NCBI RefSeq assembly: GCF_014274465.1
Contig: NZ_CP060394.1
Location: forward strand, 3,472,001-3,536,000
Length of the DNA: 64,000 nucleotides
Reading direction: 5' to 3'
Origin: Alloacidobacterium dinghuense
Lineage (GTDB): Bacteria > Acidobacteriota > Terriglobia > Terriglobales > Acidobacteriaceae
Shown in pieces: positions 1 through 64,000 of this stretch. Under the pieces are notes generated by a model. That model was not told the origin of the DNA, made no database searches, and saw nothing but the letters and a program-made list of their open reading frames with translations. Made by a program: the position numbers and the translations under genes. Each line of letters starts with the position of its first letter. Position 1 is the first letter of the stretch.

Positions 1-919
1 TCAGGTTGAGAACGAAAGCCAGCAATGACAGAGTCGCCATCTGCGCAAGCAGCGAAAATTCCGACTCCCATCCGCTGTTCGGCGCCGTGATTGCCGCACC
101 GAAGGCGAGCAGGCCAAAGATCAGACTGGCAAATGGGCCTGCGGCAATCATGCAGACACGGTACTCTCGGAAATGCTCCAGGCTCCTCGAAACCACGCCC
201 GTAGCCCCGCCCAGATCAAAGATCTTCCGCGGAAGGAACTGAAACGTCCACCTGCCCTCGCGCACGCGCCATTGGAACGGGCCAACGAAGAAGGCGTGCA
301 GTTTCATCCCAAGCGCCATGCCTATAACAGCGTGACCGCACTCGTGTACGGCAACCACAGCGAGCGAGGCAATGAGCACTTCGACCAAATATTGAAGCCC
401 AGGATGCAGGCTTAGACCTTCCATGCGAGCCCAGCGTTCCCAGCCGTAGCTCCATGCCAGCCAGAACCCCACCACAGCCACGATCCAAACCAGCTTATCG
501 AGGATCGGGTTGGTTCCATCGCCAGGACCGCTCCGCTGCGAAGAGGTTTTCTCACCCTCCGGCGCGGCGATGTCACGGCGCGAGAACGCGATAAGACCCG
601 CAACTCCGATCCCTGACAAAAGCCAGCTCGGCTGCGCCTTGCTGGCTGCCGGAGAAAAGGCGGTCACAGAAACCCCCAGCAGCAGATACACGAGGCTGGC
701 GACAATCCCCCAGTTCCTCGCCGAATCCTTTTCACTGAAGGCAGTCCACCACGCCATCGCAAAGACTGCAGCCAACACCATCGGTACGATTGCGCCGAGG
801 GCAAACTTCCAGCCCGGCGACCAGTAGCCGTGAGCAAGACGTGCCTTCATCGGAAAAACAATGAAGGCAAAAGCTGCTACCGCGAAGCACCAACACAGGA
901 ACTTTCTAAGTCCGCGCAT
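1..919 (-). CDS. M50-family (site-2 protease type) membrane metalloprotease, 3' end cut by window
   Basis: The minus-strand frame is open from the ATG at 919 to the window edge with no stop, so the C-terminus is missing. About 306 residues are visible. They contain several hydrophobic membrane segments and a zinc-protease HECGH motif at 332-346 (residues 192-196), inside a hydrophobic stretch as in intramembrane M50 proteases. Two histidines bind zinc and the glutamate is catalytic in that family. The second family motif, around an Asp-Gly near the C-terminus, would lie outside the window and cannot be checked. The protein is probably a polytopic inner-membrane protease of unknown substrate. 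No partner gene is visible. The family call is fairly firm because motif and topology agree; the physiological role is not known. Confidence 0.75.
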   Translation of the reverse strand, partial: MRGLRKFLCWCFAVAAFAFIVFPMKARLAHGYWSPGWKFALGAIVPMVLAAVFAMAWWTAFSEKDSARNWGIVASLVYLLLGVSVTAFSPAASKAQPSWLLSGIGVAGLIAFSRRDIAAPEGEKTSSQRSGPGDGTNPILDKLVWIVAVVGFWLAWSYGWERWARMEGLSLHPGLQYLVEVLIASLAVVAVHECGHAVIGMALGMKLHAFFVGPFQWRVREGRWTFQFLPRKIFDLGGATGVVSRSLEHFREYRVCMIAAGPFASLIFGLLAFGAAITAPNSGWESEFSLLAQMATLSLLAFVLNL

Positions 920-1255
920 AATAGTTTTTTGAATTTCTGGGGGATGGTCAAACCTGGGGAAGGGTTATTTTGGGGGGTGATGCAAGATGCTTATGCTCTC
1001 TAAAACCGACTCCTAAGTCAAGCGCCTTTTCACCCACAATCGGTAAAGACACCATAGGAGATAAGCAACAATTTGTTGTCGAGCCGATCGCTAGCTAACT
1101 GGCTGTATAACAATAACATAGACTGGAGAGCCGAGAGCGCGGAATTTATCCCTGAATGAACCGTAATGGAGGAGTAGAAGACAGAAAAGGCGCAGCTATA
1201 AGCCCACCATCTTGCATCTCCGTATTCCCACACGAGATCGCGTATCCTGCTAACC
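920..1255. other. Intergenic region between divergent genes, with G-runs and a small palindrome
   Basis: This spacer separates the divergent M50 protease and BNR-repeat genes, so it should hold both promoters. At about 940-978 there are several runs of four to six G on the plus strand. They resemble the G-rich ends of the repeats at 35974-36017 and 36145-36187. At 1066-1078 there is a perfect 13-bp palindrome, CAACAA-T-TTGTTG, which could bind a dimeric regulator. I found no convincing gene and no clear sigma-70 promoter. Confidence 0.4.
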
Positions 1256-2371
1256 ATGAAAGCCCTCGCACTGGCAATCATCTGCCTGCTCCCGGTCATC
1301 GGAAACACTCAGGTCGAGAAGTCCGGCCCATGGGAGATGCAATCCAGCGGAACCACGGCGAGCCTGCGGGGCATCCACGCCGTGGGCGGCGGCGTAGCCT
1401 GGGCCAGCGGCACCAACGGCACCGTCCTGCGCACCGAGGACAGCGGCTACATGTGGCAAAGCTGCGCCATGCCGCCCGGCGCAGAAAAACTCGACTTCCG
1501 CGGCATCTGGGCCTGGGACGCGAACACAGCCATCGTCATGTCCAGCGGCCCCGGCGACCAGTCCCGCCTCTACAAGACAACGGACGGCTGCTCCCACTGG
1601 ACCCTGCTCTACACCAACCCGGACAAGGATGGTTTCTGGGACGCGATTCAGTTCACCGAACGGGGCCGTGGAATATTGTTGGGAGATCCGGTAGCCATCC
1701 GAGGTGCGGACGGTAAGAACGATTTGGCATTGACAATCATGAAGACGCTGGATGGTGGAACAACTTGGATGCGAGATCTAGCGACAGAAGGCAGCGTTCG
1801 CGTAGCCGACGGGACAGGCGCCTTCGCTGCAAGCAATTCATCCGTAGCGATTTTCAAGGATCGTGTCTGGGTTGGCACCGGCGGCAAGAGTGGCGCGCAC
1901 GTATACATCGGCAAGTTCGCTAGGCCGATTCCCCTAATGATGCTCGACTGGTCTGGACCGCTACCTGGTTCAGAACTCAGCCGCTACGTCCCCCTCCCGC
2001 TGGCCAGTGGAACCGATGCCTCCTCGGGAGTCTTCTCCCTGTCCTTCCGCGACGATCAGCACGGCATGGCCGTGGGAGGCGACTACACCAAGCCCAACGA
2101 ATCCGCCGGAACCGCCGCCTGGACCGCAGACGGCGGCCAACACTGGACAGCAGCCGAGAAGCCGCCGCACGGCTATCGCTCCGCCGTAGCCTGGGACCTC
2201 GACGTGAGAGCGTGGATCGCCGCCGGAACCAACGGCTCCGACATCAGCTACGATGACGGCAAATCCTGGCAACCCCTCGACAACGGCAACTGGAACGCCC
2301 TAAGCCTCCCCTGGATCGTCGGCCCCAAGGGCCGCATCGCCAAACTAGGAGCCCTGCCGCCGCACAAATGA
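1256..2371 (+). CDS. Exported BNR/Asp-box (Ycf48-like beta-propeller) repeat protein
   Basis: The 371-residue product starts with a short signal peptide (about residues 1-19). Repeated Asp-box motifs of the S/T-x-D-x-G-x-x-W type follow: TEDSGYMW, TTDGCSHW, TLDGGTTW, TADGGQHW and a degenerate DDGKSW near the end. Such repeats form the blades of sialidase-like or Ycf48-like propellers. Catalytic sialidase arginines are not evident, so the best description is a secreted or periplasmic scaffold or binding protein. Members of this group are often annotated as photosystem II assembly factor-like even in non-phototrophs, and that name should not be read as a function here. It lies upstream of the pilus-like operon, but a 170-bp gap argues for separate transcription. 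Confidence 0.7.
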   Translation: MKALALAIICLLPVIGNTQVEKSGPWEMQSSGTTASLRGIHAVGGGVAWASGTNGTVLRTEDSGYMWQSCAMPPGAEKLDFRGIWAWDANTAIVMSSGPGDQSRLYKTTDGCSHWTLLYTNPDKDGFWDAIQFTERGRGILLGDPVAIRGADGKNDLALTIMKTLDGGTTWMRDLATEGSVRVADGTGAFAASNSSVAIFKDRVWVGTGGKSGAHVYIGKFARPIPLMMLDWSGPLPGSELSRYVPLPLASGTDASSGVFSLSFRDDQHGMAVGGDYTKPNESAGTAAWTADGGQHWTAAEKPPHGYRSAVAWDLDVRAWIAAGTNGSDISYDDGKSWQPLDNGNWNALSLPWIVGPKGRIAKLGALPPHK

Positions 2372-2544
2372 TGGGTGCCCCATTCTTTCGCGCAGTATGC
2401 GAAAGGGTGGGAGACCACGAACCACGGATGAGCGAAAACCGCCCTCCCTGCGTCTGAGTCAGTAGTACGAGAGAACAGAGCGAGAACGGCGCGGGCCGGG
2501 TTTCAGGGGATTTTCCGGCCCGCAAGCTGGTATTGTGAAAAAGA

Positions 2545-3741
2545 ATGGCAGAGTTCGTCATCAAGCTGGCCGATGAGCGCGGGCGCGTGCAGGAACAGAT
2601 CCAGTCCGCCGCCTCCGCCGAGGAGTTGCGCCAGCGCTTTTCCCAGGCCGGCTACTACGTCTATTCGGTCAAGCCGCGCGGATTCGCCGGCGGCAAGAAA
2701 AAGGCGAAACTCGAGACTTTTCTTATATTTAACCAGCAATTCCTGACCCTTGTTCGAGCCGGACTCCCGATCCTCAGTTCGCTTGAAATGCTCGCAAAAA
2801 ACCAGAAAAACCCGGCATTTTCCGCGCAATTGCAGAACGTAGCCGCGCGTGTTCGCACCGGCGAATCTATCTCCTCGGCCTTCGAAGCTCAAGGCGGATT
2901 CCCGCTCATCTACACCACCACGCTGCTCGCCGGCGAACGAAGCGGCAACCTCGAAGAAGTCCTGGGCCGATATCTCTCATTCCAAAGAGTTTCGCTGACC
3001 TTCCGCAAGAAGTTGCAAGCCTCGCTCGTCTACCCGGCGCTGTTGATAACGCTGGTCTTCGGCCTCTTCATCTTCCTGATTACCTTCGTCGTCCCGCGCT
3101 TCGCCCTGCTCTACGACCAGATCGGCACCAAACTGCCCTCGATTACGCTCTTCCTCCTCGCTCTCGGAAACGGCGCGCAGCACTACATCCTCTATATCCT
3201 CCCGGCGCTTGCCATCATCGCCTTCCTGCTCTACCGCTGGAGCAAGACCGACGGCGGAGCCGACCGCATCGACGGCATCCGCATCAAGCTGCCCATCTTC
3301 GGCAAGATTTGGCTGAAATACCAGGTGGCGCTGTTCTCCCGCACGCTCTCAACCCTGCTCTCCGGCGGCCTGCCCCTGGTACCCTCCCTCGAAACCGCAG
3401 CCCGCTCCATCGCCAGCAAACGCATCGCAAAAGCAGTCTTCGCTTCAGTGGGCAGCGTGCGCGAAGGCAAAAGTCTGGCGAAGAGCCTCGTCAACACCAA
3501 AGTCTTCCCCGAGCTATCAACCGAAATGATTGAAGTCGGCGAATCGACCGGCGCACTGCCGCAAATGTTGAATTCTGTGGCAGAATTCTTCGAGGAAGAC
3601 GTACAGACCGCGCTTACTGCATCGCTGGCCTTAATCGAACCTGCGATCCTGATCGTAATGGGCGTTGTCGTAGTCATCATTCTGATTGCGCTTTATCTCC
3701 CCATCTTCTCCCTCAGTCAGGCAGGCACCTTCCAGCGATAA
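2545..3741 (+). CDS. Type II secretion / type IV pilus inner-membrane platform protein (GspF/PilC family)
   Basis: At 398 residues the length is typical for GspF/PilC. Two repeated cytoplasmic F domains (about residues 65-190 and 265-390) alternate with hydrophobic segments, including one near 165-190, one near 215-232 and a C-terminal one near 365-390. Characteristic phrases such as FNQQFLTLVRAGLPI and SRTLSTLLSGGLPL mark the two repeats. The family member sits in the inner membrane and links the assembly ATPase to the growing pilus or pseudopilus. It is the first gene of a run of seven same-strand genes (2545-9182) that are spaced by a few bases or overlap. Function within this class is secure; whether the machine is a true T4P, a T2SS or a hybrid is open. 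Confidence 0.9.
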   Translation: MAEFVIKLADERGRVQEQIQSAASAEELRQRFSQAGYYVYSVKPRGFAGGKKKAKLETFLIFNQQFLTLVRAGLPILSSLEMLAKNQKNPAFSAQLQNVAARVRTGESISSAFEAQGGFPLIYTTTLLAGERSGNLEEVLGRYLSFQRVSLTFRKKLQASLVYPALLITLVFGLFIFLITFVVPRFALLYDQIGTKLPSITLFLLALGNGAQHYILYILPALAIIAFLLYRWSKTDGGADRIDGIRIKLPIFGKIWLKYQVALFSRTLSTLLSGGLPLVPSLETAARSIASKRIAKAVFASVGSVREGKSLAKSLVNTKVFPELSTEMIEVGESTGALPQMLNSVAEFFEEDVQTALTASLALIEPAILIVMGVVVVIILIALYLPIFSLSQAGTFQR

Positions 3742-3766
3742 GGCTGGTTAGCGGTAAAGGATTCTT

Positions 3767-5391
<1,625 letters not shown>

Positions 5392-5392
<1 letters not shown>

Positions 5393-6288
5393 TGACATTT
5401 AATTTCCTGATTCCGGTCAAGGTCCAGCGTCCGCGTTTGGCATGTGATCTCACGCCCGAAGGCGTAGTGGCGGCGCGACTCGGAGACGCGGAACAGACGA
5501 CCACGGCATTTGCTCCGCTTTTTTCTGGAGCACTGATCCCCGGCCTCAAGACGCCGAACATCGTTGATAAGGCCGCAGTCGTTGCCGCGTTGAAGCGCGC
5601 TCTCGATGCCCTGGAACCACGCGATAAACGCCTTACCATCGTTGTGCCGGATGCAGCCGCCCGCGTGCTGATCCTCGATTTCGACACGCTGCCCGCGAAA
5701 CTCGCCGAAGCGCTGCCCGTCATCCGTTTTCGTCTGCGCAAGCTGGTTCCCTTTGACGTAGACGACGCGGCCATCAGCTATCAGATCATGCAGCAGACGA
5801 CTGAGGAAATCCGGGCGCTCGTCACAGTGATACCACACGCTGTTCTCGTAGAATACGAAGAAGCAGTGCGACTCGCGGGGTATGAGCCCGGCGTTGTTCT
5901 GCCCAGCACGCTGGCATCGCTCGCGGGGCTTGTTCAGTCCGAACCTGCATTGCTGGTGAACCAGAACGGAAATTCGGTAACCACGGCAATCACGCGCGGC
6001 GACGAACTGTTGCTGCATCGCACCATCGAATTGCCCGGCGCGCAGGCTCAGCGGGATGAAGAGATTCGTCATGCTGTCACCGTGTCGATTGCCTATTTTG
6101 AAGACACGCTCGCATCTGTCCCCGATGCTGTTTTCTACGCCGGCCCTGGCGGCTCACAGGAGTTGGTGCGCGTGCTTGAGCTCGAACAGTTCCGTATCCG
6201 CGATCTGGTTTCCGCAGCAAATGCTGGAAACGGAAATACCGTACCCAAGGGCCTGATGGCCGGAGTGTCAGGAGCGCTCGCAAGCTAA
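5392..6288 (+). CDS. PilM-like actin-fold assembly protein
   Basis: This gene starts with GTG overlapping the stop of the ATPase gene and encodes about 298 residues, somewhat shorter than the roughly 350 of classical PilM. The middle part resembles the PilM/GspL cytoplasmic fold, with the segment LPVIRFRLRKLVPFDVDDA matching the PilM pattern of a beta strand followed by a helix that contacts the membrane partners. PilM binds the N-terminal peptide of PilN under the inner membrane and couples the ATPase to the alignment complex. Identification rests on weak sequence patterns plus its fixed position before PilN and PilO genes, and the order is convincing. Nucleotide-binding residues were not individually verified. 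Confidence 0.7.
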
Positions 6289-6950
6289 TGCGCATTACCG
6301 TCAATCTCGCAACACGGCCATTTATCGAGCTGAAGCCCGTCTACCAGCGCCTTCGCATCTGGATGGGCGCGCTTCTCATCTTGGCTATTCCCCTCTGGTT
6401 TCTCGCGCGCGTCGAACAGAAGAAGGCCAATGTCGCCACCGCGCGCGTGCGCGGTATGCAGGCCAGCGTGCAACAAATGCAGCGTCAGCAACAAAGCTAT
6501 CAGGCGCTGATGCGGCAGCCGCAGAACGCCGCCGTGCTCACGCAATCCGACTTCCTCAACGATCTCTTCCGCCACAAAGCCTTTTCGTGGACAGCGACTA
6601 TGAGCGACCTAGAAACTGTCCTGCCCGCAGGCGTACAAGTAATGAGCATCGAGCCCCTGGTCCTGCCGGACGGCCACGTGACGATACGCATGAGAGTCAG
6701 CGGCGCGCGTGAACGCGCCCTTGAACTGGTCAAGAACCTCGAAGGCTCGAAGCACTTTGCCTCACCCCGGCTTTCCGACGAATCGCTGGCCACCGCCAAC
6801 ACCGGAAATCAGCAGGCAACACCGGTCAACGGGCCTAGCGATGTAAATTTCGACATCCTCGCTGATTACCGGCCACTGTCTCTTGAGGGCGAGCACGCCG
6901 ACAAGCCTGAGAAAGAGTCAGAGCAGAAGACAAAGGAAGGTGCGCAATGA
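6288..6950 (+). CDS. PilN-like inner-membrane alignment protein
   Basis: The start ATG overlaps the TAA of the preceding gene (TAATG). The 220-residue product opens with a cytoplasmic peptide containing INLATRPF-like residues (about 4-11), the hallmark of the PilN segment that docks into PilM. One transmembrane helix (about 26-42), a coiled-coil stretch rich in Gln (about 44-72) and a ferredoxin-like periplasmic domain follow. The C-terminal tail (about 195-220) is rich in Glu and Lys. PilN and PilO form a heterodimer in the periplasm that connects the platform to the secretin. The gene overlaps the next by four bases (ATGA). Confidence 0.78.
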   Translation: MRITVNLATRPFIELKPVYQRLRIWMGALLILAIPLWFLARVEQKKANVATARVRGMQASVQQMQRQQQSYQALMRQPQNAAVLTQSDFLNDLFRHKAFSWTATMSDLETVLPAGVQVMSIEPLVLPDGHVTIRMRVSGARERALELVKNLEGSKHFASPRLSDESLATANTGNQQATPVNGPSDVNFDILADYRPLSLEGEHADKPEKESEQKTKEGAQ

Positions 6951-7570
6951 AGAACGTGCGCAAACTCTTAACGCTTCTCAACCTGCACCTCGCAGGTGTA
7001 GTGCTGTTGCTCGGCATAAATCTGTTCCTGTTAACGCGACTCCTCATCGCGTGGCACGCTGCCAGTTCCGACCAGTCAGCTGACTACAACGCCGGGCACA
7101 TGACCTACGTGCAGTTGCAGGCGCAGATGTCACACCTGCAGGGGCTGCCGGAAAAAGTAAACCTGGCCCACAGCGATGCCGACAAGTTCTACGCAGATCG
7201 CATTGCGCCCAACTACTCGACAATGGCAGGACAGCTCGGCTCGTTGGTCAGCAAGAACAATGTTCGCCTGACTCGCGCCCAGTACACTCCTGCACCCGCG
7301 ATCAACGGGCTAACCGAAGTTCGCATCGACGCGAGCCTGAGCGGCGAATACACCGCCTTGATGCATTTCATCAACGATCTCGAACGCGACAAGGACCACG
7401 TCTTTTTCACCATCAAAACACTTACGCTCAGCGGACAGCAGGGTGGTTTGGTGAATTTGCGCCTGCGTATGACCACATATCTGCAATCAAGTGGTGACCT
7501 GCCTCCCACGCCGGCCAACGAAGGCAGTGCCAACAACGAAGCAATGCTGTCTCCTCAGGAGGTCCGGTGA
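6947..7570 (+). CDS. PilO-like inner-membrane alignment protein
   Basis: The 207-residue product has a single N-terminal transmembrane helix (about 10-35), a predicted helical stalk and a periplasmic alpha/beta domain that ends with the pattern HVFFTIKTLTLSGQQ, as in PilO/GspM-type proteins. It follows PilN with an ATGA overlap, so the pair is translationally coupled. In characterised systems PilO pairs with PilN and contacts PilP. Sequence similarity across PilO proteins is low, so the call leans on topology and gene order. Confidence 0.7.
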   Translation: MKNVRKLLTLLNLHLAGVVLLLGINLFLLTRLLIAWHAASSDQSADYNAGHMTYVQLQAQMSHLQGLPEKVNLAHSDADKFYADRIAPNYSTMAGQLGSLVSKNNVRLTRAQYTPAPAINGLTEVRIDASLSGEYTALMHFINDLERDKDHVFFTIKTLTLSGQQGGLVNLRLRMTTYLQSSGDLPPTPANEGSANNEAMLSPQEVR

Positions 7571-8184
7571 TGGCCTTGAGAGTCGGTGCTGAGGACAAGA
7601 AAAAAGTCATTGCCGCTGGCGTGCTTGGCGTTGGTGCTATTGGCGCCTTGGTTTATACGCTGATGTATATCTTTGGCGGAAGTTCCACTCCAGCGCCACC
7701 TCCGCCGATGCAGACTGCTGCAACTCGGCCAAGCCAGCCTGCTGCGCCATCCACGACTGGCGATCACGCTGCTGTCCGCATCCCGGGCATTGTCGCGAGC
7801 CTAGATCCAACGCTTCATCCGGAATGGATGGCCCAGGCTGAGTCGCTCGAATACTCAGGACATGGCCGCAACATCTTCTCGCAATTCTCCGCTCCGCCAG
7901 AGATCGAGAAGGTGCAGGCTCCCATTCGTCAGAGCGCAGCCGCTACGCAGGTTCCGCAAGGTCCGCCGCCTCCTCCACCGATTGACCTGAAGTTCTTCGG
8001 CTATGAGGCTCGCAAAGACGGTTCACGCAGGGCCTTCCTGCTGCATGGCGATGATGTCTTCATTGCATCGGTCGGAGATGTAGTAGATCATCGCTATCGG
8101 GTGCTGAACATCGCGCCCTTCTCTGTGCAGATTGAAGATCTCCCTTACCAGAACGCTCAACCCATACCTCTGGTCCAGAACTGA
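7570..8184 (+). CDS. PilP-like periplasmic protein with N-terminal membrane anchor
   Basis: A GTG (7567) and an ATG (7570) both fit in frame. The ATG is preferred because AGGAGG lies seven bases upstream. The roughly 204-residue product has one membrane helix near residues 14-37, a Pro/Ala/Gln-rich linker (about 40-65), and a C-terminal domain with LKFFGYEARKDG and FIASVGDVVDHRYRVLNI. This resembles the small beta domain of PilP/GspC that binds the secretin. Unlike classical PilP it is anchored by a helix rather than a lipid. No secretin gene lies in this operon, so the partner must be encoded elsewhere. Confidence 0.6.
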   Translation: MALRVGAEDKKKVIAAGVLGVGAIGALVYTLMYIFGGSSTPAPPPPMQTAATRPSQPAAPSTTGDHAAVRIPGIVASLDPTLHPEWMAQAESLEYSGHGRNIFSQFSAPPEIEKVQAPIRQSAAATQVPQGPPPPPPIDLKFFGYEARKDGSRRAFLLHGDDVFIASVGDVVDHRYRVLNIAPFSVQIEDLPYQNAQPIPLVQN

Positions 8185-8189
8185 TCTGT

Positions 8190-9182
8190 ATGCGCCATCG
8201 CAGCCCCCAATCCGAATCAGGCTACATTCTGCTTGCCGTGATTTTCATGACGGTCCTGATTCTGATCGCCCTGGCCGTGGCTGCCCCACGCATCGCTGCC
8301 GACATTCAGCGCGACCGCGAAGCTGAGCTGATCCATCGTGGCGAACAGTACAAGCGAGCAATCAAGCTCTATAACAAGAAATTCGGAGGCTATCCTTCTT
8401 CGATCAGCCAGCTTGAGAACTCCAACAACATTCGATTTCTGCGCAAGCGCTACATAGATCCCATGACCGGCAAGGACGACTGGAAGATCATCCATCTCGG
8501 CGAGGCACACATTAAACCGATGGGTCTCTTCGGCCAGACTCTTCAGAGCAGCAGTATGGCAACAACCCCGGGAAGCTCTCTGACTGGATCATCCGGATCG
8601 TCGTCGAGCCCAACTGGAAGCACGTCTGCCTTTGGTGGCACGACATCCTCTTTCGGTGGAACAGGCAGCGGCTTTTCATCCTCTCCAACCAGCACAAATA
8701 CTGGCACGGACCCATCCGGGACTTCCGGCGCCACTGGGACAACAGCCCCCGGCTCCTCAAGCCCGTTCAGCAGCGGCGCCGGCACTGGAAGTAGCACGTT
8801 CGGCAGCAGCTCGGGGACAAGCGCATTCGGCAACAGCGGCCAGACCTTTGGCGGAGCGCCGATGGTCGGTATCGCCAGTAAAAACACCAAGGCTTCCATC
8901 AAGGAATACAAAAAGCAGAAGCACTACAACGAGTGGGAGTTTGTCTACGATCCGGTGGAAGATATGCTGAGTTCAGTAAGTCTGCTTGGCGGAGGCGGAT
9001 CACCCAACTTGAACGGGGCAAATGGCACTGGAACAAACGGGACGACCAACCCCGGAACCCCCACGAGCCCATTCGGATCGGGCTCGTCATCCGGGACAGG
9101 CTTTGGCGGTGGAACGTTCGGAAATCCGCCGACGAATCCAACCCCGACTCCAACGCCGACACCACAACAGCCGCAGCAGTAA
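8190..9182 (+). CDS. Pseudopilin-like (GspG-type) protein with long Gly/Ser/Thr-rich tail
   Basis: The 330-residue product begins with a class III-like leader: a short basic peptide, then Gly-Tyr and a hydrophobic helix (about residues 10-31). It continues with a GspG-like region (REAELIHRGEQYKRAIKLYN, YPSSISQLEN, RYIDPMTGKDDW). From about residue 115 to 235 the sequence is almost only Gly, Ser, Thr, Phe and Pro, and a similar stretch with Thr-Pro repeats ends the protein. The fifth residue after the predicted leader cleavage is Ala rather than the usual Glu, which is unusual for a pilin. It is the last gene before the terminator at 9187. It may be a minor pseudopilin or a membrane-retained assembly factor. 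Confidence 0.62.
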   Translation: MRHRSPQSESGYILLAVIFMTVLILIALAVAAPRIAADIQRDREAELIHRGEQYKRAIKLYNKKFGGYPSSISQLENSNNIRFLRKRYIDPMTGKDDWKIIHLGEAHIKPMGLFGQTLQSSSMATTPGSSLTGSSGSSSSPTGSTSAFGGTTSSFGGTGSGFSSSPTSTNTGTDPSGTSGATGTTAPGSSSPFSSGAGTGSSTFGSSSGTSAFGNSGQTFGGAPMVGIASKNTKASIKEYKKQKHYNEWEFVYDPVEDMLSSVSLLGGGGSPNLNGANGTGTNGTTNPGTPTSPFGSGSSSGTGFGGGTFGNPPTNPTPTPTPTPQQPQQ

Positions 9183-9186
9183 AAAA

Positions 9187-9210
9187 GCCTCGCATGGAGC
9201 GAGGCTTTTT
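9187..9210. terminator. Bidirectional rho-independent terminator
   Basis: A perfect seven-base stem (GCCTCGC / GCGAGGC) with a five-base loop is preceded by a run of A and followed by a run of T. It therefore works for the plus-strand pilus operon ending at 9182 and the minus-strand Fe-S carrier gene ending at 9230. Confidence 0.88.
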
Positions 9211-9229
9211 CTATTCAGGTCAGCGGTGA

Positions 9230-9604
9230 TTACACGCTGAACGAAGATCCGCAACCGCAAGTGCTCTTGGTATTCGGATTTTCAAACTTGAAGCCGGCCG
9301 CTTCCAGCGTCTCGACATAGTCCACTACGCAGCCATTCAGATACATCAACGATGTCGCGTCGACGAAAACCTTCAGCCCATCAAAGCTGAAGACCTTGTC
9401 CATCATGCCCGATTGATTCTCAAACGACATGGAGTATTGGAAACCGGAGCATCCGCCGCCAACCACACCAATGCGCAAACCCGCAGGAAGCGGGTCCTGC
9501 GTCGCCATGATTTCGCGAACTTTGCCAACTGCAGTATCCGTGAGCGAAAGAGGCGCCTTCCTGACTTCCGTTGTTTCAATCGGCATAACGGTAGTGGTTG
9601 CCAT
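9230..9604 (-). CDS. A-type iron-sulfur cluster carrier (IscA/ErpA/HesB family)
   Basis: The mature protein is about 124 residues. An in-frame ATG at 9619 is also possible, but it overlaps the GAGGGAG ribosome binding site that serves the ATG at 9604, so the shorter form is chosen. The three conserved cysteines are present: one in GGGCSGF and two in the C-terminal CGCG. The protein would accept Fe-S clusters from a scaffold and deliver them to apo-enzymes in the cytosol. An N-terminal extension of about 20 residues precedes the domain. It is monocistronic in this window, bounded by a terminator. Confidence 0.92.
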   Translation of the reverse strand: MATTTVMPIETTEVRKAPLSLTDTAVGKVREIMATQDPLPAGLRIGVVGGGCSGFQYSMSFENQSGMMDKVFSFDGLKVFVDATSLMYLNGCVVDYVETLEAAGFKFENPNTKSTCGCGSSFSV

Positions 9605-9744
9605 GTATTTCTCCCTCAAATAAAGAACGTCTCTTAGAGTGTAACGCCCAAAAATCGCCGATACAACTCTTCTTTATTCGATGACGATCGCCTGCCAGGG
9701 ATTCATCCTGTTGATCATTGATAAGCAAAAGGTTAACCCTCTCG

Positions 9745-10212
9745 CTAATTTGCGACGACTTGACCCGAGATCCGGCCATACTGCTCACTCGTGAGTATGC
9801 CCTTGCTCACCAGATCATGCGGATCTCCGTAGGGCCTGCCGCGAATGATCCTCTGCGCTCTTGCACCCGTAATCCCCGGCAGATCAACGAGTTGATCCTC
9901 ACTCGCCGAGTTGATGTTGACCGTACCCGCACCGGGTTTTCCATTGCTTTTCAATCCTTCTTTGACGCCGGCGGCAATGTCGTTCACCTTGCGCTCCGCG
10001 TTGGCTGCCGCCACTTTGGCATCCGCAGCAGCCTGTTGCGCCCCCGCTTTTGCCTGCGCCGTTGTTTGCGCCGCTTGTTGCTTCAGTTGCTCGTCAGAGG
10101 ATTGCTGGCTGGTATTACAGCCCGCGAGCCACACAAGCGCAGCAAACATTCCCATAACCACAGTAAAACGAACAAGAAAGCTATCGTGACCATTGATTTT
10201 TTGAACTCTCAT
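9745..10212 (-). CDS. Lipoprotein with C-terminal helix-hairpin-helix (ComEA-like) domain
   Basis: The 155-residue product has a signal peptide with lipobox LAGC (Cys at about residue 32), an Ala/Lys/Gln-rich helical linker (about 42-90) and a C-terminal HhH module containing VNINSASEDQLVDLPGITGARAQ, as in ComEA DNA-binding domains. ComEA binds DNA in the periplasm or on the envelope during uptake. Here lipid anchoring plus an HhH domain would place a DNA-binding module at a membrane, which fits natural transformation, but no other competence gene is adjacent. The role is therefore inferred. Confidence 0.72.
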   Translation of the reverse strand: MRVQKINGHDSFLVRFTVVMGMFAALVWLAGCNTSQQSSDEQLKQQAAQTTAQAKAGAQQAAADAKVAAANAERKVNDIAAGVKEGLKSNGKPGAGTVNINSASEDQLVDLPGITGARAQRIIRGRPYGDPHDLVSKGILTSEQYGRISGQVVAN

Positions 10213-10428
10213 TCCGCCGCCTCCACCCGCATCTGGGACACATGAATGGAATCCTTTCGAGGCCCAGAGGTTGCCAAGTTAGTTTCGCCGCCGGAAAGAG
10301 CCCCTGTTCAATGCTGCGGAAAAAGGACTATGATTCTCAATCGAAGCGGCCCCACATACCCTCGAGCCCGCTAACTTCGGACCCGCCCGTACCTGGGACC
10401 GGCTCAAACTCGAATCCTGAGGTGCTCC

Positions 10429-10701
10429 ATGAGCATCATGCTTGTTCTGTGGATCGTATGGGCCGTCGTCACAGCCTTGCTCTTAGCGCTCCTTGCTTAC
10501 CGTGGCACTCTGACCCGTTACGAGGAAGACCAGCTCTTCCTTGACCCGGCCGGAGGCCACCAACAGCAGGAGCAGGCACTGATTGTCCAAAAGTGCAACC
10601 GGATCCAGCCGTTCGTCCGTATCATGACGGGCGCAACATGTGTTCTATCCGCCACTATTATTGGCATATACGTTTGGGACGCAATTAGCCAGTTCAAGTA
10701 A
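10429..10701 (+). CDS. Small membrane protein of unknown function, two predicted helices
   Basis: This 90-residue protein has hydrophobic segments at about 4-24 and 66-86 with a charged region between them that contains a TRYEEDQLFLD stretch and several Gln. The ATG follows GAGGTG at a good distance. I do not recognise a family. Its compact two-helix layout with a central acidic loop resembles many small uncharacterised acidobacterial membrane proteins. It stands alone between two minus-strand genes. Confidence 0.6.
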   Translation: MSIMLVLWIVWAVVTALLLALLAYRGTLTRYEEDQLFLDPAGGHQQQEQALIVQKCNRIQPFVRIMTGATCVLSATIIGIYVWDAISQFK

Positions 10702-10770
10702 GGAGCTCGTACGTTCGGCCGGAGCGCCTGCCGGGGCTACGGCTCCTTTACTTCCAGAAGCTCCGGCTCC

Positions 10771-11382
10771 TTACTTATTTTCTGGGGAAAACCCCTCCAT
10801 CGTTCCCCGGGCAACGACGTCTACTGTCACTTCTTTGTCAACCTTCAGGAGAAATGTGCTCTCATCCTTCATTCCCCAGGCTACATAGGGAATCGAGAAG
10901 CGTGTCGTCGCCGTCGCATCTGTCCCGTTCCGCTGAAGCGCAATCTGTAAGCTAAGCGGATGATCTGCGCCGTGGATATTAAACGTACCGTCAACAGTTA
11001 CGTTTTGAGTTCCGACTGCCTTCAGATCGCCTGACACTTTTACCGGATGGAAGAAGGCTTGAGGATATTTACTGCTTTCAAGTACTTCTTTCTGCATCTT
11101 TCCATCGCGCGTGCTGTTCCCGCTCTCCCCGGTCGTTACATCAACAAGAAATTCTCCCTCTGCCGCGCCAGTCACAGGATCGAACGTCATCACTCCGCCT
11201 TTCAGGCGGAAAGTGCCCTGAACCGTGTGCAAAATGTCGTGCAGTGTCCAATGAATCTCAGTTTTCTGCGGATCAAGATGAACGGTGACTTTCGGCGAGG
11301 ACGACTGCGCCCGCGCCATCTGGGCGATACACAGGATTACCGCGGAAAGACAAATGCAATACTTGCGAGATACAAAATTCAC
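10771..11382 (-). CDS. YceI-family exported lipocalin-like protein
   Basis: The 203-residue product starts with a signal peptide (about 1-25). The YceI signature follows: EIHWTLHDILHTVQGTF near the N-terminus, then STRDGKMQKEVLESSKYPQAFFHP, and a C-terminal beta barrel ending KVDKEVTVDVVARG. YceI proteins bind isoprenoid or other amphipathic molecules in the periplasm. The gene overlaps the upstream FAD-dependent oxidoreductase by four bases on the same strand. It is therefore the last gene of the polyketide synthase cluster and may bind or carry its lipid product. A second, unlinked YceI copy lies at 21070. Confidence 0.88.
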   Translation of the reverse strand: MNFVSRKYCICLSAVILCIAQMARAQSSSPKVTVHLDPQKTEIHWTLHDILHTVQGTFRLKGGVMTFDPVTGAAEGEFLVDVTTGESGNSTRDGKMQKEVLESSKYPQAFFHPVKVSGDLKAVGTQNVTVDGTFNIHGADHPLSLQIALQRNGTDATATTRFSIPYVAWGMKDESTFLLKVDKEVTVDVVARGTMEGFSPENK

Positions 11383-12533
11383 GGGGAAACTCTCTCTGGG
11401 TCTGATGTAGAAGTTCCCGACTGCGCCAGACGCTTCACCGCGGCAACACTGCTGGAGAGCAGGAAATGCGGAAGACTCTCTTCGCCCATATGCACTCCCA
11501 GCAGTCCGTCAAACAAGTCAGGCAATCCTGCCAGCGCAAGCATGGCAACCCTCCGCACCGACGGATACCTGTCCATGACCAACAACGCACGCGCCATCCG
11601 TCTCGGCATGCTTAAGGTCGTTTCGTGTTCCTTCGCGTAGAGATCAAGCGAGTCTTTTTCAATTGAGCGACCTAGTAGAGCTGCCTGGCGAAAGCCAATG
11701 GCGAGCCCTTCGCCGGTGACGGCATCGACGGACCCGGAAGCATCCCCAATCAAAGCAACATTGCCTTTGGCCACATGCTTCAATCGTCGCGTTGTCGTCA
11801 GGGCGCCGCGTTCGCGTGAGGACGCTGCTTTGTCAGAAAGCCGTTCCTTCAAGTATGGAATGGCGTCAACGACCTGCTGCATACGAGTTGAACCATGGCT
11901 CGTCACCGCAGCGACGCAGATCTCTCCTTGCGCGGTTGGCGTGATGTAAACCTGGCCAAGAGCACCCCAGTGCACTTCCACATAGTTACTCGCCGCAGGG
12001 ATTCGATAGTGCCTGCGGAAGCCAAACCGCCTGGAAATCAGCTTGCCCTGCTCAAGACCAGCCCACTTGCGTACTTTGGATGACTGGCCATCCGCGCCCA
12101 CCAGATAGCGATATTGGATGGCCTCGCGATCCAGGGAAACACGATTCCCGAAGGTGACATGCGTCTTCCATCGCAGGCGAACGCCGATATCGGCGGCTCG
12201 TTCGATCAATCGGCCGAGCAGCTCGGTTCTGCGCATTCCGAGACCCACTCCGCGCTCAAACTCGCCGCACACGGAGACCCGTTCACCGTCGGTCCAATTT
12301 ATGAATCGGATACCCTGAAAACGCGCACTCTCACCACGCTCGCAATCCACTCCCAGTGATGCAAGATCGCGCAGAGCGTCCGGCATCAGGCCTTCGCCAC
12401 AGGCTTTGTCAATGGGCGGCCGGAGCGAGTCGGCAACCAGTACGACGGCGCCACGCATCCGTAAAGCAATTGCGGCGGCAAGCCCCGCAGGACCGCCGCC
12501 GACAATAAGCACATCACACGAATTTTGATTCAA
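11379..12533 (-). CDS. FAD-dependent oxidoreductase / monooxygenase (geranylgeranyl-reductase-like)
   Basis: The 384-residue protein has an N-terminal dinucleotide-binding motif VGGGPAGLAAAIAL (about 11-24), the conserved CGEGLMPDAL, a middle ADGQSS motif and the second FAD motif GDASGSVDAVTGEG. This is the layout of class A flavin monooxygenases and geranylgeranyl-reductase-like enzymes. It starts six bases after the stop of the type III polyketide synthase and overlaps the YceI gene. In Streptomyces srsABC a flavoprotein hydroxylates the alkylresorcinol made by a type III synthase to a quinone. An equivalent step here is an inference from context. Confidence 0.85.
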   Translation of the reverse strand: MNQNSCDVLIVGGGPAGLAAAIALRMRGAVVLVADSLRPPIDKACGEGLMPDALRDLASLGVDCERGESARFQGIRFINWTDGERVSVCGEFERGVGLGMRRTELLGRLIERAADIGVRLRWKTHVTFGNRVSLDREAIQYRYLVGADGQSSKVRKWAGLEQGKLISRRFGFRRHYRIPAASNYVEVHWGALGQVYITPTAQGEICVAAVTSHGSTRMQQVVDAIPYLKERLSDKAASSRERGALTTTRRLKHVAKGNVALIGDASGSVDAVTGEGLAIGFRQAALLGRSIEKDSLDLYAKEHETTLSMPRRMARALLVMDRYPSVRRVAMLALAGLPDLFDGLLGVHMGEESLPHFLLSSSVAAVKRLAQSGTSTSDPERVSP

Positions 12534-12539
12534 GAGGTA

Positions 12540-13589
12540 CTACCACTCCAGTAGCAGGATTTCCGCGCAAAAGCCCGGCCCCATCGCAGCCAGAATGCTG
12601 CGCGTTCCGGGCGCGGGACGTCGATGCTTCATCACTTCATCAAGCACCACTAGAACTGAAGCCGAGGATAAATTTCCCACCCGGCGCAGCGCCTCCCACG
12701 ACGCGCTTAGTTCGCCATTTTTAAGACCCAGCGCTTCCGCAGTTGCCTCCAGAACCTTCGGACCGCCCGTGTGCATAATCCAGGAACCGATATCGTTTCG
12801 TGTCAATCCGTGTTGTGCCAGGAATCCGTCGACATCTCTGCCGAGATTCTCCCGCACAACGGCGGGAACATCTGGAGACAGGACAATGTTGAAGCCCTTC
12901 TCCGAGATCCTCCAACCCATTACATCGTGGGTATTCGGATAGAAGACCTGCTGGCTGGCTACAATTCGCGGCCCCGGCAGAGGGATCTTTTCGCCACCAA
13001 TCAGCGCAGCGGCAGCACCGTCGCCAAACAGCCCCGATGAAATGAGGTTCGCGACAGAAAGGTCTTCCCGTTGCCATGTAAGCGAGCACAACTCGACGGA
13101 AAGCAGCGCGGCAACCTGATCCGGATACGCCCGCACATAGTCTGCCGCGCGCGCCAGGCCGGCAGCTCCCGCTACACAGCCCAGCCCAAAGATCGGATTA
13201 CGCTTGATATTTCGCGAAAGCCCCATCCGATTGACCAGCCGGGCGTCAATCGAAGGGCTGCAAACACCTGTAACCGAAACAAAAAAGATCGCATTGATGC
13301 GATCACGAGAGAGACCGGCAAGCTTCAAGGCGCAATCGATTGCCCGCTCGCCTAACTCCTCTGAGACCTCGATCCACGCATCATTGGCCTTACCCCAGGT
13401 GTCAAGTCCGCGATATTCATCCAGCTCCCGCGAAAAATAACGCCCATCGACGCCTGTCCGGTAGTGCAGCCTCTCCAATAGGCTGGATTTTTCAAAACTT
13501 TCACCCCAATATTCCTTGATAGCCTCAACTATCTCCTGCTGAGAGAAGTAGTGTGGAGGATATGCCGTTGCCGTGCTTAGAATTCGCAT
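12540..13589 (-). CDS. Type III polyketide synthase (chalcone/stilbene synthase family)
   Basis: The 349-residue protein carries the catalytic triad of the family: Cys138 in GLGCVAGAAG, His273 in WIMHTGGPK and Asn306 in VGNLSSAS. The C-terminal GPGF motif (about 337-340) is also present. Such homodimeric enzymes extend an acyl starter with malonyl-CoA and cyclise the chain to resorcinols, phloroglucinols or pyrones. A bacterial synthase paired with a flavoprotein suggests a long-chain alkylresorcinol or alkylpyrone, but the starter cannot be read from the sequence. The aminotransferase gene lies 118 bp upstream on the same strand. Confidence 0.93.
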   Translation of the reverse strand: MRILSTATAYPPHYFSQQEIVEAIKEYWGESFEKSSLLERLHYRTGVDGRYFSRELDEYRGLDTWGKANDAWIEVSEELGERAIDCALKLAGLSRDRINAIFFVSVTGVCSPSIDARLVNRMGLSRNIKRNPIFGLGCVAGAAGLARAADYVRAYPDQVAALLSVELCSLTWQREDLSVANLISSGLFGDGAAAALIGGEKIPLPGPRIVASQQVFYPNTHDVMGWRISEKGFNIVLSPDVPAVVRENLGRDVDGFLAQHGLTRNDIGSWIMHTGGPKVLEATAEALGLKNGELSASWEALRRVGNLSSASVLVVLDEVMKHRRPAPGTRSILAAMGPGFCAEILLLEW

Positions 13590-13707
13590 AGAGTGGCCGG
13601 TCTCACATTCACATTAAGTAGGCTGAGAAAGAAAATCTTCCCGCAAATGTACTTATCTTCTAATTCTTCAGGTGATCTTCGAATCTTGCAAGTGATTAAC
13701 GAGCCAC

Positions 13708-15066
13708 TCAAATTTTTGCCGTGCGTGCCGCCAGTTGCAAAGCATCCTGCCAAAAGCGCTTGGACGAATGCGCCACCTCCATAACCTGCCCCAGCGCAGT
13801 TACAAATTGGTCAAGGCTCCTTTCGTCGCTGTTCAGCGGCGGGGCCGCCTTCAGCACCATAAAGTTGTTTCCACATATTTGCGTTAGAATGCCGTGTTCC
13901 CGGAACAGCCGCATCACGATCATCTGCCCGAACATGGCTGGATGAATTCTGCGAAAAGCCTCAAATGAGAGCCTCAGAGTGAGCGATTTGGGATGTCCAA
14001 AGACAATCCCACTGAAAAATCCCAGCCCGCGCACCTCGGAAACCATCTCGTGTCCTGCAAGGGCTTCTCGCAGGCGCTGGCGAAATCCCTCGCCCATAAC
14101 CAAGGCCCGCTCCCCCAGCCTCTCCTGTTCCAGAACCTCAATCGTGCTGAGTCCGGCCCGCATTGCCAGCGAGTTTTCTGAATATGTGGAGGTATGAACG
14201 ATGGCCCGCTTCAAGGAGCTGTAGACGCTATGATGTACCTCGTCCGACATCAGTACGGCGCCAACAGGTATCAATCCCCCACTCAATGCCTTGGCCAGGA
14301 TCACCATGTCGGGATCCAGGCCATAGTGGTGCAACGCCAGAAACTTGCCCGTGCGATATAAGCCAGTCTGCACTTCATCCAGTACAAATAACGTTCCGTA
14401 CTTCCTGCACAAATGCTGCGCACGCTGCAGATACCCATCCGGGGGCAGAACAATCCCGCCTTCGCCCTGGATCGGCTCCAGAACAAGAGCCGCATACTTC
14501 CGCGTGGCCAGTTCGCGTTCAAGGGCATCACCATCGCCGAATTCAACAAACCCCACTCCTGGCATGGGCGGTCCGAATCCCTCTGACCAGAAGCGGTGAT
14601 CCATAAGTGAGAGCGCTCCACATGTCAGACCATGGAACGCATTTCTCGCGGCCAGCAGCCCATCGCGCCCAGTGGCTGCACGCGAAAACTTGATCGCTGT
14701 CTCCACGCCCTCGCTGCCGGAACTCGCGAAATATGCCTTGTTGATCCTGCCTCCTGCTCGAGAGCACAGCACCGCGGCCAGATCGCCGGCGCTCGTCGCC
14801 ACATGGCTCTGCAGCATGGATGGCCCGCAGCTCTCCATCTCGTTGCGCAGCGCCTCTATGATTCTCGGATGATTGTGCCCTGAGTTATAGACGCAATAGC
14901 CGGAGAGAAAGTCCAGAATGACGCGGCCATCACGGGTTTGCAGCTTCTCACCGCGGCAAACATCGTATTCTGCGTTCATGTCGAGCAGGTTCAGCAGCCG
15001 AACCCACTGTGGATTGACATGCGCTTCATAAGCGGCACGTGTAAGTGTGTCCAAAACCCCACCCAT
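13708..15066 (-). CDS. Class III pyridoxal-phosphate aminotransferase (acetylornithine/4-aminobutyrate type)
   Basis: The 452-residue enzyme shows the class III pattern: FLSGYCVYNSGHNHP near the N-terminus, SGSEGVETAIKF (PLP phosphate contact), EPIQGEGG, VLDEVQTGLYRTGK (Asp that binds the pyridine nitrogen) and the Schiff-base lysine in ILAKALSGG. The C-terminal 80 residues are less typical. Substrate cannot be predicted. It precedes the type III polyketide synthase by 118 bp on the same strand, and the two may be co-transcribed. An aminotransferase in such a cluster could make an amino-acid-derived starter or introduce an amine. The start ATG has only a weak upstream AAG, so the N-terminus is slightly uncertain. 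Confidence 0.88.
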   Translation of the reverse strand: MGGVLDTLTRAAYEAHVNPQWVRLLNLLDMNAEYDVCRGEKLQTRDGRVILDFLSGYCVYNSGHNHPRIIEALRNEMESCGPSMLQSHVATSAGDLAAVLCSRAGGRINKAYFASSGSEGVETAIKFSRAATGRDGLLAARNAFHGLTCGALSLMDHRFWSEGFGPPMPGVGFVEFGDGDALERELATRKYAALVLEPIQGEGGIVLPPDGYLQRAQHLCRKYGTLFVLDEVQTGLYRTGKFLALHHYGLDPDMVILAKALSGGLIPVGAVLMSDEVHHSVYSSLKRAIVHTSTYSENSLAMRAGLSTIEVLEQERLGERALVMGEGFRQRLREALAGHEMVSEVRGLGFFSGIVFGHPKSLTLRLSFEAFRRIHPAMFGQMIVMRLFREHGILTQICGNNFMVLKAAPPLNSDERSLDQFVTALGQVMEVAHSSKRFWQDALQLAARTAKI

Positions 15067-15270
15067 TTCTTAAAATACTGCAAAATTCAAACATTCTTCG
15101 GCTCCGCGTGTTTTGCCGGAAAGACGGTCCACTAGCCCGGAAGCCGATAGTTATTGTTATCGATGCAAATATGACTTTGCAGAAAGGAAAGAGTTAGCAG
15201 ACGAGCAGTTTGCCGGCGAAGGGATGCATCTAGTAGCGTTTCACTCGCAAACGATGGACCGATGGCCGAG

Positions 15271-15942
15271 CTAGTCGACGATGGCGCTCAGTTGATGCCT
15301 GACATCGGCGCCCCGCACCCAGAAGATCACGTCCATCGCAATATTGGTTGCATGGTCCGCAATGCGCTCGAGATTTCGCGAGATGATAATGGCCTGGAGC
15401 GCCTGCTGGCTGCAGTTCGGGTTGTTCTGGATAAACTTGGTCAGCTCTTCATGCGCGATCCGGTTCATGCGATCGATGTCGTCGTCCATGGCCAGAACCG
15501 ATTCGGCAACGTATGCGTCGGCATCCAGCAAGGCCTGCAGAGCGGTCCGAATCATGCCTGCGGCACACGTGCGCATTCCATCTATCTCAATGGGCAGATC
15601 AAGCGGCTCGCATTCAATCAGATCCTGGGTCCGCACCGCAATGCTCATCGCCTGATCGCCTATCCGCTCCAGGTCGCCGTTGATCTTTATGACTGCCAGA
15701 ATGAAGCGCAGATCGATCGCCATAGGCTGCTCTTTTGCGAGCAGATCATAAGCCATCTCATCTAATTCGCGCTGAGCGGAATTGATCGCCCTTTCGTTCT
15801 GGCGCACGAATTCAATCAAGCCCTTATCCCGCTGCAGGTAAGCATCGACACATGCATCCAGCGCCTGCTGGGACAGCGCGGCCATCGCCAGGATCTTCTC
15901 TTTCAGCTCGGCGAGCTGCTGCTGGAAATGAATGCGCGGCAA
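15271..15942 (-). CDS. phoU: Phosphate-transport regulator PhoU
   Basis: The 223-residue all-helical protein has two PhoU repeats with their metal-binding signatures, ERIGDQAMSIA in the first half and ERIADHATNIAMD in the second. PhoU links the Pst phosphate transporter to the PhoR-PhoB two-component system and represses the Pho regulon when phosphate is plentiful. No pst or phoB gene is next to it in this window. Length and both motifs are standard. Confidence 0.94.
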   Translation of the reverse strand: MPRIHFQQQLAELKEKILAMAALSQQALDACVDAYLQRDKGLIEFVRQNERAINSAQRELDEMAYDLLAKEQPMAIDLRFILAVIKINGDLERIGDQAMSIAVRTQDLIECEPLDLPIEIDGMRTCAAGMIRTALQALLDADAYVAESVLAMDDDIDRMNRIAHEELTKFIQNNPNCSQQALQAIIISRNLERIADHATNIAMDVIFWVRGADVRHQLSAIVD

Positions 15943-16039
15943 GAATTCCTCCAGGAATCAGTATGCAACAGCTATGTCACAATTGTGCGAAAACCTGCAC
16001 CGAGGCGCGACCCAGCAAGTTACCGCCGTGCATATCAGG

Positions 16040-16300
16040 TTAGTACGAAGAGCCGAGCGACTTAGATCGCCGCCGCGAGAGTCGTTTCGCAATATAGTCC
16101 TTCAACCAGTCGCGCAAGCGAGCAGCCCATGGGCTATCTACCGAAAGCAGCCCCAGACCGACAAACAAAAGCGGAATCCCCGGGATAATCGGCAGCACAC
16201 AGCCCACAACACCTGCAATCAGGCAGGCATATCCTGTCATCTGCCGCAAAATAATCTGCCACCGGCTTTTCCCTGCGCTCCCCATACTGCATAGATTCAC
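16040..16300 (-). CDS. Small two-helix membrane protein with a Pro-Gly hairpin (DUF454/PGPGW-like)
   Basis: The 86-residue protein has two hydrophobic segments (about 20-37 and 42-58) separated by a tight IPGIP turn, then an amphipathic helix and an Arg/Ser/Lys-rich tail. The VLPIIPGIPLLFVGLGLLS stretch is like those of small membrane families such as PGPGW and DUF454 (YbaN). Function in those families is unknown. It lies 21 bp downstream of the phenylalanine hydroxylase gene on the same strand and may be co-transcribed. Confidence 0.6.
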   Translation of the reverse strand: MNLCSMGSAGKSRWQIILRQMTGYACLIAGVVGCVLPIIPGIPLLFVGLGLLSVDSPWAARLRDWLKDYIAKRLSRRRSKSLGSSY

Positions 16301-16321
16301 CGGAGAGCGTTTTGGATATCT

Positions 16322-17083
16322 TTATGCCAACCGTTCCTCGGCTGCCTTGGCTGCTTCGTAAATCTGATCGAACGACTCGACCGCGTATAAAACCTTCTGC
16401 ATCTCCGAGACAAGAAACTTCTGATTCAGGACAGCATCCAGATCGAAGTCGCGAATCTCCGGGCCCCCCTCGGAGGATCGGTTGATCACATGCGTCGATT
16501 CCCCATGCGATGAGATCAGCCCGCTCCCGTACAGCTTGATCGTCCCCTTCTGCCGGATCACGCCAAACTCTACTGTGAACCAGAACAACCGTCCCATGCG
16601 CTCCAGCTTATCCTTGTCGTGGATCAGCCCAAGACACACCCGCCCATACTGCTGCAGAAAATCTGCAAACACCGGATGCGCATGCATCGGCACATGCCCA
16701 AACACATCGTGAAAGATATCCGGCTCCGGCGTGTATTCGAGCGATTCTCTGTTGCGCAGCCACGTCGTCGTCGGAAACTGCCGCGCCGCCAGCATTTCAA
16801 AAAAAGCGTCGGGCGGCAGAAACCCGCTTACCGGCGTCGCATTCCAACCCGTGCGCGGACCCAGCCGCTTGTTCACCTCCGCCAAGTCCGGAATCGAATC
16901 CTCGCGCAACCCGATCTGATGAAAGCCATCGAGATACTCCGCGCAAGCATGCTCCTGCAATTGCGGCATCCGCCGCCTCACCAACTCTGCCCATACCGAA
17001 TGCTGCTCAGGCGTGTAGGCATTCCAGTCCTGCCGGATGAGATACTGCTCGGCAATACGCAACGATGTGGCGGCTTGATTCAT
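16322..17083 (-). CDS. phhA: Phenylalanine 4-monooxygenase
   Basis: The 253-residue protein fits the bacterial single-domain phenylalanine hydroxylase, lacking the regulatory ACT domain of the animal enzyme. The iron-binding HDVFGHVPMHAHP motif lies near the centre, and the third ligand Glu is in FWFTVEFGVIRQKG. The enzyme converts phenylalanine to tyrosine using a tetrahydropterin and O2. Together with 4-hydroxyphenylpyruvate dioxygenase at 17956 it provides two steps of the homogentisate route; a tyrosine aminotransferase is not seen here. No pterin carbinolamine dehydratase is adjacent. Confidence 0.95.
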   Translation of the reverse strand: MNQAATSLRIAEQYLIRQDWNAYTPEQHSVWAELVRRRMPQLQEHACAEYLDGFHQIGLREDSIPDLAEVNKRLGPRTGWNATPVSGFLPPDAFFEMLAARQFPTTTWLRNRESLEYTPEPDIFHDVFGHVPMHAHPVFADFLQQYGRVCLGLIHDKDKLERMGRLFWFTVEFGVIRQKGTIKLYGSGLISSHGESTHVINRSSEGGPEIRDFDLDAVLNQKFLVSEMQKVLYAVESFDQIYEAAKAAEERLA

Positions 17084-17161
17084 GCGGAACTACCCCTCAG
17101 CTCAAAACATTTGAGCATCTCACCGCCAATTGTGAAGTGTCAACATACGACTATCGCACCA

Positions 17162-17794
17162 TCAAACTAAAATATCGGCCACTCGCACCTGCGCAACACC
17201 GCAACGCGAAAACTCCTTCCGCGTCACCTCTACAGAGTCATTCAGTCCAATCGCCCGGCAGGCATCCTCAATCACCACTGCTTCGAATCCAGCCGCGCGC
17301 GCTTCCACCGCCGAGTGCCGCACACAGTAGTCGTAAGCCAGTCCGGCAAGAAAAACTCGCTCAATCTCCCATTCGCGCAGATACCCGGCAAGCCCGGTCT
17401 TCGTCACGCGGTCGTTCTCCTGAAAGGCCGAATACGAGTCGATCTCCTGCCGAAATCCCTTGCGCAAAATGAGCCGTGCCCGCGTCGTGTCAAGATCCTT
17501 GTGAAACGCCGCTCCTTCAGTTCCTTCGATGCAGTGGTCCGGCCATAGCGTCTGTTCTCCGTACGCCACCTGCGTCGTACTGAACGGCTCTTTACCGTGC
17601 CTTGAAGCGAACGACAACTGCTCTCGCGGATGCCAGTCCTGTGTGAGCACAACACAATGAAACTGCGGCGATAGCCGATTGATGACCGGAACCACTTCGT
17701 CGCCATGCGGCACCGGCAACGCGCCACCCGGGCAAAAATCATTCTGCACATCTATGATCAGCAGCGCGTCGCGATCCGTAATTTTCACCGGCAT
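17162..17794 (-). CDS. pncA: Nicotinamidase (isochorismatase superfamily)
   Basis: The frame extends to 17854, but an ATG at 17794 with GGAAGAG upstream gives a 210-residue protein close to the usual length, so that start is chosen. The catalytic Asp is in IIDVQNDFCPGGAL, metal-binding residues are in TQDWHP and the HxSF-type region, and the nucleophilic Cys is in AYDYCVRHSA. The enzyme hydrolyses nicotinamide to nicotinate for NAD salvage. The gene is divergent from the hppD gene, with about 160 bp between the starts. Confidence 0.92.
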   Translation of the reverse strand: MPVKITDRDALLIIDVQNDFCPGGALPVPHGDEVVPVINRLSPQFHCVVLTQDWHPREQLSFASRHGKEPFSTTQVAYGEQTLWPDHCIEGTEGAAFHKDLDTTRARLILRKGFRQEIDSYSAFQENDRVTKTGLAGYLREWEIERVFLAGLAYDYCVRHSAVEARAAGFEAVVIEDACRAIGLNDSVEVTRKEFSRCGVAQVRVADILV

Positions 17795-17955
17795 TTTCTT
17801 CTCTTCCTGGACTGAAACAATTTGTAGCCAATCAGGCTTTCGTACTCTGGTCAACTCTTGCCTTCTGGGTATATGTTAGTGGGTCGCAGTGCGGTCCGAG
17901 TAGCATCTGAATCGCCCGTCTGCGCGTCTAACCTAGTATTTGGGAGTACTGTTCG

Positions 17956-19080
17956 ATGTCCACTCTTGCGCACCCGGAAGTGCAAACGCAAAAAGATTTC
18001 CTCCCCCTCAACGGAACAGACTATGTAGAGTTTTACGTCGGCAATGCACGACAGGCCGCGTATTTCTATCGTCAGGCATTTGGCATGACGCTCGTCGCCT
18101 ACTCCGGCCCCGAGACCGGAGTTCGTAACAAAGCCTCCTACGTGCTCCAGCAAGGCAAAGTACGCTTCGTCCTCACGACGCCCTTGCGTCCCGACGGTGA
18201 AATCGCCGAGCACGTCCACCGTCACGGTGACGGCGTGCACGACGTTGCTCTTTGGGTCGACGACGCCAAACTCGCATGGAAAGAAACTACCAAGCGCGGA
18301 GCGCGTAGCGTACATGAACCATACGAACTGCGCGACGAGCATGGCACCGTCAAGCTCTCCGCCATCGCAACCTACGGCGACACCATCCATACCTTCGTTG
18401 AGCGCGCCGACTATCACGGCGCATTCATGCCCGGCTACCGCGCCGTCGAAAAAGATCCCCTCGCCCGAACCGTCGGCCTGCTCCACATAGATCACATGGT
18501 AGGCAATGTCGGCTGGAACGAGATGAATCGCTGGGTCGACTTCTACGCCGACATCATGGGCTTCTCGCTCTATCAACATTTCGACGACAAGGACATCTCA
18601 ACCGAATACTCGGCCCTCATGTCGAAAGTCATGGCCAACGGCAACGGCCGTGTGAAATTCCCTATCAACGAACCGGCAGAAGGCCGCAGAAAATCGCAGA
18701 TCGAAGAGTATCTCGAGTTCTACCACGGCCCCGGAGTACAGCACATCGCATTAGCCACGGATGATATCGTTCATACTGTTGGCAAGCTGCAGCAGCAGGG
18801 CGTCGAGTTTCTCAAAGTGCCGCATACTTACTACGCGGAACTCGAATCCCGCGTCGGCAAAATCGACGAGCCTCTTCACGAACTTGAGCAACTCGGCATT
18901 CTCGTCGATCGCGACGACGAAGGCTACATGCTGCAGATCTTCACCCGTCCGGTAGAAGACCGTCCAACCCTCTTCTACGAGATCATCCAGCGCAAGGGCA
19001 GCCGCAGCTTCGGCAAAGGCAACTTCAAAGCGCTCTTTGAAGCCATCGAACGGGAACAGGCTTCCCGCGGCAATCTGTAA
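17956..19080 (+). CDS. hppD: 4-hydroxyphenylpyruvate dioxygenase
   Basis: The 374-residue protein has the two vicinal-oxygen-chelate domains of HPPD. Iron ligands are visible as the His in LLHIDHMVGNV (about residue 176-178), the His in GVQHIALATDDI and the Glu in LFYEIIQRKG. The enzyme makes homogentisate from 4-hydroxyphenylpyruvate, the entry to aromatic amino acid breakdown or to tocopherol and pyomelanin type products. It is near the phenylalanine hydroxylase gene but on the opposite strand. A homogentisate dioxygenase is not in the window. Confidence 0.95.
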   Translation: MSTLAHPEVQTQKDFLPLNGTDYVEFYVGNARQAAYFYRQAFGMTLVAYSGPETGVRNKASYVLQQGKVRFVLTTPLRPDGEIAEHVHRHGDGVHDVALWVDDAKLAWKETTKRGARSVHEPYELRDEHGTVKLSAIATYGDTIHTFVERADYHGAFMPGYRAVEKDPLARTVGLLHIDHMVGNVGWNEMNRWVDFYADIMGFSLYQHFDDKDISTEYSALMSKVMANGNGRVKFPINEPAEGRRKSQIEEYLEFYHGPGVQHIALATDDIVHTVGKLQQQGVEFLKVPHTYYAELESRVGKIDEPLHELEQLGILVDRDDEGYMLQIFTRPVEDRPTLFYEIIQRKGSRSFGKGNFKALFEAIEREQASRGNL

Positions 19081-19095
19081 TCAGAAGAACACCGA

Positions 19096-19121
19096 AGTGG
19101 CGGATCCCAAAATCCGCCACT
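19096..19121 (+). terminator. Hairpin after hppD, possible terminator
   Basis: A perfect ten-base inverted repeat (AGTGGCGGAT / ATCCGCCACT) with a six-base loop starts 15 bases after the hppD stop. There is no T-run, so it may be a factor-dependent terminator or an RNA-stabilising hairpin. Confidence 0.55.
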
Positions 19122-19129
19122 CCAGCCCA

Positions 19130-19246
19130 CTACCGCCGCTTCCTCCGCGAGTCCTGCGCCAGATGCCAAAAGGTCCACACAAGAAAGCAGACACTGCCAG
19201 CCACCACAATCAGCAACAGGTAAAGCGCGATTGCATTTGAATTCAC
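19130..19246 (-). CDS. Putative 38-residue single-helix membrane protein
   Basis: A GTG-initiated frame on the minus strand encodes a short polar N-terminus, one strongly hydrophobic helix (about residues 5-23) with a Trp-Phe-Trp cluster, and a C-terminus ending in DSRRKRR. Positive-inside orientation would leave the C-terminus in the cytoplasm. Tiny proteins of this shape are common and often missed. No clear ribosome binding site was found, and the gene converges on hppD. I cannot assign a function, and the frame may be fortuitous. Confidence 0.35.
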   Translation of the reverse strand: MNSNAIALYLLLIVVAGSVCFLVWTFWHLAQDSRRKRR

Positions 19247-19651
19247 ATCTTGATTGAACCCGTCCACCCGCAAACATCGCGCAAGGAAGTTGTGAAGAGT
19301 TCATAAGCATGCCCGAACCGCCGCTATCGATTGCGGCCAAAAAAAAAAACGGCCCGTTGTGGGCCGCTTCTTCGTCACGCTGGCAAGCTCGACTGCTATT
19401 GGCGATTTGCCGAAAAGGTCGGCGTCATCTGTGTCAGGTTTGCCAGCGCGATGATTCGTTGTCTAACGGATCGCAATCTTGCGAGCCGCAGTCCAATCAG
19501 TTCGTACGCTTTCTTAGATGCAAGTTGCGTACCACTCGACCAGATGATTTCTGATTGCAAGAATGCTTGATTTTGGCTGCGATCAGAGAGGGTCAGAGTT
19601 TGCACCGCATTTTGCACAGTGAAAAATACTCATCACGCTTAAAAAAATTTC
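19247..19651. other. Non-coding spacer downstream of the MFS gene
   Basis: Apart from the minus-strand terminator at 19339-19366 I see nothing convincing here. A 73-codon GTG-started minus-strand frame (19396-19617) exists just after the MFS gene but has no recognisable domain and no ribosome binding site. Confidence 0.4.
19339..19366 (-). terminator. Rho-independent terminator on the minus strand
   Basis: On the minus strand a GC-only six-base stem (CGGCCC / GGGCCG, five-base loop) is followed by a run of about eleven T. It would end transcripts that come from the MFS transporter gene about 300 bp upstream. Confidence 0.82.
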
Positions 19652-20908
19652 TTACTCAGCAGTCATCTCCACACCTTTAGCTTCGCGTCCAAACAGAGTG
19701 ACGACGGCAAGAAACACAGCCACGATCAGCACCGTCACCGCTAGCACTCCGCCATAGCTGCCATAGTGCTCCGCGGCCTTCGCCTGTAGCACCCCGTTGC
19801 GCGATGTAAGAAGATTCCCCAACTGATACGCGAGCCCGGGAAACGTCGCGCGCACCGGCCCCGGCGACAGTTCCGTCAAGTAAGCAGGCACAACGCCCCA
19901 TGCGCCCTGCACCATAAACTGCATCAGGAAAGCCCCCGCAGCTAACGCGTACATCGTTTGTCCAAACGCAAACAGAGGAATCATCGGCAGCGCCAGTAGA
20001 GCTGCGCTGATGATCGTTCGCTTGCGTCCAAAGCGTTCCGAAAGGCCGCCAAAGAGAACACCGCCAAGCAAGGCCCCGATGTTGTAAACGACCGCGATTC
20101 CTCCCGTAAGCGCGGCAGAAAAACCGTGGTCTTTTTCCAAAAACGTCGGATACAAATCCTGCGTGCCGTGCGAGAACGAATTGAATCCGGCCATCAATAA
20201 AACGACAAAAAGAAATGTCAGACCGTACTGCCGAATCCCGCTGAAGGCCGACACAGGCTTCGTACCTTTCCGATGCCCCGCGCGCCAGACAGGCGACTCT
20301 TCCACCTTTAGCCCGATATATAGAACCAAAAGCGCCGGAGCCGCACCCACCACAAAGAGCCCGCGCCAGCCTACAACGTGCCCCAACCAAACCAAGTGTG
20401 TGAACGGCTTAAATAGCAATGCATAAGCAGCGGCAGCCACCAGATAGCCGACCGCATAGCCCTCTTGCAATAGCCCGGAAAAGAATCCGCGGCCTTCTTT
20501 CGGCAACGTTTCAAACGCCAGCGCGGCGCCTACGCCCCACTCGCCACCCATCGCAATTCCGAACAGTGCCCGCAGAATCAGCAACGCATGCAGCGACGGA
20601 GCAAAAGCGCACGACAGTTCAAAGATTGAATAGCAGGCAATATTCAGCATCAGCACTGGACGCCGCCCGAACCTGTCCGCCAGCGCCCCGAAAAGAAACG
20701 CCCCCATCGGTCGAAAGGCAAGCGTAAGAAAAAGCGCCTCAGCCACCGCCGAAGTCCGCGCATGAAAATCCGCCGCGATCGCGGACACACAAAAGACCAG
20801 CAGAAAGTAGTCGAAGGCATCGAGCGACCACCCCAGAAATGCGGCGACAAACGCATGACGCTGCTGGGACGTGAGCAATCGGAAGTTTGAAAAGAAACGA
20901 GTTGGCAT
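19652..20908 (-). CDS. Major facilitator superfamily transporter (metabolite:H+ symporter type)
   Basis: The protein is about 418 residues with roughly twelve hydrophobic helices. The MFS loop 2-3 motif appears as GALADRFGRRPVL and its half-repeat as FGGLSERFGRKRT. The phrase GIAMGGEWGVGAALAFETLP in helix 4 matches transporters of sialic acid, aromatic acids and short carboxylates. The precise substrate is unknown. A TTG three bases upstream is an alternative start, but ATG at 20908 is more likely. The gene is divergent from a YceI gene, and the 160-bp spacer holds a palindrome that might co-regulate both. Confidence 0.85.
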   Translation of the reverse strand: MPTRFFSNFRLLTSQQRHAFVAAFLGWSLDAFDYFLLVFCVSAIAADFHARTSAVAEALFLTLAFRPMGAFLFGALADRFGRRPVLMLNIACYSIFELSCAFAPSLHALLILRALFGIAMGGEWGVGAALAFETLPKEGRGFFSGLLQEGYAVGYLVAAAAYALLFKPFTHLVWLGHVVGWRGLFVVGAAPALLVLYIGLKVEESPVWRAGHRKGTKPVSAFSGIRQYGLTFLFVVLLMAGFNSFSHGTQDLYPTFLEKDHGFSAALTGGIAVVYNIGALLGGVLFGGLSERFGRKRTIISAALLALPMIPLFAFGQTMYALAAGAFLMQFMVQGAWGVVPAYLTELSPGPVRATFPGLAYQLGNLLTSRNGVLQAKAAEHYGSYGGVLAVTVLIVAVFLAVVTLFGREAKGVEMTAE

Positions 20909-20974
20909 CAACAGACCCGGAGATTGGAGCTTACCAGAGCGGCATCCGAATCTATCTGCCTAAATCATCAAAAT

Positions 20975-20990
20975 ATTTGTTGCAACGAAT
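20975..20990. promoter_or_regulatory. Palindromic operator candidate between MFS and YceI genes
   Basis: The 16-bp element ATTTGTTG-CAACGAAT is a palindrome with one mismatch, placed in the divergent promoter region. Its TTGTTG-CAA core is like sites of dimeric winged-helix regulators. A MarR gene lies downstream of the YceI gene and is the obvious candidate to bind it. This is inference from symmetry and position. Confidence 0.45.
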
Positions 20991-21069
20991 AATTTCTTGG
21001 CGTATCTAAGAAAATGACTGCTGACCGACCCCACGTCGAAGCAGAAAAAGAGGATTTTGGAGAAAGACA

Positions 21070-21666
21070 ATGCAATCACTACGTAATTCAGCAATCATCA
21101 CAGCACTCTTGGCGGTTTCCGCTGCCGTTGCTTCGGCTCAGATATCGAAGTGGCAGATTGATCCCGCGCACAGCGAGGCCGACTTCACCATCAGGCACAT
21201 GGGCATTTCCAATGTCCACGGCCGCTTCGGCAACCTCAGCGGCTCGCTCAACCTCGACGAGAAGGACATCACCAAGTCCGACGTCAATGCCACGGTCGAT
21301 ATCGCTACCGTCGATACCGGCACAGCGCAGCGCGACCAGCACCTGAAGAGCCCTGACTTTTTTGACGCAGCCAGGTATCCCCAGATGACCTTCGTCAGCA
21401 AGGGTCTCACCAACAACAACGGCCAGTTGCAGCTCATCGGCGATCTGACCATCCACGGTGTAACCAAGCCGGTCACGCTCGCTCTTGACGGCCCCAGCAA
21501 GGAACAGGCTGACCCCTACGGCAAAATCCGCCGCGGCTTCTCAGCAACCACTACAATTCACCGCCAGGACTACGGCCTTACCTGGAACGGCAACCTGAAG
21601 TCGGGAGACACTGTTCTCGGAGATGACGTTAAAGTGGAATTGGACATCGAACTGATCAAGCAGTAA
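21070..21666 (+). CDS. YceI-family exported lipocalin-like protein (second copy)
   Basis: The 198-residue product has a signal peptide (about 1-22) and a standard YceI barrel: WQIDPAHSEADFTIRHMG, NVHGRFGNLSG, QRDQHLKSPDFFDAARYPQMTF and a C-terminal GDDVKVELDIEL. This closely matches periplasmic YceI proteins that bind polyisoprenoids and are often induced by stress or acid. GGAGAAAGACA precedes the ATG. It is followed by a MarR gene on the same strand with palindromes between them. Compared with the copy at 10771 it is closer to the family consensus. Confidence 0.92.
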   Translation: MQSLRNSAIITALLAVSAAVASAQISKWQIDPAHSEADFTIRHMGISNVHGRFGNLSGSLNLDEKDITKSDVNATVDIATVDTGTAQRDQHLKSPDFFDAARYPQMTFVSKGLTNNNGQLQLIGDLTIHGVTKPVTLALDGPSKEQADPYGKIRRGFSATTTIHRQDYGLTWNGNLKSGDTVLGDDVKVELDIELIKQ

Positions 21667-21676
21667 AACAGTCCAT

Positions 21677-21695
21677 ACGAAACTAATTGTTTCGT
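21677..21695. promoter_or_regulatory. 19-bp palindrome upstream of marR
   Basis: A perfect seven-base inverted repeat, ACGAAAC and GTTTCGT with a five-base centre, lies between the YceI stop and the MarR start. No T-run follows, so an operator for the MarR dimer is more likely than a terminator. Another inverted repeat (AGGTGCG / CGCACCT, 21705-21711 and 21730-21736) lies just downstream and includes the same region. Confidence 0.45.
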
Positions 21696-21757
21696 GCAGA
21701 CTTTAGGTGCGCTCCCATTCACATAGGAACGCACCTGCTACTTTGCAAAAGGTGCCT

Positions 21758-22249
21758 ATGGTAAGCAAGCTGCAGGAAGAAATAAAACAGACTCGCCCCT
21801 TCGTCAACATTGAAGAGGAAGCACTGCTCAACATCCGGCGCACTTCTGACCGGCTGCAGCATCACACCCAGCAGCTCTTCAAGCCGCATGGCATCACGCC
21901 GACACAGTACAACGTGCTTCGTATTCTTCGCGGAGCTGGCGATGAGGGCCTTCGCTGTTCTGATATTGGGGAACGCCTCGTAAGCAGTGATCCCGACATC
22001 ACCCGCCTGCTCGGCCGTTTACAGAAGCAGAAATTCATCCGCCGGAAACGAAATCCGAAAGACAAGCGCGTCATCTACGCGACGATCACCGCCGAAGGCT
22101 TGCGACTGCTCAAAGAAACGGATCCGCTCGTCAATGACGGCGTGAGACAGATCCTGAAACACATGAACCGGGAAAAATTGACGACGCTCGTCTCTCTACT
22201 GGAAGAGGTTCGCCAGGCGCTCATGCCTGAGGCCGCAGCGTCGTCTTAG
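21758..22249 (+). CDS. MarR-family transcriptional regulator
   Basis: The frame opens at 21707, but the ATG at 21758 has AAAAGGTG at good distance and gives a 163-residue protein of normal length. The winged helix is clear: TPTQYNVLRILRGAG (helix 2 region), GLRCSDIGERLVSSDPDITRLLGRLQKQ (recognition helix), then FIRRKRNPKDKRVIYATIT for the wing. MarR proteins bind palindromes near their own gene and respond to phenolic ligands or oxidation. Target sites here may be the palindromes at 20975 and 21677. The 3' end overlaps the convergent regulator gene by four bases. Confidence 0.9.
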   Translation: MVSKLQEEIKQTRPFVNIEEEALLNIRRTSDRLQHHTQQLFKPHGITPTQYNVLRILRGAGDEGLRCSDIGERLVSSDPDITRLLGRLQKQKFIRRKRNPKDKRVIYATITAEGLRLLKETDPLVNDGVRQILKHMNREKLTTLVSLLEEVRQALMPEAAASS

Positions 22250-23034
22250 ATCTTGGCTGTCTCGCCCAAAGCTGCTTCTATGCTGGCTCGCGCCTCGGCT
22301 TCGCCGCCTTTGCTTTGGATGTGGTGATGCAGGCAATAAAGGGCCAGTTCCAGCCTGTCTGAGACGCCCAGCTTGTCATAAATTTTGCGCAGATAATTCT
22401 TGATCACCTGCTCGCTGGTCCCCAGCTCGTAAGCAATCTCCTTATTGCGCTTGCCCTGCGTGATGCAGTTGATGATTGCCAGTTCCTTGGGAGAAAGGCG
22501 AGGCTGGTTCTTGGGACTCGCCAGCGCGGAAGCCTGAGTGCGATAGGCCTCGATGACCCAGGTCACAGACTGATTGTCGATCCAGGTTTCGCCCGCGGCA
22601 ATCTTCCGCACGCACTTCACCAGCAAATCGGGCGAAATTGACCGGGGGATCACCCCACGGACTCCACGGCGATATAGTTCGACGATATGGTTTTCGTCTG
22701 TAGCGGTCGCCTGCACAATGATCTTCAGATTGGCCGCATGGTGCAGGATGTCGGCGATCCCCGAACCCTTGCCGGCCAGCAGATTGCCTTCAAGTACCAG
22801 CACGTCTGCCGGATGCTGCTGCAACGCGGCAAAAAGTGCTGTCAGGCTGTCCACCTGGGAAACAATCTGGATATCGTCTTCCACCGCAAAGACTTTGCGC
22901 ATGCCAACGCGGTAAATTGCCTGTGAATCCGCCATGACCACACGGATCACGGGCTTGGTATGAGGAACCCCAGCCGCGCCATTCGTAGCCGGGACGGCAC
23001 TCTCATTCGTTCTCTGCTTTGCTTCCGATGTCAT
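22246..23034 (-). CDS. NarL/FixJ-type regulator with degenerate receiver domain
   Basis: The 262-residue protein has an N-terminal receiver-like domain (about 29-150) and a C-terminal LuxR helix-turn-helix (about 178-240: LSPKELAIINCITQGKRNKEIAYELGTS). Asp36 in VVMADSQ is retained from the acidic pocket, but the phospho-acceptor position in VLVLEGNLL is Glu82 instead of Asp, and the switch lysine after GVRGVIP is Arg131. The receiver therefore probably is not phosphorylated in the usual way; Glu can mimic a phosphorylated state. About 28 extra residues precede the receiver. The PilZ gene ends 21 bp upstream on the same strand, so the two are likely co-transcribed. No histidine kinase is nearby. 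Confidence 0.88.
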   Translation of the reverse strand: MTSEAKQRTNESAVPATNGAAGVPHTKPVIRVVMADSQAIYRVGMRKVFAVEDDIQIVSQVDSLTALFAALQQHPADVLVLEGNLLAGKGSGIADILHHAANLKIIVQATATDENHIVELYRRGVRGVIPRSISPDLLVKCVRKIAAGETWIDNQSVTWVIEAYRTQASALASPKNQPRLSPKELAIINCITQGKRNKEIAYELGTSEQVIKNYLRKIYDKLGVSDRLELALYCLHHHIQSKGGEAEARASIEAALGETAKI

Positions 23035-23055
23035 CGTTTTCTACCTACTTCGTCG

Positions 23056-23382
23056 CTATTGGAAGCGATATTCGTCAATAACGGCTGCCGCAAAACAATG
23101 CGAGTGTTCCTGATAAGAGCGAACTACTCGTCCAAGGCAATGAACAGCAGCAGTGTCACCACACAACTCACCTGCTGGAATCTCCAGCAGAAACTCAACC
23201 GAGGCATTTACTGGAAGAGGTTCTTTCAGTCGAAACAGCACGCCATTCGCTGAAATGTTTTCCGTCATTCCTGTAAACTCACGGTTCTCCGACAGAATCA
23301 CCACCGGTAAACGAAGGGGAAAACGCACGGAAAATCGCGAACCTTCAGCATCAATGTCAAAATGAGAGGAGTACTGTGACAT
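23056..23382 (-). CDS. PilZ-domain (c-di-GMP binding) protein
   Basis: The chosen ATG at 23382 has AGGAG seven bases upstream; longer in-frame starts exist. The product has about 108 residues and is almost only a PilZ domain. The RxxxR motif appears as RFPLR and the second motif as NISANG, both needed for cyclic di-GMP binding. Such stand-alone PilZ proteins act as adaptors for motility, pili or exopolysaccharide. The next gene on this strand encodes the degenerate NarL-type regulator, suggesting that the pair connects c-di-GMP to transcription. Confidence 0.83.
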   Translation of the reverse strand: MSQYSSHFDIDAEGSRFSVRFPLRLPVVILSENREFTGMTENISANGVLFRLKEPLPVNASVEFLLEIPAGELCGDTAAVHCLGRVVRSYQEHSHCFAAAVIDEYRFQ

Positions 23383-23569
23383 ATCCATACTCCTATCGGA
23401 TGCCTGAAGTACTTGTATTAACCTACCCCGAGCGAAACCCTTACTCCGAATTACCAAAGTTTACACCCTGTATGTGACCAAGGAACAACTATGTTTGTCA
23501 TTAGTTACTTTGGGGAATTGCGGTTTCAGGAATAAGGATCGTTACTTATGTGGCTTAAAACACAGAAAA

Positions 23570-24823
23570 TCAGCGATTTGGAGCAGGGTAAAAGGCCGCT
23601 GAACCGCCCACCCATTCTCGATCGCGATTGTGGTCGACACCCATCATCTTCCCTCTTCCGAGCCTTACTAGTGAGAGAACAGGCTCGAGTTGGCCTCCAT
23701 CAGGCCACAGGTATAGGATTCGAATCTCCGGCTGGGTCAGGCCGTGTGGCGTGTCTACCACAGACTCGAAATTGACTCGCCGCTGCAAAAGATACTCATG
23801 GCGCTGGGATTTGGGAATCGAAGCCAGCATTTCGTCGGATGGAGCAAACTCAATTCCCTTCCCCGCAAACGAGAATAACGGCTTGAGAATCCACCGCTCC
23901 CGATCTTCAGGCAGCCGGTCGCGGCCTTTACCCGCCATCCAGTCATGGAGAAAAATAGCGGGCGGAACTGCGGGGTGGTCCAGATACGGAATCGAAAACT
24001 TGCTGATGTGAAAATACCAGTTCGGATGGCCGGCCCACTCCACGTCAAACGACTCGCGGTAGTCAAATGGCAGGTCAATCTGTTCGCGCATCAACTCATC
24101 CACAATCGCGCGGTTGTAGATACGCCGAATTGGAATCAGCTTCTTTCCCTTGCGATAACACAATCTCGTCGGCTTTCCCGGTCTCACGTCAGCGACGAGT
24201 TCGGCAATATCGACTATCTCAATCCCGAGCCGCTCCGCCGTTACCAGGAAATCCGGCAGCGTCTTCTGCTTGCGCGGCTCGACTTCCGTCAGCACGACAT
24301 TTTCAGGATGATGCCCGCGCAGGATCACGCGCTCCATGAGCTTCCAAAAGCTGGCCTCAGTGTGGCCGCCAAGCAGATAACCAAGATCGCCATTCAAATT
24401 AAAAGCCGAGCGATAGACTTCGTTCAGCACAAATTGATATGCAAAGACCGACGGAAACGCCTGCAATTCGACAAGTTTTGGCGCTAACTTGCCATCCGGC
24501 TCACGCACCAACCCGAAATCGGCAGTCATGAAATGTGGATGAGGCGTTTCGTCTGCCGCGCAATACTGCGGCGGAATCATGGCACGCGAGGCCTTCAAAT
24601 ATGGCTCGTTCGCTACAAGCTGGTGCGTTAAATTAACACCTACTTCAGCCATTTCATCAAGCAGCGACTTGGGCAGGAAGCACGGCGTCTCCGCAACGCG
24701 GAACTCCACATGGGTCCGCACGCACGCATCGAGACTGTGCAGCATCTTGCGATATGCTTCCGGGCGATAGCGTTCATTAAAGTCGCGACGTAACGCCTCG
24801 ATCACAGAATCAACCCCGCCCAA
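23570..24823 (-). CDS. Conserved protein of unknown function with ATP-grasp-like features
   Basis: The roughly 417-residue product starts at a TTG at 24823 or, six codons later, a GTG at 24805 with GGGG upstream. I see no signal peptide or membrane helix. Segments such as KLVELQAFPS in the middle and RWILKPLFSFAGKGIEF in the C-terminal third look like the metal/ATP-binding strands of ATP-grasp ligases (Lys followed by a Gly-rich loop). I do not recognise the family securely, and the nucleotide-binding residues are not all evident. It is bounded by other minus-strand genes with gaps of over 70 bp and is probably monocistronic. Confidence 0.55.
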   Translation of the reverse strand: MGGVDSVIEALRRDFNERYRPEAYRKMLHSLDACVRTHVEFRVAETPCFLPKSLLDEMAEVGVNLTHQLVANEPYLKASRAMIPPQYCAADETPHPHFMTADFGLVREPDGKLAPKLVELQAFPSVFAYQFVLNEVYRSAFNLNGDLGYLLGGHTEASFWKLMERVILRGHHPENVVLTEVEPRKQKTLPDFLVTAERLGIEIVDIAELVADVRPGKPTRLCYRKGKKLIPIRRIYNRAIVDELMREQIDLPFDYRESFDVEWAGHPNWYFHISKFSIPYLDHPAVPPAIFLHDWMAGKGRDRLPEDRERWILKPLFSFAGKGIEFAPSDEMLASIPKSQRHEYLLQRRVNFESVVDTPHGLTQPEIRILYLWPDGGQLEPVLSLVRLGRGKMMGVDHNRDREWVGGSAAFYPAPNR

Positions 24824-24898
24824 CAGGGTAACGCAAACCGGGGGACTCTGGCACGGCGCCGAATTTTACTCAATCACACGCCGCGAGAAACAAGCCCA

Positions 24899-27316
24899 CT
24901 ACTCATCATGCAGCAGCCGAGCCGGCTCAGCCGACAGCGCTCGACTCGCCGGAATCGCCGCCGAAATCAGCCCGATCAGGCCCATCGTCAGCACAACCGC
25001 CGCAATCACCCACGGGTCTGAGGCCGTCGCCTGATACACAATACTCGCCAGCACCCGGCTCGCCGCCACTCCCAGCACCAACCCCGCAGCCGAGCCAATC
25101 CCAAGCAGCAGCACAGCCCGTCCCAGCGCCGCCTTCAGCACGTGCCGGTTCTGCGCGCCTAACGCGACGCGTATGCCCAGCTCGCGCATGCGCTTCGAAA
25201 CCGAGTAGCTCGCCATGCCAAAGATGCCCGTAATCGCCAGCATCATCGCCAGCGCCCCCAGCACGCCCAGCGCAATGGTCGCCGCGCGCGCCGGAAACGT
25301 GACCAAACTCAGCACCTCCGGCCAGGTCGTCAGGCTGAACACCGGAAGCGCCGGATCGACGCTCGCAATCGCCTTCCGCATCGCCGGAATCATCTCCGCC
25401 GAACTGCGATGCGAGCGCACCAGCAAAATCGTGTCGCTGTTGCCTCGCTGCGCCAGCGGCCAATAGACAACCCGAGCGGGATCCTCGGTCAGAGTCACAT
25501 ACTTCCCCGCCTCCACCACGCCAACGATCAAGAATCGATGCCCCGGCCCATCCGGATACGTCTTCCCAACCACATCCGTCGTTCCAAACAGGCGCTTCGC
25601 GAAGGTCTCATTCACAATCGCCACATCTGGCGACTTGTCGTCATCGTGATCGGTAAAGTCGCGCCCCGCCAGCAGTCGCGTTCCCGCAACAGAGAAATAG
25701 CCCGGAGAAACTTCGTAGTAATTTGTCGAGAACGCCTGATTCGCCGCCGTGAACGTAGTCGTCCCCGGCGGGTAGACGCTCGTCTCACTCTGATTCAGCG
25801 ACAGCGGAATCGAGTTCGAAACCGTCGCCCCCGTAATCCCCGGAATCGCGCGCACCGCCTCCAGCAGTCGCTTCTGAATCTCACCCGAATGTTCGTACCC
25901 CGCAAGGTGTGTGTCCAACGCCGCAACAGTCACGCCCTCCGGATGAAATCCCAGCGGCAGATCAAACGTACGCTGCAACCCACGCAAGGCCACAAACGAG
26001 GCCGTCACCAGCAGGCAGCAAAGCGCAATCTGCACTGCCAGCAGAACATCGCGAAGCGAGAACCTGCGCAGCGCGATCGCCGTACCACCAGACGCCTTCA
26101 GCACCTGGTTCGGATCCGTCTTCCACACCTGCCGAGCTGGAATGATTCCGAAAAGCAGACCGGTCGCCAGCGAAAGCAGCGCGGCAAACAGATAGACCCA
26201 GGCATCCGGCTCAACCAGCAACTGCACTGGAAAATCCGTCTGCGGACGCCACATCGCAAGCGCATGCAACAGCCCCGCCGCCAGACACGCCGAAATCGCG
26301 CCTCCCAGCAACGACAGGCATGCCGATTCCGTCACCAACTGCCGCAGAATCCGTCTGCGGCTTGATCCGATGGCGATGCGAATGCCAATCTCTTTCGCGC
26401 GATCGGAGATGCGTGCGGCAAACAACCCACCGAGGTTGGCGCACGCAGCCAGCAGTACGAGACCAGCCAGCAACATCACGCCCAGCAGAAAGCCGTGGAT
26501 CGGGCCGCCCATCATGTCGCCCAGGAAACCGGGCTGCGAGAGAACCAGTTCGAGTCCCTTGTCCACATCCGGATACTGCCGTGACAACTGCGCCGCGATA
26601 TTCCCAAGATCCGCATTCGCCTGTTGCGGCGTTACGCCGGCCTTCAGCCGCGCCACCACCCATGCGTTGTAATCGCCGCGGTTCTCGATCCAGTTGTAAC
26701 CCTCAACCTCCGGCTCATCATGGATCGGAACCCACACCTCCGGCCAGATAAACCGCTCGGTCCCATTGAAGTCCTTTGGCGCGACGCCCAGTACGACAAA
26801 TTCATGCTTGTTGATCCGCACCGTCTTACCCGCTACTCCCGGATCGCTCCCGAACTGCGTCTTCCAGCAGTTGTAGCTCAGCACCGTATAGGGCTCGCCG
26901 TTGCTCTTCTTGTCCTCAGCCGGAGTAAAGAAGCGCCCCAGCATCGGCTTGACGCCGAGCATCTCGAAATAACTCCCGGAAACCTCATATCCCCAGACCG
27001 GCCGCGCACTCCCGCTCGTGTCCAGCCCCATGCGCGCAATCCTGACTACGGAAACGCCGGAAAACGTGGTGTTGCGATCGCGAATGTCTTCGAAGTTCGG
27101 ATATGAAATCGCGATCCCGTTCCTCGGCTGGATAGAGTAGACCCGGCTAGCCTCAGGCACCGGCAACGGGTGCAGCACCAGCGCATTCACCACGCCAAAG
27201 ACAACGACGTTCGCGCCAATCGCCATCGTCAGCGTCAAAATGGCTGTAAGAGCAAAACCAGGCGAACGACGCAGCTGCCGAAATGCGTAACGGAGATCCT
27301 GTAGAAAGGTTTCCAT
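24899..27316 (-). CDS. Acidobacterial duplicated orphan permease (MacB/FtsX-type)
   Basis: The 805-residue protein begins METFLQDLRYAFRQLRRSPGF, the typical opening of the acidobacterial duplicated orphan permease family, then a hydrophobic helix, a MacB-type periplasmic domain, three FtsX helices (about 285-435), a second periplasmic domain and a final FtsX block (about 685-795). It is thus a tandem duplication of a MacB-like permease without an attached ATPase, and no ABC ATPase gene is adjacent. Such proteins are abundant in Acidobacteria and their substrates are unknown. A second member is encoded at 41755. Confidence 0.9.
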   Translation of the reverse strand: METFLQDLRYAFRQLRRSPGFALTAILTLTMAIGANVVVFGVVNALVLHPLPVPEASRVYSIQPRNGIAISYPNFEDIRDRNTTFSGVSVVRIARMGLDTSGSARPVWGYEVSGSYFEMLGVKPMLGRFFTPAEDKKSNGEPYTVLSYNCWKTQFGSDPGVAGKTVRINKHEFVVLGVAPKDFNGTERFIWPEVWVPIHDEPEVEGYNWIENRGDYNAWVVARLKAGVTPQQANADLGNIAAQLSRQYPDVDKGLELVLSQPGFLGDMMGGPIHGFLLGVMLLAGLVLLAACANLGGLFAARISDRAKEIGIRIAIGSSRRRILRQLVTESACLSLLGGAISACLAAGLLHALAMWRPQTDFPVQLLVEPDAWVYLFAALLSLATGLLFGIIPARQVWKTDPNQVLKASGGTAIALRRFSLRDVLLAVQIALCCLLVTASFVALRGLQRTFDLPLGFHPEGVTVAALDTHLAGYEHSGEIQKRLLEAVRAIPGITGATVSNSIPLSLNQSETSVYPPGTTTFTAANQAFSTNYYEVSPGYFSVAGTRLLAGRDFTDHDDDKSPDVAIVNETFAKRLFGTTDVVGKTYPDGPGHRFLIVGVVEAGKYVTLTEDPARVVYWPLAQRGNSDTILLVRSHRSSAEMIPAMRKAIASVDPALPVFSLTTWPEVLSLVTFPARAATIALGVLGALAMMLAITGIFGMASYSVSKRMRELGIRVALGAQNRHVLKAALGRAVLLLGIGSAAGLVLGVAASRVLASIVYQATASDPWVIAAVVLTMGLIGLISAAIPASRALSAEPARLLHDE

Positions 27317-27646
27317 CGCTGCCTCTTAGAAAAAATTCCACAATAGCCCACGCACTCTGCCAGCCAAAATATGGATTCGGAAATCGGCTGATTCCAATTG
27401 AGTTAGTGAAAGCCCCGAAGCTCTCAAAGCAGGCTGCGATGTTCGCTTCCGAAAAACCCCCGTCCAGTTCCGAACAGAGTGCAATGAGGATCCCAAACAC
27501 CCAGCCACAGTGAAGCGCTTGCCCTTTCGGAAGATTTCACAATTTCCGGGCGAAAACAAAAATCCTTCGAACGCGGAATCAAAGACACTTAAAGTATCGG
27601 CGGCCACATTTTCGATGCCGCGACAGAGTCACGGAGTGAGGTGAAT
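27317..27646. other. Intergenic region upstream of the formate dehydrogenase operon
   Basis: About 330 bp separate the divergent permease and formate dehydrogenase genes. Both promoters should be here. I found no clear gene, palindrome or promoter hexamer pair; the only clear element is the AGGTG ribosome binding site next to the start at 27647. Confidence 0.35.
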
Positions 27647-30600
27647 ATGGGTACTCTAGAGCTTGTTGAACCGCCAGCTCCAGCGGATCAGACAGCCGCC
27701 GAGGTCGAGATTTCGATCGATGGTGACCCAGTTCGCGCGAAAGAAGGCGAACTTCTTGTCGAGGCTGTACTCCGGCACAAAGAGATTCCCCACATTTGCT
27801 ATCACTCACCTCTCATGGGCCCCATTCAGACCTGCGACACCTGCATGGTCGAGGTCGATGGGAAGCTTGTACGCGCCTGCGGAACCAAGGTGACCTCAGG
27901 GCTGAAGGTTCTTGCGGAATCGCAGCGAGCCAGGGATGCACGAGCTGAGGCATTCGATGTCATCCTCGGCAATCACATGCTCTATTGCACCGTCTGCGAC
28001 AACAACAACGAGAACTGCCGCGTCCATAACACCGCGCTCGCACTGAATGTCCAGCACCAGGAACACCCCTTCAAACCCAAGCCGTATGAAGTGGATATGT
28101 CAAATCCCTTCTATCGTTACGACCCCAGCCAGTGCATCCTCTGCGGTCAGTGTGTGCAGGCCTGCCAGAATGTGCAGGTGAATGAAACACTCTCAATCGG
28201 CTGGGAGTTAGAGCATCCGCGCGTTTTGTGGGACGGAGGGATGCAAATTGGTGGATCGAGCTGTGTCTCCTGCGGCCATTGCATCACCGTTTGTCCCTGC
28301 AACGCGCTCATGGAAAAATCGATGCTCGGTGAAGCCGGCTTCCTGAGCGGCATGCCGAAGGAATCTCTCAACAAAATGATCGACGTGGTGAAGGCCATTG
28401 AGCCCGAAATGGGTTACGGCGCAATCATGCAGGTTTCGCAGACCGAATCGAAGATGCGCGAAGAGCGCATCAAGAGAACCAAGACAGTCTGCACATATTG
28501 CGCGGTAGGCTGCAGCTACGACGTGTGGACGAAAGACCGTAAGATCCTCAAGATTGTTCCCCAGCATGGCGACGCCAACCAGATATCTACCTGTGTGAAA
28601 GGCAAGTTTGGCTGGGACTTCGTCAACCACGAAGAACGCCTTCAGAAGCCCCTGATTCGCACAGAAAACGGCTTCCGCGAGGCGAGCTGGGAAGAAGCGC
28701 TCGCTCTGGTCAGCGAGAAGCTCGGACAGATCAAGAAGGATCATGGTCCCGATTCCATCGGCATCATCGTGTCGTCAAAGACGACGAACGAAGATGGATA
28801 CCTGATGCAGAAGTTCGCTCGCTCCGTCATCGGCACGAACAACATCGACAATTGCTCGCGCTACTGCCAGGCTCCCGCTACCACCGGTCTCTTCCGCACC
28901 GTGGGCTATGGCGGGGATGCCGGGTCGATCGAGGATATCGGCAAGTCGAAGCTGATCGTCATTGTCGGTGCCAACACGGCTGAGGCTCATCCCGTGCTCG
29001 CCACGAGGATCAAGCGTTCTCACAAGCTGCTTGGCCAGAGGCTCATCGTTGCCGACCCTCGCGAGAACGAGATGGCGCGCCGTGCAAATATTCACTTCCG
29101 GCCGCGCCCCGGTACAGACCTTGTCTGGCTTTGCGCCATGAGCCGTTACATGTTCGACCACGGCCACGCGAAGTTGGACTTCATCAAGCAGTGGGTGAAC
29201 AACGAGGAGGAGTTCAGGAAGAGTCTTGAGCCCTTCACGATGGAGTACGCGGCGAAGATTTGCGAGGTTCCGCTCGATACGCTGGAGGCGGTCGCGCTGG
29301 AGATGGTCGCGGCGGATACAATGTGCATCCTCTGGGCGATGGGAGTCACTCAGCATATCCGTGCCTCCGACACTTCAACAGCGATCTCGAATCTCCTGCT
29401 GACCACCGGCAACTACATGCGCCCTGGTTGCGGAGCCTATCCGCTGCGTGGCCACAACAACGTTCAGGGAGCCGGCGATATTGGCGCCTCGCCCAACAAC
29501 TACCCGGGATATCAGAGCGTCAATGATCCCGATATCCGCGGGAGGTTTGAGAAGACGTGGGGCGTGCCACTATCACCAGAGGTCGGCATGAACAACCACG
29601 AGATGATGGTGGGCGCGTATGAAGGCAGGTTCCGCGCGATGTATCTGTCGGGCGAGGACATGATCTCTGCCGATTCCAATGCGAATTGGATCGCGGGCGG
29701 CTTCGAGAAATTGGAATTCTTTGTCGTTCAGGACATCTTCTTTTCAGAAACCTGCCGCTATGCGGATGTCATCCTGCCGGCCTCTCCGGCACTTGAGAAA
29801 GACGGCACATTCACCAACACCGAGCGCAGAATCCAGCGGCTCTACCACGCGCTTCCGGAATTGGGAGACAGCATGGCGGACTGGAAGATCACGCAGGAGA
29901 TTGCCAACCGGATGGGCGCCAACTGGAGCTACAGTCACCCTTCGGAGATCATGGATGAACTGGCGTCACTCAGCCCCATACACGCAGGCGTCCGCTATGA
30001 CCGTCTGGAAGGCTACAACACTCTGCAATGGCCGGTAGCTTCGGATGGCGCCGACCAGCCGGTTCTGTATCTGAACGGGTTTCCTTTCCCGGACAATAAG
30101 GCCAGGTTCTGGCCGGTTTCCTTCACCGAGCCGGAGGAACAGCTTGATGAGGACTTCGATCTCTTCCTGAACAACGGCCGCCAACTGGAGCATTTTCACG
30201 AAGGCAATATGACCTACAGGGTCAGCGGCATTCGCGAGGAGACCCCGGAGCGGTATCTCGAAATCTCTCAGGAACTCGCCGAGGAACGGGGGATGGCCAC
30301 GGGCCGATGGGTGCGCGTCATCAGCCGTCACGGATCGCTCGTTATCAAGGTGCTCGTCACCAGCCGTGTTCACGGCAAGCAGGTATACATCCCGCTCTTC
30401 TCGCAGGAAGGACCAGTCAATGTCCTCACCGGCTCGCACGCAGACAATGCAACGCACACCCCTGCTTACAAAGAGACGGCAGTCAAGATCAAGGTACTTC
30501 CGGAGCAGGGAAGCAATCCGCTCAGACAACTCAACTTTCGTTACGCAGGCAAGCCGACTTCGCAAAATGGCGTCGAAGTAGAGCGCAAGTGGAAACGCGC

Positions 30601-30655
30601 TGACTATCGCATGCCGGGCTCACCGAAACTGATACGGATTCAGCTGCAGAAGTAA
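27647..30655 (+). CDS. Formate dehydrogenase catalytic subunit with N-terminal Fe-S domains (YjgC/YrhE-like)
   Basis: Starts at ATG 27647; a GTG at 27641 also fits, and the numbering below counts from it. The protein has about 1002 residues. A [2Fe-2S] ferredoxin domain holds Cys at about 53, 65, 68 and 80; a His-Cys3 cluster lies near 111-126; two 4Fe-4S clusters lie between 165 and 220; then a 4Fe-4S/molybdopterin core (CTYCAVGC at 284). The metal ligand is Cys409 in NCSRYCQAP, so this is the cysteine form rather than the selenocysteine form. The NCSRYCQ/LFRTVG pattern matches the Bacillus YjgC/YrhE group. It oxidises formate in the cytoplasm. The DUF1641 partner gene and fdhD follow directly. 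Confidence 0.93.
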   Translation: MGTLELVEPPAPADQTAAEVEISIDGDPVRAKEGELLVEAVLRHKEIPHICYHSPLMGPIQTCDTCMVEVDGKLVRACGTKVTSGLKVLAESQRARDARAEAFDVILGNHMLYCTVCDNNNENCRVHNTALALNVQHQEHPFKPKPYEVDMSNPFYRYDPSQCILCGQCVQACQNVQVNETLSIGWELEHPRVLWDGGMQIGGSSCVSCGHCITVCPCNALMEKSMLGEAGFLSGMPKESLNKMIDVVKAIEPEMGYGAIMQVSQTESKMREERIKRTKTVCTYCAVGCSYDVWTKDRKILKIVPQHGDANQISTCVKGKFGWDFVNHEERLQKPLIRTENGFREASWEEALALVSEKLGQIKKDHGPDSIGIIVSSKTTNEDGYLMQKFARSVIGTNNIDNCSRYCQAPATTGLFRTVGYGGDAGSIEDIGKSKLIVIVGANTAEAHPVLATRIKRSHKLLGQRLIVADPRENEMARRANIHFRPRPGTDLVWLCAMSRYMFDHGHAKLDFIKQWVNNEEEFRKSLEPFTMEYAAKICEVPLDTLEAVALEMVAADTMCILWAMGVTQHIRASDTSTAISNLLLTTGNYMRPGCGAYPLRGHNNVQGAGDIGASPNNYPGYQSVNDPDIRGRFEKTWGVPLSPEVGMNNHEMMVGAYEGRFRAMYLSGEDMISADSNANWIAGGFEKLEFFVVQDIFFSETCRYADVILPASPALEKDGTFTNTERRIQRLYHALPELGDSMADWKITQEIANRMGANWSYSHPSEIMDELASLSPIHAGVRYDRLEGYNTLQWPVASDGADQPVLYLNGFPFPDNKARFWPVSFTEPEEQLDEDFDLFLNNGRQLEHFHEGNMTYRVSGIREETPERYLEISQELAEERGMATGRWVRVISRHGSLVIKVLVTSRVHGKQVYIPLFSQEGPVNVLTGSHADNATHTPAYKETAVKIKVLPEQGSNPLRQLNFRYAGKPTSQNGVEVERKWKRADYRMPGSPKLIRIQLQK

Positions 30656-30665
30656 GGGGAAAAGT

Positions 30666-31142
30666 ATGGCAGTAGCCGTAGATTTCCGCACATACAAGCC
30701 GCAGAATTCACGCGACGACCTCGTTCAAAGAATCGAGCAGGCGCCCATTGAGCATGCCCAGGCAGTCCTGGCAGCATATGATCTGCTCGAACGGCTTCAT
30801 GAGAAAGGGGTCATCGATCTCTTGAACGGGTTGCTGAGCGCCGGCGATACCGTCGTCAATCATGTTGTGAACGTCGTGAGTTCCCGCGAAATGGTGACTG
30901 CTCTCCGCATCGTGTTGATATTCAGCAATCTTCTAAGCTCAATCGATGCAGACGAGCTACATCACATCGTCGCTGGTGCGGGAAAGGAATCACCCTCTCT
31001 GCTTTCCCTTGCGAAGCAGGCTACATCGAAGGATGCCCGCCGTGGCATGGCGACGGCAGTCGGTGTGCTCAACGTCCTCGGCGCCGCGCTGAATTCTGGA
31101 ACCGACAGAAGCAGCAATGATCGTGAGATGAAAGGGCGCTAG
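30666..31142 (+). CDS. DUF1641 protein, formate dehydrogenase partner (YjgD/YrhD-like)
   Basis: The 158-residue protein starts ten bases after the formate dehydrogenase stop with AAGGGG upstream. It carries the helical DUF1641 core: LERLHEKGVIDLLNGLLSAGD and SLLSLAKQATSKDARRGMATAVGVLNVLGAAL. In Firmicutes the same pair (YrhE-YrhD, YjgC-YjgD) occurs next to each other, and the small subunit is thought to connect the dehydrogenase to the quinone pool, although it is not an integral membrane protein. That link is from knowledge of the family, not from this sequence. Confidence 0.88.
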   Translation: MAVAVDFRTYKPQNSRDDLVQRIEQAPIEHAQAVLAAYDLLERLHEKGVIDLLNGLLSAGDTVVNHVVNVVSSREMVTALRIVLIFSNLLSSIDADELHHIVAGAGKESPSLLSLAKQATSKDARRGMATAVGVLNVLGAALNSGTDRSSNDREMKGR

Positions 31143-31225
31143 AGGGAGCGCTTGAACCGGCCGGGAGTCACCCCGACGTATTGCCGGAAGGTTGTAATGG
31201 ATTGACTCTGATCCTGGAATCCATG
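31139..31225 (-). pseudogene. C-terminal remnant of an AraC-family regulator
   Basis: On the minus strand, directly downstream of the DUF1641 stop, 28 codons encode the end of an AraC helix-turn-helix: GFQDQ, FRQYVGVTPGRFKRS, then a TAG stop. Family members have GFxDQSHFxRxFRRxxGxTPxxFR at this place. A TGA lies four codons before the match and no upstream homology is visible, so the gene has been truncated. The fragment suggests an older gene order or an insertion and deletion between DUF1641 and fdhD. Confidence 0.65.
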
Positions 31226-31306
31226 TCATTCCGGCCACTGTCAGTTGAGTAGGATAGCGCTATAGTCAGAAAGTAGTCAGTGCCCCAGAGAAACCGGGAG
31301 AGTCGC

Positions 31307-32218
31307 ATGAGCAGGTCGGTATTCGAAACATCGATAGCGAAAGTGCAAGGCTTCACCGGCCACGCCGCAACCGACACGCTCGCTGTCGAGGAACCCCTCG
31401 AGATCCAGCTAGGCTACGGGCCGCCAGCAGACAGAAAAGTAAAGTCCATCTCCGTGACCATGCGCACTCCCGGATACGACTTCGAGCTTGCTGCCGGATT
31501 TCTCATGACCGAGGGTGTCATCCATGATCCGGCCGATATCGAACGGTTAGGCTATGCCGCCGAGGGAATGGACGAGTCACCGGAAGAAGAGAGTGAAACA
31601 ACAATTCTGCCGTACCAACCCAGACGAAACATCGTCAGGGTCGATCTGGCTCCGAATGTACAAGTGCAGATCGCCCACATTGAGCGCAATTTCTACACAA
31701 CGTCCAGTTGTGGAATCTGCGGCAAAGCCTCGCTCCTGGCCTTACGGAGCGTATGTCCACCGCGTGTTCGCAATGACTTTTCCATGAGCGCGGAACTCCT
31801 CTATACGCTCCCTTCACAACTCCGCGATGCGCAAACCATCTTCAACAACACAGGTGGACTTCACGGTGTTGGTCTCTTCAACAGCAATGGCGAGTTGATG
31901 TCGATGCATGAGGATGTTGGCCGCCACAATGCCGTCGACAAGCTTCTGGGCTCAGAGTTTCTCATCGACCATGTGCCTCTGCGCAATACCTTGCTGCTGC
32001 TTTCTGGAAGGGCCAGCTTCGAGCTGCTTCAGAAAGCATTGATGGGCGGGGTGTCTATGGTTGCAGCCGTCGGTGCGCCATCGAGCCTTGCCGTACAGGT
32101 CGCCAGACAGTTCGATATCACTCTGGTCGGGTTCTTGAGGGAAGATCATTTCAACATTTATCACGGTGCTGAGCACATTACCGGCTGCGAATCGGCCAGC
32201 AGGGAGGAACACCAATGA
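31307..32218 (+). CDS. fdhD: Formate dehydrogenase accessory sulfurtransferase FdhD
   Basis: The ATG at 31307 has GGGAG eight bases upstream and is preferred over the GTG at 31280. The product of about 303 residues includes TPGYDFELAAGFLMTEGVI, the essential CGICG loop (SSCGICGKASL), TGGLHGVGLF, HEDVGRHNAVDK and SGRASFELLQKA, all FdhD hallmarks. FdhD passes sulfur from a cysteine desulfurase to the molybdenum cofactor before insertion into formate dehydrogenase. The gene overlaps the next one by four bases (ATGA). Confidence 0.95.
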   Translation: MSRSVFETSIAKVQGFTGHAATDTLAVEEPLEIQLGYGPPADRKVKSISVTMRTPGYDFELAAGFLMTEGVIHDPADIERLGYAAEGMDESPEEESETTILPYQPRRNIVRVDLAPNVQVQIAHIERNFYTTSSCGICGKASLLALRSVCPPRVRNDFSMSAELLYTLPSQLRDAQTIFNNTGGLHGVGLFNSNGELMSMHEDVGRHNAVDKLLGSEFLIDHVPLRNTLLLLSGRASFELLQKALMGGVSMVAAVGAPSSLAVQVARQFDITLVGFLREDHFNIYHGAEHITGCESASREEHQ

Positions 32219-32598
32219 AACTACGCATCAAAGGAAACTCGATACGCTTGAGAGTGTCGCGCTCGGAGTTGGACCGCTTCCAGAACAGAGAGCGAGTGGA
32301 AGAGACGATTCACTTCGCTCCCGAGAATGACGCAAAACTCACGTACGCTCTCGAGTCCGCTCGCCAGACGACGCCCGTCAGTGTCAGATATGAACATCAG
32401 TCCGTAATAGTCACTCTTTCCGAGGACCAGTCACTCGCTTGGGGAAAACCGGATGAAATCGGTATCTACACTTCGGTCAATATCGGCGAAGCAGGTCAAC
32501 TCGAGGTCATCGTTGAAAAGGATTTTGCGTGTCTCGACCGCAGTGACGAAGACAACGCCGATACGTTCACCAACCCCCACGCCGGATCAGTCTGTTAA
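32215..32598 (+). CDS. Small conserved protein coupled to fdhD
   Basis: The 127-residue protein overlaps fdhD by four bases, so they are translationally coupled. It opens with KLRIKGNSIRLRVSRSEL and ends with ACLDRSDEDNADTFTNPH and a final Cys. I see no signal peptide or membrane helix; the composition suggests a small beta-rich cytosolic domain. I believe similar proteins occur beside fdhD in other acidobacteria, but no function is known to me. A role in maturation or sensing for the formate dehydrogenase is an inference from position only. Confidence 0.7.
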   Translation: MKLRIKGNSIRLRVSRSELDRFQNRERVEETIHFAPENDAKLTYALESARQTTPVSVRYEHQSVIVTLSEDQSLAWGKPDEIGIYTSVNIGEAGQLEVIVEKDFACLDRSDEDNADTFTNPHAGSVC

Positions 32599-32707
32599 CT
32601 AACACTAATCTCTGAGCAAGCCGATTCACCTGGCCACAATTAGCTCACCGTGCGCACATGGCGAGCACCCGTCAACGATCAGGCCGGCGAGCGCCCTGAA
32701 TCGCCCC

Positions 32708-33244
32708 CTATTTCGCTTCTTTGAGCAATTCGGTTCGGTACCTCGGAGCCAGTTCCATTACTTTCTTGAAGAACGCTGCTTCCTGCGCGGCATCCACCTT
32801 GGGAGGCGGAGTAGTGCGTGTTGCAACCGGTGCTCCTATCTCTTTGAAGAACTCCTCCTGGCCTGCGGGCGAGCAGATGCAAAGCATCCTCACCGGCTTC
32901 GACGAGGCGTTATGAAATTGGTGAGGAGCATTCGCTGGAACGTGGATCGTTTCGCCGGCGCGCACAATACGCTGCTCCCCTCGGAAAGTAGCTTGAAGTT
33001 CACCGTCGAGAAGAATAAAGGTCTCCTCGAAATCATGACGATGTGGGGGAGGGCCGCCTCCGGGAGGAACGTGCATATCGATCAGGGTGAATCGACCTGC
33101 AGTATCCATTCCGGACAGCAGGATCGTATACGTATCGCCCGCGACTGCGAGATGTTCGGCATCGCTGTTATCCGGGTTTGCAATCACCAGATTCCGTCGT
33201 GGGTCGTCGGCCGGAATCGCTACCGTGTTTGAGTTCGTAGACAT
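32708..33244 (-). CDS. Cupin-domain protein
   Basis: The frame is open further upstream, but the ATG at 33244 follows AAGGAG and gives 178 residues. A single cupin barrel is present: motif 1 is PPHRHDFEETFILLDGELQ with two His and a Glu as metal ligands, and motif 2 is HVPANAPHQFHNAS. The N-terminal 13 residues and the 62-bp leader are nearly identical to those of the SnoaL-like gene at 33800, so the two genes share a duplicated 5' region. The function may be metal-dependent detoxification or sensing; substrate unknown. Confidence 0.78.
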   Translation of the reverse strand: MSTNSNTVAIPADDPRRNLVIANPDNSDAEHLAVAGDTYTILLSGMDTAGRFTLIDMHVPPGGGPPPHRHDFEETFILLDGELQATFRGEQRIVRAGETIHVPANAPHQFHNASSKPVRMLCICSPAGQEEFFKEIGAPVATRTTPPPKVDAAQEAAFFKKVMELAPRYRTELLKEAK

Positions 33245-33267
33245 TTTCTGCTCCTTGTTTGAAATTG
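33206..33267. repeat. 62-bp direct repeat, copy 1 (leader of cupin gene)
   Basis: This segment matches 34223-34284 with 60 of 62 identical bases. It covers the ribosome binding site and the first codons of the minus-strand cupin gene (MSTNSNTVAIPAD). The other copy covers the same part of the SnoaL-like gene (MSTISNTVAIPAD). Confidence 0.9.
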
Positions 33268-33321
33268 AGGAATGCTCTCGGGGCCCGACCTGATCGACCC
33301 CGGCGAGAGCACTCCGCTGTG

Positions 33322-33687
33322 TCATGAAGGCATGGAATCGAGGAACACATAGAGCGCGGCGATCTTGTCGTCGCGCACGATGATCACGTCCAGGCCGGTG
33401 TAATCGGGCTTCTCCCCACGCGGACCAGACCCCCACGCCAGACGGCCGGCGTTATGGAGCGCCTGCGGTTCGCCGTGAGGCGTGTACACGAAGTGAGGGT
33501 GAGTGGCACGCAGGTCTCCTGCGAACTTGTCCAATGCGTCGTGCCCGACCAAAACGCCGGCAGGCACATAGACGACGCAGTCATCGGTGTAGAGTTCTTC
33601 GATTGCCGCACGGCGGCGGGCGGCGTCGCCTTCACCGAAAACCTCCTGAAGGTTGCGGTTTAGCAATTCATGAATTTTATCTGACAT
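33322..33687 (-). CDS. SnoaL-like (NTF2-fold) small protein
   Basis: The 121-residue protein has an NTF2-like layout: a helical start (LLNRNLQEVF), ELYTDDCVVYVPAGVLVGHDAL, then a curved sheet ending VIIVRDDKIAALYVF. SnoaL-like proteins include isomerases, cyclases and many stress proteins of unknown substrate. The ATG follows GGGAG. It directly follows the remnant of a duplicated NmrA gene tail on the same strand. A role in the same detoxification set as the neighbouring cupin and reductase is plausible but unproven. Confidence 0.75.
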   Translation of the reverse strand: MSDKIHELLNRNLQEVFGEGDAARRRAAIEELYTDDCVVYVPAGVLVGHDALDKFAGDLRATHPHFVYTPHGEPQALHNAGRLAWGSGPRGEKPDYTGLDVIIVRDDKIAALYVFLDSMPS

Positions 33688-33705
33688 AGCACATCTCCCT
33701 ATTTC

Positions 33706-33786
33706 TTAGCGGGCCGCAGCCCACTCTTTTGTTAGTTCTTCAGCGAAGCTGCTGTACGTTCTCGGCTGGTGCCCAAGCAAGGCCGC
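33706..33786 (-). pseudogene. Duplicated C-terminal fragment of the NmrA-like reductase
   Basis: The minus strand encodes AALLGHQPRTYSSFAEEL followed by TKEWAAAR and a stop, the same as the last residues of the reductase gene at 34317 apart from one substitution and one extra residue. At DNA level 33716-33786 matches 34324-34394 with 68 of 71 identical bases. The homology stops abruptly at a GCGGCC sequence close to the stop of the SnoaL-like gene. This is a scar of tandem duplication followed by deletion. Confidence 0.85.
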
Positions 33787-33799
33787 TTTTTGCGATTAT

Positions 33800-34261
33800 T
33801 CAGGCGCTTGGCACGAGACCCAGCTGCTGCATAATGGCAAGCTCATCCCTCATGTAGGCGTCTTCAATGACTTTTCCGTCACGAATGGTGTAGATGTGGA
33901 TCGCCATCCACTCGATGTGATCGCCCGTGCCGGGACGTCCCAGGAACTCCCCGCGATGCGTACCACCGAAGCGATCGACGAGTACGACCTTGTCGCCTTC
34001 CGTGACAATGTCGAGCACCTCGCCTCGCGCATCGGGGATCGCTTGAAGGAACATCTCGTAGAGCTTTCGCCGAGCACCGGGTCCGACCTCGGGTTCGTCC
34101 GGCGCGAAGGCTGAGATTCCGCGCCCGCGGAACTCGGGATGAAGCACATCTTCAAGCAGGTCAAGTCGGCGGCCGTTGAAAACCTCGATCAATCGTAGCG
34201 CGATGGCCTTGTTCGTTTCGAGGTCGGCCGGAATCGCTACCGTGTTTGATATCGTAGACAT
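33800..34261 (-). CDS. SnoaL-like ester-cyclase family protein
   Basis: The start at 34261 has AAGGAG upstream and gives 154 residues; the longer open frame runs into the neighbouring gene and is not supported. The core LRLIEVFNGRRLDLLEDVLHPEFRG and the end HIYTIRDGKVIEDAYMRDELAIMQQLGL are typical of the ester cyclase branch of the SnoaL/NTF2 fold. The first 13 residues repeat those of the cupin gene at 32708. Substrate unknown. Confidence 0.78.
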   Translation of the reverse strand: MSTISNTVAIPADLETNKAIALRLIEVFNGRRLDLLEDVLHPEFRGRGISAFAPDEPEVGPGARRKLYEMFLQAIPDARGEVLDIVTEGDKVVLVDRFGGTHRGEFLGRPGTGDHIEWMAIHIYTIRDGKVIEDAYMRDELAIMQQLGLVPSA

Positions 34262-34284
34262 TTTCTGCTCCTTGTTTGAAATTG
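34223..34284. repeat. 62-bp direct repeat, copy 2 (leader of SnoaL-like gene)
   Basis: This is the partner of the repeat at 33206-33267 with two mismatches. It spans the ribosome binding site and first codons of the gene starting at 34261. The spacing of about 1 kb between copies fits an unequal tandem duplication. Confidence 0.9.
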
Positions 34285-34316
34285 CGTTTTGTGAACCTAC
34301 CCAACTGAGCTGCGGC

Positions 34317-35189
34317 TTACGCTGCAGCCCACTCCTTTGCCAGTTCTTCAGCGAAGCTGCTGTACGTTCTCGGCTGGTGCCCAAGCAAGGCCGCAAAGCG
34401 CGCCGTCTGGTCCTCCGTGTTGCTGAATCCACGCTCGACGTAACCCTGGTACATGACCCGAAGATCGTGGGCCAGCCAACTCGGAAGCCCTGCTTCCCGC
34501 AGTTGCGCTTCAAAGCCATCGAAGTCCCCGTGTCCTGTGTAGATGATCTCCTTGCCCAGCAGCTTCGACCATGCGGCTGCCGCATTCGGACCAGTCAACA
34601 GCTCTGACGAAACCAGGTCGTACATCTTTCCCGCATGGCCTTCTTCTGTCAGCGATATCGCGGCCGCCTCCGCAATGTCGCGAACATCCACCACTGCGAT
34701 CCCCTGGTTCCCCGCGGGAATCGGATATACGCCGGCTCCGGTTAACACAGGCTTGAGCTGGCGCTCATTCTGAACGAAGTACGCGGGCCGCAGAATCGTA
34801 AAAGGCATCCCGCCTACGCGAATCGCTTCCTCGGCGGCATACTTCGCAGCGAAATGCGGCACATCGAGAAACTGATCCGGCTTGAAGACCGAGAGGTACG
34901 TCACATGCTTCAGACCGGCCTTCTTTGACAAGCCATAAGCGGTAAGAGCCTGCGTCAATTCGTCGGCGACATTGCCAATCAGCAGGAACAACTTGTCGAC
35001 ACCCTTGAGCGCTTCCGCTACTGAAACCGGATCACTCAGGTCGCCGAGAGCGATCTCTACCGCGCCAGGAAGTGTACCTGGTTTGGGCTGTTTGCGGGTC
35101 AAAGCCCGCACTTCCGCTCCGCGCTGAAGAAGCGCCTTGACCACCTCGCCGCCTACCGTGCCCGTTGCACCTGTAACAAGAACTTTCAT
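34317..35189 (-). CDS. NAD(P)-binding NmrA-like / quinone oxidoreductase-type reductase
   Basis: ATG at 35189 follows GGAGGAG and gives 290 residues. The N-terminal Rossmann motif is VLVTGATGTVGGEVV, with KVDKLF-type strand 4 (GVDKLFLLIGN) and HVTYLSVF further on; an active Tyr-x3-Lys is absent, as in the NmrA/atypical SDR group. Members such as QorB act as NAD(P)H:quinone oxidoreductases, others as redox sensors. It is divergent from a MarR gene, a common arrangement for redox- or quinone-responsive control. The last 24 codons are partly duplicated at 33706-33786. Confidence 0.83.
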   Translation of the reverse strand: MKVLVTGATGTVGGEVVKALLQRGAEVRALTRKQPKPGTLPGAVEIALGDLSDPVSVAEALKGVDKLFLLIGNVADELTQALTAYGLSKKAGLKHVTYLSVFKPDQFLDVPHFAAKYAAEEAIRVGGMPFTILRPAYFVQNERQLKPVLTGAGVYPIPAGNQGIAVVDVRDIAEAAAISLTEEGHAGKMYDLVSSELLTGPNAAAAWSKLLGKEIIYTGHGDFDGFEAQLREAGLPSWLAHDLRVMYQGYVERGFSNTEDQTARFAALLGHQPRTYSSFAEELAKEWAAA

Positions 35190-35228
35190 TGTTTTCTCCT
35201 CCGCGGCCACCTGCCGCATCCGAATTAG

Positions 35229-35257
35229 CATCGATATCGCTTCTATCGATGTCGATA
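35229..35257. promoter_or_regulatory. Overlapping palindromes, likely operator of the divergent MarR
   Basis: Two interlocking inverted repeats sit midway between the divergent reductase and MarR genes: CATCGATA-N7-TATCGATG (35229-35251, perfect) and TATCGA-TG-TCGATA (35244-35257, perfect). Three TATCGA-type half-sites at regular spacing would let a MarR dimer bind in two registers and control both promoters. Confidence 0.6.
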
Positions 35258-35318
35258 TATATGATGCCGACTATACTAGGGGCGGATTCATTTTTGACGG
35301 AAGGCGAATTCATTTTTT

Positions 35319-35780
35319 ATGGAACGCGGAAAAATGCCGGAAGCAATTCACACCTGGGACAGTATGTTGCAGGCTGTACGGACGATCCATAACTTGGCTC
35401 TCCCTCCTATTCTCAAGGAGGGCTTGGGGGACTCGGATTTCCGGGTCCTTGACGTTCTCCTGCACCAAGGGCCGATGCCTGTGAACGCCCTTGGCCCGAA
35501 GGTGGACCTCAACCCCGGATCTGTTAGCGTAGCAGTCGATCGACTGTACAAGAAGGGGTTAGTTAGTCGCGTGGAGAGCGAGAGCGATCGCCGCGTTCGC
35601 ACTGTTTCACTAACGGAGAAGGGACGCCGAGTATTCGTACCGATCTTCCGCCAGCATGCCGCTCTCATCAAACGTGCATTTCAGGATGTCACACCCGAGG
35701 AGCAGCGCCAGATGGAAGAAATGCTCAAAAGAATCGGAAGACGCGCCGAAGAATTGAGCGAGCAAGAGGGTCACCGTTAG
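35319..35780 (+). CDS. MarR-family transcriptional regulator
   Basis: The 153-residue protein has a clear winged helix: DSDFRVLDVLLHQGPMPVNALG, LNPGSVSVAVDRLYKKGLV and the wing RVESESDRRVRTVSLTEKG. An alternative ATG at 35334 with GGAAAA upstream would remove five residues. It is transcribed away from the NmrA-like reductase, with palindromes in the shared promoter region, and so most likely represses that gene and itself. No cysteine is obvious in the N-terminal half, so direct thiol sensing is uncertain. Confidence 0.9.
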   Translation: MERGKMPEAIHTWDSMLQAVRTIHNLALPPILKEGLGDSDFRVLDVLLHQGPMPVNALGPKVDLNPGSVSVAVDRLYKKGLVSRVESESDRRVRTVSLTEKGRRVFVPIFRQHAALIKRAFQDVTPEEQRQMEEMLKRIGRRAEELSEQEGHR

Positions 35781-35903
35781 GATATTTCACTTCGTGACTA
35801 CGAATCCCAAAACGGGAAGGAAGAAGGGAAAATTAATCCTCGTTCCAACGACTATTGGCATGCAATTACCCCTGAACCTGATATCCTTGAAATAGAGAAG
35901 CGA

Positions 35904-35936
35904 AAAGGCCCGCTCCAATGGAGTGGGCCTTTTTTA
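35904..35936 (+). terminator. Rho-independent terminator
   Basis: A stem of about 13 pairs (AAAGGCCCGCTCC with GGAGTGGGCCTTT, one G-T pair), a three-base loop, and a T-run follow the MarR gene by about 120 bp. An A-run on the other side makes it potentially bidirectional, serving the PQQ dehydrogenase gene as well. Confidence 0.82.
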
Positions 35937-35973
35937 TTTACTCGAACTGAATCAGACTGCATGCGCACAACTG

Positions 35974-36017
35974 CCTTTATTTTGGAATAATTTACAAAAA
36001 ATAAGGGGGAGGGTAGC
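35974..36017. repeat. G-rich intergenic repeat, copy 1
   Basis: The element reads CCTTTATTTTGGAATAATTT, an A-rich stretch, then GGGGGAGGGT. A second copy with few differences lies at 36145-36187. A similar G-tract is found near 940-978. Confidence 0.65.
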
Positions 36018-36144
36018 AATCCTTCCCAACTCGGCACGAAGCCTGCCTGAACTGGTCGAACGCATCGTGTGAGAGCAGTCCCTCACAGCCCGCTGCGGTG
36101 AATGTAAAACGATGGCATGGCCACAAGCACGATGCCCCCAAACA

Positions 36145-36187
36145 CCTTTATTTGGAAGAATTTACGAAAATATGGGGGGAGGGGTAA
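36145..36187. repeat. G-rich intergenic repeat, copy 2
   Basis: Imperfect direct copy of 35974-36017, ending GGGGGGAGGGGTAAAC four bases before the stop of the PQQ dehydrogenase gene (minus strand). Short repeats with an AATTTAC core and a terminal G-run may be a dispersed family of this genome. Confidence 0.65.
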
Positions 36188-36190
36188 ACC

Positions 36191-38278
36191 TCACCGGGGC
36201 AAGGCAAACGCAACATAAACGCCACCCGACGGCGACCGGGGATCTTTGCCACCGCCGGCGGCAATCACGACAAATTGCTTGCCGTCCACTTCATAAGTCG
36301 CGGGCGTCGCGTTGCCCGAGAATGGCAGCGTCGTCTGCCAGAGAAGCTTGCCGGTCGTCTTGTCGAAGGCGCGCATTTGCTTGTCGTAGCTGGTGGCCGC
36401 AATAAAGAGCAGCCCGCCTGCAGTCACAACGGGACCACCATAGTTCTCCGTGCCGGTGTTCTTCATGCCTTTGGCTGCAAGTTCCGGATACTCGCCGAGC
36501 GGAATCTTCCACGCATACTTGCCGGTGTTGAGGTCGATAGCGCTGAGAGTTCCCCACGGCGGCGCAATCGCCGGATAGCCATCTGGATCGAGGAATTTGC
36601 GATAGCCGCTGAAGCGGTACTTCTCGATCGGGGCTGCTGATGCGTTTTCACTCTTCAGCTCGGTCTTGTCCTCAATGCCGGTACGCAGGTAGCGAATCAG
36701 GGCGTCGAGCTGTTCGTCGGTAAAGCCCGGAAAGCTGGGCATGCGGCCCTGGCCATGCAGGATGGTGCTGCGGATCTGGTCAGCAGTTCTCGTTTTGCCG
36801 ATATCGACCAGTGACGGAAAAGCAGGTGGAGAGCCGCTGCGATCATCGCGGTGACAGATACTGCACTGGTTTTGATAGAGCGTAACTCCACTCTCAGCCG
36901 ATGGCTTATTTTCGATCAGGGCGCTGACCCAGGCCATCTCGTTTGCGTTGACATAAAGAATGCCCGTTTCCGGATCGACCGCTGGACCGCCCCACTCGGC
37001 GCCACCGTCGTAACCGGGGAAGACAACCGTGAGTTTGTCGATGCCGATCGGAACAAACTGCCCGGCGCTGCGAAAGGTGCGAAATTCGCGCACAGCCCAG
37101 GCATGAGCCTCCGGCGTACGGTTCGTCAGCATGTCCTCCGTCAGAACCTGCCGCGCATAGGGAGGAGGAATAACCGGCAGCGGCTGCATCGGCACGGAGG
37201 ACTCACCGGGCACAGCGCTTGCCGGGTATTTCTTGTACTCGATGGGAAAGACCGGCTTGCCATCCTCGCGGTCGAAGAGATAAACCCAGCCCTGCTTGGT
37301 GGTTTGGGCCACAGCATCAACCTTGGCGCCCTTGTGCATAACGCTCACAAGCGCCGGAGGCGACGGAAAGTCGCGGTCCCACAAATCATGCCGTACGGCC
37401 TGAAAATGCCAGATACGCTCGCCGGTTTCCGCATTCAGGGCGAGGAGAGTGTTAGCGAAAAGATCGTCACCAACCCGATCCCCGCCGTAAAAATCGAACG
37501 CCGCGGACCCAGTTGGGGCGTAGACGATGCCACGTTCAGCATCGATGGCCATCCCCGCCCAGTTATTCGCCGCCCCGCTGCGCTGCCATGCGTCCTCGGG
37601 CCAGGTATCGTAGCCGAACTCGCCAGGGTGCGGGATGGTGTGAAACGACCAGCGCAGCTTGCCGGTGCGGACATCGTAGGCACGGATGTCCCCTGGAGGA
37701 CACGGCAGTGTCTCCGGATCGCGGCCCCCGACGATGATCAGGTCCTTGTAGACGATGCCGGGACTGGTGAGCGCAATGGAAACCGTTGCCGAATCGCGCC
37801 CGAGGTTTTCCCGCAGATCGATCCGTCCGCTCTCTCCAAACGAGGCGATGGGTTTGCCGGTCTTTGTATCAAGCGCGTAGAGGAAGTTCATCACGCCCGC
37901 AAGAATGCGGCCATTCGTACCGTCTGACCAATAGGCGAGCCCGCGCGCGGGCTGTGTGCCCTGGATGCCGCTGTCAAACTTCCAGAGCAGCTTGCCGGTG
38001 GCTGCATCGAGCGCGATAACCTTCTGCGACGGAGTGTAGGAGTAAAGGATGCCGCCGACGATGATAGGGCTCGACTGAAAGCCGCCGGTTTCTCCCGTAT
38101 CGAAGGTCCACGCGACTTGCAGATTCTTTACGTTCGTCCGGTTGATCTGATTGAGAGGCGAGTAATGATCCTGCGCGAGTTGGCCTCCGTACACCGGCCA
38201 TTCTGTCGGAGTGCTTTGAGCCCTGGCTGTGAAGGCTGCGACTGCAAGCAGAGATGTGGCGACTAGCGTTTTGATCAT
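36191..38278 (-). CDS. PQQ-dependent dehydrogenase with cytochrome c domain inserted in the propeller
   Basis: The frame opens at 38356, but the ATG at 38278 begins an obvious signal peptide (IKTLVATSLLAVAAFTARAQ) and gives about 695 residues. Repeated propeller motifs (LQVAWTFDTGE, ALDAATGKLLWKFDSG, ALNAETGERIWHFQ, AFDKTTGKLLWQTTLP) are those of PQQ alcohol or glucose dehydrogenases. Between blades, at about residue 470-545, lies a cytochrome c domain with CSICH and a methionine ligand in GRMPSF. The enzyme would work in the periplasm, passing electrons from a sugar or alcohol to the haem and then to the respiratory chain. Substrate is unknown. A separate cytochrome c gene lies at 39084. Confidence 0.9.
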   Translation of the reverse strand: MIKTLVATSLLAVAAFTARAQSTPTEWPVYGGQLAQDHYSPLNQINRTNVKNLQVAWTFDTGETGGFQSSPIIVGGILYSYTPSQKVIALDAATGKLLWKFDSGIQGTQPARGLAYWSDGTNGRILAGVMNFLYALDTKTGKPIASFGESGRIDLRENLGRDSATVSIALTSPGIVYKDLIIVGGRDPETLPCPPGDIRAYDVRTGKLRWSFHTIPHPGEFGYDTWPEDAWQRSGAANNWAGMAIDAERGIVYAPTGSAAFDFYGGDRVGDDLFANTLLALNAETGERIWHFQAVRHDLWDRDFPSPPALVSVMHKGAKVDAVAQTTKQGWVYLFDREDGKPVFPIEYKKYPASAVPGESSVPMQPLPVIPPPYARQVLTEDMLTNRTPEAHAWAVREFRTFRSAGQFVPIGIDKLTVVFPGYDGGAEWGGPAVDPETGILYVNANEMAWVSALIENKPSAESGVTLYQNQCSICHRDDRSGSPPAFPSLVDIGKTRTADQIRSTILHGQGRMPSFPGFTDEQLDALIRYLRTGIEDKTELKSENASAAPIEKYRFSGYRKFLDPDGYPAIAPPWGTLSAIDLNTGKYAWKIPLGEYPELAAKGMKNTGTENYGGPVVTAGGLLFIAATSYDKQMRAFDKTTGKLLWQTTLPFSGNATPATYEVDGKQFVVIAAGGGKDPRSPSGGVYVAFALPR

Positions 38279-38448
38279 CACAGATGCATTTAGGGGCAGC
38301 AGTTCGATAACAGCTTGCAGTGCGACCAGTAGACCGTGCATGCCGTTTGCTGTCAAGGCACGATTGGTTTACCTCAGAGTCACCGGCTACAAAATTACTT
38401 TTCTTACCAGCAGTACTGATATTTAATCGGTAACGCTTGTGGAGTGCT

Positions 38449-38955
38449 ATGCCCGATCAAAAACTCTCTCCGGAAAAGCAGCTGGCATCATTTCTGGCAA
38501 AATTCACGCCCGAAATATCCTCGCTCGCCGAGTCGATTCTGGTGGAGATGCGGAAGCGCTACCCCACAGCGATCGAACTGGTCTATGACAACTATAATGC
38601 GCTTGCGATCGGCTTTGGACCGAGTGAGCGGGCCTCGGAGGCGATCTTCTCGATTGCCCTGTTTCCCAAATGGGTGAGCATGTTCTTCCTGCAGGGAGCC
38701 AGCCTTCCCGATCCTGACGACAAGTTGCAAGGAAGCGGAAACGTGGCCCGGCATATTCGGTTGCCGTCGGTCTCGACGCTCGACGAGCCTTCTGTGCAGA
38801 CGCTCATGAACGAGGCGGTCGCAAGAGCGGTGAAGGCTTTCGACCCGCAGGGCGTCCGTCACCTCATTATCAAGTCCGTTTCAGCAAAACAACGTCCGCG
38901 CCGGCCCGCTGAGAAAATGCCGCGCGCTCGCAATCCTGAAGCGGGAAAACGCTGA
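38449..38955 (+). CDS. DUF1801-like small protein
   Basis: The ATG at 38449 (GGAG upstream) gives 168 residues. The region MRKRYPTAIELVYDNYNALAIGFGP and FPKWVSMFFLQGASLPDPDDKLQGSG is like the YdhG/DUF1801 fold, whose members are small cytosolic alpha/beta proteins of unknown function. The C-terminal tail (about 145-168) is rich in Arg, Lys and Pro. It is divergent from the PQQ dehydrogenase gene and transcribed in the same direction as the cytochrome c gene 130 bp downstream. Confidence 0.65.
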   Translation: MPDQKLSPEKQLASFLAKFTPEISSLAESILVEMRKRYPTAIELVYDNYNALAIGFGPSERASEAIFSIALFPKWVSMFFLQGASLPDPDDKLQGSGNVARHIRLPSVSTLDEPSVQTLMNEAVARAVKAFDPQGVRHLIIKSVSAKQRPRRPAEKMPRARNPEAGKR

Positions 38956-39083
38956 GATTTCGACTAGTTACTATTTGATGCGGCTGACGGAAATATCTCT
39001 TTTCACCTCATCTATGAGCGGAGTAGCATGCTTGGCGCACACTCCCTCAATGCTGAATTGCTCTCTTGCCTGGAGGCTTGGCT

Positions 39084-39467
39084 ATGCTACGAACTTTCCT
39101 GCTTTCGTCCTCACTGCTGTTGGTCTGTTTTTTATCGGTTACCGCGCAGGAACCGCCGCCAGCGGGCCAGGCAAATCCCGTAAAGCCCACGCCTGAATCG
39201 CAGGCGCATGCAAAGAAGATTTGGGGCTATGATTGCGCTTTATGCCATGGCGAAAAGGGAGACGGCAAAGGCGATGTGGCCGATTCCATGAAGCTCACGC
39301 TGAGGGATTACACCAAACCAGACTCGCTCAAAGATATGACCGATTCCCAGATGTTCGACATCATTGTGAAGGGCAAGGGGCAGATGCCGGGCGAAGAAGG
39401 CCGCGCCAAGCCTGACGATGTCTGGAATCTGGTCATTTACATTCGCAGCATGTCAAAGAAGGGATAA
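39084..39467 (+). CDS. Secreted class I cytochrome c
   Basis: The ATG at 39084 follows GGAGG and starts a signal peptide (about residues 1-22). The mature protein has the haem attachment site CALCH and a methionine ligand in GKGQMPGEEG; total length about 127 residues. It is a periplasmic single-haem electron carrier. Its location 700 bp from a PQQ dehydrogenase makes it a candidate electron acceptor for that enzyme. A strong terminator follows. Confidence 0.9.
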   Translation: MLRTFLLSSSLLLVCFLSVTAQEPPPAGQANPVKPTPESQAHAKKIWGYDCALCHGEKGDGKGDVADSMKLTLRDYTKPDSLKDMTDSQMFDIIVKGKGQMPGEEGRAKPDDVWNLVIYIRSMSKKG

Positions 39468-39480
39468 GCCCTGTAGCAAG

Positions 39481-39511
39481 AACCCCTTCCTGCCCACCGC
39501 AGGAAGGGGTT
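39481..39511. terminator. Strong hairpin terminator between convergent genes
   Basis: A perfect 13-base stem (AACCCCTTCCTGC / GCAGGAAGGGGTT) with a five-base loop lies between the cytochrome c stop and the stop of the aldo/keto reductase. A short T-rich tail follows on the plus strand. It likely ends both transcripts. Confidence 0.8.
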
Positions 39512-39533
39512 TCAATTTTGGACTGGAAGAGAC

Positions 39534-40520
39534 TTACGCGTTTTCCTTCTGGAACGCTTCGATCTGGGCAATTTCCTGCTCACTGAGCCGGAAGCTTGCT
39601 GCCGGAAGCACCCCGTCGATCTGATCGGGTCTGCGCGCTCCGACAATTGCGGCGGTAATGGCCGGATGCCGGAGAGTCCAGGCAATCGCCACGACTCCGG
39701 GATCCACTCCATGCGGCTTGCCGATTTCCCGCAACAGTTCGACCAGCTTCAGGTTCTTCGAAAGCTTAGGCTCGTTGAAGTTGGGGCTGCGCTTGCGCCA
39801 GTCATCCTCGGGCAGGTCCTTGATGCGGTCGGCGGTCATCTTGCCGGTAAGCAGACCGGAAACCATCGGCGAGTAGTTGATGACGCCGATGTTGTCCTGT
39901 TGGCAAAACGGCAGGATCTCAGTCTCGATGTCTCGCCGCAGAATCGAATAAGGCGGCTGTAGCGATGTGATGGGCGCAATTTTCTGAGCACGCTTCATTT
40001 GTTCGACATTGAAATTCGAAACGCCAATGTGGCGGACTTTGCCTTGTTCCTGGAATCTCGCCAGCGTTTCCCATCCCTCTTCGATTTCGTCTTCCGGATT
40101 GGGCCAATGGATCTGGTAGAGATCGATCGTATCCACGCGCAGGCGGCGCAGCGAGTTCTCAATCTCTTCCTGCAGCGAGCCGGCCTTTAAACTACGGTAA
40201 ATCTGCCGGTCGGGGGACCAGCGCATAGAGCATTTGGTAAAGACATAAGGCTTGTGCGGTGAATTCTTAAGCGCCTTGGCGACAACCTCTTCCGAGTGAC
40301 CCAGGCCATAGATTGCGGCAGTATCGATCCAGTTGATTCCGCTGTCGAGAGCGCGCTCAATGGTGGTGACAGATTCGTTGTCGTCCTGCGCACCCCAGGC
40401 AAACTCCCAATTGCCGCCGCCGATGGCCCATGCTCCGTAGCCGATGGGCGTGAGCTGCATGTCAGAGTTACCGAGCTGACGCGTCTCAAATTTTGTTCCA
40501 GGAAGATCTTGAATAGGCAT
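39534..40520 (-). CDS. Aldo/keto reductase
   Basis: About 328 residues forming a TIM-barrel AKR. The catalytic tetrad is visible: Asp in NWIDTAAIYG with the Tyr three residues on, Lys in VFTKCSMRW, and His in LYQIHWPNPED. The cofactor part near the end (AITAAIVGARRPDQIDG) contacts NADP. The AKR resembles bacterial general stress-type and sugar-type reductases; the substrate is unknown. A TTG six bases upstream (40526) is a possible alternative start. Confidence 0.92.
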   Translation of the reverse strand: MPIQDLPGTKFETRQLGNSDMQLTPIGYGAWAIGGGNWEFAWGAQDDNESVTTIERALDSGINWIDTAAIYGLGHSEEVVAKALKNSPHKPYVFTKCSMRWSPDRQIYRSLKAGSLQEEIENSLRRLRVDTIDLYQIHWPNPEDEIEEGWETLARFQEQGKVRHIGVSNFNVEQMKRAQKIAPITSLQPPYSILRRDIETEILPFCQQDNIGVINYSPMVSGLLTGKMTADRIKDLPEDDWRKRSPNFNEPKLSKNLKLVELLREIGKPHGVDPGVVAIAWTLRHPAITAAIVGARRPDQIDGVLPAASFRLSEQEIAQIEAFQKENA

Positions 40521-40615
40521 ACACAATAAAGATGCTTCTCGTGGGAAGCCAGCTTCACAAATTGAAGCCGGCTCCGCCCTCGAAAAACTGCAACCACGTG
40601 ACGTTTTACAGTGCT

Positions 40616-41695
40616 TTAAAGTTGCACCAGAAAGCGGCCGTCACGCATAATCTGCTCTTCTTCCACCCAGATGTTGAAACGAAGGCCGACGACATCGATG
40701 TGCGTCGTCGATGTCCACGGTGCTCCCGTATGCTCTCCGTATGGATTGCCGAAGGCGATATGAATACCGGGGAATTTTTCATCCTGCAGGATATTTCCAA
40801 TCACCTGCTTGATACCGAGATTCGTCCCGATAGCGAACTCTCCCACACGATCAGAGTTCTCATCGGTGTGCGTGTACGCCCAGAAATCATCACGCAGCTG
40901 CTGGTTTTCGGAATGGCAGTCGACAATTCGATTGCCCTTGATTTCGATCGTCAACGGTGCTGACTCCAGCAGGCCATAGCGGAAACAAAGATAGTCGCCG
41001 ACAACGCCGTCGACGACGAACGTCCCGTTCACTTCTCCTGGAGTCGTGAAGATCTCGCCGCCGGGAAGGTTTCCCCATTTTTCGCGGGAAATAATGCCGG
41101 AGGTCTTAAGCCACTTGTAGCCGGGATTTAAGTCGGCGCGGATATCCGTTCCCGCAGATGTGGTCGCGCGAATATAGCTGGAGCAGCGCACCTTCTCAAT
41201 CACTTTTTGGCTTAGCTGGTCCACGAGGGCAAAATCCGCCCGCATGCCTTCGCACATGATCTGCGGTGTTATGTTCACCATGTGCGCGTGCCGCATACGT
41301 CGGCGGTTGACGACTTCCGTCATCTGCATGCGCGATCGCAACTCATTCTGCTGCACTTTTACGGCGAAGATGCTGATGTCCGACGTTTCCATGTCTTCCA
41401 GCGCGGCGGCAGGCATGTCTTTGAGCGGACGCGGCGCCAGGTCTTCAAGCACGAAGGCATTCCACTGGCAACCATTGGCAGCCAGTTCGGCGGCGATAGC
41501 CGCAGCGATGGGGGTGGTCTCCCGATCTGTGATCAGCGTTACTCTCTCGCTGGGTTCTATGCGAAGGCAGTTGAAAACAGCAGCATGCGCTCCGGGCGCG
41601 AATTCTTCTGGATATGGCGTGTCAAGCAGCGCCTGAGCTTGCGGTGTTACGGAATACATCATTCTGGATCGATCTGCCTCTTTTAGGGCTCCCAT
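40616..41695 (-). CDS. M29-like (leucyl) aminopeptidase
   Basis: The 359-residue protein matches the thermophilic-type M29 aminopeptidase family: LPGGEIFTTPGEVNGTFVVDG, GEFAIGTNLGI, GIHIAFGNPYGEHTGA and TTHIDVV contain the metal-ligand Glu, His and Asp. Such enzymes are cytosolic, use two divalent metals and release N-terminal residues. The start is uncertain; ATG pairs exist at 41662 and 41659. An adjacent orphan permease is on the same strand with a 60-bp gap, but a functional link is not obvious. Confidence 0.82.
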   Translation of the reverse strand: MGALKEADRSRMMYSVTPQAQALLDTPYPEEFAPGAHAAVFNCLRIEPSERVTLITDRETTPIAAAIAAELAANGCQWNAFVLEDLAPRPLKDMPAAALEDMETSDISIFAVKVQQNELRSRMQMTEVVNRRRMRHAHMVNITPQIMCEGMRADFALVDQLSQKVIEKVRCSSYIRATTSAGTDIRADLNPGYKWLKTSGIISREKWGNLPGGEIFTTPGEVNGTFVVDGVVGDYLCFRYGLLESAPLTIEIKGNRIVDCHSENQQLRDDFWAYTHTDENSDRVGEFAIGTNLGIKQVIGNILQDEKFPGIHIAFGNPYGEHTGAPWTSTTHIDVVGLRFNIWVEEEQIMRDGRFLVQL

Positions 41696-41754
41696 TAGCC
41701 TACCGGAAATTCACAGAAACGGCATACCCCTGTTTTCCACGGGAATGCAAACCG

Positions 41755-44232
41755 CTAAATCGACCGCAGCGCATCGATCGGTTCAGCGGAGGCGGCGCGT
41801 TTCGCAGGCAGAGCAGAAGCAACGAGCGCCATCAGCATCATGATCACCACCGCGGCGAAATAGACGAGAGGGTCGGTTGCGCTCACGCCAAAAAGAAATG
41901 AGCTGATCATCCGCGAGATCGCAAGGGAACAGACCAGACCAATGCCGCAGCCGATAAGGGCCATCTTTGCGCCTGAAATCAGAACGAGGCGCGCAATACG
42001 AGTGCGCTGAGCGCCCAGCACCATGCGGATAGCAATCTCCTGCGTGCGCAGCGAGACAGAGAACGCAACCACCGCATAGATACCGGTAATCGAGAGCAAC
42101 AAAGCACCAGTGGCAAAAGCAGTGATGAGCGTCGTATTGAAACGCCGCGGCGCTTCCACATTCGAAATGACATCATCCATCGGCTGCACCTGCTGCAAGG
42201 CGAGCAACGGATCGATTCCAGAAACAGCCGAGAGCAGTGTTTGCCGCATCTGTTCCGGAGGCAGTGCGGAGCGAAGCGTGATGTATCCGGTGGAAGGGTC
42301 CGTGAGAGTGCCGGTAGCTTCCGGGCCGTTGAGAATAGCGGGTTGCTGCATCGGCGCATACCATTGGTCAGCGCTGGGTTCGTCAAGCGAGCCGATCTTG
42401 GTATCAGCGACAATGCCAACCACAGTTGCCCATGGATAGGTCCGCTTCGGGTTGCCGACATGGATTCGCTTGCCAATAGCCTCCTGACCGGGCCAGCAAT
42501 GCTTGGCCATACTCTGGTTCATGATCACGACAGGTGGAGCGTCGGCGTTGTCATTGAGGGTGAAGTAGCGGCCTTCGAGCAGCGGAATACGCATGGTGCG
42601 GAAATAGTCTCCATACACGGTTGCCAGTGAAGCGAATTGCAGCTTCCAACGGCTGATCGGCACACCTTCAACTGTGTAGGCTGAACCTCGCGAGACGCCA
42701 GATGCGGGAAGAGAATCCGCGATACCGGCGGCGATGACTCCAGGCTTGCCACTGAATTGGTCGATGACGGAATGGCGGAAGACATCGACTGACGCTTCGG
42801 TAGGGTAGTGATTGAGAGGGAGAGTGAAGCTCCCAACAAGAACGTGATCGGGACGAAAGCCGGGATCGACGGCACGCATCTTCTGGAAGCTGCGCAGGAA
42901 CGCGCCCGCAACGGTCAACAGAACCAGCGCGATTGCAATCTCGGAAACAACTAATGCAGAGCGCAGCCACGAATGGCTCGATGTTCCGGTGCCGCTCCGC
43001 ACGCCTTCCTTAAGGCTCTCGGTCAGGTTGGTTTGCAATGCAGCGAAAGCAGGCGCAAGGCTGCAGAGCACGCCTGTTGCCAGCGCGGTGACGAGAGCAA
43101 AGACGATCACACCCGCATCAATGGTGACCGAGTCAACGCGCGGCATCGATTCCGGTAGAAGATGTAGCGCAGTGCGGATAACGCCCGCGGCAAACACCAA
43201 TCCCAACAGTCCACCAGAGATGCTGAGCAACAGTCCTTCGGAGACCGACTCGCCGAGGATTGTGGAAGAACGAGCGCCGAGGGCAAGGCGGACAGCGTAT
43301 TCGCGACGGCGGCGGATGGCGCGGACCAGAAGCAATCCGGCAACATTTGCACAGGCGATCAGCAATACAACCGCAACCGCAAGGAACAAAGTACGCAGCA
43401 GTGGACGAACATCGGCAATAAGAAGTTCGCGCACCAGCTTCACATCGCCAGTTATGTGAATCGCAGACAGGCTTGCCGGAAAATTCCGCATGATCTGCTG
43501 CGCAACACGATCAGTATCCTGCACAGCCTGGGGAATCGTGACTCCATCCTTGAGGCGTCCGACCAGGTGATATCCCCAGAAGCCAAGGCTCTGGTCAGCG
43601 AGTTCATCCGGCGTGAGGCTCAGGGGCACCCAGAGCTGCACCTGATCCAGATGCCCAGGCTGCAGCGGAAACTCGAAGCCCCGGGGCATGACTCCAATGA
43701 TGGTGTAGAGCCTGCGATCAAGAACGATAGAGCCGCCGAGAATATTTCGATCGCGGTGATAACGGTTCAGCCAGAGAGCATAGCTCAGAACAACAAGCGG
43801 TTGATGAGCATCTTCTTCCTGTCCCGTGAAGACACGCCCGAGCACAGGATGAACACCAAGTGTAGAAAAAACGCTCGCATTCAGCCGGGCCGCAGAAACT
43901 CGCTCGGGAGTGGCAGATCCAGAGACCTCATAACCCCCCGACGTATAGGCACCCATTGACGAAAAAGCGTGCGTCGCGCCTACATATGTTTCAATTTCGC
44001 GAGCAGTAACGCCCGGAGTGTTGTAGCCGGTCGCCAGATGATCGCCGAGAAGAACCAACTGGTCTGCATCTTTGAACGGCAGCGGACGGAGCAGAATGCC
44101 TTCAACGAGCGAGAAGATCGCAGTCGTAGCGCCAATTCCCAGCGCCAGGGTGAGGACAACGGTGACAGCGAAGCCCGGCCCCTTTCGCAACTGGCGAAGT
44201 GCAAGACGAAAATTCTGCAGGATCGCGTACAT
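41755..44232 (-). CDS. Acidobacterial duplicated orphan permease (second copy)
   Basis: An ATG at 44232 with AGAGGG upstream starts the standard opening YAILQNFRLALRQLRKGPGF; the frame is open to 44289 but the extra 19 residues are not typical. The protein of 825 residues has the duplicated MacB/FtsX layout: N-terminal helix, periplasmic domain, FtsX helices near 275-410, second periplasmic domain, and C-terminal helices near 700-800. No ABC ATPase gene is adjacent. Like the copy at 24899 it is a lineage marker and its cargo is unknown. Confidence 0.9.
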   Translation of the reverse strand: MYAILQNFRLALRQLRKGPGFAVTVVLTLALGIGATTAIFSLVEGILLRPLPFKDADQLVLLGDHLATGYNTPGVTAREIETYVGATHAFSSMGAYTSGGYEVSGSATPERVSAARLNASVFSTLGVHPVLGRVFTGQEEDAHQPLVVLSYALWLNRYHRDRNILGGSIVLDRRLYTIIGVMPRGFEFPLQPGHLDQVQLWVPLSLTPDELADQSLGFWGYHLVGRLKDGVTIPQAVQDTDRVAQQIMRNFPASLSAIHITGDVKLVRELLIADVRPLLRTLFLAVAVVLLIACANVAGLLLVRAIRRRREYAVRLALGARSSTILGESVSEGLLLSISGGLLGLVFAAGVIRTALHLLPESMPRVDSVTIDAGVIVFALVTALATGVLCSLAPAFAALQTNLTESLKEGVRSGTGTSSHSWLRSALVVSEIAIALVLLTVAGAFLRSFQKMRAVDPGFRPDHVLVGSFTLPLNHYPTEASVDVFRHSVIDQFSGKPGVIAAGIADSLPASGVSRGSAYTVEGVPISRWKLQFASLATVYGDYFRTMRIPLLEGRYFTLNDNADAPPVVIMNQSMAKHCWPGQEAIGKRIHVGNPKRTYPWATVVGIVADTKIGSLDEPSADQWYAPMQQPAILNGPEATGTLTDPSTGYITLRSALPPEQMRQTLLSAVSGIDPLLALQQVQPMDDVISNVEAPRRFNTTLITAFATGALLLSITGIYAVVAFSVSLRTQEIAIRMVLGAQRTRIARLVLISGAKMALIGCGIGLVCSLAISRMISSFLFGVSATDPLVYFAAVVIMMLMALVASALPAKRAASAEPIDALRSI

Positions 44233-44308
44233 GAGCCCTCTAATCGTTAGACTCCGTTGCCAGATTATGGCTTCTTTCGTACGCGCCACACAACCAGATG
44301 ATCAGCAA

Positions 44309-45928
44309 TCAACGGTCATCAGCGACGCAGACAAAGGACTGGGCAAGATTCTTCGCGCCGCTACCGTTGTACTTTGCAACCTGCGGATAAGTACACAGTG
44401 GGCGGGTCATCTCGATCTGCCGAGGGCTATCATTCGCCGGGTCGCTTTCATTGAATTTCGTCGCAACAATCTGCGAGGGCGCGTTGCCGTTTTCTACCCA
44501 TTGCACCAGCGCAGTGAAGATGTCATGACTGGCATCGCTTCTTGGCGCAGCTTCATCCTGTCCAAATGAAGTTGCCCCTGGCCCTCCTCCGCAATGTTGC
44601 ATTCCCGGAACCATGTAGAGACGCATCGACTGCTCCGCCGTCCGTGCGCCTACAGCACCGACGACGTTGGTGTAGTAGTTGACGGAGTTCAGTGGGGAGA
44701 TTCCGGGATCATTCCACCCGTGATACAGAATCAACTTGCCTCGCGCTAGAAATGGCTTCAGATCGGGATTCATGGCATCAAGCGAATCACCCGTCTTCTC
44801 ATAGGCCAGCTTGAGTGAGTCGTCGATTTTCGCCGTTTTGAAATCCCAGTCTGACTTGCCATACACCATGTTTGTGAAGTATCCCGTGACATAGAATGCC
44901 CCCGCGCTTTTGCCTTCTTCTGAACCAGTTATCCACGTGCCCCAGCCGCCACGCCCTTCTTCTGCACCAGGCAGAACGCCGGGAAATATCTGCTTGCCGG
45001 CGGCATCATGCAGTCCCACATAGATCTTTTTCAGCGAGTCCACCTGCGGGGCCGTCAGGCATGAGTCTGAATTCGCACCTTTGCAAAGCAGCGTTGACGG
45101 ATCGAAATGGCACTCCCTGGGATCGTTGAGCACACCGTCCATCACCCCATCTTTGGCGTCGCATGTTGCCAGCACTGCCTTGCCGATCGCGGGAATTTTG
45201 GCAGCCGGGATATAGCCGGCCTGATCGGTGGCTTGCAGAAGATTCAGCCCATTGGTGAGCATCGGCACCCACGCATTTGCAGGCGCTCCGGCAATAATCC
45301 CGTCATAGTCTTCGGGGAAACGTTGTGCTTCCATCAACGCCTGGCGTCCGCCATTCGAACAACTCGCAAAGTACGACCGTTTCACATCATCGTCGTAGAA
45401 GGCCTTCACAATGCCCTTCGCATCGACCGTCATCTCATGCACAGCACGATAACCGTAATCGACAACCTTCTCTGGGTGCCCAAGAGCCCATTCCGCGCCA
45501 GGCGTGGAATGCCCCGTATCGGTGCTGGCCGCCGCGTAGCCCTGACTTACTGAAGCCGCGAGCCCGGCATAGGCGATATAGCCTGCGAATCCGCCGTTTC
45601 CCTGTCCTCGAAATTTCCCATTCCATCCGCTGGCAGGCATCCACACTTCTACCTTGATATCGGAGTCAGCTGTGGGTTTGAGCGTCGCGACCACGCGGCA
45701 GAAGCTTGGAGCCGTTTTATACACGTGCGGCACCCTTTGTCCTGTTTTCAGGTCAGGAGGCGTAAACACACCGGCCGCAACTATTTCAGCCGAGACAATG
45801 TTGGCCTCAGGAATTGCCAGGCGCTTCAGCTCCGCACAGCGTTGGGCCGAAGCAGCATCGTCAGCAAAGGCAGCTGCACGAAACGCCAACAGGGCAGAAA
45901 GTAGCAGAAGGAAGGCGCGTGTACGCAT
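44309..45928 (-). CDS. Tannase / feruloyl esterase family protein
   Basis: The 539-residue secreted protein has a signal peptide (about 1-22) and an alpha/beta-hydrolase core. The nucleophile is Ser191 in ASCSNGGRQ and its neighbour Cys190 should pair with the Cys of MQHCGGGPG, which also supplies the catalytic His; this CS-D-HC arrangement defines the family. A lid domain with extra cysteine pairs lies in the middle. It would cleave ester bonds in tannins or hydroxycinnamate-polysaccharide links outside the cytoplasm, which fits plant litter or soil life. It is immediately upstream of an orphan permease on the same strand, about 75 bp apart. Confidence 0.9.
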   Translation of the reverse strand: MRTRAFLLLLSALLAFRAAAFADDAASAQRCAELKRLAIPEANIVSAEIVAAGVFTPPDLKTGQRVPHVYKTAPSFCRVVATLKPTADSDIKVEVWMPASGWNGKFRGQGNGGFAGYIAYAGLAASVSQGYAAASTDTGHSTPGAEWALGHPEKVVDYGYRAVHEMTVDAKGIVKAFYDDDVKRSYFASCSNGGRQALMEAQRFPEDYDGIIAGAPANAWVPMLTNGLNLLQATDQAGYIPAAKIPAIGKAVLATCDAKDGVMDGVLNDPRECHFDPSTLLCKGANSDSCLTAPQVDSLKKIYVGLHDAAGKQIFPGVLPGAEEGRGGWGTWITGSEEGKSAGAFYVTGYFTNMVYGKSDWDFKTAKIDDSLKLAYEKTGDSLDAMNPDLKPFLARGKLILYHGWNDPGISPLNSVNYYTNVVGAVGARTAEQSMRLYMVPGMQHCGGGPGATSFGQDEAAPRSDASHDIFTALVQWVENGNAPSQIVATKFNESDPANDSPRQIEMTRPLCTYPQVAKYNGSGAKNLAQSFVCVADDR

Positions 45929-46001
45929 GGCCGTTAGGCTCGCAGAAGAGCAGCAATCTTACAAGGGAAAATCGGCACAAGCCGATGAAGTCTCCGAGCG
46001 C

Positions 46002-47114
46002 CTAATCTTCAAAGAGGCCAGCCTGAGTTTCCTCCGCCATGTAATCGACGACCGCTTTAAGATCGTCCGTCTCTTCAAACTTACGCAACTGGCGGTCGGC
46101 GCCGGTGCCCATCTCAAGAATTTTGCGGATGTAAGCAATCTCTTCGTGGCTGTTCAGCTCATCGACTACCTCGGCGACGAAGTCGAGATATTCGAGTATA
46201 AGTTCCCGCTCCGGTACTTCTGTCTCTTTACCGAAATCGATGAGCTTTCCATCAAGGCCGTATCGAACAGCGCGCCATTTATTTTCCATCACCAGAGCGC
46301 GCGAATACTGCCGGTAATCCTGGTTGCGCGAATGCAGCAGGTAGAGCTTGGCAGCGGTGGCCTGAATGAGCGCGGCAATGGCCAGAGTCTCTTCGGCGCG
46401 CATAGGCAGATCGCAAGCGCGCACCTCGACCGTATTGAAGAAAGGATGCGGACGAATATCCCACCAGATCTTCTTTGCGTTATCGAGGCAATTGGTCTTG
46501 ATGAGCAGGTTGACGAAACCTTCATACTCCGCATAGCTTGCGAAGCTATCCGGAATATTCGTGCGCGGAAATTTGTCGAAAACTTTAGCGCGGTAGCTCT
46601 TCAGTCCTGTCTTCATGCCGCGCCAAAAGGGCGAGTTGGTCGACAGAGCAAGAATATGCGGCAGAAAATACCGCATGGAGTTCATAAGCCGAATGGCCGC
46701 CTCACGGTCTTCCACACCAATATGAACATGAAGGCCAAAGATCAGATTGGCGCGCGCGACTAGTTGCAAGTCCTCCACCACGCGCTTGTAGCGATCATCC
46801 GGATAGATTTCCTGCGTGCGCCAATCAGCGAACGGATGCGTTGCCCCCGCCACCAGCAGCAAATTGTGCTCCCGCGCAAGATGAATCATCTGCCGTCGCA
46901 GATCGAAAAGATCCTCGCGTGCTTCCTTGATGGTCTTGCAGATGGTGGTGCCCACTTCCACCACCGACTGGTGCATCTCCGCCTTGACGCGCTCGGCGAG
47001 ACGGCGTTTACCCTTCGCCAGCATCTCGGTCGCAATGTGTGAGCGCAGATCGCGCGTCACCGGGTCGACGGTCTGGTATTCCTCTTCAATACCGATCGTG
47101 AATGATGGCATCAT
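46002..47114 (-). CDS. YbdK-type carboxylate-amine ligase (GCS2 family)
   Basis: The 370-residue protein starts with FTIGIEEEYQTVDP, the GCS2 hallmark, followed by FGLHVHIGVEDRE and NTVEVRACDLP. Such enzymes join a carboxylate (often glutamate) to an amine using ATP, as in gamma-glutamylcysteine synthesis. The gene is about 100 bp downstream of an ATP-grasp gene on the same strand. YbdK plus ATP-grasp pairs make short peptide-like compounds of unknown structure in many bacteria. It is the last gene of the minus-strand group that includes the TROVE protein. Confidence 0.88.
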   Translation of the reverse strand: MMPSFTIGIEEEYQTVDPVTRDLRSHIATEMLAKGKRRLAERVKAEMHQSVVEVGTTICKTIKEAREDLFDLRRQMIHLAREHNLLLVAGATHPFADWRTQEIYPDDRYKRVVEDLQLVARANLIFGLHVHIGVEDREAAIRLMNSMRYFLPHILALSTNSPFWRGMKTGLKSYRAKVFDKFPRTNIPDSFASYAEYEGFVNLLIKTNCLDNAKKIWWDIRPHPFFNTVEVRACDLPMRAEETLAIAALIQATAAKLYLLHSRNQDYRQYSRALVMENKWRAVRYGLDGKLIDFGKETEVPERELILEYLDFVAEVVDELNSHEEIAYIRKILEMGTGADRQLRKFEETDDLKAVVDYMAEETQAGLFED

Positions 47115-47215
47115 AGGCTATGCGCTCCGCGCTTGGTTTCCTGAGCTAGTAGAAGAGTGTAGACCGATTTCTGCCAAGAAGCCCTTCCCTTCTTACGCAA
47201 AAGTTTTTAACAGCT

Positions 47216-48220
47216 TCAGGCATGGGAAACTTCGACAGCCTTCTTCTTGGGTTTGCTCTTCTTCTTTGCTGTTGCCTTCGCAGGCTTAGCGTCATCGTTC
47301 AGAAACGCACTCCAGCGCAATTCTGATACCTTCGGCGCAGACTTAGCCTTCTTGACCGCCAGATCAGCGACCTTTTCGACAATCCAGTCAAAATTCTCTT
47401 GGCCAACTGAATGCAGATCGGCATCCGGCGCTGGATTCATAAAGTCAATCGCATACGGTATGCCATCTTCCACTGCAAATTCAACCGTATTCAGGTCATA
47501 GCCTAGGGCCTGACACAGCGCCAGGGCGTCCTTCTCAACACGTTTCAACAATTTCTTGTCATACTCCGGCGGATTGCGCAGGTAGCGCTCGTGATGCGGA
47601 CGGCGTGGGTCATAGGGCATGATGTGGACCTTCTCCTGTCCCACCACATAACACCGAAAATACTCGTTAAACTTCACGGCGCGCTGCAAAGTCATGCATA
47701 GATCACGGCTCTGGTCGTATGCGTGAAAGAATTCGTCGGGATTGTGCACGTGATGCACGTCACGCCAACCGCCGCCGTCGACGGGCTTGAGAAACGAAGG
47801 AAAACCAACATACTCGAAAATTCCATCCCAGTTCAGCGGATATTCCAGGTTTCGCATGGAGCGCTCGGTGGTTCCCTCGGGATAGTGTTTGTGCGGCAGA
47901 ACTACAGTCGGAGGCACAGCAACACCGAGCTTTGCCGCCAACGAGTAGTTAAAGAACTTGTCATCTGCCGACCACCAGAAGGGATTGTTGATCACCACCG
48001 TTCCGTTCAGCACGGCATGCTTCAGGAAGGCGCGATAAAACGGAATGTCATGCGAAATACGGTCGACAATCACCGAGTACGCAGGTGGTTTGTCGAGCCA
48101 GACACCACCGGTCTGCACGAACTCAGCCGTAATGCCATCTAAATTCATCGAATTGATGCGCTCGACCAGCGCACCGGGAAAGGTGTTTTCCATACCAAAG
48201 AGAACGCCGATCTTTTTCAC
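47216..48220 (-). CDS. ATP-grasp ligase with Lys-rich tail
   Basis: The 334-residue protein has ATP-grasp features: PSFLKPVDGGGWRDV (phosphate and nucleotide contacts), EYFRCYVVGQ and AVEDGIPYAIDFMNPAPD (metal-binding Asp and Asn near the end). It belongs to the RimK-like/peptide ligase group. The final 20 residues are mainly Lys, Ala and Pro. It lies between the YbdK ligase and the TROVE gene, and probably acts with the ligase on one product. Substrates cannot be read from the sequence. Confidence 0.82.
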   Translation of the reverse strand: MKKIGVLFGMENTFPGALVERINSMNLDGITAEFVQTGGVWLDKPPAYSVIVDRISHDIPFYRAFLKHAVLNGTVVINNPFWWSADDKFFNYSLAAKLGVAVPPTVVLPHKHYPEGTTERSMRNLEYPLNWDGIFEYVGFPSFLKPVDGGGWRDVHHVHNPDEFFHAYDQSRDLCMTLQRAVKFNEYFRCYVVGQEKVHIMPYDPRRPHHERYLRNPPEYDKKLLKRVEKDALALCQALGYDLNTVEFAVEDGIPYAIDFMNPAPDADLHSVGQENFDWIVEKVADLAVKKAKSAPKVSELRWSAFLNDDAKPAKATAKKKSKPKKKAVEVSHA

Positions 48221-48340
48221 AGTCTTTCCCCTCCCAGTTGAAATGCAACTCTCACACCGTCACCTTAGCTGAGGCAACAGCTGCATGCAAAGAAAAGATT
48301 AAAGAAAAAGACGGGAAGCGAACGGTTCGCCCGCTTCCCT

Positions 48341-49666
48341 TTATGCGGCTGTCTCGACAGAACGAATGTACTCAATGACGGCTTCGCTCCAGCCATCGAT
48401 ATGCGTCCACGCGCCGTAGCCCACTCCATTGCCGTAGCTGGCTACGTTGACCACGTATCCGCGTCCGTACTTCGGCGCAGGCACGCGGTCGTGAGACTGC
48501 TCGTCGGTGATAACGATCAGGCGGTCACCGCGCTCACGCAGTTCATTCAATGCACGGCTCAGCTGCGTGCCACCATGCGGCTGGCTGTGCCCAATGGCAT
48601 CGCGCAGAGCAAAGCCCCGACGTGCCGGGACTGCGGCAAGAGCATCCGAAAAGGTATAGATGCTCACCTCTTCGGCAATCTCGCGCAACAGCACCGCAAG
48701 ACTCGCAGCTGCATCCATCCGCGGCATCTCGGAACGCGCAGACAGCTTCGCGTCCATGCTGCCGGAAACGTCGATAAGCAAAATAGTCTTGCCCATCAGA
48801 CGCAACTGGCCGCTCAGGCTCGCGAACATCGCCTGCTCGATCCACGGCTCCCACTGCGGAGCATGACGCGCCGCAGCGATGAAGCGAAACGGCAGCACGC
48901 GCTCGACGCGAATCACTTCAAGCGCATAGCGCACCAGCTCCGGATCGACGCCCGCAGCCTGCATGTTGCGCAGGTTGCGAAGCAGAGCGAGAGCGCCGAG
49001 GCGGTTCTCGATCAGCATCGACTCCCACACTTCGCGCTTCTGCTCGCCACGAGACAGCCGCACCTCCCAGGTCTCAGGCGAAGGCAGTGTCCCCTCCACG
49101 AGCTGACGCCACGTGAATGACTGGTCGGCGGTCAACGGCTTTGCGTGCGTCAGAAACAGCACGTCGCGCAATTTGACCGCGCCTGCACGGTCATACTTTG
49201 CCAGTGCATACGCGTCGAACCTCGTAAAGGCCGCGGCCAGTCCCTTCTTCACCTGCGCAGACAAAGGCTGCCGTCCATCCTTCCAATAAATAGCAAGGAA
49301 CTCCGACAGTTCGTCTGCACGCTGAATCACGCGAGCCAGCGTCTCAGCTACCAGTCCGCGATGCGTGGCATAGCGGGCCATCTCACGAACCAGCAATAGC
49401 GGCGCATGGCGCAGCTTCATCTTCTCGCGCGCCTCGATAGCGAGCACAGCCACCTTCCCTGCTTCAACCCGCGGAACGAGCGCGGCGATGCGCTCGGCAA
49501 TGGTTACACCATCCTCGTAGAACTGGTCCTCCCACAACATGCAGGCCAGCACGGAGCGTCTCAACTGCTCTCCTGCGCTGATGACAACAGCGGGTGCGCC
49601 CTCATGCGTCACCAAGGGCGCTCCGCTGAATACGGGTTGACTAAGTTTCAATATATTCAGGCGCAT
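48341..49666 (-). CDS. rsr: TROVE-domain RNA-binding protein (Ro60/Rsr orthologue)
   Basis: ATG at 49666 follows GGGAGG and gives 441 residues. Residues about 15-270 form a HEAT-repeat TROVE ring: EQLRRSVLACMLWEDQFYEDG, LLVREMARYATHRGLV, SEFLAIYWKDGRQPLSAQVKKGLA, KYDRAGAVKLRDVLFLTHAKP. A von Willebrand-type domain follows with the MIDAS DVSGS (residues 299-303). Ro proteins bind Y RNAs and the ends of misfolded or structured RNAs and assist decay, with a nuclease in bacteria. The upstream region on the same strand holds the Y-RNA candidates and a small Cys protein gene. No RtcB or PNPase gene is nearby. Confidence 0.95.
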   Translation of the reverse strand: MRLNILKLSQPVFSGAPLVTHEGAPAVVISAGEQLRRSVLACMLWEDQFYEDGVTIAERIAALVPRVEAGKVAVLAIEAREKMKLRHAPLLLVREMARYATHRGLVAETLARVIQRADELSEFLAIYWKDGRQPLSAQVKKGLAAAFTRFDAYALAKYDRAGAVKLRDVLFLTHAKPLTADQSFTWRQLVEGTLPSPETWEVRLSRGEQKREVWESMLIENRLGALALLRNLRNMQAAGVDPELVRYALEVIRVERVLPFRFIAAARHAPQWEPWIEQAMFASLSGQLRLMGKTILLIDVSGSMDAKLSARSEMPRMDAAASLAVLLREIAEEVSIYTFSDALAAVPARRGFALRDAIGHSQPHGGTQLSRALNELRERGDRLIVITDEQSHDRVPAPKYGRGYVVNVASYGNGVGYGAWTHIDGWSEAVIEYIRSVETAA

Positions 49667-49753
49667 AGAGCGCCTCCCTTCAAGATGCCCGCCATTGCGG
49701 CTCTGTTCGCAGCCGGCATCTTGGTAAAGCCGGAACAGAGTCAAACGATATGA

Positions 49754-50074
49754 CTACTCACTGCCCTCCTCACAAGTGCCGGCAGTGACAGCTGCACCTG
49801 CAAAACCGACACGAGAAGTTGCCTTCACATCCTTGACATCGATGATGAATGCGATCTTTTCCAACTCGTAAAGAGTCGGGGCGAGCTTGCTGAGGTAGTC
49901 GCTGCAACGGCTGACCGGAAACGGCACCAAACGCGGCAACTCGCTAAAGTAGCCGCAGCGAATTTCCTCCTCACTCTCGGAGTAGCCCAGCTGGATGCTG
50001 GCGTAACGGCAGGTGCGGCAGAGCGACTCCTTGCCAATTGCAGTGCCGTTACGCACAGTGATGCTGATGCTCAT
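49754..50074 (-). CDS. Small four-cysteine (zinc-ribbon-like) protein in the TROVE operon
   Basis: The ATG at 50074 follows AAGGAG and gives 106 residues. The longer open frame (to 50257) runs through the Y-RNA region and is not used. Four cysteines are arranged as C-x2-C-x18-C-x16-C (CRTC, RCGYF, SRCSDY), which could bind zinc or a metal cluster. One more Cys lies near the end. The protein starts with a short beta-rich region and has no membrane helix. I do not recognise the family. It lies between the Y-RNA candidates and the TROVE gene, 87 bp from the latter, so a link to RNA handling is possible. Confidence 0.7.
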   Translation of the reverse strand: MSISITVRNGTAIGKESLCRTCRYASIQLGYSESEEEIRCGYFSELPRLVPFPVSRCSDYLSKLAPTLYELEKIAFIIDVKDVKATSRVGFAGAAVTAGTCEEGSE

Positions 50075-50154
50075 TGCGTGTCTCCTTGCACACGGTTGAA
50101 GGTTCAGGTTGTACACCAGAGATGCAGGTACGCATTCCTGGCGCCGTAGAGTAG

Positions 50155-50262
50155 TCTCCGGGGAAGAGCAGCACGTGCGGCATTCGCTTGCGCGAACTGG
50201 CGATTCCCTTTCGCCTGCCGTACGCGGGTGGAGAGACGTATCCCGCGCCTTCACCACCGGAG
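50155..50262 (-). ncRNA. Y-RNA-like segment C (tentative)
   Basis: This third segment contains on the minus strand the box GTGGTGAAG-N4-CGGGATAC (50257-50234), the same as in the middle segment. Local hairpins CGCGGG/CCCGCG and GGCGA/TCGCC are present, and an outer CTCCGG/CCGGAG stem can close the whole. A T-loop like that of the middle segment is not seen, so the tRNA resemblance is only partial. Confidence 0.4.
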
Positions 50263-50274
50263 TTGTTCACGCCA

Positions 50275-50383
50275 GGGAAACATCGTATGCGGCTATTGCG
50301 GGTTCGAACCGCACCCTTTCGGGCTCCGACCAAGAAGTATCCGCACACTTCACCACTGGCGCATGCCTGCAATCAGTGTCCCC
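50275..50383 (-). ncRNA. Candidate bacterial Y RNA with tRNA-like module
   Basis: The minus strand of about 109 nt has a T arm with five-pair stem and seven-base loop (TGCGG-TTCGAAC-CCGCA, 50313-50297), a D arm (GCGC-loop-GTGC, 50362-50343, with the AGTGGTGAA loop that supplies A14, G18 and G19 equivalents) and a variable hairpin CCCGAAAGGG. No anticodon arm is obvious. An acceptor-like stem (TGC-A-GGC / GCC-GCA, 50371-50365 with 50293-50288) extends into a second stem (GGGGACA / TGTTTCCC, 50383-50377 with 50282-50275). This is the architecture of YrlA-type Y RNAs: an RNA stem capped by a tRNA-like module. It sits upstream of a TROVE gene on the same strand, the usual place for such RNAs. Confidence 0.68.
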
Positions 50384-50451
50384 AACATGCGCGATTTTTC
50401 GCATTTTGGGAACGCGAGGGAACGGTCGCTATGGCGGAGTTGCCGTGTCAA

Positions 50452-50477
50452 GACGAGGTATCCGCGTGCTACACCAC
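50452..50477 (-). ncRNA. Y-RNA-like segment A, conserved box only (tentative)
   Basis: Minus strand box GTGGTG-TAGCAC-GCGGATAC at 50477-50457, 121 bp upstream of the same box in the middle segment, which in turn is 99 bp upstream of that in segment C. A matching CCGC downstream could pair with the GCGG. Boundaries are not defined; only the box is annotated. Confidence 0.35.
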
Positions 50478-50483
50478 TCACTA

Positions 50484-50747
50484 TTGCAGGTAAGCTTTGG
50501 CCTGTATCGGTTTTCTGGATTTAGCAGAGGAACAACACGCCGTTATAATCTGGCGGTTGCGGACAGAATCCGGTACGAGCCGATAAGGCTATCGAGCCTG
50601 GGCTGCATATTTGGTCCGAATTGGAAGATCGTAGTCATTACAGCTTCCTCTGCCTGAAAGATAGTGGCATAGGTCACGTCGAAATTTCAAGTGGAAATCA
50701 GAAGATTTTTTGATATTTGTAACAAATTCAGATACGAATACAAACGT
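50484..50747. other. Non-coding spacer upstream of Y-RNA candidates
   Basis: About 260 bp, AT-rich toward 50700-50747, without any coding frame I can support. It should contain the promoter for the minus-strand RNA and TROVE transcripts, but no clear hexamer pair was found on that strand. A TATAAT on the plus strand at 50544-50549 has a weak -35 and no gene downstream on that strand until 51529. Confidence 0.35.
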
Positions 50748-51458
50748 CTATAGATAAATATTCATCATGCGCGCCCAGGTCGGCCAGTCATGGCTGTTCC
50801 ACGTGTCCCAGATATAGAGATTGTGAGGAACGCCCTTTTCCCCTAACAGTCGTGACATGTATTGATTGTCTCCCAGGCACTGGTCATCCCATCCGGTAGC
50901 AAGAACATAAGTATTGTGCCGATAGCGATCGAGATACCACGGATCTCCCATGTTCGGAATGTAATGAGGCGGCGTGTTGAAGTACACATCGTTGTCGTAA
51001 TAGCCGTGCAGGAATCTTGTCTGGTCGAAGGCCCCGCTCATCGAGAGGAAGCCGGTGAACTGGTCCGGGTGGCGAAGTGCAATGTTGACCGCATGATAGC
51101 CGCCAAAGCTGCACCCGACGCTGATGAGATGACGGTCATTATTTTTTAGCCGGACTAGAGGCAATACCTCTTCCAGCACATAGTTTTCGTATTGGACGTG
51201 CCGGGCTATTTGCCAGCGCGGAGGAACATTGCGGTTGTACCAGCTCTCGGCGTCCATACTATCTACGCAATAAAGCTGCAACTCGCCGTTCTCAATCTTG
51301 TGAGCGATCGCATGAATCATGCCACGATCTTCAAACTCATAAAAACGACCCTGCGACGTGGGAAAGACAACCGCCGGCACGCCGGAGTGCCCAAAGACCA
51401 GCAACTCCATGTCACGGTCGAGACGCCAGGACCACCATTTGTGATATTCACGGTTCAT
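50748..51458 (-). CDS. Esterase-D-like alpha/beta hydrolase
   Basis: The ATG at 51458 is used (the TTG at 51491 would add 11 residues); product about 236 residues. The nucleophile elbow is GCSFGGYHA and the sheet order is that of esterase D/tributyrin esterase proteins; a conserved start REYHKWWSWRLDRDMELLVFGHSG is typical of proteins found beside YbdK and ATP-grasp genes. Catalytic His is likely in WNSHDWPTW. It is divergent from another alpha/beta hydrolase at 51529 with 70 bp between the starts. A shared role in making or cleaving the ligase product is plausible. Confidence 0.82.
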   Translation of the reverse strand: MNREYHKWWSWRLDRDMELLVFGHSGVPAVVFPTSQGRFYEFEDRGMIHAIAHKIENGELQLYCVDSMDAESWYNRNVPPRWQIARHVQYENYVLEEVLPLVRLKNNDRHLISVGCSFGGYHAVNIALRHPDQFTGFLSMSGAFDQTRFLHGYYDNDVYFNTPPHYIPNMGDPWYLDRYRHNTYVLATGWDDQCLGDNQYMSRLLGEKGVPHNLYIWDTWNSHDWPTWARMMNIYL

Positions 51459-51528
51459 CGCACGTTCACATTCCTGATACTGTAGCAGCAAGGGCCGCGC
51501 GAATCAGAAAGAAACATCGCAGCACCTG

Positions 51529-52398
51529 ATGAGAAAACGTAGAGGAAGTACCCGTAAGTTGGCAACCGAGATTCCAGATATTTCCGCCGCCGCTCAAGTG
51601 CCAGGCGCACCCACCTTGCCAGCGCGCGTCAGCCTTCATCCCCGGTTTCACAGCCACTTTTTGCGAGATGATCGCGACATCACGGTCTACGTTCCGCCGC
51701 AATACGAAGAGCAGCCGGACCGGGGCTTTCCGGTGCTCTACTTGCATGACGGTCAAAATCTTTTCGATCCGAGCACATCGTTTGTTCCCGGACGCACATG
51801 GCGTGTGGCTGAAACCGCCGATGCCGTCATTGAAGCCGGTGAAGTAACCCCTCTCATCATTGTCGGCATAGCCAACACAGGTGATCACAGGCTGAAGGAA
51901 TACACTTATGTGCCCGACTGGAAGATGGGCGGCGGCGAAGCGGACAAATATGGAAGGCTCGTCACCGAAGAGCTGATGCCTTTTATCAACGCCAACTACC
52001 GCACCCTGCAAGGCCGCGAGAATACCGGCATGGGCGGATCATCCCTCGGAGCCCTGGCCACCCTTTATCTTGGATTGAAATATGCAAACGTCTTTAGCAG
52101 GCTTGGCGTACTGTCGCCCTCGGTTTGGTGGAACCACAAGAGCATCATCAGCTATGTGAATGAGACTCGTCTGGCTCATCTGCCGCGTATCTGGCTCGAC
52201 GTAGGTACTGCAGAAGGCAGGCGCACCTTGGCAGACGCCGATCTATTGGAGCGGCGTCTAAGAGCAAACGGTTGGCGACCGGATATCGACCTGCAATACC
52301 TGCACGTCGCCGGAGGAACGCACGATGAAGCGTCCTGGGCACAGCGCGTCGGGCCAATGCTGAACTTCTTGTTCCCTGCGTCTGAGCGCTCTCGATAA
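51529..52398 (+). CDS. Enterochelin-esterase-like alpha/beta hydrolase
   Basis: The 289-residue protein has the fold and motifs of the Fes/esterase D group: DITVYVPPQYEE, FPVLYLHDGQNLFD, TGMGGSSLGALATLYL with the nucleophile Ser in GSSLG, and VAGGTHDEASW with the catalytic His. No signal peptide is seen. It may hydrolyse ester or peptide-like bonds. The gene is divergent from the esterase at 50748. The start has no strong ribosome binding site. Confidence 0.82.
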   Translation: MRKRRGSTRKLATEIPDISAAAQVPGAPTLPARVSLHPRFHSHFLRDDRDITVYVPPQYEEQPDRGFPVLYLHDGQNLFDPSTSFVPGRTWRVAETADAVIEAGEVTPLIIVGIANTGDHRLKEYTYVPDWKMGGGEADKYGRLVTEELMPFINANYRTLQGRENTGMGGSSLGALATLYLGLKYANVFSRLGVLSPSVWWNHKSIISYVNETRLAHLPRIWLDVGTAEGRRTLADADLLERRLRANGWRPDIDLQYLHVAGGTHDEASWAQRVGPMLNFLFPASERSR

Positions 52399-52447
52399 GA
52401 CGGGTAGTTTCAGTTACTCATTGTCGACAACGCTTCCATAAAGCAAA

Positions 52448-53923
52448 ATGGCAGTGCAGTCGTTTTTCATAACCCTCATGCATAGACATTTACGGGAGAT
52501 TGCGACAACCTGCGTTTTTTCTTTGAGCGCCTTATGCGTCAACGCACAGAGCGCTCCAGCTTCTCCTGATAAACCATGGAATAATCCAGCCGCCGAGCAA
52601 AGCCTGAACAAACAGCTCTCGGCGCTCCCCGACACGAAATATACGCTCGACCCGTCCAAAGCCTACACTTTGGCCGAGCTGATCGATCTCGCCGAACAGC
52701 ACAACCCGGAAACGCGCGTGGCCTGGCAGCAGGCGAAGGCGAGGGCTTCGGCGCTCGGTATCGCACGCGGCGCCCTTTTTCCCACCCTGGCGGCAGTAGC
52801 CGTGGGCAACACAACGCGCACACAAATTCTTTTCAATTCAGCTTTCGTCCGACAAACCTACGGCGCATTTGAGCCGGAGCTTCATGTCGAATATCTAATT
52901 TTTGATTTCGGTGGCCGTAGCGGTGCAATCGACGCGGCAAAGGCGAATCTGCTGGCGTCCAACCTTACCTTCAACAATACGCATTTGAAAATCATCTTCC
53001 AGGTCACATCCGCCTACTATCGACTCTTGAATGCAATGGGCCAGATGGACGCGGCTGAGGCCAGTCTGAAAAATGCCCAAGCCGTCGAGGAGGACGCCCA
53101 GGATCGTCTGGATCACGGGCTAGCTACCAAGCCCGACGTGCTGGAGGCAACTGCCTCCAGGGCGCAAGCCGAGTACGATCTGCAGACCGTGACCGGGGCT
53201 CAAGAAATTGCCCATGGCGATCTGGCAACTGCAATGGGTCTACCACCGCAGACCATCTTCCACGTGCAGGACGTCAACGAGCTCAAAATGCCCAGCGAAC
53301 TCGCCGAATCCATCGATACGGCCATCGATCGTGCCTTTGAGCAACGGCCTGACCTCAAAGCCCAGTTGGCGCAACTGCGCGCCGCCAACGCAGCCATCAA
53401 GCAGGCCAAATCAAGATATTATCCATCTCTTCTCTTCAATGGGAACGGCGGCCTCACCCACGAGTATGGCCAGCAGGGTCAACTACCTTCGGCGTACGCC
53501 AGATCGGAAATTTGGGACGTCTCGCTCGGACTTCAGTGGACGCTCTTTGACGGCGGCCGACGTGAGCACGAGATCGCTCAGGCTAAGGCAGAAAGGTCAG
53601 CAACACTCGCGGAAATCAATTCACTTCGCGACCAAATCTCCGATGAAGTCTGGACAGCATATTCCAATGTAAAGACTGCGGAACGTCAGCAGCTAGCCGC
53701 CGCTGCGCTACTCGTCGCCTCGGATCAGTCGTACACCTCGGCGCGTGAGTCGTATGGTTATGGCGTCCGCAACCTGCTCGATGTCGTTGCGGCGCAAAAG
53801 GCCCTCGCACAGGCGCGAACAGAAGATGTCACCGCTCGCACGCAGCTTCTTTTGCAGGTTGCCGATCTCGCATTCCGGACGGGCGATCTTCTTGCAACGC
53901 CCCCGGCAAAGACAGGCCCATGA
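52448..53923 (+). CDS. TolC-family outer-membrane efflux protein (MdtP-like)
   Basis: The 491-residue product has a signal region (about 1-34; an ATG at 52478 is an alternative start) and two OEP repeats with long coiled-coil helices: YTLAELIDLAEQHNPETRVAWQQAKARA, DRLDHGLATKPDVLEATASRAQAEYDLQ, then ISDEVWTAYSNVKTAERQQLAAAALLVASDQ and YGYGVRNLLDVVAAQKALAQAR. It forms a trimeric outer-membrane exit duct. It opens an operon with a YtcA lipoprotein, a membrane fusion protein and an FUSC pump, the same set as E. coli ytcA-mdtNOP in a different order. Confidence 0.92.
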   Translation: MAVQSFFITLMHRHLREIATTCVFSLSALCVNAQSAPASPDKPWNNPAAEQSLNKQLSALPDTKYTLDPSKAYTLAELIDLAEQHNPETRVAWQQAKARASALGIARGALFPTLAAVAVGNTTRTQILFNSAFVRQTYGAFEPELHVEYLIFDFGGRSGAIDAAKANLLASNLTFNNTHLKIIFQVTSAYYRLLNAMGQMDAAEASLKNAQAVEEDAQDRLDHGLATKPDVLEATASRAQAEYDLQTVTGAQEIAHGDLATAMGLPPQTIFHVQDVNELKMPSELAESIDTAIDRAFEQRPDLKAQLAQLRAANAAIKQAKSRYYPSLLFNGNGGLTHEYGQQGQLPSAYARSEIWDVSLGLQWTLFDGGRREHEIAQAKAERSATLAEINSLRDQISDEVWTAYSNVKTAERQQLAAAALLVASDQSYTSARESYGYGVRNLLDVVAAQKALAQARTEDVTARTQLLLQVADLAFRTGDLLATPPAKTGP

Positions 53924-53951
53924 TGAAAAGAGTTGGGATGGAGAAGACAAA

Positions 53952-54248
53952 ATGAGGAAGAGAGGAAGCCACCCTCTGCCTTTGACTCAGGGAAATATCA
54001 CGGTGATTTCAGCATTGGTTCCGCTGACTTTACTCAGCGGCTGCCAGCGCGCGCCCACATTCAGCATTCTAGGCTCGTTTTTTCCGGCGTGGCTCTTCTG
54101 CATCATTGCGGGCATTCTGCTGGCGTGGGGCGCCCACTGGTTCTTCACGCGCATTGAGATCGACAAGCATATCCAGCCCGCGATCCTCGTGTACCCCTGT
54201 GTGGCTGCATTTTTTGCCTTCACCCTTTGGCTGGTCATTTTCAGTTAA
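53952..54248 (+). CDS. YtcA-family lipoprotein
   Basis: The 98-residue protein has a lipobox LLSGC (Cys31) followed by two transmembrane helices (about 44-64 and 77-96) with a basic loop. YtcA proteins have this shape and are encoded beside mdtNOP-like efflux genes. Length and position agree. It probably assembles with the HlyD- and FUSC-type partners in the inner membrane, but its biochemical role is not known. The gene starts 28 bp after the TolC stop and ends 11 bp before the next start. Confidence 0.85.
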   Translation: MRKRGSHPLPLTQGNITVISALVPLTLLSGCQRAPTFSILGSFFPAWLFCIIAGILLAWGAHWFFTRIEIDKHIQPAILVYPCVAAFFAFTLWLVIFS

Positions 54249-54259
54249 ATAGAGGACCT

Positions 54260-55486
54260 ATGTCGCCTATTGAATCGGAAGAGAGTCGCCGCCGCCTTGG
54301 ACGAATCATCAGCATCGGATCCATTCTGTGCGCGGCCATTACCGGCCTGCTCGTGATTCACGCAACAACGATAAACCCGCGCACAGATGACGCCGAAGTC
54401 TTCGCCAACTTCATCGGAGTCGCGCCTATCGTCAGCGGTCCGATCGTGAAGCTGAATGTGGTTGACAACCAGTTAGTGAAGCAGGGTGACCTTATCTTCG
54501 ACATCGATGAGCGCCCTTACGCATACGCTCTGGAGCAGGCCAAGTCACAGCGGGCGTCGCTCGAAGGCGAGATCGTCGATCAAGGCCGCACCATCGCCTC
54601 GCTCGGCAGCGCCGTTGACGTGGCAAAGGCGAGCAGCAAAAGCGCGGACGCAAACGTCGCTCGCGCTGCCGCTGCCGTGGACGAGGCGAAAGCGGACGTG
54701 ATCAACGCGAAGGCTGCTGTGGATCGCGCGGATGCTGAGACCGCGTATGCCACCAACAACTTGCATCGCATTCAGCCTCTTCTCGCCAAACAATTCGTCA
54801 CTGTGGATCAGATCGACCAGGCGCAAACGTTGCAGACGACGCGCCAACAGGCGTCAGCACAGGCGCGCTCTCAACTCGCTCTTGCTCAGGCGAGTCTCGA
54901 TTCTGCACAGGCGCAATACAAGCAGGCTGAGGCGCAACTCGAACAAAGCCACCAGCAGATACAACAGGCCACCCATGCAGTCACAACGCTCGAACCTTTA
55001 ACCGCACAGCGTTCCGGACGCAGCGCCTCCATCGACCTTGCGCAGTACAACTTCGACAACTGCCGGTACATTGCTCCCTTCGATGGCCGTGTCACTAACC
55101 TCACCATTTCCGAAGGGGCCTATGCGCACACAGGCCAGGAAATTTTCACGCTTATCGATTCGCGAGTCTGGTGGGCAGTAGCCAATTTCCGGGAAACGCA
55201 GCTTCGCCATATCCATCCCGGCATGAAAGCCGATGTCTATGTTTTGTCGCGTCCGAATATCCGCTTCCATGGCATCGTGGATAGCGTCGGCTTCGGCGTA
55301 ACGCCTGACGCGGACGTTGTCGGCAAATTCACGCAGGGGCTTCCCGACGTGCAGCGCACCCTTAACTGGGTACACTTGGCATCGCGATTCCCTGTCCGCG
55401 TCCGTATCGAAGAGCATCCATCCGATCTGTTTCGCCTCAGCGAGTCAGCCGTCGTGGTGATTCGCGGTGATTCCGAGCGGAAATAA
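54260..55486 (+). CDS. HlyD-type membrane fusion protein (MdtN/AaeA-like)
   Basis: Start ATG at 54260 has AGAGG upstream; 408 residues. One N-terminal helix (about 15-35), a lipoyl half-motif (VAPIVSGPIVKLNVVDNQLVKQGDLIFDIDERPY), a long alanine-rich coiled-coil hairpin (about 90-260), and then the second half (APFDGRVTNLTISEGAYAHTGQEIFTLID). It bridges the FUSC pump in the inner membrane and the TolC duct. The next gene starts two bases after its stop. Confidence 0.93.
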   Translation: MSPIESEESRRRLGRIISIGSILCAAITGLLVIHATTINPRTDDAEVFANFIGVAPIVSGPIVKLNVVDNQLVKQGDLIFDIDERPYAYALEQAKSQRASLEGEIVDQGRTIASLGSAVDVAKASSKSADANVARAAAAVDEAKADVINAKAAVDRADAETAYATNNLHRIQPLLAKQFVTVDQIDQAQTLQTTRQQASAQARSQLALAQASLDSAQAQYKQAEAQLEQSHQQIQQATHAVTTLEPLTAQRSGRSASIDLAQYNFDNCRYIAPFDGRVTNLTISEGAYAHTGQEIFTLIDSRVWWAVANFRETQLRHIHPGMKADVYVLSRPNIRFHGIVDSVGFGVTPDADVVGKFTQGLPDVQRTLNWVHLASRFPVRVRIEEHPSDLFRLSESAVVVIRGDSERK

Positions 55487-55488
55487 GT

Positions 55489-57633
55489 ATGGCCACCGCG
55501 GCAACCATCTCGTCCGTGGAAAACCGCGGCGGGTTCATTTCCTGGTTTTGGGAATTCCTCAAAGGAGAACTCACCCCCTATCCAGGCCGGGGCATCATGG
55601 TCGCCCGCATCGTACTTGCGGCGACCATCACCATGATCCTCACCATGACCTTCCGCATTCCCGGCGGTGCGCTCGGTGCCATCATCGCGTTTCTCATCTC
55701 GCGCGAAAATTTCGCTGCCACAACGAAATTCACGGTATCGATCGCAACCGTTGTGCTTATGGCGACCATCTTCGTTCCGGTCGGAGGCACAATGTTCGCC
55801 TCGGTGCCTATCACCCATTTTTTCTGGGAATGTTTCAGCATCTTCCTGATTTTCTTTCTCCTGCGGTCCCTTGCCAATTTCGCTGTGGCAACCATCCTTG
55901 GCGTGATTGGCACTTCGGCTGTTGCGCTCTGGTATCTGCCCGGACCTGCCGAGTACAATGTCGAGCAAACGTTGTGGCAGGTTCTGTCTCCAGCCATCGG
56001 AGCGGCTGTGACGCTTGTAGTCGAGGCCGTCTTCCACGCATTTCAAAAGCAGGACCAGATCACGATCGGTTTGGATGCGCGTCTCAAGGCGGTGGAAGAC
56101 CTGCTTACCTGTTACTCCATAGGCACGCCAATACCCAAAGAAACCGCAGCCAGACTCACTCAGTTCGCCACGATCGGCATCGGGACTATCCGCCGTTTTC
56201 TCGCTCGTTCACGCTATACGCAACTCTATCGCGCACAGATGGACGCCGTGATTTCGCTGGTAGGCCGATCGCAGGACTTCGCTGCCGCCATGGCTCAAGC
56301 ACAACCATACGTCTCTCCCGCCGACAGCCAGCTCGCGGCAAAGCTTGCAAAAGAGATCGCGGAAGTTCGCCAATTCCTCAAAACGGGGCAACAACCGCCC
56401 ATGCTCGAGACGACAGGGACGCCCTCAAATGCTTCCTTACTGCGGGAACTGGAGGGGATGGTCGCCCTCCTGCCGCGCGTCATTCAAGGCTCGGCATCTC
56501 TGGAAGCTTTCCAGGCTCTCTCACACGAACCGGAACAGCCCGAGAGCGGGTTCCTCCTGCCCGATGCATTCATCAATCCCGACCATCTTCGCTTTGCGCT
56601 CGGCGGCTGCCTCGCGGGAACTCTATGCTATGTCGTATGTGACGGGCTCGCTTGGCGAGGACCGCTGGCTACATCCCTCCTAACCTGTGTACTCACGGCG
56701 CTTTCAACCATCGGGGCCTCGCGGCAAAAGCAGGTATTGCGCGTTGCCGGAACTGTGATCGGCGGATTCATCTTCGGTCTCGGCGCCCAGATCTTTATCC
56801 TGCCCAATATCGACTCAATTACTGCATTCACCCTGCTCTTCGTGGCTGTTTCAACAGTCGCCGCCTGGGTAGGAACTGCAAGCTCGCGCCTCTCCTATTG
56901 CGGACTCCAGATTGCGGTCTCCTTTTATTTCATCCACCTGAATGACTTCACCTTTCAAACATCACTCACAATTGGCCGCGACCGCACCGTCGGCGTGCTT
57001 CTGGGTATCGCGATGATGTGGCTGGCCTTCGAACGGCTGCAGCCAACAACTGCTACCGATGAGATGTTGAGGATTTTCACCAGGAACCTCCGATCGCTAG
57101 CTGAATTGGCCGTCTACACTCTTCGTCCGCACGATGCCGATTCGATTGTCGGCGTCCGTCGGCTGCGCAACAAAATCTTTAGCAATTTTGCTGCCGTCAA
57201 CTCTCAAGCAGACGCTGTTCCCTTTGAGTTGGGCGCGCTTCGTATGAAGCACATGGCCGCGCGGGATCGAGTACGTCTCTGGCAGGCCCAGTTGCGCACC
57301 GCGTACGTCCTGCAACTTGCGCTATTGCAATACCGCGTCTTTGGCGCGACTGAAAGACTGTCGGCGCAGGCTGAAGCGCTCTTACGAGATTTTGATCAGT
57401 CGTGCTCGCAGACACTGAACGATATGGCCGCCTATCTCGAAGCGGAGAGGACAGGAGGCGTTACGGCCCTCCTGAGTATCCGGATTCCCACACTCCCGCC
57501 TGCACTGACAAGCGCGGCAGACGCGAATGACCTTCTACCTGCCAATCTGCTGCCACTCGCCCATGAGCTGATGAAAATACTTAAGCGAGTACGCGAACAG
57601 ATTCTTGCGACGCCTCTATTCGCAATTCAATGA
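55489..57633 (+). CDS. FUSC-family transporter (MdtO/AaeB-like)
   Basis: The 714-residue protein has two blocks of about five to six helices (about 38-185 and 370-520) separated by a large cytosolic domain, the standard FUSC layout. The second block includes WRGPLATSLLTCVLTALSTIGASRQKQ, which is the conserved FUSC signature. AaeB and MdtO homologues export aromatic carboxylates or sulfonamides. With tannase- and HPPD-type enzymes in the same region, export of phenolic acids would make sense, but that is an inference. Confidence 0.9.
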   Translation: MATAATISSVENRGGFISWFWEFLKGELTPYPGRGIMVARIVLAATITMILTMTFRIPGGALGAIIAFLISRENFAATTKFTVSIATVVLMATIFVPVGGTMFASVPITHFFWECFSIFLIFFLLRSLANFAVATILGVIGTSAVALWYLPGPAEYNVEQTLWQVLSPAIGAAVTLVVEAVFHAFQKQDQITIGLDARLKAVEDLLTCYSIGTPIPKETAARLTQFATIGIGTIRRFLARSRYTQLYRAQMDAVISLVGRSQDFAAAMAQAQPYVSPADSQLAAKLAKEIAEVRQFLKTGQQPPMLETTGTPSNASLLRELEGMVALLPRVIQGSASLEAFQALSHEPEQPESGFLLPDAFINPDHLRFALGGCLAGTLCYVVCDGLAWRGPLATSLLTCVLTALSTIGASRQKQVLRVAGTVIGGFIFGLGAQIFILPNIDSITAFTLLFVAVSTVAAWVGTASSRLSYCGLQIAVSFYFIHLNDFTFQTSLTIGRDRTVGVLLGIAMMWLAFERLQPTTATDEMLRIFTRNLRSLAELAVYTLRPHDADSIVGVRRLRNKIFSNFAAVNSQADAVPFELGALRMKHMAARDRVRLWQAQLRTAYVLQLALLQYRVFGATERLSAQAEALLRDFDQSCSQTLNDMAAYLEAERTGGVTALLSIRIPTLPPALTSAADANDLLPANLLPLAHELMKILKRVREQILATPLFAIQ

Positions 57634-57775
57634 GCTTCGACAGCAGCTGGACGCCTACCTCGGGTGCCTACGTTGGGCCTAACGACGGGCGGCAGTAAAG
57701 CGCAATCAAAGTAGCCAGCGTTTGAGGTATTCTTCGCAAGCTTCCAAAGTCCAGATGCGTGGGATGCTCTACACT

Positions 57776-59116
57776 ATGTCGATGAATCGCCGTGATCTAT
57801 TGAAGTCCATCGGAGGCGCAGGTCTGCTCAGCCTGGCAGCGCCTGTTGTTCGAGCGCAGGAGCAGTTGGCAAAGGCTACACGAGCCATGCCCTCGCCACG
57901 TATCAAAGACATCAGCGTCATCGAGTGCGCACCCGCTGGAGTACGGCTGACGGTGGTGAAGATCACGACTGACCAGGATGGCCTGTACGGGTACGGCTGC
58001 GCGACATTTACGCAACGGGCCGAACTGGTGAAGCCTGCGGTGGAGCGGTATCTGAAGCCGTTTCTATTGGGCAAGACAACGGACCGGATCGAGGACATCT
58101 GGCAGAGCTGCTATGACAGCTCGTACTGGAAAAACGGACCGGTGCTCAACAATGCTTTGAGCGGGATCGACCAGGCGTTGTGGGACATCAAAGGCCGCCA
58201 GGCGGGAATGCCGGTGTACCAGCTGGCAGGAGGCAAATGTCGCGAGGCTGTCGACTGCTACGCCCACGCGGACGGCCCGGAATTCGCAGATGTAGTCGAA
58301 TCAGCCAAGAAACTCATGGCACAGGGCTTCCGCAACGTCCGGGTACAGGTTGGGTTGCCCGGAATGGCAGGCTATGGTTCGGCGCACGGGAGTGCTCCGC
58401 CGCTGAAGGCGCTCCATAACAAACCCTTGTTCGAGCCTGCCTATCAGATGCGCCGCGCGCTGAAGCTGCTGGAAGTCTGCAGGACGGATTTGGGAGAGGA
58501 GGTGGAGCTACTGCATGATATGCATGAGCGGCTGACTCCCAACCAGGCGGTGCAGTTCTGCAAAGAAGCGGAGAAGTTCCGGATGTTCTTCCTGGAGGAC
58601 CCGCTTTCCCCGGAGGACAATGAGTACTTCCACCAAATACGCTCGCAGTGCGCTACTCCGATTGCAATGGGCGAGCTTTTCAACAACCCTCATGAATGGC
58701 AGCCGCTGATCGAGCAGAGACTGATCGACTACATCCGGGTGCATGTGTCGCAGGCAGGAGGGTTTACGCCCGCGCGAAAGATTGCGATCCTGGCCGAGCA
58801 GTATGGCGTGAAAACCGCATGGCACGGACCGGGGGACGTTTCGCCGGTGGGCCACATGGCGAATATCACGCTGGATATCGTGAGCTATAACTTCGGCATC
58901 CAGGAGTACACACCCTTCAACCCGGAAACGCAGGAGATCTTCCAAGGATGCCCCGAGATGAAGGACGGCTACTTCTGGGTGAATGAGAAGCCGGGATGGG
59001 GCATCGAAATCGATGAGAAAGCAGCGGCGAAGTATTCATTTGTCGACGGCCCGAACCATCTGAATGGCGGGTGGGGCGAAATCCGGAAGAGGGATGGGAC
59101 AGTGATCAAGCAATAG
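57776..59116 (+). CDS. Enolase-superfamily dehydratase (D-mannonate dehydratase-like) with Tat-like signal
   Basis: The open frame begins at 57722, but a signal with twin arginine (MNRRDLLKSIGGAGLLSLAAPVVRAQ) starts at 57776/57782. The enzyme core is of the ManD/RspA group: ELLHDMHERLTPNQAVQFC, FFLEDPLSPEDNEYF, IAMGELFNNPHEW, VSQAGGFTPARKIA and AWHGPGDVSPVGHMAN. Asp, Glu and Glu bind Mg2+. ManD-type enzymes dehydrate sugar acids. Export through Tat of a sugar-acid dehydratase is unusual; related exported members occur in Acidobacteria and Planctomycetes. Substrate unknown. Confidence 0.85.
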   Translation: MSMNRRDLLKSIGGAGLLSLAAPVVRAQEQLAKATRAMPSPRIKDISVIECAPAGVRLTVVKITTDQDGLYGYGCATFTQRAELVKPAVERYLKPFLLGKTTDRIEDIWQSCYDSSYWKNGPVLNNALSGIDQALWDIKGRQAGMPVYQLAGGKCREAVDCYAHADGPEFADVVESAKKLMAQGFRNVRVQVGLPGMAGYGSAHGSAPPLKALHNKPLFEPAYQMRRALKLLEVCRTDLGEEVELLHDMHERLTPNQAVQFCKEAEKFRMFFLEDPLSPEDNEYFHQIRSQCATPIAMGELFNNPHEWQPLIEQRLIDYIRVHVSQAGGFTPARKIAILAEQYGVKTAWHGPGDVSPVGHMANITLDIVSYNFGIQEYTPFNPETQEIFQGCPEMKDGYFWVNEKPGWGIEIDEKAAAKYSFVDGPNHLNGGWGEIRKRDGTVIKQ

Positions 59117-59135
59117 CTATCGTGGAAGACTGAAT

Positions 59136-59158
59136 CGGGTGAAGGAAGCATTCACCCG
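59136..59158 (+). terminator. Hairpin after the dehydratase gene
   Basis: A perfect eight-base stem (CGGGTGAA / TTCACCCG) with a seven-base loop lies 20 bp after the stop. No T-run follows, so termination would depend on other factors. The remaining 180 bp to the next feature show nothing recognisable. Confidence 0.45.
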
Positions 59159-59337
59159 CCCCTGGAAGCCCTGCGTGGACTCTTTAATATGAAGTATTGC
59201 GGATGCCTTTCATGCGCATAGCCTCTCTCGTTTCCGAGGTGCCCACTCATCTCACTTTTGAGTAACTTCGTCTTACCAGAACCGGTGGCAGACAGCTCTC
59301 GGACTGAGCGACCCACCGACTACCAGAAGTCGGCCAG

Positions 59338-60538
59338 TTACCTGCGCGTGATCTCCTCCTTCACCACTGCGCCACCCTTCATCACGAATTGGACATGTTC
59401 CAACACCTCAACGTGCTGCAGCGGATCATCGCTGACTGCGATCAGGTCCGCGTAGTGACCGGGCGTTAGGGAGCCGACGTCGTTGGAGCGGCTGATGAGG
59501 TCCGCGGCGTTCCATGTGGCTGCTTGGATTGCCTGGGCGGGCGTCATCCCGTACATCACCATGTAGTGAAACTGCTTCGCGTTGTCGCCGTGCGGATAGA
59601 CTCCGGCGTCGGTACCAAAGGCCATTTTGACGCCAGCCTGGAAGGCCTTCTGAAAGTTCTCCCGTTGCAACTTTCCGAGGGTGCGCTCTTTGTCGACGAA
59701 CTCCTGCGGAATACCAAAGTCTTTGGCCTTGCCGAGAATATAGTCGTCGTCGTAGATGTCCATGACGAAGTAAGTTTCGTGGGCTTTCGCCATCTGGATA
59801 CCCTCGTCGTCGACGAGCGAGGCGTGTTCGATCGAGTCAATGCCCGCCTGAATGGCCCACTTGATGCTCTGCGTGCCGTGGGCATGGGCGGCAATTTTAC
59901 GGCCGACTTGGTGAGCTGTTTCCGCGGCCATCTTGAGTTCTTCGTATGTATATTGCGGCCCACCTGGCTGATCGCCCTTGCTGAGAACTCCCCCAGAGGC
60001 GAGGATTTTGATCACGTCGACGCCGTACTTCACCTGAGCGCGGACGGTCTCGCGCACCTGCTCCGGGCCATCGGCAATCTGGAAGTCGCGTTGCTCGGGA
60101 AACATCATTACCCGAGTCTGCGGCGAGTAGTTGTTGAGGTCTCCATGTCCGCCAGTGATGGAAATCCCCGGCCCCGAGGCGACGATGCGCGGCCCCGGGA
60201 TGAAGCCCGCATTGACGTTGTTGCGCAGATCTACGGCTAGAAATGGCCGTGAACCGACATCACGAACAGAGGTAAATCCGGCGTCCAGCGTCCTCTTCGC
60301 GTTGACCACGCCCGCGATGGCGGAATCGAACGGAGTGTCTTTGAATCGCGAATCCTCCAGCCTCGGGCGACTTGATGCGTTCGCCCTCAATCACCAGTAC
60401 TGTGTTTGAGCGATACGCGCCGCTCTGGCTTTCGAAGAGGTTGCCCGCTTTGACATAAGTGGTCTTCACCGTCTGGCCAAAGGCGGGGACCGCGATCAGG
60501 AACAAGAGACAAATTTGAAGCAGAGAGGACTTTCGCAT
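59338..60538 (-). pseudogene. Amidohydrolase with internal deletion and frameshift (HxH motif lost)
   Basis: An N-terminal frame from the ATG at 60538 encodes a signal peptide and TVLVIEGERIKS, the small beta domain of amidohydrolases. It should continue into VLPGLIDxHTH, but the DNA jumps in another frame to SRFKDTPFDSAIAGVVNAKRTLDAGFTSVRDVG. About 40-60 residues, including the metal-binding HxH, are missing. The rest is intact to 59338: VIKILASGG (Lys), HAHG and EHAS (His), FGTDAG (Asp). The relatives are imidazolonepropionase- or prolidase-like dipeptidases. Without HxH the enzyme cannot be active as such. A programmed or assembly explanation is less likely because bases are missing rather than one indel. 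Confidence 0.82.
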
Positions 60539-60634
60539 AGTGGTCTTCACTCGGTTTGAAACGGGAATTGAGTCCAGCCGCTGATGCCACAAAATATCAC
60601 GGCCACAGCAATCGAGGCTCAGTTTCGCAAAGTT

Positions 60635-61959
60635 CTAGTTGGAAGTATCTCTCAATATCTCTTCAGCGCACAGCGCCAGACCCCGTGCAACTGAAGTAAA
60701 CTCATTGCCGCTTCGAATACGATCCTCCCCGAACCGCGTCGCGAAGACTTGGCGAACGATAGGGACGAACGAACTTCCGCCGGTGAGAAAAACGCGGTCC
60801 ACTTCACGAGGGCCGATGCCGGAAGCCTTCAAGAGCGAATCAATGCAGTGCTCGATTGCCCGCAGTTCTTCTTCGATCCACTTTTCAAAGTCATCGCGGC
60901 TGACAGAAATGCGCAGATCCATGCTGCCGTCACGGAAATGAAACTCCGCAGAGTGGGATCGCGAAAGTTCGAACTTCACCCGCTGAACTGCCTGGTGAAG
61001 CTGATAGCCGGGATCTTCCTCGATGAGGATGATGAGAGCTTCAATCTTCTCGGGCTCAAGAGCGCGCCTGTGTGCGCTCTTCAATATCTCCGTTACGTTG
61101 CGGGTGCGTAGAAACGAGAGGTAATGCCAGCGTTCGAGATTGGCGTAAATCCAGGCTGGGACGGCAGGAAGTATCTTGTTCAGCGAGCGTGCGTGGGAAT
61201 CCGACCCAAGAGCGGGCGAGACCAACTTGCGAATAATCCGAGCGTCGAAGGCGTCGCCAGCAAGCCCCACGCCGCTGTTGCCCAGCAGATCTCGTGCTGT
61301 GCGTCCACGTCTGCGCACGCCGGGACCAACCTGAAGCAGAGAGAAATCGCTCGTACCCCCGCCAAAGTCGCCGATAAGGATCAGTTCGTCATGATCAAGC
61401 GTGGATTCGTAAGAGTAAGGTGCGGCGACCCGCTCCATTTCAAAATCAACATTCTCGAAGCCGGCAATCTTAAAGGCCTCACGCAGCCGGGTCACAGCGT
61501 AGGCATCATCTTCTTCCGTCTCTGCACCGACGAAGCGCACCGGCCGTCCCACCATGGCATAACGAATAGGTATCCCGAATTTCTGCTCCGCGTGTTTGCG
61601 CAATCGGAGAGCATCCGGGAGACCAGTTCTTCAAGTAGCGCCGACCGAATACCTCTGTGCCGGTGAGTGTCTTGCTTGAGAGATGGGATTTGAGGGACTG
61701 AATAAGTCGGCCCTTGTCGTCAGCCTCAAGATAGTGCTCAACAACTGCTGGTCCGGTCCACGACTGCGTGTGCTGCAGCTCACCAGTTTTCTTTTTCCGT
61801 TCGAGGTAGAGAACGGAGCGGAATGACGAAGTTTCCGCGCCGCGAACAGGAAACGAGGCTAGTTGTACCTGCGAATTTCCCGTTGCCAGCGCCACTGAAC
61901 TATATGGTCGTGCCAAAATCAATGCCTAAAGCAGGGATCGGATGTTGTCTTTTCTGCAT
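60635..61959 (-). pseudogene. Hsp70-family (YegD-like) gene with three frameshifts
   Basis: From ATG 61959 the frame reads GIDFGTT, the Hsp70 phosphate-1 motif, then hits a TAG. Homology continues in another frame as SSVALATGNSQVQL (one base too many) through GTEVFGRRYL, after which two one-base losses near 61640 and 61610 move it through LEELVSRML into the frame RKHAEQKFGIPIRYAMVGRPVRF. The rest is intact to 60635 with GDFGGGTSDFSLLQ, EKIEALIILIEEDPGYQLHQAV and VFLTGGSSFVPIVRQVF. The restored length, about 440 residues, fits YegD-type Hsp70s without a substrate-binding domain. It may be a real pseudogene or suffer from sequencing errors. Confidence 0.8.
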
Positions 61960-62050
61960 TTACCCTATTATTTCTCAGCTCCTGCAAGCCAATCGATGGA
62001 TGCACCGCCTGACTTCTCTCGATACCATGGGTTGAAAGGTGAAGAAGCCG

Positions 62051-62845
62051 ATGTCCTCGAACGAAACTACGGTGCCCCGCCAGCACGCATCCAGCGGACC
62101 GGCATCGCCGCAATTACCGGAACCAAGTCACGCTGAGCGAATCCGCACCCTCATTTCGCTAACCCCGGTTGGCACACTGTCGACTATTTCCCGCAAGTAT
62201 CCGGGATTTCCCTTTGGATCTCTAATGCCCTTCGCACTCGACTCCGCGGGCCTACCTCTTTTTCTGATCAGCAACATGGCCATGCACACGCAGAATTTGA
62301 AGGCGGAGCCGCGATGCAGCCTCTTCATTGGACAAGCGAATGCGGATGGCGATCCACTCGGAGCCGCTAGAGCTACCCTTGTCGGCCTTGCCGAACCTGT
62401 TCCCACAAGCGAGCTTCCTTCGGTTCGAGAGGCTTACCTTGCTCGTCACGAGAATAGCCGTTACTGGGTCGACTTCGCCGACTTCAGTTTCTTCAGGCTA
62501 CAACCCATTGACCTTTACTACGTGGGCGGCTTTGGCGTGATGGGATGGGTCGATGCGAGAGAATATGAAGATGCGGTCCCAGATCCGCTGGCAAGTGCTG
62601 CACCCGGCATCCTAGCCCACATGAACGCTGACCACATGGATTCAATGATCCTGCTGGCACGCTCTCATGCCGCAGTTGAAGCAACGGAAGCGACCATGAC
62701 TTCGGTCGATCGACTGGGCTTCACTCTCCGATTGAAAACGAATGAGGGAATGAAAGGCGTTCGTATCAACTTCCTCCGCGAGGTATCTACCCCGATGGAA
62801 ACCAGGACGGTGCTGGTCGAGATGGTCCGCCAAGCCAGACAATAA
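62051..62845 (+). CDS. HugZ-like haem-associated protein (PNPOx fold plus DUF2470)
   Basis: The ATG at 62051 or a GTG at 62039 can start; the product is about 264 residues. The N-terminal half has the split-barrel of pyridoxamine-phosphate oxidase-like proteins (VGTLSTISRKYPGFPFGSLMPFALD, LFLISNMAMHTQNLKAEPRCSLFI). The C-terminal half is a DUF2470 domain (ILAHMNADHMDSMILLARSH and VDRLGFTLRLKT). This combination is seen in HugZ-type haem oxygenases and related haem-binding proteins. Iron acquisition genes are not adjacent, so the role is uncertain. Confidence 0.85.
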   Translation: MSSNETTVPRQHASSGPASPQLPEPSHAERIRTLISLTPVGTLSTISRKYPGFPFGSLMPFALDSAGLPLFLISNMAMHTQNLKAEPRCSLFIGQANADGDPLGAARATLVGLAEPVPTSELPSVREAYLARHENSRYWVDFADFSFFRLQPIDLYYVGGFGVMGWVDAREYEDAVPDPLASAAPGILAHMNADHMDSMILLARSHAAVEATEATMTSVDRLGFTLRLKTNEGMKGVRINFLREVSTPMETRTVLVEMVRQARQ

Positions 62846-62894
62846 GCGTAATCTGGCCAGACAAATTGCCGTTCAAAGTATTGGAGGCCGCCCA

Positions 62895-63830
62895 TTGCAT
62901 CAACTCATAGCCAGGCTCGCCATCTGCCTGACGGCGATAACATCGTCGTTGTTCGCTCAGGCTCCAATTCCACGTTGGTGCCGCGTACTCCCTCACCCTG
63001 AATACAAATCCCTCGATCATGTCGCCACTAGCGATCCCTGGTTCGAAGTCTATAAACCGGCGTCGAATGTCTTCGCCATCTACGAACCGCATCAGGCTGA
63101 AGAGGTCATCAGCTACTTAATCGTCGGTACGAAACGAGCCCTGCTGTTCGACACTGGTATGGGAATCAGCGACATCAAAAAAGTAACCGCCGAACTCACA
63201 AATTTGCCCATCATCGTCCTGAACTCCCACACACATGACGACCACGTCGGCGGCAATTGGGAATTCGCCACAATCTACAACATGGATACAGCTTTCACCC
63301 TGAAGAATGCACTTGGCTCACGCCAAGACGCGCAGGCCGAGATCACCCCTGATCAGATTTGCGGTACCTTGCCCAACGGATTCGACGCGAAAACCTACCT
63401 CACGCGGCCGTGGAAGATTACAGCCTACACTCATGACGGCGATCGCTTCGACCTAGGCGGTCGAACTATAGAAGTGATTGCAACCCCAGGACACACTCCG
63501 GACGCCATTTCTCTGATCGACCGTGCGAACGGACTTCTCTTCACCGGCGACACTTACTATCCCGCCCCCATCTGGCTCTTCCGCCCCGAAACTGATCTCG
63601 ACGCGTATGCCTCGTCTATTCGACGACTTGCGGCTCTTGGACCACGAGTGAAGCTTGTTCTGGGAGCGCACAATATACCCGTCGCGTCACCCACCATACT
63701 CCCGCGACTTGTGTCAGCGTTCGATATGGTGCGCGCTGGGAAAGCCTCCCCCATTCCAGAGCCCCCGGGCAAGGTCCTCTACAAAGTAGATGACATTTCC
63801 TTCCTGATGCGCGCACCCGATACTCGCTGA
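62895..63830 (+). CDS. Exported metallo-beta-lactamase-fold hydrolase
   Basis: The TTG at 62895 is the likely start because GGAGG lies seven bases upstream; 311 residues. A signal peptide (about 1-22) precedes a two-zinc MBL fold: HTHDDHVGG, ATPGHTPD, FTGDTYY and LGAHN provide the ligands. MBL-fold proteins of this type include alkyl-sulfatase-like and quinone or lactone hydrolases. The protein would act in the periplasm. Substrate unknown. Confidence 0.9.
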   Translation: MHQLIARLAICLTAITSSLFAQAPIPRWCRVLPHPEYKSLDHVATSDPWFEVYKPASNVFAIYEPHQAEEVISYLIVGTKRALLFDTGMGISDIKKVTAELTNLPIIVLNSHTHDDHVGGNWEFATIYNMDTAFTLKNALGSRQDAQAEITPDQICGTLPNGFDAKTYLTRPWKITAYTHDGDRFDLGGRTIEVIATPGHTPDAISLIDRANGLLFTGDTYYPAPIWLFRPETDLDAYASSIRRLAALGPRVKLVLGAHNIPVASPTILPRLVSAFDMVRAGKASPIPEPPGKVLYKVDDISFLMRAPDTR

Positions 63831-64000
63831 TCCATCACTTCTTCGATTCGGTTTGCCGAATGCCCGGCGAGCCACTGCATATGCCGTCGATAGGCCGGGG
63901 TTGATTTTTGCCAATCGGTCCGATCTGAAGAAAGCCGCAACAAAGAGAGCATTCAACTTCCCATAACATTATGATGTCGTTATGTCTTCATCTACGCTCT
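63831..64000. promoter_or_regulatory. Intergenic end of window with tandem inverted repeats
   Basis: Nothing coding is supported. At 63962-63984 there is a perfect CATAAC / GTTATG repeat with an 11-base spacer, and inside it a second one, CATAA-CA-TTATG (63962-63973). A new plus-strand gene may start at the ATG of 63982, which overlaps the right arm, so the element could be an operator. The rest of the gene is outside. Confidence 0.35.

What the first reader, a model, noticed from the sequence alone, without database searches (positions are those of the whole stretch)
50155..50480. Three tandem Y-RNA-like segments upstream of a TROVE gene, the middle one with tRNA-like D and T arms
Reading the minus strand, a conserved box (GTGGTG-A/T-AG-N4-6-GCGG-ATAC) occurs at 50477, 50356 and 50257, spaced 121 and 99 bp. 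The middle segment (50383-50275) folds into a long two-part stem capped by a T arm with canonical TTCGAAC loop, a D arm with AGTGGTGAA loop and a CCCGAAAGGG hairpin, without an anticodon arm. Bacterial Y RNAs of the YrlA type have this tRNA-mimic architecture and are usually encoded next to the Ro/Rsr gene, which is found here on the same strand. A tandem triplet in an acidobacterium would be new to me. The first and third copies keep only the D-like box.
Basis: partly seen in the sequence, partly recalled or inferred. Interest (0 to 1): 0.85.

Follow-up and report, generated by a model that had tools for sequence, protein, structure and literature searches.

The report
Three tandem bacterial Y RNA genes
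Just upstream of a Ro60-type ring protein gene, this soil acidobacterium encodes three small Y RNAs in a row; the middle one imitates a transfer RNA in normal arm order, whereas the textbook bacterial Y RNA is a circularly rearranged imitation.

Summary
The finding is real and the Y RNA reading is right, with corrections. Covariance models built only from other genera pick out exactly three units in the 64-kb window, all on the minus strand: u1 50413-50482 (E 0.004; 9e-8 with a second model), u2 50270-50361 (E 1e-16) and u3 50156-50262 (E 5e-5). All three are complete units, not leftovers of a D box. The neighbouring protein folds as Ro60/Rsr. Among 61 genomes, matches to the class I model occur in exactly the eight that carry this gene. 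Arrays of up to five units are common in the family, so a triplet is not exceptional. What stands out is architecture. Window u2 hangs a tRNA-like fold (D-like arm, tetraloop mini-hairpin, T arm) on the Ro module in canonical order. YrlA is circularly permuted (T-acceptor-D), and relatives also carry an order broken in the D loop. Many short relatives end in an anticodon-loop-like hairpin. Expression, Ro binding and function are untested; the key 2014 survey could not be read, so its overlap with these variants is unknown.

The parts
50413..50482 (-). Y RNA unit 1 (short type, no T arm): closing stem GUGAG/CUCGC, bulged U, GGUGUAG box, inner helix, AUACCUC box
   Evidence: R2 hit E 0.0041, R3 hit E 9.1e-8; covariation of the class
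50443..50456 (-). hairpin UCGU-CUUGAC-ACGG in unit 1, at the place where relatives have a 7-nt anticodon-loop-like hairpin (here 6 nt, degenerate)
50270..50361 (-). Y RNA unit 2 (tRNA-like in canonical arm order)
   Evidence: R2 (other genera only) E 1.2e-16; fold z -2.5; covariation
50353..50361 (-). unit 2 closing helix S1, 5' strand CGCCAG-(U bulge)-GG; partner 50270-50277
   Evidence: 100% of cells paired, 5 of 8 pairs with double changes
50341..50348 (-). unit 2 helix S2, 5' strand GUGUGCGG; partner CCGCAUAC 50285-50292
   Evidence: 93% of cells paired, 5 of 8 pairs with double changes
50324..50337 (-). unit 2 D-like hairpin CUUC-UUGGUC-GGAG (GG in loop)
   Evidence: minimum-energy fold; stem not conserved in all relatives
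50314..50323 (-). unit 2 mini-hairpin CCC-GAAA-GGG in the place of an anticodon arm
50297..50313 (-). unit 2 T arm UGCGG-UUCGAAC-CCGCA
50156..50262 (-). Y RNA unit 3 (no T arm; extra G+C-rich hairpins): closing stem CUCCGG/CCGGAG
   Evidence: R2 E 4.7e-5
48341..49666 (-). rsr / TROVE-vWA (Ro60-like) gene; start ATG 49666 by comparison with relatives
   Evidence: PF05731; AlphaFold model matches Ro60 and D. radiodurans Rsr
49754..50074 (-). 106-aa protein with CxxC...C...C, between RNAs and rsr; conserved in place in several relatives

Best explanation
The locus is a tandem array of three Y RNA genes upstream of, and on the same strand as, a Ro60 orthologue (Rsr). Each RNA has a common Ro-side module (bulged closing helix, GGUGNAG strand, inner helix S2, WUACUUC box) and a variable head. 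In unit 2 the head is a small tRNA-like fold in canonical order (D-like hairpin, tetraloop mini-hairpin, T arm), with S2 in the place of the acceptor stem. Most likely the RNAs are held by Rsr and present their heads to partner enzymes (PNPase, tRNA-modifying enzymes or tRNA-targeting nucleases), as YrlA does. Shown: presence, structure by covariation, co-occurrence with Rsr, the Ro60 fold of the protein, and PNPase in the genome. Inferred: transcription, Rsr binding, partner binding, function.
For: A model from 8 units of other genera ranks the three window units first in 64 kb (E 1.2e-16, 4.7e-5, 0.004; next 0.67). No further match to the class I model in the whole genome at E<=1. Matches to that model in exactly the 8 of 61 relatives that have the TROVE gene, none in 53 without (Fisher 3e-10). 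154 units on the sense strand and 0 on the antisense strand in 176 kb upstream of 64 TROVE genes; a second, overlapping set of 80 loci gave 180 and 0. Covariation: 51 double-change cells against 18.9+-3.2 in shuffles and 3-6 in slid controls; 61 against 21+-4. The class II model finds 30 units upstream of TROVE genes in ten loci of non-acidobacterial records, all on the sense strand. Rfam YrlA matches units in orthologous loci at 3.6e-9, 9.8e-7 and 5.4e-6. The protein model matches Ro60 1YVR (Z 24.2), phage Ro60 9KOP (27.1) and Rsr 2NVO (20.4). PNPase present.
Against: No expression or binding data. u1 and u3 do not fold better than shuffles. The D-like stem of u2 is not conserved in all relatives. 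Unit 3 has no T arm. No RtcB in the genome, so the Salmonella-type operon context is absent. No window unit reaches Rfam YrlA.
Confidence: 0.87

Rival explanations
1. The array is a structured 5' leader (riboregulator) of the operon with the 106-aa protein and rsr, acting in cis, not a set of free RNAs.
For: Units lie upstream on the same strand; u2 and u3 are only 7 nt apart; in many relatives the last unit ends within about 70 nt of rsr. No convincing promoter or terminator between units.
Against: The number of units (0-5), their classes and their distance to the gene (to 2.6 kb) vary freely, which a cis switch would hardly tolerate; each unit has its own covarying closing helix.
Confidence: 0.1
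2. The tRNA-like heads are remnants of decaying tRNA genes in a recombination hot spot.
For: Long relatives contain complete tRNA arm sequences (GUAGCUCAG...GGUAGAGC, AGGUC, T arm), and the Rfam tRNA model reaches its cut-off once.
Against: Compensatory changes in the stems, conserved modules fused to each head, strict link to rsr; ARAGORN finds no tRNA.
Confidence: 0.03

Closest known systems
YrlA (Rfam RF02553; Salmonella, PDB 6CU1)
   Same: Encoded beside rsr; 5'/3' end pairing makes a long basal stem; tRNA-like domain with T loop. Relatives of the window locus carry units that match the Rfam model.
   Different: YrlA order is T-acceptor-D, circularly permuted relative to tRNA (PMC11472068). 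Window u2 is D-like/mini-hairpin/T with no acceptor hairpin and does not match RF02553. No rtcBA in this genome.
YrlB and other short bacterial Y RNAs
   Same: Short companion of a tRNA-like Y RNA in an rsr locus.
   Different: Sequences could not be compared here; in Acidobacteriaceae the short ones often end in an anticodon-loop-like hairpin.
Vertebrate Y RNAs (Y1, Y3, Y4, Y5)
   Same: Basal helix with a single bulged base as the Ro60 site (PMC4726728), several Y RNAs per Ro60.
   Different: No sequence homology claimed; inner domains unrelated.

Membership tests
Bacterial Y RNA (Rsr-associated) | encoded next to a Ro60/Rsr (TROVE) gene | tested here: met
Bacterial Y RNA (Rsr-associated) | 5' and 3' ends pair in a basal stem with a conserved bulge | tested here: met
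   covariation
Bacterial Y RNA (Rsr-associated) | binds Rsr | not testable with these tools
   needs pull-down or EMSA
Bacterial Y RNA (Rsr-associated) | at least one Y RNA of the species has a tRNA-like domain | tested here: met
   unit 2: T-loop region conserved in 12 relatives, cloverleaf-like minimum-energy fold; D stem weak
YrlA (RF02553) | score above Rfam gathering cut-off | tested here: not met
   no hit in the region at E 10; relatives 41-52 bits against 69
YrlA (RF02553) | permuted order T arm - acceptor hairpin - D arm | tested here: not met
   window u2 has no acceptor hairpin and the T arm comes last; met in many relatives
tRNA | recognised by ARAGORN or the Rfam tRNA model | tested here: not met
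Ro60/Rsr protein | TROVE HEAT ring plus vWA domain | tested here: met
   PF05731 49.5 bits; Z 20-27 over about 400 residues
RNA-repair operon (rtcBA-rsr-yrl) | rtcB in the operon | tested here: not met
   no RtcB in the genome

The most novel reading that the evidence does not exclude
One Ro-binding module has been fitted in evolution with tRNA mimics opened at three different places: at the acceptor (canonical order, as in window u2), in the anticodon arm (YrlA) and in the D loop (relatives), plus minimal versions that show only an anticodon-like loop. The arrays would be a changing set of decoys or sensors for enzymes that cut or modify tRNAs, presented on a Ro60 ring.
Probability: 0.25. Interest if true: 0.85.

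Novelty: new variant of a known kind. Interest (0 to 1): 0.6.

Why it matters
Bacterial Y RNAs are known from few studied species, and the held sources describe one tRNA-mimic topology. These loci give a large natural set (247 distinct candidate units collected here) in which the Ro module is constant and the head varies, so it becomes testable which part of the tRNA shape is selected and for which partner. They also extend Y RNAs well beyond what Rfam's YrlA model catches, and the class I model finds no Y RNA in relatives that lack the Ro gene.

Tried and rejected
Rfam scans of the window at gathering level and of the region at E 10: nothing relevant. ARAGORN: no tRNA. Promoter/terminator scan: no more than shuffles. 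GAAG:CUUC pairing between the two boxes (a possible pseudoknot) rejected as a general feature: GAAG becomes GUAG or GCAG while CUUC stays. A possible fourth unit upstream (GCAGAGGAA...UUCCUCUGC, about 50650-50525) is better read as flanking a short peptide ORF. A remnant of the fourth unit of L002 in the window: only 9 bases match. A structure-parsing script for the D-loop-break class failed; the alignment count was used instead. PADLOC and NCBIfam: no hit for Rsr or the small protein. The main papers on bacterial Y RNAs (Chen 2014, Sim and Wolin 2018, Wang 2018, Sim 2020) are not held.

Full report
What is in the window. Each box is the 5' strand of a larger unit: closing helix S1 with one bulged base, then GGUGNAG, an inner helix S2, a GNUACUUC box, a variable head, the other strand of S2, about seven bases ending UUCCC, and the other strand of S1. 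Unit 1 is 50413-50482, unit 2 is 50270-50361, unit 3 is 50156-50262.

Is it more than chance? I collected the regions upstream of TROVE genes in the same family and scanned them for the pattern with a required S1: 154 units on the sense strand, none on the antisense strand of the same 176 kb. A second, overlapping set of 80 loci gave 180 sense, 0 antisense and one hit downstream. A covariance model made from eight T-arm units of other genera (none from the window's genus) was then run on the whole window. Its three best hits are the three units, E 1.2e-16, 4.7e-5 and 0.004; the next is 0.67. A second model, from short units of other genera, finds units 2 and 1 at 2e-9 and 9e-8, and nothing else in the 6.27-Mb genome at E 1.

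Structure. RNAalifold, without being told the structure, finds S1, S2, a mini-hairpin and the T arm in the unit-2 family; 13 of 22 pairs have compensatory changes. 51 cells carry double changes, against 18.9+-3.2 in shuffles and 3-6 when the partners are slid. The short family gives 61 against 21+-4. These shuffle counts are not probabilities, because the sequences are related; the slid controls keep relatedness and agree. With the right ends, unit 2 folds alone into S1 (bulged U), S2 (8 bp), a 4-bp D-like hairpin with GG in its loop, a CCC-GAAA-GGG hairpin and a 5-bp T arm with UUCGAAC, z -2.5. It is a cloverleaf-like fold in canonical order with the anticodon arm cut to a tetraloop and S2 where the acceptor stem would be. 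The D stem itself is not paired in every relative, so that arm is the weakest part of the claim.

The protein. The product of 48341-49666 carries PF05731. Its AlphaFold model (pLDDT 84) matches Xenopus Ro60 (Z 24.2), human Ro60 (up to 24.1), the Thermus phage Ro60 (9KOP, 27.1) and D. radiodurans Rsr (20.4) over about 400 residues. It is a Ro60/Rsr by fold. Among 61 genomes of the family, order and class, eight have the gene and exactly these eight have matches to the short-unit model; none of the 53 others has one (Fisher p 3e-10). Six of the eight contributed no sequence to that model. The genome has PNPase but no RtcB.

Relatives. In 64 TROVE loci of the family the number of clear units per locus is 0 to 5. 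The heads fall into classes. Class I is short and has no T arm. Class II is the unit-2 type. Class III has T arm, acceptor hairpin and D arm, the order of YrlA; three such units match Rfam YrlA at E 3.6e-9 to 5.4e-6, although below the curated cut-off. Class IV has, in this order, GGUAGAGC, an anticodon-arm-like hairpin, T arm, acceptor hairpin and GUAGCUC, that is a tRNA opened in its D loop. In class IV the D stem is 89% paired but without compensatory changes, while the acceptor hairpin and T arm covary. Class IV occurs in Acidobacteriaceae and in Bradyrhizobium (L188, L193). The model made from acidobacterial class II units finds 30 units in ten TROVE loci of non-acidobacterial records (Bradyrhizobium, Hyphomonadaceae and others), all sense and all upstream.

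An unexpected pattern. In the short units the hairpin after the UACUUC box has a 7-base loop in 28 of 43 cases, against 3.7 expected after shuffling. Among 21 distinct loops position 33 is U in 15, position 37 is A in 19 and position 38 is A or C in 19, while 35 and 36 vary freely. This resembles the consensus of an anticodon loop. The window's unit 1 has a degenerate version with a 6-base loop. Loops were taken from units defined without this feature, but the species are related and the test is not tree-corrected.

What it does. From published work (PMC8394870, PMC7790460): Rsr is held by the basal stem of Y RNA, the tRNA-like head of YrlA is modified by DusA and TruB, and the D. radiodurans RNP tethers PNPase for decay of structured RNA; a role of YrlA as competitive inhibitor of an anticodon nuclease has been suggested. 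The simplest reading here is the same: Rsr-bound RNAs whose heads differ in partner. Unit 2 would supply the T-loop mimic. Transcription, binding and function are inference.

Known or new. Y RNAs beside Rsr, more than one per locus, and tRNA mimicry are known. The held sources describe YrlA as circularly permuted relative to tRNA (PMC11472068). I found no held source that describes canonical-order or D-loop-broken heads, or anticodon-like loops, but the main papers on bacterial Y RNAs are not in the library, so this is unverified. I rate the window array as a new variant of a known kind.

Noticed in passing
window 50543-50638, minus strand: A 31-codon ORF (MTTIFQFGPNMQPRLDSLIGSYRILSATARL) upstream of the array is conserved as a small peptide in the genus and, more distantly, in L059 (MTIKLQFGHQMLTPRNRARVAGWILPAYAV); in the genus it is flanked by the complementary stretches GCAGAGGAA and UUCCUCUGC.
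   Followed up: partly
window 49754-50074, minus strand: A 106-aa protein with spaced cysteines (CxxC followed by two further single cysteines) lies between the RNAs and rsr in several genera and has no Pfam, NCBIfam or PADLOC match; possibly a zinc-binding partner.
   Followed up: partly
L188:3468-3614 and L193:3470-3616: Bradyrhizobium loci carry the D-loop-broken tRNA mimic next to permuted ones, so that form is not confined to Acidobacteria.
   Followed up: partly
short units in L057-L116, for example in L059 and L079: Hairpin loops with anticodon-loop consensus (CU-GNN-AA/AC) and variable middle bases in short Y RNAs.
   Followed up: partly
L002:1-4398 (reverse strand, about 1007-1140): A sister genome has a fourth, permuted (YrlA-like) unit that the window and L003 lack: fast turnover of units within a genus.
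   Followed up: partly
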